A DNA stretch of 43,424 nucleotides from a virus. Location of the stretch: positions 1 through 43,424 of IMG/VR virus record IMGVR_UViG_3300017971_007895; one strand, 5' to 3'. The position numbers and the translations under genes are program-made. Shown here in pieces: positions 1 through 43,424 of this stretch; within the stretch, counting starts at the first letter, position 1, and the number at the start of each line of letters is the position of its first letter. The notes below the pieces were generated by a model, which did not search any database, had not been told where the DNA came from, and was given only the letters and a program-made list of their open reading frames with translations.

Positions 1-831
1 TCATCGCCAATCGAATGCCTCTCTTGTCCGGTCACTTTCAAACACATAGGGCTCTTGATCGTCGAATCCCATCCGCTCGAAGAGGTCCGGCTTGAAATGC
101 ACGCCCTCACGCCCGATAGAAATGCCCCGGTTGACCGTCGTGCGGACCCTGCACATCCCGGCTAGGTGGATGGCCATGTCCTTGCCGCCGTCTTGGGAGC
201 TGGCGTAGTGCTTCCAACCGACTTCTTGAAAGAGCGCCTGCACCTTGCCATGTGGCAGTTGGGCATAATCGCAATCCTGGATCAGCTCATAGTAGCGCAT
301 AAAGTGCGGGCGAATGCGCGCCCAGCGGTCGGGCGTGAAGGCAACCATCCACCAGTGCGGGCGGCCTACAGCAACCTGATCCAACCACTGATCGGTTTCC
401 TCTTTCTTGCACCAACGTCGAAAGCCGGTTGTAAAGCCGAACACGTCCGGGCGGTGCTCGAGCTCGTCAAATAGGATCGGCAGTAAGCGTGCCCAGTAGG
501 GCGATAGGATTACATCATCTTCCAGCATCACGATCCGCTCGTAGCACGCACACATCCACTCGTAGGCTTTGAACTGGTTGATCCCCACGCCAAGGTTGGC
601 CATGCGGATATGGACCTCTTTCACACCGGGCAGGTGGGCGCTGAAAAACACCTCGACCGCTTTCCGAATGCGCCCCGCATCGCCAACCTCCCGAGCGCTG
701 AACAAGTTAATCGCATTGTCTTGGAACAGGTGCCAAGCCAGTTCCGGCGCGTCGACCTGTGCCTCCAAACTCTCCAAGAGCTGGGCCAAGTAGTCAGGAC
801 GGTCGAAAGAGACAATGCCGACGCCGATCAT
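1..831 (-). CDS. GT-A-type glycosyltransferase-like protein
   Basis: This 276-residue protein probably transfers a sugar from a nucleotide-sugar donor. It opens with a short beta strand and the SFDRPDYL segment typical of family-2-like GT-A enzymes (residues 7-14), and it has an acidic EDD cluster at residues 104-106 after a hydrophobic strand (VMLEDDVIL), the usual metal and donor site. A WWMVAF segment follows in the acceptor half. The start is the ATG at 829-831, which overlaps the stop of the small gene upstream (ATGA). The stop codon is the first three bases of the window, so the gene is complete. It follows the MuF head gene and, across the window ends, would precede further sugar genes, which suggests virion or cell-surface glycosylation. 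The acceptor is unknown, and the family call rests on the motifs only. Confidence 0.72.
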   Translation of the reverse strand: MIGVGIVSFDRPDYLAQLLESLEAQVDAPELAWHLFQDNAINLFSAREVGDAGRIRKAVEVFFSAHLPGVKEVHIRMANLGVGINQFKAYEWMCACYERIVMLEDDVILSPYWARLLPILFDELEHRPDVFGFTTGFRRWCKKEETDQWLDQVAVGRPHWWMVAFTPDRWARIRPHFMRYYELIQDCDYAQLPHGKVQALFQEVGWKHYASSQDGGKDMAIHLAGMCRVRTTVNRGISIGREGVHFKPDLFERMGFDDQEPYVFESDRTREAFDWR

Positions 832-992
832 TGCTTGCTGCTCCCTGTTGGCCTAGTGTTTTCTTCAAGTTGCAGCTTGATCGCACCCACAAGCACGCCC
901 TTGTCTTGTATGCTCCATTTATGTACCTGGTTATCATAGAGCATCTTCACAATTCGACTAATCAGCCGGTCCCGTTCCTCTTGTGTTGCCAT
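828..992 (-). CDS. Small hypothetical protein (54 aa)
   Basis: I found this short gene by reading the gap between the MuF gene and the glycosyltransferase. It encodes 54 residues that are mostly charged and helical, with no recognisable domain. The ATG at 990-992 has a strong ribosome binding site (AGGGGG about 8 bases upstream), placed just after the MuF stop codon. Its stop TGA overlaps the glycosyltransferase ATG by four bases (ATGA), which points to translational coupling. Function unknown. Confidence 0.6.
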   Translation of the reverse strand: MATQEERDRLISRIVKMLYDNQVHKWSIQDKGVLVGAIKLQLEENTRPTGSSKQ

Positions 993-1003
993 TAAAATGC
1001 CCC

Positions 1004-2800
1004 CTAAAAGCTCCCTGTGATCTTTGTCGCTCGAATCAAATCAGACAATTCTAGCTTACCGTAAGCGTCCAATGTAGGCAGAGCAAGCGGATCAGTGGCA
1101 CTTTCTTCACAGACCGCAGCAAGATCAAAGTCCACTAATTTAGTCACCCGCTCGCGGCTTTCCACTGGCACACGGTCAATCTGTGATGGCCTGCCACTTT
1201 TGGTGATCAGCAATTCCTTGTCTCCCAGTTCATCTAGGAGCCTTTGCAACTGATAGAAGTCAGCCTTGGCAATGTCACGTTCACTATACCCTGCCCGTTT
1301 CAAGAGCTGCCCCATAGCCTCGGCCATGTCCTCTTTGGCTTCTGCCCATAATTCCCCTTCCATCCGTCGCGCTGCACTGACAGAAAAAGCGCCTTGTCTG
1401 ACTTGTATTTGCTCTTTCCCTACGACCATCCAGCCCGAATCCTGAGCCCCACGCATTTGAGCCACATAAGAACGGATACCTTCTTTGGTGTATTTGTTGT
1501 AGAGTTCTATACCCTCATCATGAAGCTGATCCGCCAATTGCTGCCATTCAAAATCAGATGCTTGCTCTGGCCCAATTCCAAAAGCATCCCATAAAGCTTG
1601 ATTCAATTCCCGCTCTTGGTTTAACTGCTGCTCTAGAGTATCAATCACACTTTTGAGACCTGCCCCAGTTGGATCTCCTTCTTCGATCACTGCTTCCATA
1701 ATTGGGCGCATCGAATCAATCTCTTGCTGCAGATCAGTCTCTCGTCTACTAGGCGATCTCACTATAGGCACTGGTCCTCTTTGCCATGCCCGCCGCGCTG
1801 CTCTGATCTCTTCCCGCGCCTGATCCAATATCGCGGCGCTGTCTTCTGTGATCACATTCTCCCAGTAGCACAGACAATGCGGATGCGCCGGCTGTGTTGG
1901 CAAATCGTCAAACTCATATTCCTTATCGGCGTAGCTGTCACAGATGTCACAGCACGGATGCTGGGGCGATAGTTTCCAGCGCAACTTCTCCACAAACGGG
2001 TTGGCCTTAGCTGCCGCCTCGTGTGCCTGGGAGGCCGCGCGCGTGATCTCTGTCCGTGCCAGCCGCATAGCATCATAAGACGCATCTGTGCCATAGGGTG
2101 TCTTGGTGCGTACCAGTTGCCGCCCTGGATGCAAGAACCGCTCCAGATCACGAGACAACTTGAGCGATCCCCGCCCGCGCGCGATCCCATCCTCCAAAAA
2201 GGCATCTATCTTGCGCCGCGTCTCGCTTGCCGTGCGCCAAATCCGGTCACTCAGCCGGTAACCATTCGGGTCAACCCACAAGTGCGGTGGGTCGTAGCCT
2301 GCCAGTGGGTTTGGTGCAAAGACCTCTCGCTGCCCCTGTGCATTTCTACGAACGCTCCAATAGTCCATCAGCGCATCAAGCGAAAAAGCCTCTTGCTCAC
2401 GGGCAATGCCTGCCCGCATGGCTAGTTCAGCCTTAACCTCAGCTGGCAATAGGCGATTCATCATCGCTGCTTCCCGCTCGACCTCGATCCGCATGGCATC
2501 TGTAATCGAAGCCCACAGGATACGCATGTAGCTCGAAAGCGGCATCACCGAGCCATCGGGCAAGACCTCGTAGGGAGCCAGCACCCCTGCCCGGTTGCGG
2601 CCGACGAACAATCTCACGATCCGCTCTCCGATGTCCCGTTGTAAGTCGTAGGTCGCGCTTCTTGGAATCTGCCCATCCGCATCCGCACTGCGCACGATCT
2701 GACTCGTGGCATAGCGCGCCAGGCCGGCAAAGAGCGCGGTCATCTGCTCTTCATTCCTGCGCATCACGCGCAAATGTTGGCTACGGTAACTAGTTGCCAC
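1004..2800 (-). CDS. MuF/SPP1 gp7-like head morphogenesis protein with long C-terminal extension
   Basis: This 598-residue protein belongs to the phage Mu F / SPP1 gp7 minor head family. These proteins bind the portal and help head assembly or enter the host with the DNA. The family signature is a zinc-type cysteine/histidine cluster: HPCCDIC at about 281-287 and HPHCLCY at about 306-312. A helical region with LARTEITRA (about 247-255) precedes it, as in other members. Typical MuF domains end near residue 320; here about 280 more residues follow. They are rich in charged helices and resemble no toxin domain I can name. In other phages such extensions can be effectors, so the tail deserves attention. 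The gene lies downstream of portal in the canonical packaging order, with two structural genes between. Confidence 0.85.
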   Translation of the reverse strand: MATSYRSQHLRVMRRNEEQMTALFAGLARYATSQIVRSADADGQIPRSATYDLQRDIGERIVRLFVGRNRAGVLAPYEVLPDGSVMPLSSYMRILWASITDAMRIEVEREAAMMNRLLPAEVKAELAMRAGIAREQEAFSLDALMDYWSVRRNAQGQREVFAPNPLAGYDPPHLWVDPNGYRLSDRIWRTASETRRKIDAFLEDGIARGRGSLKLSRDLERFLHPGRQLVRTKTPYGTDASYDAMRLARTEITRAASQAHEAAAKANPFVEKLRWKLSPQHPCCDICDSYADKEYEFDDLPTQPAHPHCLCYWENVITEDSAAILDQAREEIRAARRAWQRGPVPIVRSPSRRETDLQQEIDSMRPIMEAVIEEGDPTGAGLKSVIDTLEQQLNQERELNQALWDAFGIGPEQASDFEWQQLADQLHDEGIELYNKYTKEGIRSYVAQMRGAQDSGWMVVGKEQIQVRQGAFSVSAARRMEGELWAEAKEDMAEAMGQLLKRAGYSERDIAKADFYQLQRLLDELGDKELLITKSGRPSQIDRVPVESRERVTKLVDFDLAAVCEESATDPLALPTLDAYGKLELSDLIRATKITGSF

Positions 2801-2802
2801 GC

Positions 2803-3585
2803 TCAGATTCCATACCGCGCTGCAAGGTAGGCTTCTACCGACTGTCTATTAGCCGCACTCAGTGCAGAATTGTAGACGATGATCTCTGCTATCCATCCTT
2901 CAAGGCCGAGGATAGCTGCCCCTGCATTAGAGCGCCCGGCAGTGATGCACTCTTCGTTTGCCAGACTGGGCGTATTCGTAGGGCTTCCGGTACCCGTCTC
3001 TGCCATAGATATACCATTGTGCCAATATTCACCGCTGCCATAATCTGCCCCGGCTGCCCTGATCCATGCGCTGTAGCTCCAGCTTGCCCAGTCCGCACCA
3101 CTAAATGCCTGGTTTCCGTTGTTGTAGCGGTAGCTGGCTCCGCCCTCTGGAGAAAGACCAACGACCTCTCCCGCTGCGCCATCATTCGCGCCCAGTTGAA
3201 AAAATCGCCCGGATGCACTGCCAGTTTCCGCGTCCTTTGCGACGATAAAGACCGAGATCGCCGGATTGCCTGTAAAGCCGAGCGCATCGGCGCGCCCAAG
3301 ATACTCTCCTTCGTTGGCAAGGTACACAGCAGGGAGAGAGTTGATCTGATTCAGGTCCAACTCCGGCTTATTCGCGCCCGACTGGGTTAGATGGTTCCCA
3401 TTGCCGCTCTGATCTTCCCAGCCGCCAACAGCATCCCCATCACCCGTTGCCGGCGTAGTCATGGCATCGTCTTGGTACGTCCCTGTATCGGACTTTACCC
3501 ACAGCAGCAAACCGGCCAGATCATCCGGCGAAAACTCGCCACTACTTACAGCGCTAGGCCCCGCGCCAACCATTGGCAGAGACAT
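2803..3585 (-). CDS. LamG/concanavalin-like virion protein
   Basis: This 260-residue protein looks like a laminin-G/concanavalin-A-like beta sandwich, a fold that binds sugars or peptides. Indicators are the opening segment around residues 20-40 (LAGLLLWVKSDTGTY), the WEDQSGNGNHL motif at about 56-66, strands rich in aromatic and glycine residues, and the closing pattern WIAEIIVYNSALS followed by an SVEAYLAARYGI helix. That last pattern is the usual C-terminus of LamG-like domains in phage structural proteins and bacterial surface proteins. It sits between portal and MuF, two bases from the MuF start, so it is probably a decoration or adhesion protein made with the head. An adhesin in the middle of the head genes is unusual. 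No signal peptide is seen. Confidence 0.65.
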   Translation of the reverse strand: MSLPMVGAGPSAVSSGEFSPDDLAGLLLWVKSDTGTYQDDAMTTPATGDGDAVGGWEDQSGNGNHLTQSGANKPELDLNQINSLPAVYLANEGEYLGRADALGFTGNPAISVFIVAKDAETGSASGRFFQLGANDGAAGEVVGLSPEGGASYRYNNGNQAFSGADWASWSYSAWIRAAGADYGSGEYWHNGISMAETGTGSPTNTPSLANEECITAGRSNAGAAILGLEGWIAEIIVYNSALSAANRQSVEAYLAARYGI

Positions 3586-3587
3586 TG

Positions 3588-4208
3588 CTACACGCTCACA
3601 ATCGCATAAGTGATAATACCATCAACCGTGCAAGCCCCTGTATCGGCCTCAAGTGCTTTGTTGGTAGCAACCTTGATCCAAGGCATAGCAAAGTTGCCGC
3701 TCATAGGAAGCACCCAGCCGCCTTCATCTGAGACTGCCATCGTACCCGAGAGAGCGGTATCATCCTCATCTTGGAGCGTCACCGTGCCCGCTGCTGTGTC
3801 GGCCATCATAAAAAGGCCATACACCCAGAGCTGCTTGTTGGCACCGGGCGCGGTAACGAGTACTTGGTTAGCAGTAGAGGCCGCGAGATTGACCACAGCG
3901 CTGGCAAAACTATCTATCGTCGGGTTACCTGGCCCCTGCACCGCACCGGGCAGTGTGAGCACATCCACATCCCCGATGTTATTTGTCCCTGCCGGCAAAG
4001 CCGCGCCAACAGTCACAGATCCATCAACCGTCAGTGCCCCGCCCGCATCCGACACAGGCACCGGGTTGGCATTGGCAACATCCGCGTCACCCACCTGGAT
4101 ATTGGCATCGACCTTGCTCGTTGCGCCCGAAGCTACAGAGACCTGCCCCGGATTGCTGGCCGTGAAAAGCTCATTTTCGCTGCTATCGTTGATCACTACT
4201 CTAGGCAT
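3588..4208 (-). CDS. Probable head/decoration structural protein
   Basis: This 206-residue protein is rich in Ala, Gly, Val, Thr and Asp and is predicted to be mostly beta strand. The first half carries loose repeats of a V-D-G-S/A-D pattern (SGATSKVDANIQVGDADV, then GGALTVDGSVTVG, then NNIGDVDVLTLPG), as seen in phage decoration and fibre proteins. The second half looks like a compact beta domain. It starts inside the last codons of portal (8-base overlap), so it belongs to the head operon. The family is not certain. A role as capsid decoration or connector accessory is inferred from composition and position. Confidence 0.55.
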   Translation of the reverse strand: MPRVVINDSSENELFTASNPGQVSVASGATSKVDANIQVGDADVANANPVPVSDAGGALTVDGSVTVGAALPAGTNNIGDVDVLTLPGAVQGPGNPTIDSFASAVVNLAASTANQVLVTAPGANKQLWVYGLFMMADTAAGTVTLQDEDDTALSGTMAVSDEGGWVLPMSGNFAMPWIKVATNKALEADTGACTVDGIITYAIVSV

Positions 4209-5670
4209 TATCAGCCTCCTCTTGTTGCGCCGCGCTCATGTCGCGCTGAAAGTCAAAACTGGTCCCATCTGGGAAAAGAGCCTCTCGCCGCTCGTCTGCC
4301 TCTGCCTGCGCATCCTGCGCTTCCTGGTCCGGGTTGGGCACGATGTCCAAGAGTGTCAGCGCTGTGTGGTCGGTGATCAGGTTGCGATCCGCCGCAAAGG
4401 TCAGCTTATCGAGCAGCGTGCGCACGTCTTGGGGAATCACCTCAGGCCACTCGACCGTCAAAGCATCGACCACCAGCGGCTCAGTTAGCACCGTCGTCTG
4501 TAGCCAAACCTCAGTCACATCTCGCAGCCAGCCCGCATTCTCGACCTGCCGCCCTTTGATGTCCCGCACCCATTGGTCCATCTGCGTCTCAGCAGTCGAG
4601 CGGGAACTGGTCAACTCGCCGCCCCAGATGAATTCAGGGATACCCGTATGATCCAAGAGCAGCAAAAAGAGCGATTTCAGCGCTGCTTTGGTGTCCTCGG
4701 TAAAGCCGACCGTCGGCCCGGCGAATTTGAAAGAGCCGCCCTTACCCACGAGCATGACGCTGTTCTGGTCCAACGTCAATTGGGTATGCGTGATCTCGTT
4801 GCCGTCTTTGTCGTAGTACGTGTCATACTCTGCCGGCGCGTTTTGGTCGATGACCTGGCTGATATCCTCCATACCCTCGAACACGGGGATTGGGTTGCCC
4901 AGGAGCTTGGCACCGTCGAGCTGCTTGAAGATCAGATCATCGTACTGGTCGTAGAGCGGTCTCAATTCCTCGTGGATCGGATGGCCATAGGTCTCATTGG
5001 CACTACGCATGTGTGGGACATGGACAACCGGCAAACGCCCGATCAGGTTCTCAAAGGTCATCTCTGAGACTACTTGCCCGCCCTCTCGGGTCGTAACCAT
5101 GCGATCGAAAGCGGTGTAGCGGTCCTCAATCGTCTGAGTGTCCGTCTTGGTGGTCACGGTCACAACCACGAGCTGCCGATAATCCAGCGGATTCCACTCA
5201 GGTTCTACCGTGTCTGGGCTTGGGATGGATAGACTGCCATCCGCATTGACGATGATCCACTGGTCTCCCAGGCCGAGCTTGTCCCTGAACACGTCGAGCA
5301 GCGTATCGGCATTCTGCTCTAGAAAATCGGCAATGGCCTGATCTGTCAGATTTCTCGGGTCGTTCTCGTTGCCCGGATCGCCCGACTCAGCCAGGGAGAT
5401 CACCACGCCCTGGCCCAGCACCCAGGTAGCAAAGATGTTTTCGATCCGCTCGCAGAAAAGGCCGCTGAGCGTGTAGCCCTTGGCCTTGCAGCGTCTAAGC
5501 TTGTCCCAAAACTCATAGTCAGGCCGCGTCTGATCGTAGGTCTTGACGTAGGAGCGGCTCTTGTAGAGCGTCGTCTGTGCGCTGCCCAGGACATAGCGCC
5601 CGATCAGCTCAGAGACCGGAGCACGGCCAAATAGCCGTCCCAGAAAGCCGGGTTTAGTGTCTTGAGCCAT
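4201..5670 (-). CDS. Portal protein (SPP1 gp6-like)
   Basis: This 489-residue protein is the portal, the dodecameric ring at the capsid vertex through which DNA is packaged. Length and layout fit the SPP1 gp6-like family: an alpha/beta wing region in the first half with LIGRLPVVHVPH at about 209-220, an HEELRPLYDQYDDLIFKQ stem-like helix at about 233-250, and a conserved GIPEFIWGGELTSSRSTAETQ segment around 340-360 typical of portal crowns. The C-terminus is acidic and coiled-coil-like. It overlaps the end of the large terminase gene by 17 bases, in the order terminase-portal-MuF seen in many siphoviruses. Confidence 0.92.
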   Translation of the reverse strand: MAQDTKPGFLGRLFGRAPVSELIGRYVLGSAQTTLYKSRSYVKTYDQTRPDYEFWDKLRRCKAKGYTLSGLFCERIENIFATWVLGQGVVISLAESGDPGNENDPRNLTDQAIADFLEQNADTLLDVFRDKLGLGDQWIIVNADGSLSIPSPDTVEPEWNPLDYRQLVVVTVTTKTDTQTIEDRYTAFDRMVTTREGGQVVSEMTFENLIGRLPVVHVPHMRSANETYGHPIHEELRPLYDQYDDLIFKQLDGAKLLGNPIPVFEGMEDISQVIDQNAPAEYDTYYDKDGNEITHTQLTLDQNSVMLVGKGGSFKFAGPTVGFTEDTKAALKSLFLLLLDHTGIPEFIWGGELTSSRSTAETQMDQWVRDIKGRQVENAGWLRDVTEVWLQTTVLTEPLVVDALTVEWPEVIPQDVRTLLDKLTFAADRNLITDHTALTLLDIVPNPDQEAQDAQAEADERREALFPDGTSFDFQRDMSAAQQEEADNA

Positions 5671-6961
5671 AGAGTGTCCTTACTGGGTTTCTTTGCCGAC
5701 CATGGCCATTTGCCCGACTGCCATAGAGATTGGCTGCGCTGCGCACAATCTGAACGTTGGTAGGCCGGTTGGATGCTTCCCAAGCCAGCGCAAGCGAGAT
5801 TACATAATCGTCGTGCATCCCTTCGGGAGCCGCGTAGCGCCACCGGCCAGAGGGAAGCCGCGTAGCCTCGAATGCCTGCAACTCGGTGATCAGCACGTCA
5901 TCGTTAGGGATGCCGATCTCCTGTCGCTCAAAGGCCAATTGGAGCGCTACGATCACATCCTGCTTGCTCTGCGCGGTCGTGGTAAAGCCCTTGACCGGCA
6001 AGCCTTCGCTCTGAAGCTGCTCGATGTTCGGCCCGCCGATGCTGTTCTCTTCGGCCAGAATCTCACATACGTTCCACCGCTGAGCCAATGCGCGGAGCCG
6101 CCCACGCTGTACGTCCCAACCGATCTGATTGAAGCGGTCGATCTCGCACACGCGCCCAGTCTCACGCTCGATCACGGTCAGCACGGTAAAGTCATAGCTT
6201 TGCGCCCAGTCCACACCCATGACGTAGTGATGCCGGCCGGCCAGCTCAGACACTTCCTCAATCACACACTGCCGCACGTTGCGGAAAACGCTGCCCGCGT
6301 CGTCGACGATCTCGGCTAGGTATTCTTGATCGAAGAAGCGTGCCGGCGTGTGTTCTCTGATCTCGTCGATCGCTGCCCGGTCGATGAATGGGTTATCATA
6401 GGTCGTGGCATGAATCTGTAGCCAGCCATCGCGGCCGGCCGCTTGCCGCCACAGATTGGCCGCCCAGTTGTTGCCCTTGGGCACACCGCCAAAGGCTACC
6501 CAGCCGCCATAGTCCAGAAGTGTGGCCTCTAGGTACTCAGTCCAGACAATCTCAGGCAGCAGGGAGAACTCGTCAACCACCGCACCCTTGATGCCCTCCC
6601 CGGCCAGAGAGCTTGGGTTATCGCCCGTCCTAAACCAGATTTCTCCCAGGCCGGGGATCTGCAGCTCGTTGCGGCTGCGATTGATGTGCTGGCGCGCGTC
6701 GAGGTCCACTGCGGTTAGCACCTGCCGGGCAATGCTGGAAACGCCGCGCCAGGCACGCTTGAGAGAGGCTGAGCGCCAGGAGAGGCCGACCCACCAGTAG
6801 AGGCCCGGATCGCGCTGCATCCAATAGAAGAGCCGCTGCACGTATCCATCCGTTTTGCCATAGCGCCGCCCACAGAATGCCACCACATTGCCCTCATAGG
6901 TGATCATCTGCCTCTGCGTCAGGCTGTGCGGCTTGAGCATTGGGATCTGTACTTGCGTCAT
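5654..6961 (-). CDS. terL: Terminase large subunit
   Basis: This 435-residue protein is the packaging ATPase and nuclease. A Walker A-like P-loop (CGRRYGKT, residues 30-37) lies near the N-terminus and a Walker B strand with catalytic acid (GAVVDEFSLL) about 90 residues later. The C-terminal half has the RNase H-like nuclease features: a GVDWAQSYDFTVL strand with the first metal-binding Asp, and a final HDDYVISLALAWE helix with the last acidic residues. It overlaps terS by 68 bases at its start and portal by 17 bases at its end, so the three are probably translated as one packaging unit. No inteins or breaks are seen. Confidence 0.94.
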   Translation of the reverse strand: MTQVQIPMLKPHSLTQRQMITYEGNVVAFCGRRYGKTDGYVQRLFYWMQRDPGLYWWVGLSWRSASLKRAWRGVSSIARQVLTAVDLDARQHINRSRNELQIPGLGEIWFRTGDNPSSLAGEGIKGAVVDEFSLLPEIVWTEYLEATLLDYGGWVAFGGVPKGNNWAANLWRQAAGRDGWLQIHATTYDNPFIDRAAIDEIREHTPARFFDQEYLAEIVDDAGSVFRNVRQCVIEEVSELAGRHHYVMGVDWAQSYDFTVLTVIERETGRVCEIDRFNQIGWDVQRGRLRALAQRWNVCEILAEENSIGGPNIEQLQSEGLPVKGFTTTAQSKQDVIVALQLAFERQEIGIPNDDVLITELQAFEATRLPSGRWRYAAPEGMHDDYVISLALAWEASNRPTNVQIVRSAANLYGSRANGHGRQRNPVRTLYGSRH

Positions 6962-7343
6962 ACCATGTAAACTGAACCTTGACTGGTTCGCCCCCTGTCG
7001 TCACATCCACTTGACTTTGTGCTGGCAATCCTGCCCGATCGAGGATGGCCCGCGCTGCTGTGACCGAAGTCTGCCCGCGCCCTTTTGCCGCCCGCTCGAG
7101 CGCATCCAGCGCCACCGGCACGAGACTTTCCAGCTTGGCTTTGGCCGCTTCGAGCGTATCGGCCAGCATCAGTGCCACAGCCTCTTCCAACTCGTCTAGG
7201 TTGTCCCACTTGTGCGGCGTCGTTCGGTGGAGCCCCAGCGCTTTAGCTGCTTGCGCCGGGCTCGGATGCACCAGGCGCGCTTTGATGTAGCGCTGTTGTG
7301 TCTCTGTTGCCCGATCTAGGATGTCCTGTACTCTCGAATCCAT
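6894..7343 (-). CDS. terS: Terminase small subunit-like protein
   Basis: This 149-residue protein is the likely DNA-recognition subunit of the packaging terminase. The N-terminal 50 residues form a helix-turn-helix with the pattern SPAQAAKALGLHRTTPHKW (about 28-46), typical of small terminases. A helical oligomerisation region follows, then an acidic tail ending in DADEAD-like residues that could contact TerL. The ATG lies 13 bases downstream of a long inverted repeat (7356-7470), a plausible place for a packaging recognition site. The reading frame runs 68 bases into terL. Confidence 0.8.
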   Translation of the reverse strand: MDSRVQDILDRATETQQRYIKARLVHPSPAQAAKALGLHRTTPHKWDNLDELEEAVALMLADTLEAAKAKLESLVPVALDALERAAKGRGQTSVTAARAILDRAGLPAQSQVDVTTGGEPVKVQFTWYDASTDPNAQAAQPDAEADDHL

Positions 7344-7355
7344 CGTCTCATCTCT

Positions 7356-7470
7356 GTTGTGGGCTCAGTAGGTAGGCACTAGCGCCTGGGGTGTCTAGGG
7401 GGGGATAGACACATCCAGGCACGAGGAAGGAGGCCCAACCTCTACTAGTGCCCCCTACTCAGCCCACAAC
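7356..7470. repeat. Long nested inverted repeat upstream of terS (candidate cos/pac or RNA structure)
   Basis: The arms 7356-7382 and 7445-7470 are reverse complements over about 26 bases with one mismatch and one small gap. Inside them lies a second hairpin with 7-bp perfect arms (GTGTCTA / TAGACAC around a G-rich loop at 7398-7405), which CCTGG/CCAGG extend outward. The right arm covers the stop codon of the 7455-7820 gene, and the left arm ends 13 bases before the terS ATG. There is no U-tract, so it is not an ordinary terminator. Position beside terS suits a packaging (cos or pac) site, or an RNA fold controlling terS translation. Confidence 0.7.
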
Positions 7471-7820
7471 AATCTCGTTCGTAGTTCGTTTGTGATGTTT
7501 CTCACCTGAACCGGCGCGCTCAGATCGCCGGCCAGCGCATCCGGCCATAGATGGCGCGGCACGTCAACTGCAATCGGCACACATCGGTCACCCCAGATTA
7601 CGCAGTTGTCCCCAAACGTGCCAGCATCCAGCGCACGGGCGTAGAGCACATCCCCGCTGGCAAACTGGACGCGCACCAGGTCGCCACAGCGCCAGCTCTC
7701 GTCTTGAATCGGCAGCGCAACCCAGGGCTCGATCGTCTCTGCATACACCCCACCACAGTAGAGCGGTTGGCCGATGTAAGGCCCGGCGTACCACGTAGCA
7801 ACGATCGTGATGGCTACCAC
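7455..7820 (-). CDS. Possible double-psi beta-barrel (RlpA/expansin-like) protein, lysis candidate
   Basis: This 121-residue protein shows features of a double-psi beta-barrel: an opening ATWYAGPYIGQ strand (8-18), LYCGG, CGDLVRVQFASG (about 45-56) and ARALDAGTFGDN (about 61-72). The Asp in LDAG aligns by eye with the catalytic Asp of RlpA-type lytic transglycosylases and the expansin barrel. Four cysteines could form two disulfides. The start is a GTG at 7818-7820 overlapping the stop of the gene upstream. It follows two small membrane proteins that look like holin components, and no classical endolysin was found in the window. It could therefore be the wall-degrading enzyme, but this is inference; without a search the fold is not proven. 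Confidence 0.5.
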   Translation of the reverse strand: MVAITIVATWYAGPYIGQPLYCGGVYAETIEPWVALPIQDESWRCGDLVRVQFASGDVLYARALDAGTFGDNCVIWGDRCVPIAVDVPRHLWPDALAGDLSAPVQVRNITNELRTRLLWAE

Positions 7821-8482
7821 TGCTCGATCAGGCCCTTCAAATCCTCAAGCGTATTGGCAATGCGGTGGACGTCAAACGCAATCGCGGCCAGATCCTCTCC
7901 AGGCTCCGGTCCAGGTCCACCCTCACCTTCGCCGTACAATGTCGCCCGGTCCCAAAAGGCGCTTTCGTCCTTGCCCGCATAGAGGTTTTCGATGTGACAG
8001 AAGAGCGTCACATACGGGGCCTCTGGCTCCACATTCTCGACAGAGAGCACGCGGAGATTCTCTAAGCCGCCTTCCCAGTAGCCTGGCGATCCTGGCGGCG
8101 CGGTCTCTCCCTGCCAAGAGCCCCAAACGATTTCATCGCTCTGAAAGTCCGTCCCACCGTAGGGATCGATGCCTACCCGGAGAGCAACGCCCGCACCTTC
8201 ACTCGTGAAGCAGGCCCGCACAACGAGGGTCAACAGATCGCCGATGTCAACGGGCACGCGCTGATACACGCCGGCCTGTATCTGGCTGAACGTGCCAAAG
8301 ACCTTTTGATACTGTTGATACCGCGTCCACTCCGGGCGGCGCTTGTCGCTGTTGTAATACGGCTGCCAGCCCTGGGCAACAGTGACCTCACCCACCGGAG
8401 CGCCGCCGTGCTCTGGATCGGGCCGCGCTGTGAAGGGCAGTGAAAAGTCAGGATTCAGGATCGGAAGCTCGGTCTTAGTCAT
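7814..8482 (-). CDS. Jelly-roll carbohydrate-binding-like protein
   Basis: This 222-residue protein resembles a CBM-type jelly roll. The motifs are an NPDFSLPF opening, VAQGWQPYYNSD, then RRPEWTRYQQ, a FGTFSQIQAGVYQRVPV strand pair, and a second-half series of beta strands. I know similar N-G-x-F-E ... V-A-x-G-W ... A-G-x-x-Q-x-V patterns from secreted proteins of Chloroflexota, hence the weak host guess. The C-terminus has a GPGPEPGED linker and a short helix. The ATG at 8480-8482 overlaps the stop of the small membrane protein gene (ATGA); an upstream GTG at 8494 is possible. Placed in the lysis region, it may bind cell-wall sugars alongside the 7455-7820 product. Confidence 0.55.
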   Translation of the reverse strand: MTKTELPILNPDFSLPFTARPDPEHGGAPVGEVTVAQGWQPYYNSDKRRPEWTRYQQYQKVFGTFSQIQAGVYQRVPVDIGDLLTLVVRACFTSEGAGVALRVGIDPYGGTDFQSDEIVWGSWQGETAPPGSPGYWEGGLENLRVLSVENVEPEAPYVTLFCHIENLYAGKDESAFWDRATLYGEGEGGPGPEPGEDLAAIAFDVHRIANTLEDLKGLIEQW

Positions 8483-8706
8483 AGCCCCAGCCACTTTCTG
8501 ATCGCGGCGATCGCAATCGGAATAAAGATGGCCCCCATCAGACTAGCAGCCACGCCGACAGCCCAGGTCACACGCTCAACATTGTCCAAGCGCTTGTCCT
8601 GCTCGCCTGCTGTCTTGCATATCTGGTCGATCTTGTCCCGGATGTACTTGAGATCGATGGCCAGTGTAGCGACTGTGATCCGGGTCTCTGTCGGCGTGTC
8701 CGGCAT
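8479..8706 (-). CDS. XhlA-like small membrane protein (holin accessory)
   Basis: This 75-residue protein has an N-terminal soluble helix with heptad character (DLKYIRDKIDQICKTAGEQ, about 18-36), then one membrane segment near residues 47-68 and a short basic end (IRKWLGL). This layout matches haemolysin XhlA-type phage proteins, which act with a holin in host lysis. The gene lies between a two-helix holin candidate and the cell-wall-type genes. The 4-base overlap with the next gene supports co-translation. The role is inferred from topology and position. Confidence 0.62.
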   Translation of the reverse strand: MPDTPTETRITVATLAIDLKYIRDKIDQICKTAGEQDKRLDNVERVTWAVGVAASLMGAIFIPIAIAAIRKWLGL

Positions 8707-8712
8707 AGGAGA

Positions 8713-8955
8713 CTACTCACGCCCCCTCGAGGCCAGCCGGATGGCCTGTTCAACGATCTTGCGATTCTCGACCTTCGCCCGCTCGACGGCAAAGTGTGCC
8801 ACGAGGAAAGCCGCAAACGGCTGCAGGCCGGCGATCAGCCACTTGAGATCGGCAAAATCGCCCTCTCCCAAGTACTTGGCTCCAAAGTAGAGCGCAGCGG
8901 AAACGAACAAATCCCCAACCACCGTCCAAAACTCTTTCAGCTTCCAGATTGGCAT
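8713..8955 (-). CDS. Holin-like two-helix membrane protein
   Basis: This 80-residue protein starts at the ATG at 8953-8955, chosen because a strong AAAAGGAGAGGGG binding site precedes it. A longer reading frame to 9105 exists, but it would cross the terminator. Two hydrophobic segments (about 10-28 and 33-55) are separated by an acidic turn (GEGDFAD) and followed by a charged helix. Size and topology fit a phage holin, the pore-former that times lysis. It is the first gene after the terminator at 8980-9008, so it probably starts the late lysis/packaging transcript. Confidence 0.62.
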   Translation of the reverse strand: MPIWKLKEFWTVVGDLFVSAALYFGAKYLGEGDFADLKWLIAGLQPFAAFLVAHFAVERAKVENRKIVEQAIRLASRGRE

Positions 8956-8979
8956 TGTTCCCCTCTCCTTTTTTGGCAA

Positions 8980-9008
8980 GAAAAAAGTTGGGAGACACAC
9001 GCCTCCCA
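8980..9008 (-). terminator. Rho-independent terminator ending the early block
   Basis: Read on the minus strand, a TGGGAG/CTCCCA stem (arms 9003-9008 and 8989-8994) with an 8-base loop is followed by a run of six T (8981-8986). It lies between the wHTH gene at 9054 and the holin-like gene at 8955. It would stop early transcription before the lysis genes unless antitermination or a late promoter acts. Confidence 0.75.
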
Positions 9009-9053
9009 GGCTTAGGATACCACAGAGGATATGAGAATCTATCGAGTCAAATC

Positions 9054-9290
9054 CTAAAGACAAACACCAGCATAGGCTAGCTCTTTGAGCGCGCAGACTG
9101 ACCACATGCCATCCTCATCACGGTAGATAGGCAAAACGCGAGAAAGCCGGTCCATCAATCGCCAAGCTCCCCCCCAAGTGAGACCAGTGATCTCGGCCAC
9201 TTCGTTAGTGGTCATTCCTTCCCCATGCGCCAAGTGCCAGGCGATAAGCGCGGCCTTCTCCTGTGCTGAGTAATCGCTTTCGCTGTTCAA
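9054..9290 (-). CDS. Small winged-HTH DNA-binding protein
   Basis: This 78-residue protein is mostly one winged helix-turn-helix. After an AALIAWHLAHGE helix, MTTNEVAEITGLTWGGAWRLMDRL (about 26-49) forms the helix-turn-helix, followed by VLPIYRDEDGMWSV, which suits a beta wing. The start is a TTG at 9288-9290 behind a GGGAGG site. It is the last gene before the terminator at the end of the early region, a common position for a regulator of late genes. A role as late activator or repressor is inferred, not shown. Confidence 0.65.
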   Translation of the reverse strand: MNSESDYSAQEKAALIAWHLAHGEGMTTNEVAEITGLTWGGAWRLMDRLSRVLPIYRDEDGMWSVCALKELAYAGVCL

Positions 9291-9299
9291 ATGTCCTCC

Positions 9300-9785
9300 C
9301 TATTTTCCTCTTGCGCTGATCGGTGGTCCAATCATCAAATACGGATATGTACGCCGGTTGCGATGGTAAACCACAATCACACTTGGAAAAGGCGCTGCAC
9401 CCGCCGCACCTACAAATCTCAACCGCCCTTCAATAAATTGGATGAATTGAGCCACTGGCTGCACAGAACGATGCCACCATTTGGTATCTGTTCGGCAAGG
9501 CAAGAGCATCACAATACGCTTTACCCGCTTGTATTTGATCTGCTGTGCAGCTCTATCTACCCAATCCCCGATCTCTCGACCGTAAGGAGGATTGACCCAG
9601 ACAACACCTTCCCATTTGCGCTTAAGTCCATTATCCTCTTTGGTATAATAATGCCAACATTTGGCATTCTCTCTTGTGGCGCAAGCATCCAAAGAGAAAT
9701 GGTATTGATCATCCAACAGATCAAACAACCATTGGGGAGTCTCCCAGTCCATTCTATCAGACGAGAAAAGCGTATCACTGACCAT
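9300..9785 (-). CDS. Phage N6-adenine DNA methyltransferase (Dam-like)
   Basis: This 161-residue protein matches the phage family of N-6-adenine methyltransferases (the family named DNA N-6-adenine-methyltransferase, Dam). Key segments are DWETPQWLFDLLD (13-25), LDACATRENAKC (32-43), the catalytic NPPY (65-68) in a WVNPPYG context, and a later strand IVMLLPCRTDTKWWH. It transfers a methyl group from S-adenosylmethionine to adenine in DNA and would protect phage DNA from host restriction or mark it. No target-recognition domain is visible, as is normal for this compact family. No matching restriction enzyme gene is present nearby. Confidence 0.88.
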   Translation of the reverse strand: MVSDTLFSSDRMDWETPQWLFDLLDDQYHFSLDACATRENAKCWHYYTKEDNGLKRKWEGVVWVNPPYGREIGDWVDRAAQQIKYKRVKRIVMLLPCRTDTKWWHRSVQPVAQFIQFIEGRLRFVGAAGAAPFPSVIVVYHRNRRTYPYLMIGPPISARGK

Positions 9786-9834
9786 TCTCTAGCTCTTTCT
9801 ACTCCCCCAACAGCCCACACCCGCCCAAGCGTTC

Positions 9835-10035
9835 TTATCGTGGATCGCATAAAGGTTGGTCAAGAATTGGCTGCTCATAGGGCCTCCTATCTTTCCACTC
9901 TTGTTGTTTGCCTACATTCCACTGCTGCACCGGGCGCACGTAGCCAACGATGCGGCTGTAGACCTCACAGGGGATGCACAGCTCAACATGGCCCGCTGCA
10001 TAGATGGGCTCACCGCCCCAGTAGTAGAGGATCAT
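9835..10035 (-). CDS. Stand-alone NrdD-type glycyl-radical domain
   Basis: This 66-residue protein resembles only the C-terminal end of anaerobic (class III) ribonucleotide reductase NrdD. The signature is a CIPC zinc-type pair (20-23), then RIVGYV with the candidate radical glycine at 31, then PVQQWNVGKQQEWKDR (35-50). In full-length NrdD this segment carries the glycyl radical that starts nucleotide reduction. No catalytic ten-stranded barrel and no NrdG activase are encoded in the window. It might repair a damaged host enzyme, as YfiD/GrcA does for pyruvate formate-lyase, or have another metal-binding role. Small NrdD-like proteins occur elsewhere. The ATG at 10033-10035 has an AGGAAGG site and overlaps the upstream stop. 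Confidence 0.68.
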   Translation of the reverse strand: MILYYWGGEPIYAAGHVELCIPCEVYSRIVGYVRPVQQWNVGKQQEWKDRRPYEQPILDQPLCDPR

Positions 10036-10256
10036 AGCCCTTCCTTTTGCCCATGAACCAATGGGACCATAGGATTACTTGCCTCTCGCCTTGCCGCTTC
10101 CGGCACTGCATCAGAAGCAACCATCTCTTTGCACGCCGGGCACCAGTAGGCCGGATGCATGAGATAGGTCTGCTCTTTCCAAACCAGCTTGACCAGGGCG
10201 ATATGCTCCGCACAGTAGAGCACACCATCCCGGTATTCGACGTGGGTGATCATCAC
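10032..10256 (-). CDS. Small CxxC protein (74 aa)
   Basis: This hypothetical protein of 74 residues has one CPAC pair (about 39-42) with a Cys and His nearby (CAEHIAL at 15-21), which could bind zinc. It overlaps its neighbours by four bases at both ends (ATGA-type junctions), so it is an integral part of the early operon. No family is recognised. Confidence 0.6.
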   Translation of the reverse strand: MMITHVEYRDGVLYCAEHIALVKLVWKEQTYLMHPAYWCPACKEMVASDAVPEAARREASNPMVPLVHGQKEGL

Positions 10257-10528
10257 TCCTCTCCCTTGATCAGATCAAAGTCAATGCCACTGAAATCATC
10301 CTCTTCAAGTGGCAATGTCTCACCACAGAATGGGCAGTATTTGATCGGCAGGCCATTGCCGCCCCAGGTCGTGATCGACCAGAAGGGAGCCGCCATAAAC
10401 TCGGCCACGTTGCCTTCCCACACCTCTACACTGCCCGCCCGGTGCGGTGGGATCAAGTGCTCTTGCGCCTCGGGGCAACATCTGTGCAGATTAACCAGGT
10501 GCAACTCAATCGCTTGTTGGATCAGCAT
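10253..10528 (-). CDS. Small zinc-ribbon-like phage protein (91 aa)
   Basis: This 91-residue protein ends with a CPFCGETLP half zinc ribbon (about 65-73) after IKY, followed by an acidic tail. A CC pair lies at 17-18. The IKYCPFCG pattern is common in short phage early proteins of unknown function. It overlaps the next gene by four bases. Function unknown. Confidence 0.62.
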   Translation of the reverse strand: MLIQQAIELHLVNLHRCCPEAQEHLIPPHRAGSVEVWEGNVAEFMAAPFWSITTWGGNGLPIKYCPFCGETLPLEEDDFSGIDFDLIKGEE

Positions 10529-10529
10529 T

Positions 10530-10682
10530 TCAATATCTCCTCTGTCTTGTTCGTTTTGTCAGCCGTTTCAAGCGCCGTTCCTGCTTGCGCCGCTTCCGTT
10601 CCTCTTTGCCAAACCGGCCTATTGTCCACCCCACACCGAGCCAGAAGAGGCAAGAGGCAAGTAAAATCTCATAGTCTCTCAT
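10530..10682 (-). CDS. Very small membrane protein with basic tail (50 aa)
   Basis: I read this short gene directly between two neighbours. It has 50 residues: a hydrophobic stretch (about 6-22) and then an extremely basic tail, 15 Arg or Lys in the last 26 residues. The ATG at 10680-10682 overlaps the stop of the gene upstream (ATGA) and has a CAGGAG site. Its stop lies one base from the next ATG. A single-pass protein with a cytoplasmic basic tail is likely. Function unknown. Confidence 0.55.
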   Translation of the reverse strand: MRDYEILLASCLFWLGVGWTIGRFGKEERKRRKQERRLKRLTKRTRQRRY

Positions 10683-10888
10683 TCTATCAACTCCTGCATC
10701 TCTGCCAGCGTCTTGCGCAGCGCTTCTAGGTGGAGATCGGCCAACTCGAGGCGCGCACGCTCGACCAGCTTTCCGATCCGCTCTCTCTCCCTACAGATCT
10801 CGATCATCTGCTCTGGATGCAGAAAGAGCCATTGCCAACCACTGTGCTGATGCTTCTTCGCCTGTTGGGCAAGGGGGGAAAGATTCAT
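10679..10888 (-). CDS. Small coiled-coil protein (69 aa)
   Basis: Residues from about 27 on form a long charged amphipathic helix (EICRERERIGKLVERA, then LADLHLEALRKTLAEMQ), predicted coiled coil. I chose the ATG at 10886-10888; a TTG one codon upstream is also possible. It overlaps the small membrane gene by four bases. No family is recognised. Confidence 0.58.
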   Translation of the reverse strand: MNLSPLAQQAKKHQHSGWQWLFLHPEQMIEICRERERIGKLVERARLELADLHLEALRKTLAEMQELIE

Positions 10889-10903
10889 CAATCAATCTCT
10901 CTT

Positions 10904-11077
10904 TCACGTAAAGACATTCCGCGCCCTTTGTGAGAGAATCAGCCTCGTTGGCTCTGGCGTGTTGACAATCTGCACCGTCACAGCAATCAGCGGCTTGTCT
11001 GAGTAGAGCCAGAGGAACATCGTAGCCGACCAAAGCATCATCAAAGTACAACAGAGAATGAGCATAGATGTGATCAT
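10904..11077 (-). CDS. Small N-terminally anchored membrane protein (57 aa)
   Basis: I found this 57-residue gene by eye on the minus strand. An excellent binding site (GGAGGGG, 5 bases from the ATG) overlaps the end of the gene upstream. Residues 2-26 are strongly hydrophobic, with TSMLILCCTLMMLW then FLWLY, forming one membrane helix. A hydrophilic tail follows. A different frame covering 10791-11102 is open but has no such start signal and clashes with two genes, so I prefer this one. Confidence 0.58.
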   Translation of the reverse strand: MITSMLILCCTLMMLWSATMFLWLYSDKPLIAVTVQIVNTPEPTRLILSQRARNVFT

Positions 11078-11079
11078 GG

Positions 11080-11850
11080 TCACCCCTCCTGGACCATTCC
11101 AAGCCAGCGATCCACCGTCGACGAGCTAGGTGGGTTCAATTCCCGCTCTGCCAGAAGCACTCCCAGCCGTTCCCGGTCCAATGCGCCGGCACTGCCATTC
11201 AATTCTGCACGGATGGCCCGGAAATCCCCGATAGTGGCCGTGGGCCAGGACCAGCGCGCTTCCAATTGCGCAAGCCTGCTCTCCACTTCTGGCCCATTCT
11301 GCACCACTGCCAGACCATTGGCGCGCCGCCAGTCCTCACGCTCTGCCAGCCAAGTCTCATAGCGATCCTCATAGGAGCCAAACAAGCCGCCGAGCTCGAT
11401 CATGTCGCCGCCAGTGTCCAGGGAAGCGAACGCACCCACGACGATGCAGCCGTAGATGGTGGCGATTCTGGACCATTCCTCTGTCGCACCGAGCAGGGAG
11501 GCAAAGCCCATCACCATCCCCACGACAGTCGTCACGATCGAGACGATCAAGCTGGTCCAATCCCAAGCCGTCGCCTGCTTCTTGTAAGACTTGCGAAAGA
11601 CCTCGATCCCACTGCCGATAGACCCGAATGTGCTGCCAATCGCTACGCCAAACGAGGCGATCAGGACCATCGGCTTGCGCACCTCGAGGCGAATATTGAC
11701 GATCTCTGCAAACGCCAGACCAAGCGCAAAGAAGATGCAGGCCCCCAGCGCGCCAGCCAGGATCGGGAGCAACATGCTATAGGTTCGCCAGTCGCTCCAC
11801 GGCTCTCTCGGTTCAGGTTTCCAAAACTGCTCTGTCAAATGTGCCTCCAT
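11080..11850 (-). CDS. Four-helix membrane protein of unknown function
   Basis: This 256-residue protein starts at the ATG at 11848-11850 behind an AAGGGGGG site. A longer open frame extends upstream to 12324 but only shadows the neighbouring gene. About four membrane segments are visible: LLPILAGALGACIFFALGLAF, MVLIASFGVAIGSTFGSI, SLIVSIVTTVVGMVMGF and IATIYGCIVVGAFASL. A soluble domain of about 110 residues follows, with WLAEREDWRRANGL and a helical end. It belongs to a run of five membrane-protein genes (10.5-14 kb). I do not recognise the family; superinfection exclusion or host membrane modification would fit but is speculation. Confidence 0.6.
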   Translation of the reverse strand: MEAHLTEQFWKPEPREPWSDWRTYSMLLPILAGALGACIFFALGLAFAEIVNIRLEVRKPMVLIASFGVAIGSTFGSIGSGIEVFRKSYKKQATAWDWTSLIVSIVTTVVGMVMGFASLLGATEEWSRIATIYGCIVVGAFASLDTGGDMIELGGLFGSYEDRYETWLAEREDWRRANGLAVVQNGPEVESRLAQLEARWSWPTATIGDFRAIRAELNGSAGALDRERLGVLLAERELNPPSSSTVDRWLGMVQEG

Positions 11851-11864
11851 TTTGTAATCCCCCC

Positions 11865-12569
11865 TTATGCTACGATTCCGAAAATGGCCCACGTAAACAC
11901 CAAGTAGACTAGCATTAGTCGACGCTTCTGTAGCAATGGCAGGGCCATGAGTGCCAATGAGTATGCGCCGATGTAGGGGCTCAGCAGGCAGGATGCTGCT
12001 ATCATGCCGACCTGGTTGGGATACAGCCAGGCTATAAGCAGCCCAAAGGGAATGGTCCAGGGCCACATCCGAGCGCCGTTCCACTCGCCGGCAAGAATGG
12101 TCCCTGTGTTCCTGGGCGGCCCTGTCAGCAAGGACAAGAGAGTGATGGCGATCGCCAAGAGCGCTGGCAGCTTTCGCGGCCCAAAGAGCAAGGCCAAGCC
12201 GCCAAGGTGCAGCTTGGAGGTCAACAGCAGTTCCCGTGCCGGTGCAAATGCCAGGCCCGCCAAGATCATCCATTCCAGATTTCTTGCACCGAACATGCCG
12301 ATCGTGAACGGACTGAGCATCCAAGCTGCTGTAGCTACGACGTCATAGCGGCTGATCGTGAGAGCTGCCCAACTTCCAATCAAGACGGTCAGAGTCAGAT
12401 AGGCCCAACCAGCTTTGTCCCACCAGAGAGGTAGGAGCATCCAGATAGACCAGGGCGGGCAGTATAGCCCCTGATTCAGATAGGGGTTTTGCCCGGTCAG
12501 GACGTCGACGATCGCGGGATAGTAGTTGAGCGCCCAGTCCACTCTATCAATCTCCTCTCGCAGTTGCAT
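11865..12569 (-). CDS. GT-C-like (GT87/DUF2029-type) membrane protein
   Basis: This 234-residue protein has about six to seven membrane segments. Its N-terminus carries DWALNYYPAIVDVL, then TGQNPYLNQGLYCPPW (about 26-41), which is very like the first extracytoplasmic loop of polyprenol-phosphate sugar transferases of the GT87/DUF2029 type (acidic residue, YY, G-x-N-P-Y, then PPW). Those enzymes use a lipid-linked sugar. Differences matter: family members have about 400 residues and an N-terminal membrane helix before this loop, which is missing here. It may be a truncated or minimal version. It overlaps the upstream gene by 23 bases. With the other glycosyltransferases in the window it suggests sugar modification. 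Confidence 0.5.
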   Translation of the reverse strand: MQLREEIDRVDWALNYYPAIVDVLTGQNPYLNQGLYCPPWSIWMLLPLWWDKAGWAYLTLTVLIGSWAALTISRYDVVATAAWMLSPFTIGMFGARNLEWMILAGLAFAPARELLLTSKLHLGGLALLFGPRKLPALLAIAITLLSLLTGPPRNTGTILAGEWNGARMWPWTIPFGLLIAWLYPNQVGMIAASCLLSPYIGAYSLALMALPLLQKRRLMLVYLVFTWAIFGIVA

Positions 12570-12780
12570 TCCACCATGCTTTGATCAATGTGTGGACCTC
12601 TCGCCATTCACGCTGTTCCTGTTTTGCTTGCCAAAGTGGGCAGCTCGGATGATCCGCCGTCGCGCACTCTGGCAACGGGCAGTTCAGGCACGTCTCGATC
12701 TCGGCCTGCTGCCCCTCTGTTATGCTAGTTCTGTATCCCCATCCCCCTACAGATTCCTCACGGTCCCACTCTCCGCCCAT
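12547..12780 (-). CDS. Small cysteine-motif protein (77 aa)
   Basis: This 77-residue protein has a C-x2-C-x4-C-x7-C cluster (CLNCPLPEC, then CPLW, about residues 31-50), fit for one zinc ion or a disulfide knot. A helix rich in Trp and charged residues follows. Similar CxxCxxxxC motifs occur in short phage proteins of unknown role. Its end overlaps the GT-C-like gene by 23 bases. Confidence 0.55.
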   Translation of the reverse strand: MGGEWDREESVGGWGYRTSITEGQQAEIETCLNCPLPECATADHPSCPLWQAKQEQREWREVHTLIKAWWNATARGD

Positions 12781-13760
12781 TATCGTCCGTCCTGCGTCCG
12801 TCCGTCCCCCCGTGGGGCCTCTGGACGTGACCTCGACGCGGGGAAGTGGGGGAGGACTTGGGGGAGAGAATAGCTCGCTTCCTCCAATTCCAGCCCTGCG
12901 ATCCGTGTGAAGGCTGCCCGGCCGCGATCGGTGATCTCGTATCCTTGGTGGGCCCCCTTGCTGGCCAGGAGGCGCGCACGGATCGCCGCCCGCCGCCAGG
13001 CTGTGAATTCGTCCTCTGTATAGCCATAGGACCGCGCACCGTTGCCATTCCGCCCGCCTTCGAGGCTCGGAAAGGCCACCCCGCGCACGAGCGCATCACA
13101 GAACGCCGCAAGCCCACCTGCATTGCTGGCCGGCGCTTTGAGCGTGATCCGGTCCTGCCGCCCGCCCCCGCGCTCTCGCTGCTCTGTGAAAGTTAGGTTG
13201 ATGCTCGGTGGCTCCACGACCGGCGCTTGTGGCTCTGGCGCCCGCACCATTTCCTGCACAGTGGTCAGCAGCTTGTCATCGTCGAGCAGGTCTTTGCTGC
13301 TGACAAACCAGCAAATGGTTGTTGCGCCAAACCAAATACCCACACCAACGAACCATTGCCAGTCCAGTGCATAGCAAACGATTCCCCCTGCCACGCCAAT
13401 GAGGGCTCCTGACAGCAGAGACCACGCCAGTGGTGGCCAAACGTCATCGAGTGATCGGGCACGATAGGTCTTTGCTTCCCGATGCTCGCCAGGTGCCAAA
13501 GGCGCTTGGCTCAATGATTCTGAAATTTGCGGTAATGGTTCTTTGCGCGCCCACTTTGGTTCTGGCTGCAGCGCCACTGCCGGCGCAGTAGTCTCGAAAT
13601 GGTGCCCCCTGGTTCCCATTTGGCGTTGTCTGACTCCCAATTGCCGTCTCTTGCCCCCTGCGTGCTGGACCATTGCCGCCACTTGTGGCCCCATTGGCTG
13701 GCCACAGGTCGGGCAAGGGACCAGCGCTACCGACTTTTGCCTCCTCTTTCTCTTTTGCAT
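12780..13760 (-). CDS. Zinc-finger / membrane / winged-helix-like protein
   Basis: This 326-residue protein has three parts. The N-terminus has CPTCGQPM (16-23), a half zinc finger in a basic stretch. Two membrane segments lie at about 111-150 (PLAWSLLSGALIGVAGGIVC, then FVGVGIWFGATTICWFV). The C-terminal 110 residues include YGYTEDEFTAWRRAAIRARLL and GYEITDRGRAAF, which look like a winged helix. A membrane-tethered DNA-binding protein is possible. The C-terminal 20 residues are Arg, Pro and Gly rich. No family is recognised as a whole. Confidence 0.58.
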   Translation of the reverse strand: MQKRKRRQKSVALVPCPTCGQPMGPQVAAMVQHAGGKRRQLGVRQRQMGTRGHHFETTAPAVALQPEPKWARKEPLPQISESLSQAPLAPGEHREAKTYRARSLDDVWPPLAWSLLSGALIGVAGGIVCYALDWQWFVGVGIWFGATTICWFVSSKDLLDDDKLLTTVQEMVRAPEPQAPVVEPPSINLTFTEQRERGGGRQDRITLKAPASNAGGLAAFCDALVRGVAFPSLEGGRNGNGARSYGYTEDEFTAWRRAAIRARLLASKGAHQGYEITDRGRAAFTRIAGLELEEASYSLPQVLPHFPASRSRPEAPRGDGRTQDGR

Positions 13761-13769
13761 GTCCCCCTC

Positions 13770-13973
13770 CTAGTGCTCTGCCATCGTGCCGAGATAGGCA
13801 AACGCCAGAATGAGCGCCAGGCCAAACACCACAGCTGCCAGCGCCCAGCTACGGCCCGCGCATCCGCCCTGCCAGCTCTCGCGGATGATCAGAGCCACGC
13901 ACACGAACACATAGAGGATCATCACCCCCGCTGCTACAAGTCCTATAGTCACCGTTGCCTCCTTTCTACCCAA
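13770..13973 (-). CDS. Two-helix small membrane protein (67 aa)
   Basis: The 67 residues hold two hydrophobic segments (about 9-28 and 44-62) joined by a short loop with RESWQGGCAGR. It belongs to the row of membrane-protein genes in this early segment. It overlaps the gene upstream by 25 bases. A second holin is conceivable but the position far from the lysis genes argues against it. Function unknown. Confidence 0.55.
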   Translation of the reverse strand: MGRKEATVTIGLVAAGVMILYVFVCVALIIRESWQGGCAGRSWALAAVVFGLALILAFAYLGTMAEH

Positions 13974-14233
13974 CTCGGAATTGCCACTTGCCCGCGCTCA
14001 ATCTGTGGGATCGTCGCACCATCGCTGGGCTCGAGGTCCACAGCCAGGCCAACAACCAAGAGCGCTTGCAAGAACCCCGCCCGGTAGAACTGAATCGCAT
14101 CCTGCTGTCGAATGCTTGCAGCTCCGACTTTCTCCAATAGGTTCAATGCTGTGCCTGTTGCCCCCAAGTGAGTAGCCGCCGCCGCGTGCAGGATATTCCC
14201 AATATCCCGCCTGAAATAGACGTCCAAACCCAT
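13949..14233 (-). CDS. Hypothetical protein (94 aa)
   Basis: This 94-residue protein starts MGLDVYFRRDIGNIL and has a central hydrophobic helix (about 52-66, FLQALLVVGLAV). No family or catalytic motif is recognised. It is the first gene downstream of repeat element A and the promoter at 14424-14451, with a GGAGGC site before the ATG, so element A may control it and the membrane-protein genes behind it. Confidence 0.5.
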   Translation of the reverse strand: MGLDVYFRRDIGNILHAAAATHLGATGTALNLLEKVGAASIRQQDAIQFYRAGFLQALLVVGLAVDLEPSDGATIPQIERGQVAIPSWVERRQR

Positions 14234-14305
14234 AAATGCCTCCTATCTGTTGAAAAGTGTTGAATCTAGCCCCCAAACAGTTGAATCATGAAGAATGAAG
14301 TTGAC

Positions 14306-14417
14306 TAGACAGATAGACAGAACTAGACAGTAATTCTCTATTGAACCCTACATGAGCGCGTAACTGGTTAATGCGGGAATTACCGTCTTTTTCTGTCTAG
14401 TGTCTACTATCTGTCTA
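14306..14417. repeat. Element A: 55-bp core flanked by TAGACAG repeats
   Basis: The core is 14331-14385. To its left are three direct copies of TAGACAG (14306-14312, 14314-14320, 14324-14330). To its right are three inverted copies (14393-14399, 14400-14406 with one change, 14411-14417). The core itself has dyad symmetry: TAATTC near one end against GAATTA near the other, and AACC against GGTT further in. The same core (46 of 55 bases) recurs at 14870-14924 with a different flanking repeat. It occupies most of the gap between the genes at 14233 and 14448. It may be a replication-origin-like array or an operator cluster. Confidence 0.85.
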
Positions 14418-14423
14418 GTTGTC

Positions 14424-14451
14424 ATGATATTTTGCTCTTCCGGGTAGTCAA
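14424..14451 (-). promoter_or_regulatory. Candidate promoter reading into element A
   Basis: On the minus strand TTGACT (14446-14451) and TATCAT (14424-14429) are 16 bases apart, close to a sigma-70 promoter. The -35 box overlaps the stop codon of the zinc-domain gene and lies in an 18-base sequence repeated at 17257-17274. Transcription would begin inside the TAGACAG repeats of element A and run into the gene at 14233. Confidence 0.55.
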
Positions 14452-14461
14452 CTTATCGGAA
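14444..14461. repeat. 18-bp trailer repeat, copy 1
   Basis: This sequence (GTAGTCAACTTATCGGAA on the plus strand) is identical to 17257-17274. Here it covers the end of the zinc-domain gene and the -35 box of the promoter at 14424-14451. It contains CTTATCGG, which also occurs twice in the right flank of element B (14928-14935 and 14946-14953). Confidence 0.85.
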
Positions 14462-14684
14462 CCCGCCCTGTGCCATTGCACTCATTGCAGCGCCCTGGAT
14501 TATCTGCACAAAAGTCGCACAGTCCAGAGTCATCGCATTCTGAACAGCCATCGCCCTCACAGTTCTGACAGTCACCCGTGCCATCGCACTCGGGGCACTC
14601 TCCTGTGCCGTCGCAGTTTGTGCATACCGCCATCGGAGCTGGACCGAGTCCAGTGTCATCAAACAATATCACGTTGCGTCCCAT
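14448..14684 (-). CDS. Stand-alone DnaJ-type cysteine-rich zinc domain
   Basis: This 78-residue protein consists almost wholly of CxxCxGxG-like repeats as in the zinc-binding region of DnaJ/Hsp40: CTNCDGTG, CPECDGTG, CQNCEGDG, then CSECDDSG, CDFC and CNECNGTG (about 22-74). No J domain or peptide-binding barrel is attached. In DnaJ this region binds two zinc ions and helps hold unfolded protein. A separate J-domain protein lies at 18956-19816 in the same early operon, so the two may act together. A GGAGGT site precedes the ATG inside a 28-base leader that is almost repeated before the PP-loop gene. Confidence 0.72.
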   Translation of the reverse strand: MGRNVILFDDTGLGPAPMAVCTNCDGTGECPECDGTGDCQNCEGDGCSECDDSGLCDFCADNPGRCNECNGTGRVPIS

Positions 14685-14691
14685 TTTGTTT

Positions 14692-14719
14692 ACCTCCGCG
14701 TATCCACAATATCAGAGTC
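14692..14719 (-). repeat. 28-bp leader repeat, copy 1 (before the zinc-domain gene)
   Basis: This 28-base sequence just before the 14684 start matches 18058-18085 (before the PP-loop gene) at 24 of 28 positions. It includes TGTGGATACG and the GGAGGT ribosome binding site. A shared leader implies duplication or common translational control. Confidence 0.75.
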
Positions 14720-14724
14720 AGGGT

Positions 14725-14841
14725 TCATGCCAATTTCACCCCATACGCTCCACGGACCTGCCGCCCAAGACCATGATCATACTTGCGTTGTCCAGCATCG
14801 ATCCCTTTCCGCTTCAGCTCCATACTGAGCGATCTCTTGTG
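14725..14841 (-). pseudogene. Remnant copy of the primase C-terminus
   Basis: Read on the minus strand this stretch encodes 38 codons that closely match the last 36 residues of the primase at 14958-17225: both have HKRSL, then MELKRKG, then DAGQ, and end in G-x-K-L. A TAG codon stands directly before the first shared codon, so it is not expressed as part of a longer protein. Element B separates it from the true primase end. It must be a leftover from a duplication or recombination at this site. Confidence 0.85.
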
Positions 14842-14845
14842 CTAA

Positions 14846-14957
14846 GGTACCGGTACCAGAAGGTACCACTAATTCTCCATTAAACCCTACATGAACGCCA
14901 AACTGGTTAAAGTAGAAATTACCGGTACTTATCGGTACCGGTACCCTTATCGGTACC
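14846..14957. repeat. Element B: 55-bp core flanked by GGTACC repeats
   Basis: The core is 14870-14924. GGTACC copies lie to its left (14846-14851, 14852-14857, 14862-14867) and right (14934-14939, 14940-14945, 14952-14957, plus the variant GGTACT at 14924-14929). CTTATCGG occurs twice among the right copies. The element fills the space between the primase stop codon and its duplicated C-terminus. Core differences from element A fall mostly at first and second codon positions of the one open frame, so conservation is of DNA or RNA rather than protein. Confidence 0.85.
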
Positions 14958-17225
14958 CTAAAGCAATTTAATTCCAAAGCAACCTCGATGTTTGACGCCA
15001 CCTACCTTGCGCTGCTGTCCGGCGTCCAACCCCTTGCGTTTCAATTCCATTGTGAGACTGCGCTTGTGCTTTGGCGTGACGCCGTTCTCCTTACACCACT
15101 CCTGGTAGGAGAGGTAAAGCGCAGAGTTGGGCACAAAGTGGCTGCCAGTTTGCACAATCTCCACACACTCTTCCAACCACTGGCCTACATAGTCCAGCTC
15201 GAGGCGCTGTGCTTGTGTGGTCTCTTCGATGCTCTTGGGCACGCGCAACCCGGTGCCCTCCTGGTTGTACCATCGGATCGCGCCTTTCACCGCCCAGGCC
15301 AGGACCGCTTGCAGGCTCTCCCGCTGCTTGAGCTGCGCTTTCAGCGTCTTATCCTCTCGCCCTGCATAGCTGTTCGGAAATTGGATCACTTTGAGCCTGT
15401 ACCAAATGGCGTCGTCATCCACGTCGGCATTCACCGGATAGTTGCTGCTCAGCCAGACTTTGAATTGCGGCCGATAAGTGAAGTGGTCTTTGCGCTTGAA
15501 TGCGGCGCGAATCTCATTGCCACCCGTGATGGCTTTCACGCGCGCTGTGTTCAGACTCGTGTACTTGCTAGATTCGCTGGCAGCCACAAAGCGGCAAGGC
15601 TTCAAGCCTGCCAAGTCGAAGTTTTGCGAGTCGTGGCTGCGATCCATCGTGAAGGAAGAGAAATCCACCTCGGTGCCCATCGGTTCTTTGCCGAGCATGT
15701 GCAGGATGGTCTCAGTGAAAGAGCCCTTGCCGCTCCGGGTTGGCCCGTAGAGGTAGAACAGGCATTCTTCGGACGTATGGCCCGTGAGTGTGTACCCTAT
15801 GGCCATCTGTAGAAAATCCACGAGCTGAGGATCCCCGCCGACCCACTCAAGAATCAGGGTCCTCCACTTTGAGTGATCCGCTTCTGGATCGTATTCGATC
15901 GGTAGGCAATACGTGAAGCGCTGGCCAGGAAGATGGTCTATGAGGTCGCCTGTTCTCAGGTTCAAGACGCCGTTCTTGCAGTTCAATAAGTCGGGGAAAC
16001 TGTCAAAGTCGGCAGCACGGGCCGGGACCAAGCTCTCATAGAGGTACTTGCAGTTGCGCACGTTGGTGGCGGTAGCACGGGTTACTTTGACGATGGCCTC
16101 TCGATCGGCTTTCACTGCCTCCAAGCGCCGGCGCTGCAGGACGTCGACCACTGCACGGTCCAGGCGGCTCTCCGCCAGTTCCCGCGCCCAATGCGTTTTG
16201 CCGTGGTGCATCCACCCAAACGCCTCGACGTGCAGGAACTGACCTGGGTAGAGCGCATCGACACAGCGGGCGTTTCCCTCATCGCTGGCATCGGCGCGGA
16301 GCAGGATGCTCTCTGTGCGCGGTGTGGGCGGCTCGATGGCCGGCACATTGCCAGGTGGGTAACGCCCAACGCTCTCAGCGATCGCCTCGACCTCTGACGA
16401 TTCTAGTGGCGGCTCGCAATGTCTCTGGTTGAATGCCTCCAGACTGGGCAGCATCGTGGCTGCATCCATCCCCCGCCGGCGCATAGAGCCCGCTAGGCTG
16501 GCCAGGCGCACATTGCGCTCGCCCTGGGTGATGTGCTCGGGCAGTTCGTTTCCGTTTTGCCCTGGCTGCTCTGCACTCTCCCAGGGGTCAGCTGCTTTGT
16601 GGTGCCCATTCATCTTGAGCAGGGCGGCCAACTCGGTTGGCAACATACCCGGCGCCTGGTCCATCGGATGGCTGCTCGCTTCCCAAGTGTAAGAGCCTTT
16701 TTCAGTTCGGCTTGGGGCTACGACGATGTATCCCCCTTCGCCGCGCGTGTCGATGCCCGGAGCGATCTTGCTGGCAGTGCTCTTGATGCCGTCGTCTGTG
16801 CGCCAGATTTTGTGAATGCCGCCCGAGGGCGTCTGCTGTTCAAGAGCCTGGCTATCGTCGATGCCGAGATTGTCCCACTCTCCTGGCCCATCCGCGCCGT
16901 TTTTCACGTCGAGGTCGACCACAGCCAGCTTTGAGCGCCCGCAATCTACCCCGATGTTGGCCAGTGGGTGTTTCTGCCACCAGGCGCGAATGGTGCCCGG
17001 ATCGCGTGTACTGTCCTTGAAACCGTTCTTGGTCAGTGGGCGCTTTTCCCCCGGCACACAGGGGAACACGTACCAACCTAGCTTAGACAGTTGCAGCGCG
17101 CTCTCACATAAGAGCATTTGCCAGCCCTGTTCGGGTGTCATCTTTGCGATCTCATCATCCGTATGGCCAAGCTCCCCCAGCTGGCGTTTTGTCTCATTGG
17201 TCAGAAAGAGCGGGATAGATGGCAC
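14958..17225 (-). CDS. Primase-polymerase / SF3 helicase replication protein
   Basis: This 755-residue protein combines two activities. Residues about 40-200 form an archaeo-eukaryotic-type primase-polymerase domain: LSKLGWYVFPCVPGEKRP, catalytic acids in VVDLDVKNG (102-110), SGGIHKIW (134-141) and a GEGGYIVVAPS strand (162-172). GERNVRLASLAGSMRRRGM (about 235-253) fits the primase C-terminal PriCT region. Residues about 400-650 are a D5-like superfamily-3 helicase with Walker A GPTRSGKGS (494-502) and a later KVWLSSNYP motif. It would prime and unwind DNA at the phage origin. No replicative DNA polymerase is present in the window, so the host enzyme is probably used. Its C-terminus is duplicated downstream, and the adjacent element B is a candidate origin. 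Confidence 0.92.
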   Translation of the reverse strand: MPSIPLFLTNETKRQLGELGHTDDEIAKMTPEQGWQMLLCESALQLSKLGWYVFPCVPGEKRPLTKNGFKDSTRDPGTIRAWWQKHPLANIGVDCGRSKLAVVDLDVKNGADGPGEWDNLGIDDSQALEQQTPSGGIHKIWRTDDGIKSTASKIAPGIDTRGEGGYIVVAPSRTEKGSYTWEASSHPMDQAPGMLPTELAALLKMNGHHKAADPWESAEQPGQNGNELPEHITQGERNVRLASLAGSMRRRGMDAATMLPSLEAFNQRHCEPPLESSEVEAIAESVGRYPPGNVPAIEPPTPRTESILLRADASDEGNARCVDALYPGQFLHVEAFGWMHHGKTHWARELAESRLDRAVVDVLQRRRLEAVKADREAIVKVTRATATNVRNCKYLYESLVPARAADFDSFPDLLNCKNGVLNLRTGDLIDHLPGQRFTYCLPIEYDPEADHSKWRTLILEWVGGDPQLVDFLQMAIGYTLTGHTSEECLFYLYGPTRSGKGSFTETILHMLGKEPMGTEVDFSSFTMDRSHDSQNFDLAGLKPCRFVAASESSKYTSLNTARVKAITGGNEIRAAFKRKDHFTYRPQFKVWLSSNYPVNADVDDDAIWYRLKVIQFPNSYAGREDKTLKAQLKQRESLQAVLAWAVKGAIRWYNQEGTGLRVPKSIEETTQAQRLELDYVGQWLEECVEIVQTGSHFVPNSALYLSYQEWCKENGVTPKHKRSLTMELKRKGLDAGQQRKVGGVKHRGCFGIKLL

Positions 17226-17256
17226 GTTGTATCTCTCTTGATTCTAGGATTGCTGA

Positions 17257-17274
17257 GTAGTCAACTTATCGGAA
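17257..17274. repeat. 18-bp trailer repeat, copy 2
   Basis: This is an exact copy of the 18 bases at 14444-14461. It lies between the stop of the PP-loop gene and the start of the primase gene. It again offers TTGACT on the minus strand, but no good -10 box stands at the proper distance, so promoter function is less clear here. Confidence 0.8.
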
Positions 17275-17278
17275 GTGC

Positions 17279-18052
17279 CTATTTGACACGACACATTAGG
17301 CACGGCTGCTCTTCTGGTTCATCGCTCAAAAATGACATCTGAGCCTCGCTGTGATGCTTTGACCACCAGCGCCGCTTGATCTCTGCTCGAATCAGATGGT
17401 TATCAATCAACTGGCGCATTGTGTACCCACGCACCCACGTATACCCCCCAGCGCCCCGGCGTTTCTTTTCATCCTCTACCCAAGCCATCCATTCGGCCAT
17501 TTTAGGTTGTTCCTCGATCATTTTGACCTGTAGAAAATGTGTCTTGAACGGGCAACACCCGCACGACCAGAGGCCAGTAGGCGGCAATCCGATCCGTTTT
17601 GCCTCTGCTTCAATGTCGGCCCTGGTCACACCCATCTCACGCAGGATGTAACGCGGTTCGATCTGTGTGCCAGAATCGCCAAGATACCCTTTGCGCTCTG
17701 CCTCGTCTGCGCGCAGGCCAATATAGCTCTCGATCTGCTGGCCTCTCACGTATGCCTCAAATGGCTTGATCTTGAACATAGCCGTACACCAGCGCGCCCT
17801 ATGGAATGGCAAGAACCAACTATGTGCCTCTAGTGCCTGCTCCCAGGTCGGTCCACGCAAGCGAACGATCTCCTTGCCGGTCATCTGTTCTAGTGTATCC
17901 AGCATCGCGTATGTGTGTGGATGCTCCTTGCCCGGATCGGTAAAGACTGGCGTCACATCATCTGCGCAAATACCGCCCTTCAGATAACCTGTCAGGAACA
18001 GGTACATTATGCTACTATCGAGGCCGCCGCTCAGAGAGGCTATGTGCTTCAT
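17279..18052 (-). CDS. PP-loop ATPase, PAPS-reductase-like family
   Basis: This 257-residue protein belongs to the adenine-nucleotide alpha-hydrolase (PP-loop) superfamily, PAPS-reductase-like branch. The SGGLDS motif (8-13) binds ATP pyrophosphate. IGLRADEAERKGY (about 111-123) is characteristic of the phage and DndC-like members. A cysteine cluster (SCGCCPFK about 166-173, CLMC near the end) could hold an iron-sulfur centre or take part in sulfur transfer. Such enzymes adenylate a substrate and often add sulfur; in phages the substrate is usually unknown, and modification of nucleic acid is one option. tRNA-Thr lies directly upstream, so a tRNA substrate is also conceivable. Leader and trailer repeats frame the gene. 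Confidence 0.78.
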   Translation of the reverse strand: MKHIASLSGGLDSSIMYLFLTGYLKGGICADDVTPVFTDPGKEHPHTYAMLDTLEQMTGKEIVRLRGPTWEQALEAHSWFLPFHRARWCTAMFKIKPFEAYVRGQQIESYIGLRADEAERKGYLGDSGTQIEPRYILREMGVTRADIEAEAKRIGLPPTGLWSCGCCPFKTHFLQVKMIEEQPKMAEWMAWVEDEKKRRGAGGYTWVRGYTMRQLIDNHLIRAEIKRRWWSKHHSEAQMSFLSDEPEEQPCLMCRVK

Positions 18053-18057
18053 TTCTC

Positions 18058-18085
18058 ACCTCCTCGTATCCACATTCTCAGAGCC
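18058..18085 (-). repeat. 28-bp leader repeat, copy 2 (before the PP-loop gene)
   Basis: This sequence matches 14692-14719 at 24 of 28 positions and holds the GGAGGT site of the PP-loop gene. Its upstream end meets the 3' end of the tRNA-Thr gene (18082), so the leader begins where the tRNA stops. Confidence 0.75.
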
Positions 18086-18154
18086 AGCGCCCGGAGTCGA
18101 ACCGGGAACCGGGCCATTACAAATGGCCTGCGCTGCCTGTTGCGCTACGCTGGC
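18082..18154 (-). tRNA. tRNA-Thr (anticodon UGU)
   Basis: The minus strand folds into a full cloverleaf of 73 bases. The acceptor GCCAGCG pairs with CGCTGGC over 7 bp. The D-arm is GCGC/GCGC with GG in the loop. The anticodon stem GGCCA/TGGCC has loop TTTGTAA (anticodon TGT). The T-arm is CCCGG/CCGGG with loop TTCGACT, and the discriminator base is T. CCA is not encoded. It reads ACA codons and lies between the VWA gene and the PP-loop gene. Confidence 0.93.
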
Positions 18155-18162
18155 TACTCGGT

Positions 18163-18732
18163 TTATGCACTCGCTGTCAGCAACAATGTCACCTGCTCGG
18201 CCAGCAGGCCGGGCGCTTTACTCTGTGTAGCGATCCCGCCGCTCTCTGCGGCCAACTTGGCGAGAAAATCGCGCCCGCTCCAAACGCCGCCGTCCTCTGG
18301 CCCGATATACACCGTGTCGATGCGACTTTTGAACGACCTTGCGACTTTGAGCGTCTTTTTCTCATCATCCGGCTGCCCATCGGAAATCAGAATGAAGCGG
18401 ATCCCCAAACCGTCAGCGGGCCGCACAAAGTGCAAGGCTTTTGCCATGTCCGTTCCACCACCGAAGCGGATCGGCACGCCGCTCGGGCAAAACTGGACCT
18501 CACTTGAGAATGCAATCACGGCCAACTTGCCGGGCAGTTGTTCTTGCAATCGCCTTAGTTCATTTTCGGCTGCATCCCACCTGGCCAGTCCTCCTGGTGC
18601 ATCCTCAGCGGCCATAGACCCGCTCATGTCCACCAAGAGCACTGCGTCGACGTTCAGGAAGCTCTCGGCCAGAGAGAGGTTATCCCGCTGGCTGAGTGCG
18701 GATAGAGAGCCCTTCACAAGTGCCTTGCTCAT
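18163..18732 (-). CDS. VWA-domain protein with MIDAS motif
   Basis: This 189-residue protein is a von Willebrand factor A domain. The metal-binding MIDAS residues are visible: DMSGS (DxSxS) in a VLLVDMSGSM strand, a Thr in FGGGTDMAKAL, and the third Asp in LISDGQPDD. VWA domains bind a protein partner through the metal ion. I chose the ATG at 18730-18732 because the GGAGG site is six bases away; another ATG is one codon upstream. It follows a J-domain gene. Bacterial VWA proteins often work with AAA+ ATPases, but no MoxR-like ATPase is present here. The role in the phage is unknown. Confidence 0.85.
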   Translation of the reverse strand: MSKALVKGSLSALSQRDNLSLAESFLNVDAVLLVDMSGSMAAEDAPGGLARWDAAENELRRLQEQLPGKLAVIAFSSEVQFCPSGVPIRFGGGTDMAKALHFVRPADGLGIRFILISDGQPDDEKKTLKVARSFKSRIDTVYIGPEDGGVWSGRDFLAKLAAESGGIATQSKAPGLLAEQVTLLLTASA

Positions 18733-18952
18733 CATTTGCCTCCTCTTCAAAAGATACTCCATAGTCAAAAACAAGCGCATCCTCGATTGATGCAGTCAGA
18801 TTGATAATATCCTGCTGCTGCTGCACAAGCACTGTTCGCAAGTAGTCTGCATCATGATAGGTGGTCATCCCGACAGTTACCCGCTGTAGCACGTCTTGGA
18901 GAAAGACAGCATCTTCACGCCCTCGCAATATCGTCCATTCTTGGAGGTTCAT
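18680..18952 (-). CDS. Hypothetical protein (90 aa)
   Basis: This 90-residue protein is largely helical (LRTVLVQQQQDIINLTASIEDA) with an acidic C-terminal part (FEEEANDEQ). It overlaps the start of the VWA gene by 53 bases and follows the J-domain gene closely. No family is recognised. Confidence 0.5.
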   Translation of the reverse strand: MNLQEWTILRGREDAVFLQDVLQRVTVGMTTYHDADYLRTVLVQQQQDIINLTASIEDALVFDYGVSFEEEANDEQGTCEGLSIRTQPAG

Positions 18953-18955
18953 CTA

Positions 18956-19816
18956 CTATACCCACCTCTCGGTAAAGCTATCGTCTCCATACTGCCAACT
19001 GGTGACGAGGGTCTGGCCGCGACTGTTCACAATGTCCTCCCACTGGAGGATGCTTGAGACCACAAAGCGCCCCAGCTGCTCTACACCGTTACAGAGAATG
19101 TAGCCACAGCGGAGCGGGGGCCGCCAAACATTGCTTGCTTGGAACACCTGAGAATCTGTGAGACTTTGGTGCTTGCCCACGCTGGCCGCGAGCTGCAATC
19201 CTGCATCGTACTTGCGACGTTTCAGCGGGTCGGAGAGCACCTGGTATGCCTCATTGATGCGCTTGAACTGCTCTTCGGCACCATCCTCTTTGCACACGTC
19301 CGGGTGCCACTGGCGTGCGCACTTGCGATAAGCACTCTTGAGATCGGCCACATTGGCACTCTGCTTGATGCCCAGGACCGCATAGAGCGTGGTCTGCTCT
19401 TCCGGCTTGTCTGGATCGATGGCAAACCACTCTTTCAAGACACTTTCAGGAAAGATGACGGTCCACCCACCATTACACCAGCCGCTTGCCGTCCTCTGCC
19501 CACCTGCACGCTCTTTTGCCGCGCCGATGTACTTGACCTGCAAAAGCTGTGTGGTATTGACGGCTATACTCTGGACTTGTGGCACCTGTGGCCGCTTGCC
19601 TAGATACTGCTCGGCAAGGTCGGCCAGAGTATTGGCATGCTGTGGGGCTACCATCCAGAGCTTCTGATCCCGGTCCCAACGCCGATCACTGTAGGGGATT
19701 GCCGTCTTGAGCGCAGCCACCAGACCAGCATCGTAGGGCGATTTAAAGCCGATCGTGCCATCTTTCATCGGGATCAGGCGGCTGCTCTGTTGGTGAGAGA
19801 TCACATAGTAAGCCAC
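18956..19816 (-). CDS. J-domain protein with N-terminal HARP-like region
   Basis: This 286-residue protein has a J domain in its middle: TLYAVLGIKQSANVADLKSAYRK, the HPD tripeptide in WHPDVCKEDG and FKRINEAYQVLSDPLKRRKYD. The HPD loop stimulates Hsp70 (DnaK) ATPase. The first 100 residues include IPYSDRRWDRDQKLWMV, similar to the HARP-type fold of SNF2-family proteins that binds DNA. The C-terminus has LRCGYILCNG. The start is the GTG at 19814-19816 with an AGAGG site; the longer frame enters the upstream gene. It may recruit host DnaK to a phage replication complex, as lambda P and host DnaJ do. A separate DnaJ-type zinc domain is encoded at 14448-14684. Confidence 0.85.
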   Translation of the reverse strand: MAYYVISHQQSSRLIPMKDGTIGFKSPYDAGLVAALKTAIPYSDRRWDRDQKLWMVAPQHANTLADLAEQYLGKRPQVPQVQSIAVNTTQLLQVKYIGAAKERAGGQRTASGWCNGGWTVIFPESVLKEWFAIDPDKPEEQTTLYAVLGIKQSANVADLKSAYRKCARQWHPDVCKEDGAEEQFKRINEAYQVLSDPLKRRKYDAGLQLAASVGKHQSLTDSQVFQASNVWRPPLRCGYILCNGVEQLGRFVVSSILQWEDIVNSRGQTLVTSWQYGDDSFTERWV

Positions 19817-20010
19817 TGGTGGATCCTCTCTGCAAGCGTCCGGGCGTGCTCTGCCACCTGCTCTGCTTGCGTCTTCCATCCGCGCCACTGTGCCAGCGCT
19901 TCGACGGTCATCTTTTCGCCCTGCTGTCTTTGCGCGCTTCGGAGAATCTCGACCTGCCCCCGGTCAATCCTGACTTGGGTTGAATCGGAAAGGGTAATGT
20001 CTGTGGTCAT
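19801..20010 (-). CDS. Small hypothetical protein (69 aa)
   Basis: This 69-residue protein begins with a beta-like TDITLSDSTQVRIDRG segment and ends in a helix (WKTQAEQVAEHARTLAERI). The ATG overlaps the stop of the gene upstream (ATGA), and its end overlaps the GTG of the J-domain gene. No family is recognised. Confidence 0.58.
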   Translation of the reverse strand: MTTDITLSDSTQVRIDRGQVEILRSAQRQQGEKMTVEALAQWRGWKTQAEQVAEHARTLAERIHQWLTM

Positions 20011-20369
20011 TTGGGATCTCCGTATGCTCTATCCCATAACCGGTTAGCTTTGGCTCTGGAATCTTTTTCATCCAGAAAATCAGTATCTTCGTCATTCATC
20101 AATCCAAGAGCATGATCAGATTGGTGCAGTTCCTGCCCACACTTCGGGCAAATTGCCATACAGCAATCATCAATCCAGTCCTGAACATCCTCGATTGTTT
20201 CAAATTCCTCACTGCATTCATCAGGTTCCAATGTCCAGTCAAAGCCTTGCTTCCAGTAGGGTGCTCCGATATAAAGACCGCATGACCAGGCAACCTTGAC
20301 TCTCGCATTTTCAGGCACATTATTGATGCCTGCACTCGTCGGTGTACGGCTTTCAGGGATTGTAGTCAT
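20007..20369 (-). CDS. Acidic small CxxC protein (120 aa)
   Basis: The 120-residue protein is acidic, with a CCMAICPKCGQELH cluster near the middle that resembles a half zinc ribbon. The start is the ATG at 20367-20369 behind AGGGGGACAG; a longer frame reaches 20393 but lies within the next gene. It overlaps its neighbours by four bases on both sides. Function unknown. Confidence 0.58.
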   Translation of the reverse strand: MTTIPESRTPTSAGINNVPENARVKVAWSCGLYIGAPYWKQGFDWTLEPDECSEEFETIEDVQDWIDDCCMAICPKCGQELHQSDHALGLMNDEDTDFLDEKDSRAKANRLWDRAYGDPK

Positions 20370-21148
20370 TCTGTCCCCCTGCACATCCCCCAATACTCAC
20401 AATACTTGGGGCTGCACTTCCACGTCCCAGGGTTGGGCGGGAATACTTCGGCCTCAATGCCTTTCCACACATCGGAGATCAGCCCAAAGAGCCAAAAGAG
20501 GTCTTGAATGGTCCGGGTGCTCTCCCAAATCTGCACCTTGGGCGTCTTGTTCTTGACAAAGACGTAGTGGCGAAAGTTCAGACCGGGCATCTCAAAGCTA
20601 CTCTGATTCAACGCTGCCAGGTAGAAAGTCGGCTGCATCTCGCTGTCTGCCTGGCTCTGTGACCAGGAGCGTGCGCTTGTCTTGAAGTCGGCCGGCACGC
20701 CGTCCTGCTCAATCAGGTCGATGTACCCGATCACAGGGATAGGCACCCCCGGCACAGTCAGGGTCACTTTGCGCTCGATCTGTACCTGGTCCTCGATGAC
20801 AAGCGGCTCCAGACTATCCACCAGGGCTACAATGTCCTCATCAGAGAACATGCGCACACCCAGGTTGCACATCTCTTCGGGTGTGTCGCTATTCCATTCA
20901 ATCCCGCATTCGGCGTTGCGCTCAAGTTGTGCGGTCCAATGATGTTGCCAAAAAGAGACAAGCGGACTTGCACAATCGTTCGGCTTTGCCATGAGTTCGA
21001 CATACTCTTCAAGTGCATTGTGAAACGCGCTGCCAAAGACGAGCGCTGGGCTCGTGGGCGTCTGCACTTTGTCCAGGTAGTGAAAGCGCCAGGAGCGAGG
21101 GCACATGAGGTAAGTGCTGATGCTTGAATAGCTCAAGTGTTCAATCAT
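20366..21148 (-). CDS. PD-(D/E)XK nuclease, RecB/Cas4-like
   Basis: This 260-residue protein is a RecB-family nuclease. The N-terminus SYSSISTYLMCPRSWRF (7-23) carries the first cysteine. A catalytic His lies in GSAFHNAL (39-46). The PD-(D/E)XK core has Asp 144 in GYIDLIE and DFK (154-156). Three cysteines (245, 250, 256) close the domain. Four cysteines in this arrangement bind an iron-sulfur cluster in Cas4 and AddB. With the RecT-like protein it would form an exonuclease/annealing pair for phage recombination. The ATG at 21146-21148 follows an AAAGGGGGAG site. No cas genes or CRISPR array are nearby, so it is not part of CRISPR adaptation. Confidence 0.88.
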   Translation of the reverse strand: MIEHLSYSSISTYLMCPRSWRFHYLDKVQTPTSPALVFGSAFHNALEEYVELMAKPNDCASPLVSFWQHHWTAQLERNAECGIEWNSDTPEEMCNLGVRMFSDEDIVALVDSLEPLVIEDQVQIERKVTLTVPGVPIPVIGYIDLIEQDGVPADFKTSARSWSQSQADSEMQPTFYLAALNQSSFEMPGLNFRHYVFVKNKTPKVQIWESTRTIQDLFWLFGLISDVWKGIEAEVFPPNPGTWKCSPKYCEYWGMCRGTE

Positions 21149-21437
21149 CGCTCTCCCCCTTTGCCTGTGCGAGGGCGGCGCGGGCATCGCACAAAAGCTC
21201 GACCCAGTCGTGCAATCCTTTTGTGATGTCTCCTCGTGTTCCAATTTGGATGAGGCGTTTGCATATATCCAGCAGCGCGGGAGCAGCGGCGATCAAGTAC
21301 GCATCGGGCAGTTGGTGGTGATGGAAATCTCGCTCACCATAAGTGGATGCAATCTGCCCATCGTTGCTATGGATGTAACAGATGGGGGATGTTTGGCTGA
21401 TGACAACTCTCCACGGTCCTGGTGTGTGTCTAGGCAT
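21141..21437 (-). CDS. Common phage hypothetical protein (TPGPW family)
   Basis: This 98-residue protein starts with HTPGPWRV and has DAYLIAAAPALLDICKRL (about 45-62). The combination of TPGPW at the start and N/D-A-x-L-I-A-A-A-P-x-L-L in the middle is widespread in small phage proteins of unknown function. It overlaps the nuclease and RecT-like genes by eight bases each. Confidence 0.7.
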   Translation of the reverse strand: MPRHTPGPWRVVISQTSPICYIHSNDGQIASTYGERDFHHHQLPDAYLIAAAPALLDICKRLIQIGTRGDITKGLHDWVELLCDARAALAQAKGESDD

Positions 21438-22200
21438 CGGTCTCTCCTAGCTTCTCCGCAACCGCCAGACATTCCTCTTCCGATGCCGGAATTTTGCCGC
21501 CGTTTGCGTTCATGATCATGTCAGGGGTCCAGAGGGAGAGAAGCGCATCGACCGTGGTAAAGCTATTGGTGACTTGTGGCTCCTCTTTCGCTGTCGGTAC
21601 AGGTGCCAACTCTGCCGGCGCAACATCCCAGGTCGTGTCAATGATCGTGTCGCCCTCTTCGGTCAGGTCCGCGCCCAGTTCATCGGTGCGCTTCATGCCG
21701 CCGATCACGTCGGGAAAGACCACATCCGCACAAAAGCCCACGGCCCGCCAACGGAGCATGTTGGCCGGGTACTTTTCCCAACCACCATCCGGTTTGACAA
21801 TCCCTGCCTGCTCGGCATCGGCCATCGTCCAGGTCAGAGTGTAGGAAAATCCGCTTGTGCGTTCCATCGTCACCGTGCAAGAGTCTGGACCATCGACAAT
21901 CTCAACCTTGGCACAAAAGGGGCTCTGGTGAATCAGTGCCAACGCGCCTCGAGGAGAAAGCGCCGCTTGTGTTTTTCCTCCTGCTGTGATCGCATAAATG
22001 AATTCAAAACTGGCTGTGAGCGAAAGCCCCAACTCATAGCCTTTGAGCATAATTGCCATGGCCTGCTCAGGGCTTGAAACGCCAAACAACCGCGCCTTGT
22101 GCATTGCCGGCGCGATCGCCTCGATCATCTGCCACATCTGTGGCGTGAGCGGCTGTGCAACAGTCAGCGCTTTTGTTTTGTACTCTACTTTAGTCTCCAT
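21430..22200 (-). CDS. RecT-like single-strand annealing protein
   Basis: This 256-residue protein looks like a phage RecT-type annealing protein. Indicators are AMAIMLKGYELGLSLTAS (about 47-64), the AALSPRGALALIHQ region, and WEKYPANMLRWRAVGFCADVVFPDVIGG (about 140-167), the usual pattern of K/Y-P-x-x-M-L-x-x-R-A. The C-terminus is acidic and probably flexible. It anneals complementary single strands made by an exonuclease, here probably the RecB-like product. The ATG at 22198-22200 has a GGAGG site. It overlaps the ERCC4-type nuclease gene by 11 bases. Confidence 0.8.
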   Translation of the reverse strand: METKVEYKTKALTVAQPLTPQMWQMIEAIAPAMHKARLFGVSSPEQAMAIMLKGYELGLSLTASFEFIYAITAGGKTQAALSPRGALALIHQSPFCAKVEIVDGPDSCTVTMERTSGFSYTLTWTMADAEQAGIVKPDGGWEKYPANMLRWRAVGFCADVVFPDVIGGMKRTDELGADLTEEGDTIIDTTWDVAPAELAPVPTAKEEPQVTNSFTTVDALLSLWTPDMIMNANGGKIPASEEECLAVAEKLGETDA

Positions 22201-22981
22201 GCGAAGATACCTCCTTCAGATAGTCCATAGCGGCCTGGTCAGCCGCTGCAATGAATCCCCCGTTGGGTGTGTAAGAACTCTCTTGCGCTGTCCAGGGGAG
22301 CACTTTAAGCAGTTCCCCATTCAGCCCAAGCGCCGCCTTGACAGCCTGCTTGATCCCATCCGAGACGCCGGGCACCTGGCGCTTGTCCTCCAAGTTGGTC
22401 AGCCATTCGAGCACGCTGCCCACGTTGCCCAGCGCGTCGACCAGCGCCTTGATCCGCTCTGGCCCGATGCCGGGCAGGGCAGCCAGCGCCGCTTCGCCGT
22501 CTTTGAGCAGGTAGGTCTCTCTCGACGGCTTGACACGCACAATCCCCCGATCCCGGTTGCAGAGTTGGATCACAGCACACTCGAATTCATCATCTGAACC
22601 GCACGTCAAGACGCCGATCCCCATCTCCTGCGCAGTCAGCAGCGCGCCTTGAACATCCGCATAGCGCCAGCCTGTGTGCCCCTGGCCGCCGACAGTCACA
22701 TGGCCATCACGGTCTCGGTAGAGCAGGCCGGTAATGACCAAATAGGACCAGGGGGTTGTTTCGAGCATCTTGGTCAGTTGAGGAAAGAGACGCCTATGGG
22801 CCAGTGTGCCCAGGAGATCGCTTGGCGTCTTGCGCTCGATCAGGATCTGGCACGCATCGTCTGTAGCTGCGAGAACATCGCCAGCATCGAGGGCCAACGT
22901 TGCGACAGGCACGCCGCCAAACGTCAATGCCCTGCACCAGTCGGGCTCTCGGCTGTCAACGATGGCACTGAGAATAGACAT
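22190..22981 (-). CDS. ERCC4/XPF-type nuclease with helix-hairpin-helix
   Basis: This 263-residue protein is an ERCC4-like structure-specific nuclease. IVDSREPDW (7-15) and GDVLAAT (34-40) carry acidic residues, and the family signature ERKTPSDL (49-56, E-R-K-x3-D) follows. Helix-hairpin-helix elements (LAALPGIGPERIKALVDALG, about 166-185, and a second copy with VPGVSDGIKQAV) bind DNA. XPF-type enzymes cut branched DNA or flaps. The ATG at 22979-22981 has an AGGAGG site. It stands at the start of a recombination cassette with RecT-like and RecB-like genes. Confidence 0.86.
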   Translation of the reverse strand: MSILSAIVDSREPDWCRALTFGGVPVATLALDAGDVLAATDDACQILIERKTPSDLLGTLAHRRLFPQLTKMLETTPWSYLVITGLLYRDRDGHVTVGGQGHTGWRYADVQGALLTAQEMGIGVLTCGSDDEFECAVIQLCNRDRGIVRVKPSRETYLLKDGEAALAALPGIGPERIKALVDALGNVGSVLEWLTNLEDKRQVPGVSDGIKQAVKAALGLNGELLKVLPWTAQESSYTPNGGFIAAADQAAMDYLKEVSSHGD

Positions 22982-23157
22982 TCGACCTCCTTTTGCTCTA
23001 CTTTGACCAGATTGCGGAATTCCTTGCATTCTGAGCAGACCCCCCATCTGCTCTCTTTATTGCCGCATATCTGTTCAAGTTCTCTTGCTTCAAAACATTC
23101 TGGGCAAATCCAGTCATCCATCTCAGAGCACTTTCTTGCCGGATCGTGCTCCTCCAT
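22924..23157 (-). CDS. Cysteine-rich small protein (77 aa)
   Basis: This protein has CPEC and CSEC pairs plus single Cys residues, a two-zinc arrangement. I chose the ATG at 23155-23157, which has GGGGG 8 bases upstream; a longer frame to 23241 would run through the tRNA-like structure at 23165-23224. It overlaps the nuclease gene by 58 bases. Function unknown. Confidence 0.48.
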   Translation of the reverse strand: MEEHDPARKCSEMDDWICPECFEARELEQICGNKESRWGVCSECKEFRNLVKVEQKEVECLFSVPSLTAESPTGAGH

Positions 23158-23164
23158 TCCTATG

Positions 23165-23224
23165 CCCCCACATCCGGGCTCGCACCGGAAACGGGCTATC
23201 ATCCGTTGGCACTTGTCTGTGGGG
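23165..23224 (-). ncRNA. tRNA-like three-way junction lacking a D-arm
   Basis: On the minus strand three perfect stems fold together. The closing stem is CCCCACA with TGTGGGG (7 bp, 23218-23224 and 23166-23172). The second is AACGG with CCGTT around an 8-base loop ATGATAGC. The third is TCCGG with CCGGA around a 7-base loop TGCGAGC. The third stem abuts the closing stem as a T-arm abuts an acceptor, and an unpaired G follows in the discriminator position. Ten bases (GACAAGTGCC) stand where a D-arm should be. It may be a degenerate tRNA, a regulatory leader or a tRNA mimic. It precedes the cysteine-rich gene's binding site. Confidence 0.55.
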
Positions 23225-23241
23225 CTAAAAGTGGGGGCCAT

Positions 23242-23388
23242 TTTACATCCGGCCCCCAGGATGTGGTCTGGGTTATCTTCTCCCCAGCCCTGCTATACTC
23301 TTGGTAATGTGTATGTGTGCCCCCTTTGCGGGTCTACCGCTTCCGGTTGTCCGGCTACCGCTACTCAGCGGTTTCGACACTCGACCGG
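23242..23388 (-). other. Intergenic region with GC-rich short repeats
   Basis: No gene is convincing in this gap of about 147 bases. It has short GC-rich repeats (CTACCGCT twice at 23336-23373, and several CCGG units) that can form local hairpins. The rest is plain sequence down to the tRNA-like element. It could be an RNA leader. I see no promoter with good spacing. Confidence 0.4.
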
Positions 23389-23553
23389 CTATACCATCAC
23401 AGGCAGATACTCATACTCTGCCCGGTTGGCCTCGTCAAAGGCGGCATTGGCATGCTCGATCGCGTGGATGGGGTCGCTGGCCAGGAACTTGGCGAAAGCC
23501 GCCCGAATCCTACGCGCGCGCCGGTGGGTGATCCAGAGCTTGAAGATGTTCAT
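23389..23553 (-). CDS. Small basic/helical protein (54 aa)
   Basis: This protein starts MNIFKLWITHRRARRIRAAF, and its second half is mildly acidic (HAIEHANAAFDEANRAEY). The ATG at 23551-23553 overlaps the stop of the upstream gene (TGATG), and a GGAAGGGG site is within range. No family is recognised. Confidence 0.52.
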   Translation of the reverse strand: MNIFKLWITHRRARRIRAAFAKFLASDPIHAIEHANAAFDEANRAEYEYLPVMV

Positions 23554-24257
23554 CAGGCCGCCACCCCTTCCGCAACCAGCGCCAGAACCTCGGCACTGTT
23601 CAGATCGAAAAAGCGGCTCGTGAGTGGGTTCCCGGCGATCAGCTGCCCGAGCTTGGTCACGTCGCCACCGGCCTGGCTCCACAGAGCGGGCAGGAACTTG
23701 GCTGCTACTTCGCGCTGCGCATCACTGCCATTGCTCTTGTCCTCTTCAGGCATCGGGTGTGAGCTGTTCAGATCGGCTTCGTCCTCGTCATCGGTAGCAG
23801 GCCCGCGCCCATAGTGCGCAGCTTCGGCGGCTCGGCAGGCTTCCTCAGAGTCAAAGAATTCGAGGAACTTGAACGTGGTCCCCTGCTTGGTCTCTCCGGT
23901 GTTGCGATCCGTCCAGGTGCGCCCGGTCTCGACCATCTCCCAAGAGGCCCACTTTTCGTTGAGATCTCGGGGATGGACACCGGCCACCTTGAGGCTAGGG
24001 AGGATGATCCCGGCCCAGTCGCGGAACTCTGCAATCACCTCGCGGCTGATCTCGTAGGTGCTGCCATTGGCCCGCGTACACTGGCCATCGATCTTGATGC
24101 AGGTCAGCTTGCGGTCTGCGTCGTGCTGGCTCTCATCAAAGACCACCTTGCCGACGCCCTTCTCCAAGATACAGAAAAAGGCATCGGTAAACACTTGCCC
24201 AAAGTATACCTTGGGCGGTAGAGTTGCATCTGCTGCTTTATCCCATACGTCTGTCAT
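23553..24257 (-). CDS. Recombination-cluster protein of unknown function (234 aa)
   Basis: The start is the ATG at 24255-24257 with an AAGGAGC site. Residues 1-140 look like a beta-rich domain with several strands (PPKVYFGQVFTDAFFCIL, LTCIKIDGQC, FKFLEFFDS), followed by an acidic linker (ATDDEDEADLNSSH) and a helical C-terminus of about 70 residues. The layout of a beta domain plus acidic tail is reminiscent of single-stranded-DNA-binding proteins, and the neighbours are recombination genes, but I cannot assign it to a family. Confidence 0.55.
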   Translation of the reverse strand: MTDVWDKAADATLPPKVYFGQVFTDAFFCILEKGVGKVVFDESQHDADRKLTCIKIDGQCTRANGSTYEISREVIAEFRDWAGIILPSLKVAGVHPRDLNEKWASWEMVETGRTWTDRNTGETKQGTTFKFLEFFDSEEACRAAEAAHYGRGPATDDEDEADLNSSHPMPEEDKSNGSDAQREVAAKFLPALWSQAGGDVTKLGQLIAGNPLTSRFFDLNSAEVLALVAEGVAA

Positions 24258-24469
24258 CTGCTTGTGCTCCTTCTTGCACTTGCTACATAGCTCTTCGCTA
24301 TTGCAATCGCCACTACTAGGTCGTGATAAGCCCCCCGCAATGTCTCGATCAGTTCTTCCGTTGGCCTCCTTTCGCACAAAGTGCAAATACCTGCGTCTAG
24401 TCTTTGGAGTGCGGTTTCTGCGCGGGCGATAGCGGCTAGATCAGTTTCGATGAGCGCGATCTGCCGCAT
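24254..24469 (-). CDS. Small helical protein with CxxC (71 aa)
   Basis: The 71 residues are helical (IALIETDLAAIARAETALQRL) with CTLC in the centre and a second helix (LIETLRGAYHDLVVAIAIA). A G-rich site precedes the ATG at 24467-24469. It overlaps the downstream gene by four bases. Function unknown. Confidence 0.5.
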   Translation of the reverse strand: MRQIALIETDLAAIARAETALQRLDAGICTLCERRPTEELIETLRGAYHDLVVAIAIAKSYVASARRSTSR

Positions 24470-24779
24470 CTGCACCGTTCCCCCCAGAACGGCGGTGATC
24501 CGAAAACAGCACAGGAGCCGTTTCCTGTGGTACACTGGAGTTAAGCACGGCTGCATCCAAACGATCGAGAGCCTCAGCCTCTTCGAGCACAAAGAGCACT
24601 CGGAGCGCGCTGGCCAGGCCGATATTGCGAATGGCCATCAGCGGCTCAAGTGCGCGCTTGATGTTGGCCTGGTCCTCTTCCGGCAGGTCGTTGAATGCTT
24701 TCTGTAAGCACCGGCTCAACTCGCCTTCGGTCAACTTGGCAAAACTTGGTCTCTGCTTGATTTCGTAGAAATATGGCAT
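24441..24779 (-). CDS. Hypothetical helical protein (112 aa)
   Basis: This 112-residue protein has a helical body (LSRCLQKAFNDLPEEDQANIKRALEPL, about 21-47, then ALRVLFVLEEAEALDRL) and a His, Arg and Asp rich end. A GAGG site inside the preceding gene drives its ATG at 24777-24779. It overlaps the following gene by 29 bases. No family is recognised. Confidence 0.52.
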   Translation of the reverse strand: MPYFYEIKQRPSFAKLTEGELSRCLQKAFNDLPEEDQANIKRALEPLMAIRNIGLASALRVLFVLEEAEALDRLDAAVLNSSVPQETAPVLFSDHRRSGGNGADAADRAHRN

Positions 24780-24968
24780 CTATACAGCCTCACATGTTGC
24801 GATAGGGGAGGGGGGAGTCTCTTTTTCTGCCCGATACCTGTCCCACGCCTGATCGATCAGTAGGCGGATGAAATTGCTTGCGCTACGGCTGTCGGCTTTC
24901 GCCATCGTCCGCAAGCGCTCGTGCTGCTCGATGGACAGATACACTCCCGTGTTGACTTTTTCTCCCAA
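24780..24968 (-). CDS. Ribbon-helix-helix regulator (CopG/Arc type)
   Basis: This 62-residue protein has the ribbon-helix-helix layout: a short strand (NTGVYLSIE), helix A (EQHERLRTMAKAD), the turn SRSASN and helix B (FIRLLIDQAWDRYRAE). Such dimers bind operators through the beta ribbon. The start is a TTG at 24966-24968 with a GGGAGG site, and the C-terminus has a short Pro-rich tail. As the second gene of the early operon it may repress early or lysogeny promoters. No toxin gene stands next to it, so it is unlikely to be an antitoxin. Confidence 0.78.
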   Translation of the reverse strand: MGEKVNTGVYLSIEQHERLRTMAKADSRSASNFIRLLIDQAWDRYRAEKETPPSPIATCEAV

Positions 24969-24978
24969 AGGTTCCTCC

Positions 24979-25251
24979 CTACGCGGCGATTCGATCCACG
25001 ATCTGATAATTGCCTATCTTGAACGCCCTCAGATCGTCCATATAGTGACTGTCGCACTCATTGATGTCCATATCGTCAGCACCCAACTTGTAGAGAAGAG
25101 TACTGTGTGGCGTGCGCTCGAAGATGCCAAAATGAGCAAAGATGCTCTGAGCAATAGAAGGCATCAAGTGCAGCTCGCCCCAGGTCTCAACCTGGAACTC
25201 TTCTTGGTCGTCTACTATAATGATCTCTTCTCGATAGATTTTTACGCTCAC
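24979..25251 (-). CDS. First early gene, hypothetical (90 aa)
   Basis: This 90-residue acidic protein begins MSVKIYREEIIIVDDQEEF with beta-like strands and has a mixed alpha/beta second half. It is the first gene downstream of the strong leftward promoter at 25289-25317. Its GTG start (25249-25251) follows an AAGGAG site. By position it corresponds to the first gene behind the lytic promoter of lambdoid phages, but it has no visible helix-turn-helix. Confidence 0.58.
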   Translation of the reverse strand: MSVKIYREEIIIVDDQEEFQVETWGELHLMPSIAQSIFAHFGIFERTPHSTLLYKLGADDMDINECDSHYMDDLRAFKIGNYQIVDRIAA

Positions 25252-25271
25252 TGTTCAGTCTCCTTCTCAAG

Positions 25272-25279
25272 TGCTAAGT
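25272..25279. promoter_or_regulatory. Candidate repressor operator, half-site 1
   Basis: TGCTAAGT on the plus strand, just downstream of the start point of the early promoter. The same octamer recurs at 25425-25432 with an inverted partner at 25446-25451. Binding here would block early transcription. Confidence 0.55.
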
Positions 25280-25288
25280 TCGCTTATC

Positions 25289-25317
25289 ATTCTACCAGAT
25301 TCCACCAGAGTTGTCAA
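25289..25317 (-). promoter_or_regulatory. Strong leftward early promoter
   Basis: On the minus strand TTGACA (25312-25317) and TAGAAT (25289-25294) are separated by exactly 17 bases, a near-consensus sigma-70 promoter. The transcript would start near 25282, about 31 bases before the GTG of the first early gene. An ACTTAGCA box (25272-25279) lies right after the start point, suited for repression by the divergent repressor. Confidence 0.85.
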
Positions 25318-25424
25318 CCAAGTCATCGAAAAGACATAGCAGGAGAATACAGGACATTATGCAGTGTGTACAAGTCATCTGCTTCGTGTAGAAGTTGACT
25401 TTTCAAAATGAGAATGGGGCTTAC

Positions 25425-25451
25425 TGCTAAGTGTACTATACTGCTACTTAG
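25425..25451. promoter_or_regulatory. Candidate repressor operator pair
   Basis: TGCTAAGT (25425-25432) and ACTTAG (25446-25451) form an inverted repeat with 6-bp arms and a 13-bp spacer. It covers a -10-like TACTAT (25434-25439) just before the repressor gene, so it may serve autoregulation. No good -35 box is 17 bases upstream; TTGACT at 25395-25400 is too far away. Confidence 0.55.
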
Positions 25452-25473
25452 ACAAGAGGGGAGGGGTGGCATC

Positions 25474-25974
25474 TTGGAGACTTTTCAAGATTGGTTGAGA
25501 ACAGAGCTACAAAGAAGCGGCATGAGTTATAGAGAGGTAGCCCGAAAAGGAGGCATTTCAGGACCACGGATTAGTCAGGTTCTGAACGGGGAAAATCCAG
25601 GTACAGACTTTTGCGTCGGGATTGCTCGTGGGCTTGGTTTACCTCCTGACGTAGTGCTCCAAAGAGCAGGTATCTTGCCGCTTCAACCTGAGCAGGTGCC
25701 TGAAGAGCAGCAAGCGCTCTCCCTCTTTCGCCGCCTGGAGGTCGAATTTCGCCAGTCGATGATTGCGACGATGCAGAATTTGCTTGGCATTCGCACGCGG
25801 TCTGGATCAAACATCGCAGTCGATCCACAGCCACCAGAAAGGAATCGACTTTCTCAGCGCCTGGCTGAAGAACTATCCACGATGCCACCAGAGGATCAGC
25901 AGCTTGTCTTTGATCTTATGCGCCGCCTGCGGGGAGGAGGGGGAGATAGCGCGCCCGATGTGGCGACAGATTGA
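25474..25974 (+). CDS. XRE-family phage repressor (helix-turn-helix)
   Basis: This 166-residue protein starts at TTG 25474, chosen because AGAGGGGAGGGG ends seven bases before it and because the open frame upstream runs through the operator region. Residues about 3-70 form an XRE helix-turn-helix: WLRTELQRSGMSYREVARK, then GGISGPRISQVLNGEN, then ARGLGLPPDVVLQRAG. The C-terminal half is helical (QSMIATMQNLLG, then LAEELSTMPPEDQQLVFDLMRRLRG) with no LexA/CI-type protease residues visible. Being divergent from the early promoter, it is the likely lysogeny repressor, induced by some route other than RecA-driven self-cleavage. Confidence 0.82.
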   Translation: METFQDWLRTELQRSGMSYREVARKGGISGPRISQVLNGENPGTDFCVGIARGLGLPPDVVLQRAGILPLQPEQVPEEQQALSLFRRLEVEFRQSMIATMQNLLGIRTRSGSNIAVDPQPPERNRLSQRLAEELSTMPPEDQQLVFDLMRRLRGGGGDSAPDVATD

Positions 25975-26107
25975 ACACTATCCAAAGCACTGCATCTGGA
26001 TCGGGCTTTTATTCTGTAAGTTGCTCAAAGCGCGCCGCTGGCTAGTCCGAGCGTTCGGCAAAGTAGTAGATACTTGGGGGATATTGGGGCGGGAGAAAGT
26101 GCCAAAG

Positions 26108-26545
26108 ATGGCATCGAAAATGAGCACAGAGCGCCGCAAACGAAGGCCCTGGGAGCGGATTGTGATTTACGTAGGGATAGCTATGCTTGTTCTAATCGTG
26201 GCAACAGGCATTGGCTTGCTCATTGATCCCAATTCAACACACGGCCCCGGTGAGACTGTGATGTACGTTTGTGGCTATTCTCGTTGTCTGAACTCGGATG
26301 CATATGGGAAGATGATTCAACCTGTGATCATCGTATGGAATGCGCCCGACCCTGATCGAGGTGGCATACATCACAGAGCATCTCATGGTGAAATGGTAGT
26401 AATCATGGAAGAAAGACAAGTCAATCCCGATCCAAGTGGATTGTGGTATCATTTGCGTAGCGGTGGCTGGGCGAATGACATGGTACTCACGGAGGAACGG
26501 TGTACCCCACAGAATCTACACAAGTTTGCGATCTCTAAGTGTTGA
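26108..26545 (+). CDS. Membrane-anchored protein with SH3-like end
   Basis: I start this 145-residue protein at ATG 26108, after a GGGAGAAAG site; the open frame continues upstream through the repressor gene, and ATG 25958 is also possible. After a basic start (TERRKRRPWER) there is one membrane helix (IVIYVGIAMLVLIVATGIGLLI), then an exposed domain with six cysteines-and-glycine-rich strands and a GEMVVIMEERQV then WYHLRSGGWANDMVLTEE pattern, like an SH3-type fold. The gene lies between repressor and attachment site, so it is probably expressed in the lysogen. A role in altering the host surface or in superinfection immunity fits the position but is inference. Confidence 0.55.
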   Translation: MASKMSTERRKRRPWERIVIYVGIAMLVLIVATGIGLLIDPNSTHGPGETVMYVCGYSRCLNSDAYGKMIQPVIIVWNAPDPDRGGIHHRASHGEMVVIMEERQVNPDPSGLWYHLRSGGWANDMVLTEERCTPQNLHKFAISKC

Positions 26546-26624
26546 ACATCCGGGTCCGAAACTGTATACCTCACAGTCACGCCCTACAGCAAACCGTGCG
26601 TGCAACAGAGCGCCGATCACTCTA

Positions 26625-26671
26625 TACGGTTCACATCCGTGAGGTCGTGGGTTCGAGTCCCTCCTCGCCCA
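26625..26671 (+). other. tRNA-Val(CAC) 3' part: candidate attachment core
   Basis: This stretch matches the 3' two-thirds of a tRNA. The anticodon stem TACGG/CCGTG has loop TTCACAT (anticodon CAC, valine). A variable loop AGGTC follows, then a T-arm GTGGG/CCCTC with loop TTCGAGT (one mismatch), the acceptor strand CTCGCCC and discriminator A. No matching 5' acceptor GGGCGAG precedes it, so it is not a whole tRNA gene. Tyrosine integrases often recombine inside tRNA genes, and the integrase starts 109 bases downstream. It is therefore probably the attP core, or attL/attR if integrated. Confidence 0.78.
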
Positions 26672-26678
26672 TAGAAGC

Positions 26679-26734
26679 GCGCACGGTCTGTAGACTAGAC
26701 CATCCGTGAGGGCTACAAACTGTGCGCGGTTTTT
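26679..26734 (+). terminator. Stem-loop with U-tract between attachment site and integrase
   Basis: The arms GCGCACGGTCTGTAG (26679-26693) and CTACAAACTGTGCGC (26713-26727) pair over 15 bp with two imperfect pairs, followed by GG and five T (26730-26734). It would end plus-strand transcripts coming from the repressor side. GCGCGCACGG (26677-26686) recurs at 26749-26758, and CATCCGTGAGG in the loop (26701-26711) repeats 26634-26644. These direct repeats may be integrase arm or core sites. Confidence 0.6.
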
Positions 26735-26779
26735 CTGCCTGAACTGCTGCGCGCACGGCTCAGAAATTGGAGGTCAACG

Positions 26780-27763
26780 GTGCGCCTGTCAGCAGCCATC
26801 GACGGTTTCTTGCTCACCAAGCAAGTTGCAGGGCTCTCACCTAACACCTTGCGCAACTACACCCATAGTTTAGATCGCTTTGCCGGTTTCCTCGACGACG
26901 ATCTCCAACTCGCAGAGATCACCAAAGCCGACCTGCAGCGGTTCATGGTCTGGCTGATGACCGCTCAATTTCCCTCCCAAAAGTTCGGCACACGAGGGCC
27001 ACAAACGCTCTCAGCCAAGACAGTGCGCAACGTCCACACTTGCTTGTGCTCTCTCTGGACCTGGGCGATCAAGGAAGGCTACACAACAGAGCACATCCCC
27101 AAACAGGTAGAAGCCCCACGACCAGAGCCGCCCGAGATCGTACCATTCACCAAGGAACAGATCAGAGACCTTCTGGAAGCCGCACGCTTTAGCCGCCCCT
27201 GGGCAGGCCGCCGCTTCACACAAACAGAGCTGCCCAAAGAGCAGTACTTGAGAGATAAGGCGATCATTCTCTTCCTGCTAGACACTGGCGTGCGTGCAAG
27301 CGAACTGTGCCAACTCGTGGTCGGCGATCTCGACCTACAAACAGGTACAGCGACAGTCCAGAGCAAAGGCCGCCGAAACGCCGGCCAGGGGAAACGGCGA
27401 ACCGTTCACTTTGAGACACGCACCAAGAAAGCGCTCTGGCAGTATTTAGCGCATCGGGCAGTCTTGGGCCAGGATATAGAGCCGCTCTTTTGCACGCGCG
27501 CTGGTGATCCGATGACCCGTGAGAACCTGCGCGGGCACCTGCACAAAATCGGCAAGCGGGCCAATGTTAATGGCGTCTATCCACATAGATTCCGCCATAC
27601 CTTTGCCATCCAGTACTTGAGGAATGGGGGGGATCTGTTCACACTTCAAAGGCTCTTGGGACACTCGGCTATAGAATCGACCCGCCGCTATCTGCACATC
27701 GCACAAGCAGATCTCGAGATCGCACATCAGCGAGCCAGCCCGGTAGACAATTGGCGGCTGTGA
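26780..27763 (+). CDS. int: Tyrosine integrase
   Basis: This 327-residue protein is a tyrosine recombinase with the complete catalytic set: Arg172 in DTGVRASEL, Lys196 in SKGRR, His269 and Arg272 in PHRFRHTF, His295 in LLGHSAIEST and the nucleophile Tyr304 in RRYLH. The N-terminal SAM-like core-binding domain (LTKQVAGLSPNTLRNYTHSL, about 12-31) is present. No separate arm-binding domain is visible, as in XerC/D-like integrases. The start is GTG 26780 with a TTGGAGG site. It inserts the phage into the host, most likely at the tRNA-Val gene represented at 26625-26671. No excisionase gene is recognised. Confidence 0.94.
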   Translation: MRLSAAIDGFLLTKQVAGLSPNTLRNYTHSLDRFAGFLDDDLQLAEITKADLQRFMVWLMTAQFPSQKFGTRGPQTLSAKTVRNVHTCLCSLWTWAIKEGYTTEHIPKQVEAPRPEPPEIVPFTKEQIRDLLEAARFSRPWAGRRFTQTELPKEQYLRDKAIILFLLDTGVRASELCQLVVGDLDLQTGTATVQSKGRRNAGQGKRRTVHFETRTKKALWQYLAHRAVLGQDIEPLFCTRAGDPMTRENLRGHLHKIGKRANVNGVYPHRFRHTFAIQYLRNGGDLFTLQRLLGHSAIESTRRYLHIAQADLEIAHQRASPVDNWRL

Positions 27764-27764
27764 T

Positions 27765-29006
27765 TCAGCCCATATCCAACCCAGCTTCAAAGCCGAGTAC
27801 AGTCATTCCATCGTTGCGGCAGATCATCGTAACAACGTCCACATCGCCTGCACCCGATGACAATGTAGGAGCCGTCGCGCTGGGCCAATCCACAGCAGCG
27901 GGCCAGGTCACTGTGCGGCTTCCGGTGCCATCCTGAATCAGAACCAATGTAACCGCCCGACCTGCGCTCTCGTTGGCAAAGGTAAAGGTTGGGCTATCGG
28001 TCAGCGTCAACTCAAATACCGTGCCCGCCGACCAGTCGATTTCGTAGGCCGCGCCGGTGTTGGCCACAACCATCTGGTGGCTGTAATCACGCAGCTCGTG
28101 CCCGGCCAGGTCCATGTTGCCCGAGTCGTCGATCGTCGGATAGCTGTCTTGGAGGAGGACGCCGGTCGTGCCGTCCCAGCGCGCAATGGCATTGTCTGTG
28201 CTCGATGCTGGCCCGGCCACATCTGCGCCGCTGCCCGAGGCGCTCGATTCGCCCGCCCACAGGCGAAGGTCCATAACGATGTCACGCGGGAAAATCTGCG
28301 TCTGCCCATTGTAGAGCCGGATCGCACAGATCGGGAAATGTTCAGAGCGAATGCCCGACGTTGCCAGAACCGTGCTCGCGCTGGGGATAGCCCGGCTGCC
28401 GCCCGAAACATCAGCACCGTCGATCACATCAAGAGAGTTGTCGGAACGATCCAGGGCCAGAATGACATAGTGCGTTATATTCGTGCCGGAAGGCCGGTAG
28501 GCAGATAAGCTGTCCGAGGTCGTGCGTTCAAAGACTTTGTATGTGCCCTGCCAGCGGTAAAAGCACTGCTCGACCACGACCGTTAGATCGGGGGGGCTAC
28601 TTGGATAAGCTGCCAGGGGAAGAAACGCCAGGCCGGTGATGTAGAGCGGATCAGAGCCATAGCGCCCGTGCGTCCAGTTGTGCGGGGCCACGTCGATCAG
28701 CGTGCCGTCACTCCACTCCACAGCGCGGTTTGTGTCCGTGCGGATCACAGTCAGCACGCCGTCCCGGTCGGCCACGATCACCGGCAGATTGAGCGTCTGG
28801 GGTACAGCTACACAGCGGACCACCATCTCGACAGGGGCAGTCCCCGCGCCCACGCGCGCCCAAACGCGATCTTTGTGATGCGTGCCTGCATCGTCGACGT
28901 AAAAGAGCGTACTACCATCCGCTTTGCCCAGAAGAGCGGGCACGCCTTCGTTCAGAACAGTATTGAGCACCGCGCGCCTGAACAATCGTGAGAGATCACT
29001 ACTCAT
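27765..29006 (-). CDS. Tail fibre / receptor-binding type protein
   Basis: This 413-residue protein is the last gene of the late transcript. The N-terminal 250 residues are beta rich. The central part, VAGPASSTDNAIARWDGTTG (about 265-284) followed by GNMDLAGHELRDYS, is a motif common in phage tail fibre proteins where shaft meets distal domain. A compact beta domain follows with TVFELTLTDSPTFTF and VDVVTMICRNDGMTVLGFE. It is probably a fibre or adhesin for host recognition. Its stop codon is one base from that of the convergent integrase gene, and no intramolecular chaperone is seen. Confidence 0.72.
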   Translation of the reverse strand: MSSDLSRLFRRAVLNTVLNEGVPALLGKADGSTLFYVDDAGTHHKDRVWARVGAGTAPVEMVVRCVAVPQTLNLPVIVADRDGVLTVIRTDTNRAVEWSDGTLIDVAPHNWTHGRYGSDPLYITGLAFLPLAAYPSSPPDLTVVVEQCFYRWQGTYKVFERTTSDSLSAYRPSGTNITHYVILALDRSDNSLDVIDGADVSGGSRAIPSASTVLATSGIRSEHFPICAIRLYNGQTQIFPRDIVMDLRLWAGESSASGSGADVAGPASSTDNAIARWDGTTGVLLQDSYPTIDDSGNMDLAGHELRDYSHQMVVANTGAAYEIDWSAGTVFELTLTDSPTFTFANESAGRAVTLVLIQDGTGSRTVTWPAAVDWPSATAPTLSSGAGDVDVVTMICRNDGMTVLGFEAGLDMG

Positions 29007-29012
29007 TGAATG

Positions 29013-31991
29013 CTACTCACTGAATGCCCCGCCTTCCCAACCAATGCACCGGCCATGTGCCGAGCCCGCAAGGACACTTTGCAAGTTCCCAGTTACAAGC
29101 GTGTTCGTTCCATCGTCGCTTGAATGGATCACGTCGGCGCCGGTTGGCCCGGTGTTTTTGCGCCCGACCGTGATAAAGTAGCCGAATTTGTTGTTAGTTG
29201 ACCATCCAACACAGCGCCCATCCTGTGCCTCTGGCGATCCGATCGCAGCGTCAAACCACGTCGGCATAGGGGTAGAGTAGGTGGTATGCACCTGGATGTC
29301 ACTTGAACCCTCGCGGTACTGACCAGCTGCCTTGGTACGCACGAGATAGGGCATGGCCACACCCACACCATCACCCCGGCAGTGACCGGCACAGACGTTA
29401 TTGGCCTGGTCGGAGCTGTACGCCCACGAGGTCAGGCCATCCTCTGATAGATACCAGTACCCAGTACTCGCACCGACCAGCACAATGTTCGCATCGCTGG
29501 GGGTAACTGCAATGTGCCTGAAGCTTTGGAACGATCCAATATCTGCATAGGTAGGCCAGGTCGCGCCGCCATCCGTGCTCTTGTAGAGCCTGCCGCCAAA
29601 TGTGTGATAGCTGGCACCGGCATAAAGCGTCTCTTCTATATCATCGTGGACCACCTTCAGGTCCAGACCGTACACAAACGAGCTGCCCGTCCCCGAGCCG
29701 ATGCGATAGAGTGTATAGGTGCTCCACGAGTTGGCCGTTTTTGCACAGTAGGGAATCCACTTGCTCCCATTGTAAGCATGCACGAGCATCCAGAATTTAT
29801 CTGGGTCAAGCCAGGACGCCTGCAGCCCGGCAAACTGGCAATCAGAGCCCCACCCAAGCGCAGAGTAGATAGAGGCAAACGTAACGACCGTAGACCAAGA
29901 GCTGCTGCCCGAGAAGGGGAGAGCCGTGCTGTAGAGCCCATCTGTAGTAATCGCATAGGCAAGATTGCTCTCCTGCTTGATCATGATTTCCTGCACGTCT
30001 TTGGAAGAGAGCCCACACGCCGTCCAGGTGGGCACGGTGCCCACGATGATCGTATCCGTGTCACAGTAGGCCGCGCCTACATCTGTCCCTACAATGAACT
30101 GATCGTAGAGCGAGTACCCTTCCGGCTCTGGCACCGGATCGTAGCCTAAATCTGGCGGATCCCACTCAGCGCCCGGCAGACTATCCGCCGGCAGAGTCAC
30201 CGTCACTGCCGACGATGTGCTGCTCGTCTCGCGCTCCCAGAGCAGCTCCACTTGCTTGACCAGCCCGGTGCGCGTGTGATCGTAGCGGATATTGATCTCA
30301 CGGACCAAGCCGCGCTCGTTGGAAAGTGTGAGCCCACGCTGTGCGGCAGTGGAGGCAGAAATGTTCAGTCGTACCCACGTCATATCAGCAGGTTCGATTC
30401 CCTGATCGGCGCCCTCAGACAGCACGATAGAGAAATAGCGCTCTGGCGCATTGTAGCGCGCGTAACGGTGGCCCTCACACGTATTGAGTGTGGCTTGAGA
30501 AACAGCAAGCTGCTCGCCCTGGTTGTTTGCCGTTTCACCTTGCCCTGGCGTCTCACCGGGCACGATGCAGAAAACCGCAGAGATAGCCGAGTTGCTGGCC
30601 ACGATCGCTTCGCCGCGCAGCCAATGCGCCCGAGGTGGGCGCTCGTGCGTGTAGCGAATAGAGGACCAGTCGGCCTCTTGGAGCGTAGCCTGTATGGTTG
30701 CCGTCCGTGAGCCTGTGGCCTGGAGCATCGGATCGACGATCGTTTGCAGCTGGCCCAGCGTGTTGCAGCCCAGAATGTAGTCTGGCACCAGTGCGCGCGC
30801 CCTTCGCATAGCCTGATCCCAAAGGCTTTCCGCAGCATTGCCCAGGACCACAAACGGGTATGTAGTCGTCGTCCCGGTCCAGGACCAGTCAGCAACCTCC
30901 AGAGCGGTGCTATGCCAATACAGCAAATAGTGCAGGTACTTATCCATGTTGGGACTGGTCATCTGCGTCCAAGAAGAAGGAGAAGCGGCAACCTCAACCG
31001 AGCCAGAGAATCCAGGCAGCGTATCCAACCGCCCGGCCACGTCGAGCAGTTCCAGGATCGTATCACGCACGATCCCCGTACGCTCGGAGGCAATGGTTGT
31101 GGGATCGGATTGGTGCCAGCCGGTAAAGAGCATGTGTGATCGGTCTGCGCCGTCGCTAGGCTCATCTTCCCAGAGCATCACCAACGTACCGTCTGGGTAG
31201 GTGCTCTCTGCAATATCCTCCAGGATACGCACAGAAAGCCGCTGACCTTCCGGTGTAATGCGGTGGCTGTCGATGGTGAACGCGCCGATGCTCGTGTCAC
31301 TGGACACATCTCGAGCATAGATAGGCACCCGCGCCGTGTGTGTTTCGGCATTGGAATCTGTCACCACCAACTTGACCCAGTAGAAGCCCGGATCACAATC
31401 GACCTCGATCTGTGAATCGGTCAGGTTGTACCCTGCTACCAGCGCCACCCCGCTAGGCAATGTCCAGGCATAGGAGGAAATCGAACCTGAGACGGCAAAG
31501 GAAGTATTGGCCTCGTGGGGCAGAGTGACACGCAACAAGCTTGTGCCACTGTCCACAGTGCCCGCCATCGCCGCGCCTGCATTGGCTACAGGTGGCGGAT
31601 TGGTCGTGTACGTGCCTACTGCAATGTCGTGGTCCTTGTAGATCACGCCGCTGCTGTCGATGTAGGGAATCTTGGACCAAACGCGGTAGTCATTCAGGAC
31701 TGTGATGTGCGCGTTATCTACCAAGTCTACTTCGCCGTCCCTTGTGCCCTCAGAAGAGCGGCCAAAATAGAGGATGCTGCTCGTTGCGGCTTTGCGGATC
31801 CGCTGACGTCCATAATCGTCCCCGCCGGCCGTCGAGCCAAAGAGCACGGTCATGCCCGCTTCGATGTCTCCATAGGCCCCTGTGCCCACGGTGTCAAAGG
31901 CGACCTGGGCAATCGGGTACGTGAAGCTGGCCTGGTTGACACGGGCGGCAAAGATGGTGGTAGGTTGGGCAAGGAAGAGACGGATGGTCAT
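29013..31991 (-). CDS. Large tail-tip / baseplate protein with repeat-like propeller region
   Basis: This 992-residue protein follows the tape measure and two small tail genes, where baseplate hub or tip-attachment proteins sit. Around residues 135-230 a PKD/Ig-like beta domain is visible (PPPVANAGAAM, then SSYAWTLPSG, GFYWVKLVVTDSNAETH). Residues about 650-950 contain repeated segments of the BNR/sialidase-like propeller type: YAITTDGLYST, LYKSTDGGATWP, YWYLSEDGLTSWAYS. Asp-box-like SxDGGxTW is a clear signature. Propeller modules often bind or cleave glycans, so this protein may be the receptor-binding tip. Catalytic activity cannot be told from the sequence. Confidence 0.7.
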   Translation of the reverse strand: MTIRLFLAQPTTIFAARVNQASFTYPIAQVAFDTVGTGAYGDIEAGMTVLFGSTAGGDDYGRQRIRKAATSSILYFGRSSEGTRDGEVDLVDNAHITVLNDYRVWSKIPYIDSSGVIYKDHDIAVGTYTTNPPPVANAGAAMAGTVDSGTSLLRVTLPHEANTSFAVSGSISSYAWTLPSGVALVAGYNLTDSQIEVDCDPGFYWVKLVVTDSNAETHTARVPIYARDVSSDTSIGAFTIDSHRITPEGQRLSVRILEDIAESTYPDGTLVMLWEDEPSDGADRSHMLFTGWHQSDPTTIASERTGIVRDTILELLDVAGRLDTLPGFSGSVEVAASPSSWTQMTSPNMDKYLHYLLYWHSTALEVADWSWTGTTTTYPFVVLGNAAESLWDQAMRRARALVPDYILGCNTLGQLQTIVDPMLQATGSRTATIQATLQEADWSSIRYTHERPPRAHWLRGEAIVASNSAISAVFCIVPGETPGQGETANNQGEQLAVSQATLNTCEGHRYARYNAPERYFSIVLSEGADQGIEPADMTWVRLNISASTAAQRGLTLSNERGLVREINIRYDHTRTGLVKQVELLWERETSSTSSAVTVTLPADSLPGAEWDPPDLGYDPVPEPEGYSLYDQFIVGTDVGAAYCDTDTIIVGTVPTWTACGLSSKDVQEIMIKQESNLAYAITTDGLYSTALPFSGSSSWSTVVTFASIYSALGWGSDCQFAGLQASWLDPDKFWMLVHAYNGSKWIPYCAKTANSWSTYTLYRIGSGTGSSFVYGLDLKVVHDDIEETLYAGASYHTFGGRLYKSTDGGATWPTYADIGSFQSFRHIAVTPSDANIVLVGASTGYWYLSEDGLTSWAYSSDQANNVCAGHCRGDGVGVAMPYLVRTKAAGQYREGSSDIQVHTTYSTPMPTWFDAAIGSPEAQDGRCVGWSTNNKFGYFITVGRKNTGPTGADVIHSSDDGTNTLVTGNLQSVLAGSAHGRCIGWEGGAFSE

Positions 31992-32189
31992 CTATTGATG
32001 GCTCTCTGCGGCTGTCGATTCGGCATCTGGTGCCCAAGTTGGATTAGGATAGTTTGGATCGGGAATAGGTTCAAGCACGGTTACAATGCGTGATGACCTA
32101 TTGCTCAAAGTTTCTGGCTGCAACCTTTCCAATAACTCGATGATTTTATCCAACTTTGCGCAGATTTTATGAAACTGATATTCAGTCAT
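31992..32189 (-). CDS. Small tail-region protein (65 aa)
   Basis: The 65 residues begin with a helical segment (EYQFHKICAKLDKIIELLERL, heptad-like) and end in a Pro, Asn and Ser rich tail. The ATG at 32187-32189 has a GGAGG site. Short coiled-coil genes at this spot may help tail-tip assembly. No family is recognised. Confidence 0.52.
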   Translation of the reverse strand: MTEYQFHKICAKLDKIIELLERLQPETLSNRSSRIVTVLEPIPDPNYPNPTWAPDAESTAAESHQ

Positions 32190-32204
32190 CTATATGCCTC
32201 CTAT

Positions 32205-32588
32205 TTATGATGCAGCACTCAGATCGCGCACCAAGATCACTACATTACGGGGAAAAAAGTTGTTCCAACGCACGTCCGCGCCCGGCTCTGGACGGATGGC
32301 AAGCCCGTTCTTGCGCACCCAGGCAAAGGTTTCATCTCGCACATAGACTGTCACTTCATTGGAGAGCGCACTTTGCACCCCAAAGTCACTCAAGATACTC
32401 TGATACTCAGTGGCCGTGCTGACCATCGAATAGAGCAGCTCCACATACGTGCCTTCGTCGTAGGGCGTGCCGTCGCCGCCGAACGTGCGCCGGGTTGGTT
32501 TGATGCCCTCAGAACGTGGTTGTGGGTCCAACACGTTGAGCGAATCCAGGGCAATGTCGTGCCCATCGGCTACGCGGTAGGTGGTCAC
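32205..32588 (-). CDS. Tail protein (127 aa)
   Basis: This 127-residue protein sits directly after the tape measure gene and starts at a GTG (32586-32588) that overlaps its stop (GTGA), with an AGGAGG site. Its predicted beta strands (YVELLYSMVSTATEYQSIL, VTVYVRDETFAWV, RNVVILVRDL) suggest a tail-tip or distal-tail protein. No specific family is certain. Confidence 0.58.
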   Translation of the reverse strand: MTTYRVADGHDIALDSLNVLDPQPRSEGIKPTRRTFGGDGTPYDEGTYVELLYSMVSTATEYQSILSDFGVQSALSNEVTVYVRDETFAWVRKNGLAIRPEPGADVRWNNFFPRNVVILVRDLSAAS

Positions 32589-35308
32589 TCTGTCAACCTC
32601 CTAAAGAAATTGGTCAGCGTCTGCTCGACCTGGCGCGCAATGTCTGTAGGGCTCTGGCCCGGAGCGGCATAGATAGGCATAGAGAACGCGCCCGATTGGA
32701 TCGTCACAGAGCGCCCGCCACCCGCCACCGCGCCTACAAGCTGACCTTGGGTAAAGCTGCCCCCAAGAGCGCCGCGCAAGAGAGAGGTCGTTTCAGCACT
32801 CAGCACGTACTCAGGCCGCGAACGGCTGCCGTGGAGCATCGCCGCCCCGGTGCCGTAGACCGGCCCACCGGCCTGCCGCGTGAGCATCGGTGTGCCTGTC
32901 CCTGTAGCCGTCTCTGTTGTTGACAGTGTTGACATTCTGGCATTCCAGGCATCCCAGTACTGATCGAAGAGCGCCAGGGATTCATTCTGCCGCCGCTCTT
33001 GTAGCGTGGTCCATGCCTGGTTGTAGACGCCCATATCATCCAGACGCTTGAGCAAGCCTTGCCAGGCCGTTCTTCGTTCCTCAAGCGCGCCGCGCCTAAT
33101 CTGCTCCAGACGCTCTCGTTGCGCATCTGCCATCTCATCCAACTGCGCTTTGTGGTCCTCTTGCATCCGCTTCAGGCGAATCGCGCGATCTTCGTCCTCG
33201 AGTTCTTGCTGCTCGGCAAGCGCCTCTTGCATGTCCTGGATACGCTGGGCATCGGCGGCCCGTGCGGCCTGCACCCGTTCCCGGTGCGCTGCGCGCTCCT
33301 GGTCAATGCGCTCTTGGAGGTTCTCACGCTCGGCTTCAACCCTGCGCTGCAGGTCCGTCTCAGCTTCGCTAATCTGGCCCTGAAAACGCCGCTGTTCCTC
33401 TGCCACTGCGCGCGCGTCTAGCATAGCCGCGGCTTCCATAAGCCGGACCTGGTGATCCCTGCGCATCCGCTCTAGATTGCGCTGGCCCTCTTCCTCGATC
33501 TCTGCAATGCGCCTGTTGCCCTCGGCACGGATGTCTGCGATCCGGGCGTTAAGGTCTCGCTGCCACTGCCGTTCACGCTCGGCGGCGCTCTCTCGAATCT
33601 CGGCAATACTCGCGGCCAATTGCGCCGCCTGCCGCGCGCGCTGGCGTGCAAAGTCCTCGGCCTCACGGGCAATGGTCTGCTCATAGGAGCGGATTATGTC
33701 AGCACGCTGCTGCTCATATTGCGCGGTGGTCGACAATCGCTGCTCGTTGGCACTGCGCTCGATCTCCTGGACCTGCTCGGCCCAGTCTGCAATGGCTTCT
33801 TCCTGCTCGCTCGTGAAGCGTCCTCCTCTGGCCGCTGCTTGCCCAGCATCGCGCGCGCCGGCTACCAAATCCTGCGCGGCCTGAGGCAAGACGCCCAGGA
33901 AACGCCCTAGACCCATGAGAAACTCGGCGCGTTTCTGATCGATGCCCTCGGCACTGTTGGCCAGCGTATCGGCCAACTTACGCGCGCCGTCTGCACTTTG
34001 CTGTGCCGCTTCGCTCCATTCGCGCATCTGTCCAAGCGCGCCGATGTCCGGCCCTGGGATCAGATCGAGGATCCGCTGCACGAACATAGCCAGCGCATCG
34101 GCCACGTTGGCAAAGCCGTTGAGCAGCCACGCCGCTCCCTGAGCCAACACCTTGGCCATCTCCGCACCGAACTTGGAAAGCGCGCTTTGGACGATAAAGA
34201 TCAATTGGCGAAAGGCCATCCACGCATCGCGGATCGTCGCATTGGCCAGCTGCTCATTGCCCGTTGCACGCCCGATGCCACGAGCTACACCGACGCCAAT
34301 ACGGGCACCTGTGAATGCTGCACCACCTAAAACAGCAGCGCCACCCAACATCGGCCCTAATGTCGCATACGCTTTCAGCTTTTGTATTCTGATCAGTGAT
34401 GTGATGATCTGATTCAGAAACAATAATGTGGGTGCACCTACAGCTGCAATACTAGCCAGCGCGGCTCCAATGGTTGCTACGCCTGGGGCTTCCTCACGCA
34501 ACCGAGAAAGCCAAGTTGCAGTCCTTTGGAGGAGAGGCGTCAAGATGTCCAGGATCGGTTCAAAGCCTTCGGCCAAGAGCTGCACCGCCGCGTCTTTGGC
34601 CGCTCGGAAGGAAGCGTTAAACGTGCGGCCCATCTCCTCAGCAGTTTTCTGCGTGATGCCCATCCGGGTCAACACCATATCCAGCGCTGCTGCAAAGTCG
34701 CCGCCAGTCTGCTCTAACGCCTCTCGCAGTTGCACACGGGAGATATTGAAGCGCTCGGTCAAGGAGATCAGGTCAGTGCCCCCAGAGGTCAGCGCTTCAT
34801 TGATCGCAAACGCCGCCCCGGTGATGCCTTCTTGCTGATTGAGCACCGCCACGCGCCGGGTGAGATCGAGCCACTTTCCAAGCTCCTCAGTGTTGCCCTC
34901 CATCGTGGGCAAGAGCTGCTTTGACGCCGCTAGGAGATCGGCAAAGGGCAGTCCGGCCTCTCCTGCTCGCTCTCGCAACTCCTCAGAGAGCTTGGTTGCC
35001 GCTTCCAGGCTGCCCGTCATGCCCACAAGTTGGACCTGCGCCTCTTCGAACGATGCCGCGGCCCGGATGCCCATCGCAGAGATGATGCCGCCGACCACGC
35101 CCAGCGCGGTCAACTCCTGGTTGACTTTTTTGATTTCCTCACGAAACGTTTTGGTATTTCTCTCCAGGTTGTCAAAAGAGCGCTTAATTGTCTGCCCAAC
35201 ACGGCGCATCGTCAGTTGGGCGCGTTCCGCTCCGCTGGTATCAATTGTGATCGAGCCGTGGGCATTGCCAAGACGCTGCCCACCAAAGAGCCCTCCAAAG
35301 AGAGGCAT
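32585..35308 (-). CDS. Tail tape measure protein
   Basis: This 907-residue protein sets tail length; by the usual rule of about 0.15 nm per residue the tail would be about 135 nm long. The N-terminal half has ISAMGIRAAASFEEAQVQL and LPFADLLAASKQLLPTMEGNTEELGKWLDL, a typical tape measure region. Hydrophobic stretches at about 275-310 and 320-345 could act as membrane segments when DNA enters the cell. A very long charged coiled coil rich in Glu, Arg, Gln and Ala fills about 500-770. The C-terminus is Gly, Thr and Ser rich. The gene lies after the tail chaperones, in the usual siphovirus order. Confidence 0.92.
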   Translation of the reverse strand: MPLFGGLFGGQRLGNAHGSITIDTSGAERAQLTMRRVGQTIKRSFDNLERNTKTFREEIKKVNQELTALGVVGGIISAMGIRAAASFEEAQVQLVGMTGSLEAATKLSEELRERAGEAGLPFADLLAASKQLLPTMEGNTEELGKWLDLTRRVAVLNQQEGITGAAFAINEALTSGGTDLISLTERFNISRVQLREALEQTGGDFAAALDMVLTRMGITQKTAEEMGRTFNASFRAAKDAAVQLLAEGFEPILDILTPLLQRTATWLSRLREEAPGVATIGAALASIAAVGAPTLLFLNQIITSLIRIQKLKAYATLGPMLGGAAVLGGAAFTGARIGVGVARGIGRATGNEQLANATIRDAWMAFRQLIFIVQSALSKFGAEMAKVLAQGAAWLLNGFANVADALAMFVQRILDLIPGPDIGALGQMREWSEAAQQSADGARKLADTLANSAEGIDQKRAEFLMGLGRFLGVLPQAAQDLVAGARDAGQAAARGGRFTSEQEEAIADWAEQVQEIERSANEQRLSTTAQYEQQRADIIRSYEQTIAREAEDFARQRARQAAQLAASIAEIRESAAERERQWQRDLNARIADIRAEGNRRIAEIEEEGQRNLERMRRDHQVRLMEAAAMLDARAVAEEQRRFQGQISEAETDLQRRVEAERENLQERIDQERAAHRERVQAARAADAQRIQDMQEALAEQQELEDEDRAIRLKRMQEDHKAQLDEMADAQRERLEQIRRGALEERRTAWQGLLKRLDDMGVYNQAWTTLQERRQNESLALFDQYWDAWNARMSTLSTTETATGTGTPMLTRQAGGPVYGTGAAMLHGSRSRPEYVLSAETTSLLRGALGGSFTQGQLVGAVAGGGRSVTIQSGAFSMPIYAAPGQSPTDIARQVEQTLTNFFRRLTE

Positions 35309-35309
35309 T

Positions 35310-35666
35310 TTATTCTACCTTGTGAAGTTTCACCCCGCGCACACTGCCCGCAAGCGCCTTGAGCGCGCCCAACCCATCCTCTTGCTTTTGTGCTTCTGAA
35401 AGAGGCAAACGAAAGTCAGCATCCAACAACTGGTCCATCGTGTACTTTGGCTCCAGGCGCCGATCTTTGTCCGATCCGATCCACTCCGTCTCTTGCACGG
35501 CGGCCTCGATTGTGTTGCCGAGAAAGACTACAGCGCTATCGAACTGGTATGCTGCCCAGGAGTCAGCTATCTGGACTAGGTTGCTCGGTCTCTGCCCCAT
35601 CGCCGTCGCCGTCCGGTACAGGCTCCACACTTGCCGCTTGTCGTTCAAGAAATCGGCGCAGTTCAT
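35310..35666 (-). CDS. Second tail assembly chaperone frame (T-like)
   Basis: This 118-residue frame overlaps the end of the first chaperone gene by 104 bases in another register, as with lambda G and GT. It could be translated from its own ATG at 35664-35666 or as a fusion after frameshifting. The shift needed is +1 (or -2), and a run of six T on the sense strand (35688-35693, plus-strand A6) lies just before the overlap with the second frame open through it. The protein has YTMDQLLDADFRLPLSEAQ and a basic end. These chaperones guide the tape measure during tail tube assembly. Confidence 0.68.
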   Translation of the reverse strand: MNCADFLNDKRQVWSLYRTATAMGQRPSNLVQIADSWAAYQFDSAVVFLGNTIEAAVQETEWIGSDKDRRLEPKYTMDQLLDADFRLPLSEAQKQEDGLGALKALAGSVRGVKLHKVE

Positions 35667-36057
35667 TCGCTGGCAACACTGCCAACGAAAAAACTGTACC
35701 CCGATCTGCCAACTCGACGTCGGCTATGGAGATTTCATCGTCTGCTTGTGGCTCGGCTACGATGCGCGGCTCAAGAAACGCCGCCGTCACCACCGCATCA
35801 ATGAGTACCAGCATCTCGGTAGATTGCTCGGTAAGCTTTTCAGCACTAAGCAAACTGTCCAGCTCGTCTGTATCCACGCCCTGATAGACCATCTTGGCTA
35901 CAAACGGCGTCAAGAGGTCCGGGATCTCTCCCTGGCGCAAGAGCACATCGAGTGCCACCGGGCGGATGCGCACCACGTTCCCAGAGGGGAGGTCAAGCAA
36001 AAATCCCTCCTCTCTGGGTTTGCGCCAGTCAGTCCCTTTGGTCGGTTGATCGGCCAT
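35563..36057 (-). CDS. Tail assembly chaperone (G-like)
   Basis: This 164-residue protein has the typical start of tail assembly chaperones: DWRKPREEGFLLDLPSGNVVRIRPVAL (about 9-36) and LLRQGEIPDLLTPFVA. The middle is helical, and the last 20 residues are acidic and Pro rich. It lies between the major tail protein and tape measure genes, the standard position. It is the zero frame of the possible programmed frameshift described for the 35310-35666 gene. Confidence 0.8.
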   Translation of the reverse strand: MADQPTKGTDWRKPREEGFLLDLPSGNVVRIRPVALDVLLRQGEIPDLLTPFVAKMVYQGVDTDELDSLLSAEKLTEQSTEMLVLIDAVVTAAFLEPRIVAEPQADDEISIADVELADRGTVFSLAVLPANELRRFLERQAASVEPVPDGDGDGAETEQPSPDS

Positions 36058-36611
36058 TAGGTGATGTTGGTCGGCGGGATCGCCACATCCGCAGCGGTCG
36101 CGTGCTCGATCACGTTGATCAGCCCATAGGTTGCGTCGTCGACGATCTGAATCGTTGCCTCGGGGATGGCAAACTGCCCATACTCAAGTTGCGCGATCGT
36201 CAGGTTACCCATCAGCTTGCACTTGGGGATAAAGACGTGTGTATCCCCAGACCCTTCCTCAGCCAGCGCCTTGCCACAGATGCCGATGTAGGGCATGTTG
36301 TCGCCACCGCTCACCTTGAAGTGATCTTGTGCGCTGCCGCTTGCGGTCGAGGTGTTGCCCAGGATGATTTCAAGCGCGGCGATCGAGATCGAGCCAAAGC
36401 GCACGCGCACCTCACCGCCAACCGCACGCGAGGCTGAGGCCGTGATCGAGTCGTCACCTTCCAACTGCGCGCTGACGGTTGCCAGCGTGGTGCCCATAAG
36501 CTGCACGCTGGGGATGTCTACTTCGGTGCCATACGTATCGGTAGCAGTCCAGGTGGCTACCTTCACATCGTTGAGGCCAAATTGTGGCGCACCATAACTA
36601 TCGAATGCCAT
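36057..36611 (-). CDS. Major tail protein
   Basis: This 184-residue protein is the likely tail-tube subunit. It is beta rich (VKVATWTATDTYGTEVDIPS, TLATVSAQLEGDDSITASASRA, GEVRVRFGSISIAALEIILG), starts with MAFDSYGAPQFGLNDVKVA, and is followed by chaperone and tape measure genes. The pattern L-E-G-D-D followed by a beta hairpin is usual in tube proteins. The stop overlaps the ATG of the chaperone gene by one base. Confidence 0.85.
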   Translation of the reverse strand: MAFDSYGAPQFGLNDVKVATWTATDTYGTEVDIPSVQLMGTTLATVSAQLEGDDSITASASRAVGGEVRVRFGSISIAALEIILGNTSTASGSAQDHFKVSGGDNMPYIGICGKALAEEGSGDTHVFIPKCKLMGNLTIAQLEYGQFAIPEATIQIVDDATYGLINVIEHATAADVAIPPTNIT

Positions 36612-36635
36612 TTGTCTAACTCCTCTAGTTCTTTT

Positions 36636-37109
36636 TTATGCTGATTTCTTGGTCACGACCTGATATACCGAGCGCTCTACGCTGGCATCCAGATCGGTAT
36701 CACGAGCCTGGCGCACGTCGCCAGCCCAGAGGCACATGAACGTGCCTGACAATTGAACGGCGTGCAGCAACACCCAAACACGATCACGCATGATCTCGAT
36801 ATTGCTGTAGCCGTCATCCTCATAAAACCACGCTTCGAGCATCTCTGTAGTGCTCTGGTAGCGCGCGCCTTCATCCACGAGAGATTGATCCGGTTCTGAG
36901 CTGCGCGACTTGAGCAGCACACACGGCTTGATGATCTCGTTGCTGTCAAACGCGGCCGATGTCGTGGTGCGATTGATACCCAGGTGCCCGGTTTCGTCAT
37001 AGTCCCAAACACCGCCCGTTGCCGTCGCCAGCAAGGTAGCATCTGCTTCCAAAAGCGCTTTAGCTGCTGATAGCGCACTCAACTGAGCATCCTCACAATC
37101 TCGCTCCAC
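36636..37109 (-). CDS. Tail terminator-like protein
   Basis: This 157-residue protein lies between the HK97 gp10-like gene and the major tail protein, where tail terminator or completion proteins are found. It has a helical start (LSALSAAKALLEADATLLATA), a PCVLLKSRSSE strand and a later VWVLLHAVQLSGTFMCLWAGDV segment. The assignment is mostly from position. It overlaps the previous gene by 31 bases. Confidence 0.6.
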   Translation of the reverse strand: MERDCEDAQLSALSAAKALLEADATLLATATGGVWDYDETGHLGINRTTTSAAFDSNEIIKPCVLLKSRSSEPDQSLVDEGARYQSTTEMLEAWFYEDDGYSNIEIMRDRVWVLLHAVQLSGTFMCLWAGDVRQARDTDLDASVERSVYQVVTKKSA

Positions 37110-37441
37110 AAGAGCGGCGCGAAATGGTCCAGCGCTGGATCGATGATCGCATAGCGCCCGGCGTTGTTCAGTTCCAGATACACGCCATACTCTACACCGT
37201 GAGAGAGCACCAATTCGACCATACTCTGTACCACCTGGTTGACCTCTGTGTAGAGCGATTGCCGCGCATTGGCTGTGCGATCTGTCCAGGGCGCATTGGC
37301 TTTCATCCAGTTTTCGATCTCAGGTGCATAGCGCTGTACGATCCGATGCACACCCCGATGGATGGCCGCCACGTATGCCTCGGTCAATTCGCTTAGTGCC
37401 TGCTCTGGTGGGCGCTCCCAGCGGAAGCCAGTTTGCGGCAT
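37079..37441 (-). CDS. HK97 gp10-like neck/tail protein
   Basis: The 120-residue protein has the core of the gp10-like family: a helix (LTEAYVAAIHRGVHRIVQRYAPEIENWMKANAPWTDRTANARQ, from about 19) with the APWTDRTxNAR motif, then a strand YGVYLELNNAGRYAIIDPAL. Such proteins lie at the head-tail junction. Neighbouring genes encode connectors and the tail terminator. Confidence 0.75.
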   Translation of the reverse strand: MPQTGFRWERPPEQALSELTEAYVAAIHRGVHRIVQRYAPEIENWMKANAPWTDRTANARQSLYTEVNQVVQSMVELVLSHGVEYGVYLELNNAGRYAIIDPALDHFAPLLWSEIVRMLS

Positions 37442-37815
37442 TAGCTGCGCACCTTGGCAAATGCCTGGAGGCTGTCTGTCAATCCAGGCAAAAGCCCCAC
37501 GACCTCATAGCCCACACCAGAGACGGCAAAGCGATCACCAGTTTGGAGACTGGTGTCTGTGATCGTCGGATGGCCCTTGTAGCCCAGGATCAACGTATCT
37601 GCGATCGCGGTTTGCCCGCCTTCGGTCTGTACCTCTCGCGGCCGGCCCATGTCCTCGATGCGCACCGTTTGCGCGCTTTGCGCCACGCCAGAGCGGATCA
37701 CCGTGATCGAGGTGCTCTTGTCGGCGATCAGCCGCGCAGTATCCACGCCACGATCCACATCGATCCAGTCTGAAAGCGCAAAGCTGTTGCCCGTCCAGGA
37801 GTCGATCTTAGGCAT
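37441..37815 (-). CDS. Head closure / head-tail joining protein
   Basis: This 124-residue protein starts at the ATG at 37813-37815 (AAGGA site nearby); longer starts reach 37860. It is beta rich (SDWIDVDRGVDTARLIADKSTSITVIRSG, DTLILGYKGHPTIT, DRFAVSGVGYEVVGLLP), which suits the head closure proteins of the SPP1 gp16 / HK97 type. It overlaps the adaptor gene by eight bases. Confidence 0.65.
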   Translation of the reverse strand: MPKIDSWTGNSFALSDWIDVDRGVDTARLIADKSTSITVIRSGVAQSAQTVRIEDMGRPREVQTEGGQTAIADTLILGYKGHPTITDTSLQTGDRFAVSGVGYEVVGLLPGLTDSLQAFAKVRS

Positions 37816-38149
37816 CGGGCGCATCCTTGTTGCGCGGCGGCACTTCGAGCAGGCCGACAATCTGTACCTGGTTGGTGGCTACGCGCGCCTCGTCTTTCCA
37901 GAAGCTCACCATATCCTTGATGTGATCAAAGACTTGGCTCTTTTCCTCTCGCGTCTGCCCGGCTGTGTAGTTGTTGAACTTGGCTGCATCGGCCATGAGT
38001 TGCCGCCAGCCCAGATAAACCGCGCCGTTGTAGTCCGAGTCTGCGCGCGCATAGAGCCGATCTAGTTCGTCGTTGGTGAAAACGGCCTCATCTGAACCGA
38101 TGCCCAGGTCGCCTTGTATGTCTGTCCGTTGTGTGGAGGTCAGAGCCAT
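37808..38149 (-). CDS. Head-tail connector (adaptor, SPP1 gp15-like)
   Basis: This 113-residue helical protein shows VFTNDELDRLYARADSDYNGAVYLGWRQL (about 23-51), a pattern usual in the gp15-like adaptor proteins that sit beneath the portal ring. It continues with FNNYTAGQTREEKSQVFDHIKDM. It lies one base from the glycosyltransferase gene, so this sugar gene is embedded in the head operon. Confidence 0.72.
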   Translation of the reverse strand: MALTSTQRTDIQGDLGIGSDEAVFTNDELDRLYARADSDYNGAVYLGWRQLMADAAKFNNYTAGQTREEKSQVFDHIKDMVSFWKDEARVATNQVQIVGLLEVPPRNKDAPDA

Positions 38150-38150
38150 C

Positions 38151-39179
38151 TTAGCCCCACTTTCCTATCAGGTCGAGCAGCGCCCGCGTGCTATGCTCCC
38201 AAGTTTGGTTGGCGCGCAGCCACTGGGCACCCTGCACCGCCTTGATTTGGGCCTCTCTTGGATGATCGTAGCACCAGCGCATGGCCTCTGCCACGGCGCT
38301 CACATCCACCTGTGCCCACTTGCCTTGAACGTGTTCGGCGTAGCCCTTTGGAATCTCAGCCAGCTCCCAATCATCCAGGACGATGGTTGCCCAATCGTCT
38401 GTATGGCCATCGTCGAGGCCGCTGTAGCGCGTGACGATCGTTGGAATGCCCATCATGGTCGCTTCCCGGTGCGGCATCCCCCAACCTTCACTCTTGGAGG
38501 GAATGGCGAAACAGTCTACTTGGCTGTACACGTCGGCCATCGTATCGGCATTGTCCATCCAGAACGAAATGCGGGGATCCCGATTAGACGCGCCACTGAT
38601 CATCTCGATCAGGCTGTTCGTATGTGGGCGCGTCTTGATCACGAGCCGCACATTGTCCACACCCTGGAAAGCGGCGAAAAAGGCTTGCCAAACTTCCACC
38701 CATCCCTTGCGCGCCCCACGGTCGGCAAGAGCCAGAAATGTATACGGGTTCGACGGCGGTGATGTAAGCAGGGGAAACTCGACCGGGCACGTCCCACCTG
38801 GCATGATGTGAATGGGCACCTTGACGCCGCTCTTTTCAAATGCCTCGGCATTGTGCTCGCACGGTACGATGATACGCTCGCAGCGCTCATTGCACGCATC
38901 GGCCCAGCCATCGGGTAGCTTGGTGCCCTCTGTCATCGTGATGCCCCACTGCCGCCCCGGCAGCGCCGGGAACATGTAGGGGGGCATACAGGATAGAGTC
39001 AAGTGTCCCCAGTCGAGACCCGCCAACCGCTGCATCCAACCTGGCAGCCAATGGATCTGTTGTAGGATCATAGGCTGCACCCTCACGCCAAAGTAACCAA
39101 GCCAGCGCGTGAGAGCTTGCCCATAGCGCCCGTATCCATCGTACTTGTCAAACGAGTAGGCTGCCAAGTTGAGATGCAT
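38151..39179 (-). CDS. GT-B glycosyltransferase (family 4-like) inserted between capsid and connector genes
   Basis: This 342-residue protein is a GT-B enzyme of the family-4 type. The C-terminal Rossmann half has FLALADRGARKGWVEV, the RPHTNSL region and the donor-binding signature FAIPSKSEGWGMPHREATMMGIPTI (about 235-259) with the E-x7-E-like motif. The N-terminal half has GYGRYGQALTRWL typical of acceptor domains. It stands between the major capsid gene and the adaptor gene, an unusual place. It may glycosylate the capsid or tail or build a host surface sugar. The sequence does not reveal the sugar. Confidence 0.85.
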   Translation of the reverse strand: MHLNLAAYSFDKYDGYGRYGQALTRWLGYFGVRVQPMILQQIHWLPGWMQRLAGLDWGHLTLSCMPPYMFPALPGRQWGITMTEGTKLPDGWADACNERCERIIVPCEHNAEAFEKSGVKVPIHIMPGGTCPVEFPLLTSPPSNPYTFLALADRGARKGWVEVWQAFFAAFQGVDNVRLVIKTRPHTNSLIEMISGASNRDPRISFWMDNADTMADVYSQVDCFAIPSKSEGWGMPHREATMMGIPTIVTRYSGLDDGHTDDWATIVLDDWELAEIPKGYAEHVQGKWAQVDVSAVAEAMRWCYDHPREAQIKAVQGAQWLRANQTWEHSTRALLDLIGKWG

Positions 39180-39214
39180 TGTTGTCAGATTCCTGTAAGG
39201 TGATTGTCAGTTTA

Positions 39215-40339
39215 CTAGCTGATGGTCGGGTTGGTCCAGGAGCCACTAGCATCCAGGAAAGCCGCTACACCATTGGTGCGGTCCATCCCGACGCCGACGC
39301 CAAACTCGATCACGACGTCGAGCTTCTTGATCGGGTAGTCATCATCCAGCGTGGTCTCGGGCAGGATGTACGCACCAAAACCGACGTCAGGATGCACGCG
39401 CACGGCAAGGCCATTTCGTGTATCCAACTGCCCATAGCTCTTGGTCAGACCCGCGTAATACTGCGGGATCCGGTTGGAAAAGCGCACTTCGACCAATCCA
39501 TACTGGCCCTGGTAGTAACCCAGGAGGCCGAAAGGCCGCTGGCCCACGGCGAAGAACTGGTTGCCACTGGTCGCGCCGGCGCGATCGATCATGTTGATCA
39601 CTGGATCGACCACCTCGACGAAATCGGTCAGGGCCATGTAGTTGCTGATATTGGTCTTGCTCACCAGCGCGGTGTAGGGGGCCATGTGCCCGTGCTCGGA
39701 TAGCGTTTCGGCCATCTGGTCTAGCACATCCCCATAGCCGTAGGTGTCCGAGTCGACGCCCAGGTAGTGGTCGTGGCTCGTGGTGAACGATTCGCCGTCG
39801 TAGGCAACTGGTGCATAGTCCACATTGCCGCCCGTGCCACGGACAAACGGTACATCATAGCCGCCACTGCCGATGCTGTTCTCGGTGTTAGTAAACCATC
39901 GGGTAAGCAGGCGCTTTTCCAAGCGCTCACGCCCCTGGCGCACCAGGGTGGCAATGGATGCCTGGATCTTGGCGCTGCGTGCGTCTCTCAGATAGAACTT
40001 CGAGCCGCCGATCGCACGCCCGTAGTGCTTGAAGTCGATCATGTGTCCGATGGTCGTGCCGTGGATCGTGGTGATGTCGTCGATGTCCGTGATCTCGGGC
40101 ATCTCGCTGGCCGAGCCGCCCTGTTCATACTCCATCATCAGTTCTTCGGTCAGCCCAAAGCACCAACCCCAGTCAGTCACGATCTGTTGGTTGAAATCGC
40201 CCACGGCCAGGGCAACACGGTTGATCAGCTCGCCATAGGTGAGGCCATCGCGCAGCATCCACTCGGCAACGCGCGTGCCGTCTACACCTGTTGGCAGGGC
40301 CTTGTTCAAAAGGGTTTGAGGTCCAATTACTTCTGCCAT
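39215..40339 (-). CDS. Major capsid protein
   Basis: This 374-residue protein follows the protease/scaffold and decoration genes, the position of the major capsid protein in siphoviruses, and its length fits an HK97-fold subunit. There is a helical N-terminal region (LLNKALPTGVDGTRVAEWML), a long central helix (ARSAKIQASIATLVRQGRERLEKRLLTRWF) and beta-rich C-terminal segments (YGLVEVRFSNRIPQYYAGLT, LAVRVHPDVGFGAYILPE). The start is ATG 40339 with an AGGAG site; the longer frame to 40393 enters the intergenic space. Family assignment is by position and general fold features. Confidence 0.85.
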   Translation of the reverse strand: MAEVIGPQTLLNKALPTGVDGTRVAEWMLRDGLTYGELINRVALAVGDFNQQIVTDWGWCFGLTEELMMEYEQGGSASEMPEITDIDDITTIHGTTIGHMIDFKHYGRAIGGSKFYLRDARSAKIQASIATLVRQGRERLEKRLLTRWFTNTENSIGSGGYDVPFVRGTGGNVDYAPVAYDGESFTTSHDHYLGVDSDTYGYGDVLDQMAETLSEHGHMAPYTALVSKTNISNYMALTDFVEVVDPVINMIDRAGATSGNQFFAVGQRPFGLLGYYQGQYGLVEVRFSNRIPQYYAGLTKSYGQLDTRNGLAVRVHPDVGFGAYILPETTLDDDYPIKKLDVVIEFGVGVGMDRTNGVAAFLDASGSWTNPTIS

Positions 40340-40353
40340 AGTTTCATCTTCTC

Positions 40354-40782
40354 CTAGCTGCTCGACGGGTCGTTCTGCTGCGGGTGCAGCCAAAGCACGT
40401 TCTGCCCGGCGATCTCAGCGCCCCAGCCAACGATGCGATCGTAGGTCGCTGCGGCATCGGCAACCGCACCAGCGGTGTCGGATACATAATAGTTGGCCCC
40501 CGGCGTGATCGTAGCCAGTCCGGTCACAGGGCCGAACACACAGACGGTGCAGGCCGCACCATCGGCCACCGTGGTCTCGCCGTCGTAGCTTTCCACGACG
40601 ATACCCTGTGCCCGCGCGGCTGCTGCGGTCGTGTTGGCATCTGCCGGATTCCAATCCCCATCGGAAGCGTGATAGACCAACTGTCCAACGGTCAAAGCTT
40701 CCCCAGCTTGCGCTGGGATCGTGATGGCACCATGCTCACGCAAAGCGCGGACATTGGCTGCCGTTGCTGTCAAATCTGCCAT
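40354..40782 (-). CDS. Capsid decoration protein (DUF2190-like)
   Basis: This 142-residue protein has a beta-barrel pattern typical of the head decoration proteins annotated DUF2190: GEALTVGQLVYHASDGDW, GIVVESYDGETTVADG, VCVFGPVTGLATITPGANYYVSDTAGAV and a final strand. The G-x-V-x-G and YYVS motifs fit. It lies between the protease and the capsid genes. Confidence 0.75.
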   Translation of the reverse strand: MADLTATAANVRALREHGAITIPAQAGEALTVGQLVYHASDGDWNPADANTTAAAARAQGIVVESYDGETTVADGAACTVCVFGPVTGLATITPGANYYVSDTAGAVADAAATYDRIVGWGAEIAGQNVLWLHPQQNDPSSS

Positions 40783-40793
40783 GGTAGTTCCTC

Positions 40794-42026
40794 CTACAGT
40801 CCCATCTCAGCCCGAGCCCGCTTGCGCGCTTCGGGAGAGTCGTCGATCTTGTGACGATCGCGGACCTTGCCGCTCACGCGGGCAGGCGGCCCGGCCAGTG
40901 CATCGCGGATCATCTCGGCAAGTGGTTTGATGCCTTCCCATACCACCTTAGCGGCCTCTTCCAGCTTCTCAGCATCTCGCTCTTCGCCCAGCTCGCTCAA
41001 GATGTTCGTGCGCACCGTGCGGCGAAATGCTGCCACCTTGCCCTTGGCCTCGTCGCCCTCGACCTGCCAGTTGACCAGCTCAGCAACCTTGGCATCCAAA
41101 GATGCTTCAAATTCAGCCGCCTGCTTGGCCTTCAGCTGATCCTGCAGCGTGCCAATGATCGCGTCCTTGTCTGCGATCTGCTGCTTGAGTTCGGCAAGCT
41201 GCTTTTCAGCGGTCGCGCTCGCCTTCACTCCTTCAATAATCTGATCTCGCAGCGCTTCCGGGATGTCCTCAACCGTCAGCTCTGCAAGGACTTGCTCTTT
41301 CGTCAGAGACATAGTATCCTCCAAATCTGTTTCTTGTTGTTCCATCTGTGCCGTAATGGCAAATTGCCCGCCGAGTTTCAGCGCCGCGCGATCGGCAGGG
41401 GCCAAATCCAGCGATTCCAACCGCAATCCGCGAATGTGGTATGTGCCATCCGGCAACGTTTCTTTTTCCTCATAGGGGCCATAGATGCTCGTCGCCAGCT
41501 GGCCGCCGCGCGCTTTCAGCCGTCGAATGTACTCCCTGGCTGCGCCGGGAGGGATGTACCCTTTGCCCCACAAGATCCCCCCCTGGCGTGCTACACCAAC
41601 CCAGTCCACATCCTCGATGGGAAAGGCTGTATCTCGCTCTTCGGTCTTGATATGCCCCATGATCCCACCGCGACCCACAACCTGCTCCTGGATCGCCTTG
41701 ACCAGCGCATCATCGTAGTGCAAGCCGTTGCTGCTCACTTTGCCGACCTCCCCAACAGGGAGCGTGACAAAGAACGGCGCATCGTCACCAGACGTGAGCG
41801 CGCTCAAGTCTACCTTTGGATCAGGCGCGATTGTTGGATAGTTCCCACGGAACTCACCTACGATGTAATCCCGGACCATCTCGGATGCTTTGTGCCTCTC
41901 TTCCCACATCGAGTTGCACACCGCCACGGCTTGATCCTGACTCTCTGCCGTGCCGTCGTCCAGCACAATTGGAATGCAGCGCGAGATAAAATCGTCTCTC
42001 GATTCGCCCTCATTTGGTGTTGGCAT
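40794..42026 (-). CDS. Prohead protease/scaffold fusion protein
   Basis: This 410-residue protein begins with the N-terminal pattern common to phage prohead proteases: MPTPNEGESRDDFISRC, followed by AVAVCNSMWEE. A protease-like region follows (PFFVTLPVGEVGKVSSNG, HYDDALVKAIQEQVVGRGGIMGH, DVDWVGVARQGGILWGKGYIPPG). From about residue 240 a scaffold-like highly charged coiled coil runs to the C-terminus (TAEKQLAELKQQIADKD and more). The internal Met in DTMSLTKEQV could start a shorter scaffold-only product. It would cleave and shape the capsid. I cannot be sure of the protease fold from motifs. Confidence 0.7.
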   Translation of the reverse strand: MPTPNEGESRDDFISRCIPIVLDDGTAESQDQAVAVCNSMWEERHKASEMVRDYIVGEFRGNYPTIAPDPKVDLSALTSGDDAPFFVTLPVGEVGKVSSNGLHYDDALVKAIQEQVVGRGGIMGHIKTEERDTAFPIEDVDWVGVARQGGILWGKGYIPPGAAREYIRRLKARGGQLATSIYGPYEEKETLPDGTYHIRGLRLESLDLAPADRAALKLGGQFAITAQMEQQETDLEDTMSLTKEQVLAELTVEDIPEALRDQIIEGVKASATAEKQLAELKQQIADKDAIIGTLQDQLKAKQAAEFEASLDAKVAELVNWQVEGDEAKGKVAAFRRTVRTNILSELGEERDAEKLEEAAKVVWEGIKPLAEMIRDALAGPPARVSGKVRDRHKIDDSPEARKRARAEMGL

Positions 42027-42027
42027 A

Positions 42028-42789
42028 TCAGTTTCCTCGTTTCTCTATCGTGCCGTCTCTGAGCACCCACGGTGCATGAGCGCAGCCCGCGCCCCCATCG
42101 CCCAGCTCGGCAAGGAGGCGATAGTTCTCTTTGCATTCCGGCGTCTCTCGAATCCCTGGCGCAATCGGATGCGTTTGGTGGACGATGGTCACATCTGCTG
42201 TTACATCTACCACTGGAATGCCCAATTTGAGCGCCCGCGCAACAAGCCAATTGTCCCAGGCAGCGCGCCCTAAAGCGAATGGGGGGATCTCACCCCATAC
42301 ATTGCCCGCTGTGCAAAAGTAATCGATGCCCACGGGGGAATGCAAGACCCCATGCTCTTGGATGGCTGCCCATAAGTGCTTGCGCCAGTCCGTATCCAAC
42401 TGTTTGCCTTGCAGGTCCAAGTCCGTGCGCTGTCCGATCATCAGAAAACGCTCAAAGCGGCTTGCACAGATTGCCGCCGCCCAGGCCAGCGGCCCTAGCA
42501 CAATGATGTCCGCATTGATGTAGCAGGTTAGACTAGATTGAACGTGCGCAAAAGCCGTCTCAAAGATGCTGGGCAAAAGCGGCGTGCCCTCGGCGTTCAC
42601 CGCGATCTCATAGGCCGGTAGGTCCATCTCGCGTGCCACGTCCGGCACATTGCTACCCAACTTGCCGGGTTCGTGTAGCAACATCACTTCGACGTCCATC
42701 TCTAGCCAACTCCTGATCGCATTGCGCTGGATGGTATCGTAAGGCCCTTCAAACGGCCTGGGTACAGAGAAGAGCGTCAGATCATACAT
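42028..42789 (-). CDS. GT-A-like glycosyltransferase-related protein
   Basis: This 253-residue protein has a GT-A-like layout: LTLFSVPRPFEGPYDTIQRNAIRSWLEM (4-31), CYINADIIVLGPL (about 89-101) with the DxD-like metal site, then AWDNWLVARALKLGIPVVDVTADVTIVHQTH (about 177-207). Similar proteins occur in phages and bacteria as putative glycosyltransferases. It overlaps the dehydrogenase gene by 13 bases, which implies a shared product pathway. The acceptor is unknown. Confidence 0.7.
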   Translation of the reverse strand: MYDLTLFSVPRPFEGPYDTIQRNAIRSWLEMDVEVMLLHEPGKLGSNVPDVAREMDLPAYEIAVNAEGTPLLPSIFETAFAHVQSSLTCYINADIIVLGPLAWAAAICASRFERFLMIGQRTDLDLQGKQLDTDWRKHLWAAIQEHGVLHSPVGIDYFCTAGNVWGEIPPFALGRAAWDNWLVARALKLGIPVVDVTADVTIVHQTHPIAPGIRETPECKENYRLLAELGDGGAGCAHAPWVLRDGTIEKRGN

Positions 42790-43424
42790 TCTGGCCCCTT
42801 CCCAAAGCGCACGTAGCGATCACAAGTAAGCAGATCCGGATTGAAGAAACCCCACATGTCGACCACGCACTTGCCTGTCAGGTCCATTTCGTGTAATCCC
42901 TGGTACTCTTTCCAGCAGGTCATCAGCACCAGCAAATCACACTCAGCTACAAACGTGCCCAGGTCTTTTTTGCACAGCACTGGATCATGTGCGTCAATGC
43001 TGCCCAGGTGGACCAGCGCATCAAAGAGCGCCTTGCCCTGGCTCTCTCCGCACGTCGCGCCCGGCTTGTAGGCCATCCCCAGGATGCCCACACGCGGATA
43101 ATCGGCCATCAGCGTTTCGCACAAGTCGGCCAACCGCTGCAGCTCTCGACCCGCGGCCCGGCTGACCTGTTCGATGATCGGTGTAGCCATCCCGGCCCGG
43201 CGCCCAGCCGCCGCAAAAGCGCGCGTATCCCGTGGGAAGCAAGGCCCGCCCGGCCACGTCCCAGCACTGAAATAGCGCAATCCCACGCGCCCATCCGCAC
43301 CGATAGCTCCGAGCACATCGCACGCATCCGCGCCCGGTGTAGCCTGGCACAACCAGGCAATCTCATTGGCCAGTGCCATCTTTGCCACGACCACCGCATT
43401 GAGCCCGGTCTTGGTCAACTCTGC
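42777..43424 (-). CDS. Nucleotide-sugar dehydrogenase, C-terminal part (cut by the window edge)
   Basis: This is the C-terminal portion of a UDP-glucose/GDP-mannose dehydrogenase family enzyme. The reading frame is open to the last base. The central domain has KTGLNAVVVAKMALANEIAWL and the catalytic Cys motif GGPCFPRDTRAF. The C-terminal domain has VGILGMAYKPGATCGESQGKAL. The enzyme oxidises a nucleotide sugar to the uronic acid. The NAD-binding N-terminal domain of about 200 residues is outside the window. Neighbouring glycosyltransferases could use the product. Confidence 0.85.
   Translation of the reverse strand, partial: AELTKTGLNAVVVAKMALANEIAWLCQATPGADACDVLGAIGADGRVGLRYFSAGTWPGGPCFPRDTRAFAAAGRRAGMATPIIEQVSRAAGRELQRLADLCETLMADYPRVGILGMAYKPGATCGESQGKALFDALVHLGSIDAHDPVLCKKDLGTFVAECDLLVLMTCWKEYQGLHEMDLTGKCVVDMWGFFNPDLLTCDRYVRFGKGPECMI

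Follow-up and report, generated by a model that had tools for sequence, protein, structure and literature searches.

The locus examined here raised the question of why two short elements in one phage genome share a central core and yet are framed by unlike repeats. The DNA analysed (the window) was IMG/VR virus record IMGVR_UViG_3300017971_007895, positions 1 to 43,424, a total of 43,424 bases. Terminase, portal, tape measure, RecT, DnaJ, and tyrosine integrase genes were identified in it using Pfam and PHROG. Nearly all genes of the window lie on one strand, and the minus strand is the coding strand of the genes around the two elements, A and B. Read along the minus strand, the order is the primase gene with its current tail (tail 1), element B, a remnant of another tail (tail 2), gene X, and element A (Table 1). 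Both elements are most likely replication origins, a reading based on features taken from sequence: their anatomy and position, their recurrence after primase genes, the predicted fold of the tail, the tail remnant, and the joint change of tail and iterons in relatives. It is considered probable that both are origins of a single Prim-Pol/D5 initiator, B belonging to the current tail and an older A to the remnant tail, the one having been exchanged for the other by recombination.

Table 1. Features between element A and the initiator gene, in window positions
Feature	Position	Strand	Detail or basis
Element A, second putative origin, with the other iteron	14306..14419	-	inverted repeats, folding, core match to L018/L020 centres
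A iteron array 1	14306..14330	.	TAGACAG at 14306, 14314, 14324
Core of origin A (putative)	14331..14385	.	56% AT
A iteron array 2	14386..14419	.	inverted TAGACAG, exact at 14393-14399 and 14411-14417, plus one-mismatch copies
Gene X, small Cys-rich ORF, 78 aa	14448..14684	-	between tail remnant and element A
Remnant of alternative initiator C-terminus, HKRSLSMELKRKGIDAGQRKYDHGLGRQVRGAYGVKLA followed by a stop	14725..14841	-	59% identical to current tail over 37 residues
Element B, putative active origin	14846..14957	-	inverted GGTACC arrays round core; adjoins primase stop codon (14958-14960)
B iteron array 1	14846..14869	.	GGTACC at 14846, 14852, 14862
Core of origin B (putative)	14870..14924	.	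64% AT; 46/55 identical to core A
B iteron array 2	14925..14957	.	GGTACC at 14934, 14940, 14952; CCGATAAG units between
Prim-Pol / PriCT / D5 (SF3) helicase initiator, 755 aa	14958..17225	-	PF09250, PF08708, PF08706, PF19263, PF03288; PHROG DNA primase
Current C-terminal winged-helix tail (predicted), about residues 690-755	14961..15158	-	AlphaFold2 and fold match

The two paralogous 55-bp cores described in an earlier note on this DNA were borne out at the stated 46 of 55 positions (blastn E = 2e-11 within the window); they have the same orientation and lie 539 bp apart. A 28-base core pattern had two matches in the window, one in each core, with 0 expected. When the inverted repeats of the 43-kb window are ranked by length, the top three all belong to A and B, with the cores as their centres. 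Three TAGACAG copies and three inverted copies had been claimed for the flanks of A, and three exact copies were found on one side, but the other side holds two exact copies plus one-mismatch copies. Similarly, three and four copies of GGTACC had been claimed for B; three are exact on each side, but the right side's fourth copy carries one mismatch. Element B was correctly said to abut the primase/helicase gene: it spans 112 nt, beginning at the TAG stop codon. The further claim that architecture and core are kept while the repeat unit is replaced also held, and the pattern recurs in relatives. No similarity was detected between the arms of A and those of B (best local score 5.0; shuffled mean 6.0). 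Inspection of the sequence shows a 10-bp spacing between the innermost two repeats of each side in A and B alike, and the innermost repeats sit at or beside TAATT at both core ends of each element.

GC skew showed no turn at A or B and is uninformative here, given that almost every gene is on the same strand, and RNA folding compared with shuffled sequences gave z of about -5 for A and a weaker z of about -2.5 to -3.7 for B. Nothing was recovered by a DNA similarity search of a phage collection or by scanning viral and genome contigs for the exact core pattern, and the core was not matched in terminase relatives, which were short contigs. At the sensitivity of DNA similarity and exact-pattern searches, the core sequence is thus limited to this phage.

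The domains assigned to the initiator by Pfam were Prim-Pol, PriCT, D5_N, DUF5906, and Pox_D5. The archaeo-eukaryotic Prim-Pol domain was detected with PF09250 (E 2.6e-34) and the SF3/D5 helicase domain with PF08706 and PF19263, together with PDB sequence matches to the primase-helicases C962R and 7ola. The C-terminal tail was modelled with AlphaFold2 (mean pLDDT 87.5), and its best PDB fold match in Foldseek was the RFX DNA-binding domain 1dp7 (probability 1.00, TMt 0.71, E only 2.3e-3). Pfam gave Pox_D5 for the tail at E 1e-7 and RFX_DNA_binding below threshold at E 0.0019. The tail is predicted from these matches to be an RFX-type winged-helix DNA-binding domain, a group to which the P4 alpha origin-binding domain and the tail of another Prim-Pol/SF3 protein have also been assigned (PMC10516667).

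A primase C-terminus remnant, missed by the earlier note, lies between the two elements. It matches the current tail at E of about 1e-11, and the copy is visible at the DNA level (14789-14843 against 15016-15070, 71%). The homology starts at the edge of B, and the remnant then ends in a stop codon. This remnant offers a reason for the differing repeats: with the relic of a second tail beside B, the genome seems to bear traces of the two states of an exchange in which the tail and the origin repeats were replaced together. Pairing of the remnant-type tail with A is suggested by adjacency alone, though gene X intervenes.

Gene X had no family match in a Pfam scan. Its leader (14692-14721) is 87% identical to that of a PAPS-reductase-like gene (18058-18087), whose leader overlaps the 3' end of a tRNA-Thr gene, and an identical 17-nt stretch is present at the 3' ends of the two genes (17257-17273 in the PAPS-reductase-like gene and 14444-14460 in gene X). 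This likeness of leaders and trailers suggests that small gene cassettes have been exchanged between shared flanks. The motif CCGATAAG occurs six times in the window against 0.65 expected, at 14452, 14928, 14946, 17265, and two other positions; two copies are within the B arm and two within the 17-nt trailers.

Relatives of the primase were collected from viral contigs. A single-sequence search found one distant relative, and an alignment-based profile search then drew 80 loci, the primases of which are 24-49% identical to that of the window. Inverted tandem repeats round a centre of ~50 nt were found right after the primase stop in close and distant relatives alike. A strong inverted repeat, defined as a score of 14 or more where shuffles average about 8, followed the primase stop in 27 of 45 independent loci, compared with 2 of the 197 stop codons of other ORFs at those loci (p = 1e-21); the remaining 18 of the 45 had no strong repeat there. 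In 24 loci for which the geometry was recorded, most elements begin 3-56 nt past the primase stop and, with one exception, span 85-123 nt, and the arm repeats show a 9-bp period (0.49 against about 0.25). The iteron sequence varies from lineage to lineage. Core A could be aligned with the origin centres of L018 (3/2000 shuffles), which reads AATTCCCG..TTAACC in the alignment, and L020 (1/2000), while core B was below significance against the relatives' centres, and conservation of the core sequence among relatives is lost at larger distance. Homologous phages with the genes but without the core had been named earlier as evidence against an element of this kind; such homologues do occur at larger distance as far as the core sequence is concerned, but the architecture persists there. 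The origin-like reading put forward earlier is well supported by these relatives and by what has been published on origins of this protein class, and no finding pointed to the recombination element or plain operator array suggested alongside it.

Many relatives carry, between the inverted iterons and in most cases exactly midway, a perfectly alternating purine-pyrimidine tract of 15-30 nt (L028, L016, L045, L047, L055, L067, L077, L080, L084, L085, L087, L090, L096, L036, and L033). The alternation is kept and the sequence is not (an example is CACGCGCGTGCG), and it was matched by at most 1 in 200 composition shuffles. These centres are Z-DNA-prone rather than AT-rich. The tract was looked for in the cores of the window and was absent. 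In L018, the Prim-Pol domain (7475-8380; PF09250 E 3.5e-20) is not fused to the D5 helicase but has its own gene, which lies downstream of the helicase gene and directly follows the origin.

Within this set of relatives, the tail and the iterons co-vary while the rest of the initiator stays conserved. Spearman correlations over all 60 sequences were inflated by near-duplicates, and the analysis was redone on 28 representatives. Iteron similarity tracked the tail given the helicase (partial r 0.205, 3/2000 Mantel permutations), compared with only 0.055 for the helicase given the tail; the tail correlation is modest and disappears in one identity bin (helicase 0.78-0.85). Individual pairs display the same behaviour. 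Between L071 or L091 and L096, the helicase is 77-100% identical per 25-residue block and falls to 29-38% from residue 675, the iterons are unlike, and the downstream gene is conserved. L090 and L095 have helicases that are 99% identical, with differences past residue 475 confined to the tail, where they lie in the wing and at the beginning of a helix; their iterons differ, and the core and flanks are kept. L027 and L028 are 81-100% identical per block to about residue 670 and 46-67% in the tail, and the origin core is kept with changed iterons. No sibling genome covering the A/B region was found for the window itself.

An extra tail beside an origin was found in at least two cases, the window and L027. 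The latter has a free 93-aa ORF (8296-8577) that is an extra initiator tail domain (E = 7e-14), and its sibling L028 does not have this ORF after its origin. The free tail may be a relic, or a protein that binds origins in trans. From the window remnant and this ORF, it might be supposed that the phage family stores spare tails and spare origins for recombinational replicon switching, or that a free tail works in trans, for instance by binding to and occupying a competing relative's origin; the proposal is regarded as quite unlikely, but if it were true, spare tails and origins would form a switchable cassette of replication specificity.

Tested systems provided the basis for comparison. In the plasmid pRN1, deletion and relocation experiments traced the origin to a stem-loop of 100 nt lying just 3' of a Prim-Pol/SF3/winged-helix gene, and an origin of the same type was proposed by the authors for phage BIP-1 (PMC4234260). 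The window has a Prim-Pol, an SF3/D5 helicase, and a predicted winged-helix tail in the same domain order, with an inverted repeat of ~100 nt, the same size, directly 3' of the gene. It differs from pRN1, for which no iterons were reported in the stem-loop, in that its arms are tandem iterons, and it also contains two putative origins with unlike iterons and a tail remnant. Iterons directly downstream of the gene are recognised by the C-terminal domain of SaPI Rep, and the C-terminal domain of the D5-type helicase Cch2 of SCCmec binds its own repeats (PMC7581432). Two iteron sets round an AT-rich region are a constant feature of PICI origins (PMC6092414). The window shares with SaPI and PICI origins the two iteron sets round a centre immediately 3' of the rep gene (PMC6092414, PMC7581432), but its centre is only moderately AT-rich (56-64% against 43% for the window), and with terminase, portal, and tape measure genes it is a phage genome rather than a helper-dependent satellite. 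PLE satellites exchange the RepA DNA-binding domain together with the origin, an origin-directed nuclease being the likely selective force (PMC8263062). Relatives of the window likewise swap the initiator DNA-binding domain together with the origin and keep the rest of the initiator. The PLE initiator, however, is a RepA_N protein rather than a Prim-Pol/D5 protein, and PLE swaps were inferred between genomes, whereas the window keeps both putative origins and a piece of the other tail side by side. A PLE-like selective pressure is possible in this phage, although the window contains no evidence for it.

Three other explanations were weighed against an exchange of tail and origin. The first, that A and B are a duplicated origin, both used by the present initiator with drifted iterons and unchanged specificity, seems unlikely. 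Tandem duplicate origins are indeed known downstream of the primase in L019, L032 (about four origin-like elements), and L047 (two), but those duplicates keep much the same iterons, whereas A and B have cores that are 84% identical but arms without any similarity, and the tail remnant would be left unexplained. The second, that the elements are operator arrays or structured RNAs or terminators controlling downstream genes, is judged very unlikely. A sigma-70-like promoter (TTGACT-16-TATCAT, 14424-14451, minus strand) just upstream of A reads through A toward the next gene, a terminator-like hairpin is present within B on the transcribed strand, and A folds well as RNA; against this, Rfam returned no match, a terminator needs no inverted tandem iterons, the post-primase position recurs in distant phages, the repeats co-vary with the initiator tail, and genetic work demonstrated the origin function of the equivalent pRN1 element (PMC4234260). 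A and B may still have a secondary regulatory role. The third, non-autonomous mobile or recombination elements (MITE-like, or cassette sites) duplicated in this phage, is extremely improbable: directly oriented cores 539 bp apart do flank a small gene, but only two copies exist in the phage and none were found in other contigs by pattern scan, the ends differ and the centre is kept, which is the opposite of the terminal repeats that a transposase needs, and the sole recombinase gene among the scanned ORFs is a distant integrase (26.8-27.8 kb). MITE, terminator, RNA motif, and attachment-site readings were rejected as the main explanation.

Under the preferred reading of two origins and an exchanged tail, a scheme was drawn by analogy with the tested systems. 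A and B would be double-stranded origins in which short inverted iterons flank a shared core. The winged-helix tail would bind the iterons on both sides, one helicase ring would be loaded per side, the core between them would be opened, and the N-terminal Prim-Pol would then prime. B may be paired with the current tail, and A is probably the older origin. A recombination event within the primase gene, at its 3' end, would have brought in tail 1 and the matching origin B, leaving behind the fragment of the old tail and the old origin A, and the core would have stayed unchanged, presumably because it is read by the unchanged parts of the machine.

Origins of this kind are already known; what is new is that one genome appears to hold both sides of a change in initiator/origin specificity, and the recurrence in this phage family of a kept core with changed iterons and tail, as read from the relatives' sequences, is also new. 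Origins of metagenomic phages are seldom identified, and candidate origins in many uncultivated phages can be proposed with the rule that inverted iterons lie directly 3' of the Prim-Pol/D5 gene. With traces of both states apparently in one genome, a joint change of initiator and origin without loss of replication becomes directly testable, and the winged-helix tails and iterons of the relatives, as natural pairs, could be used to derive a recognition code.
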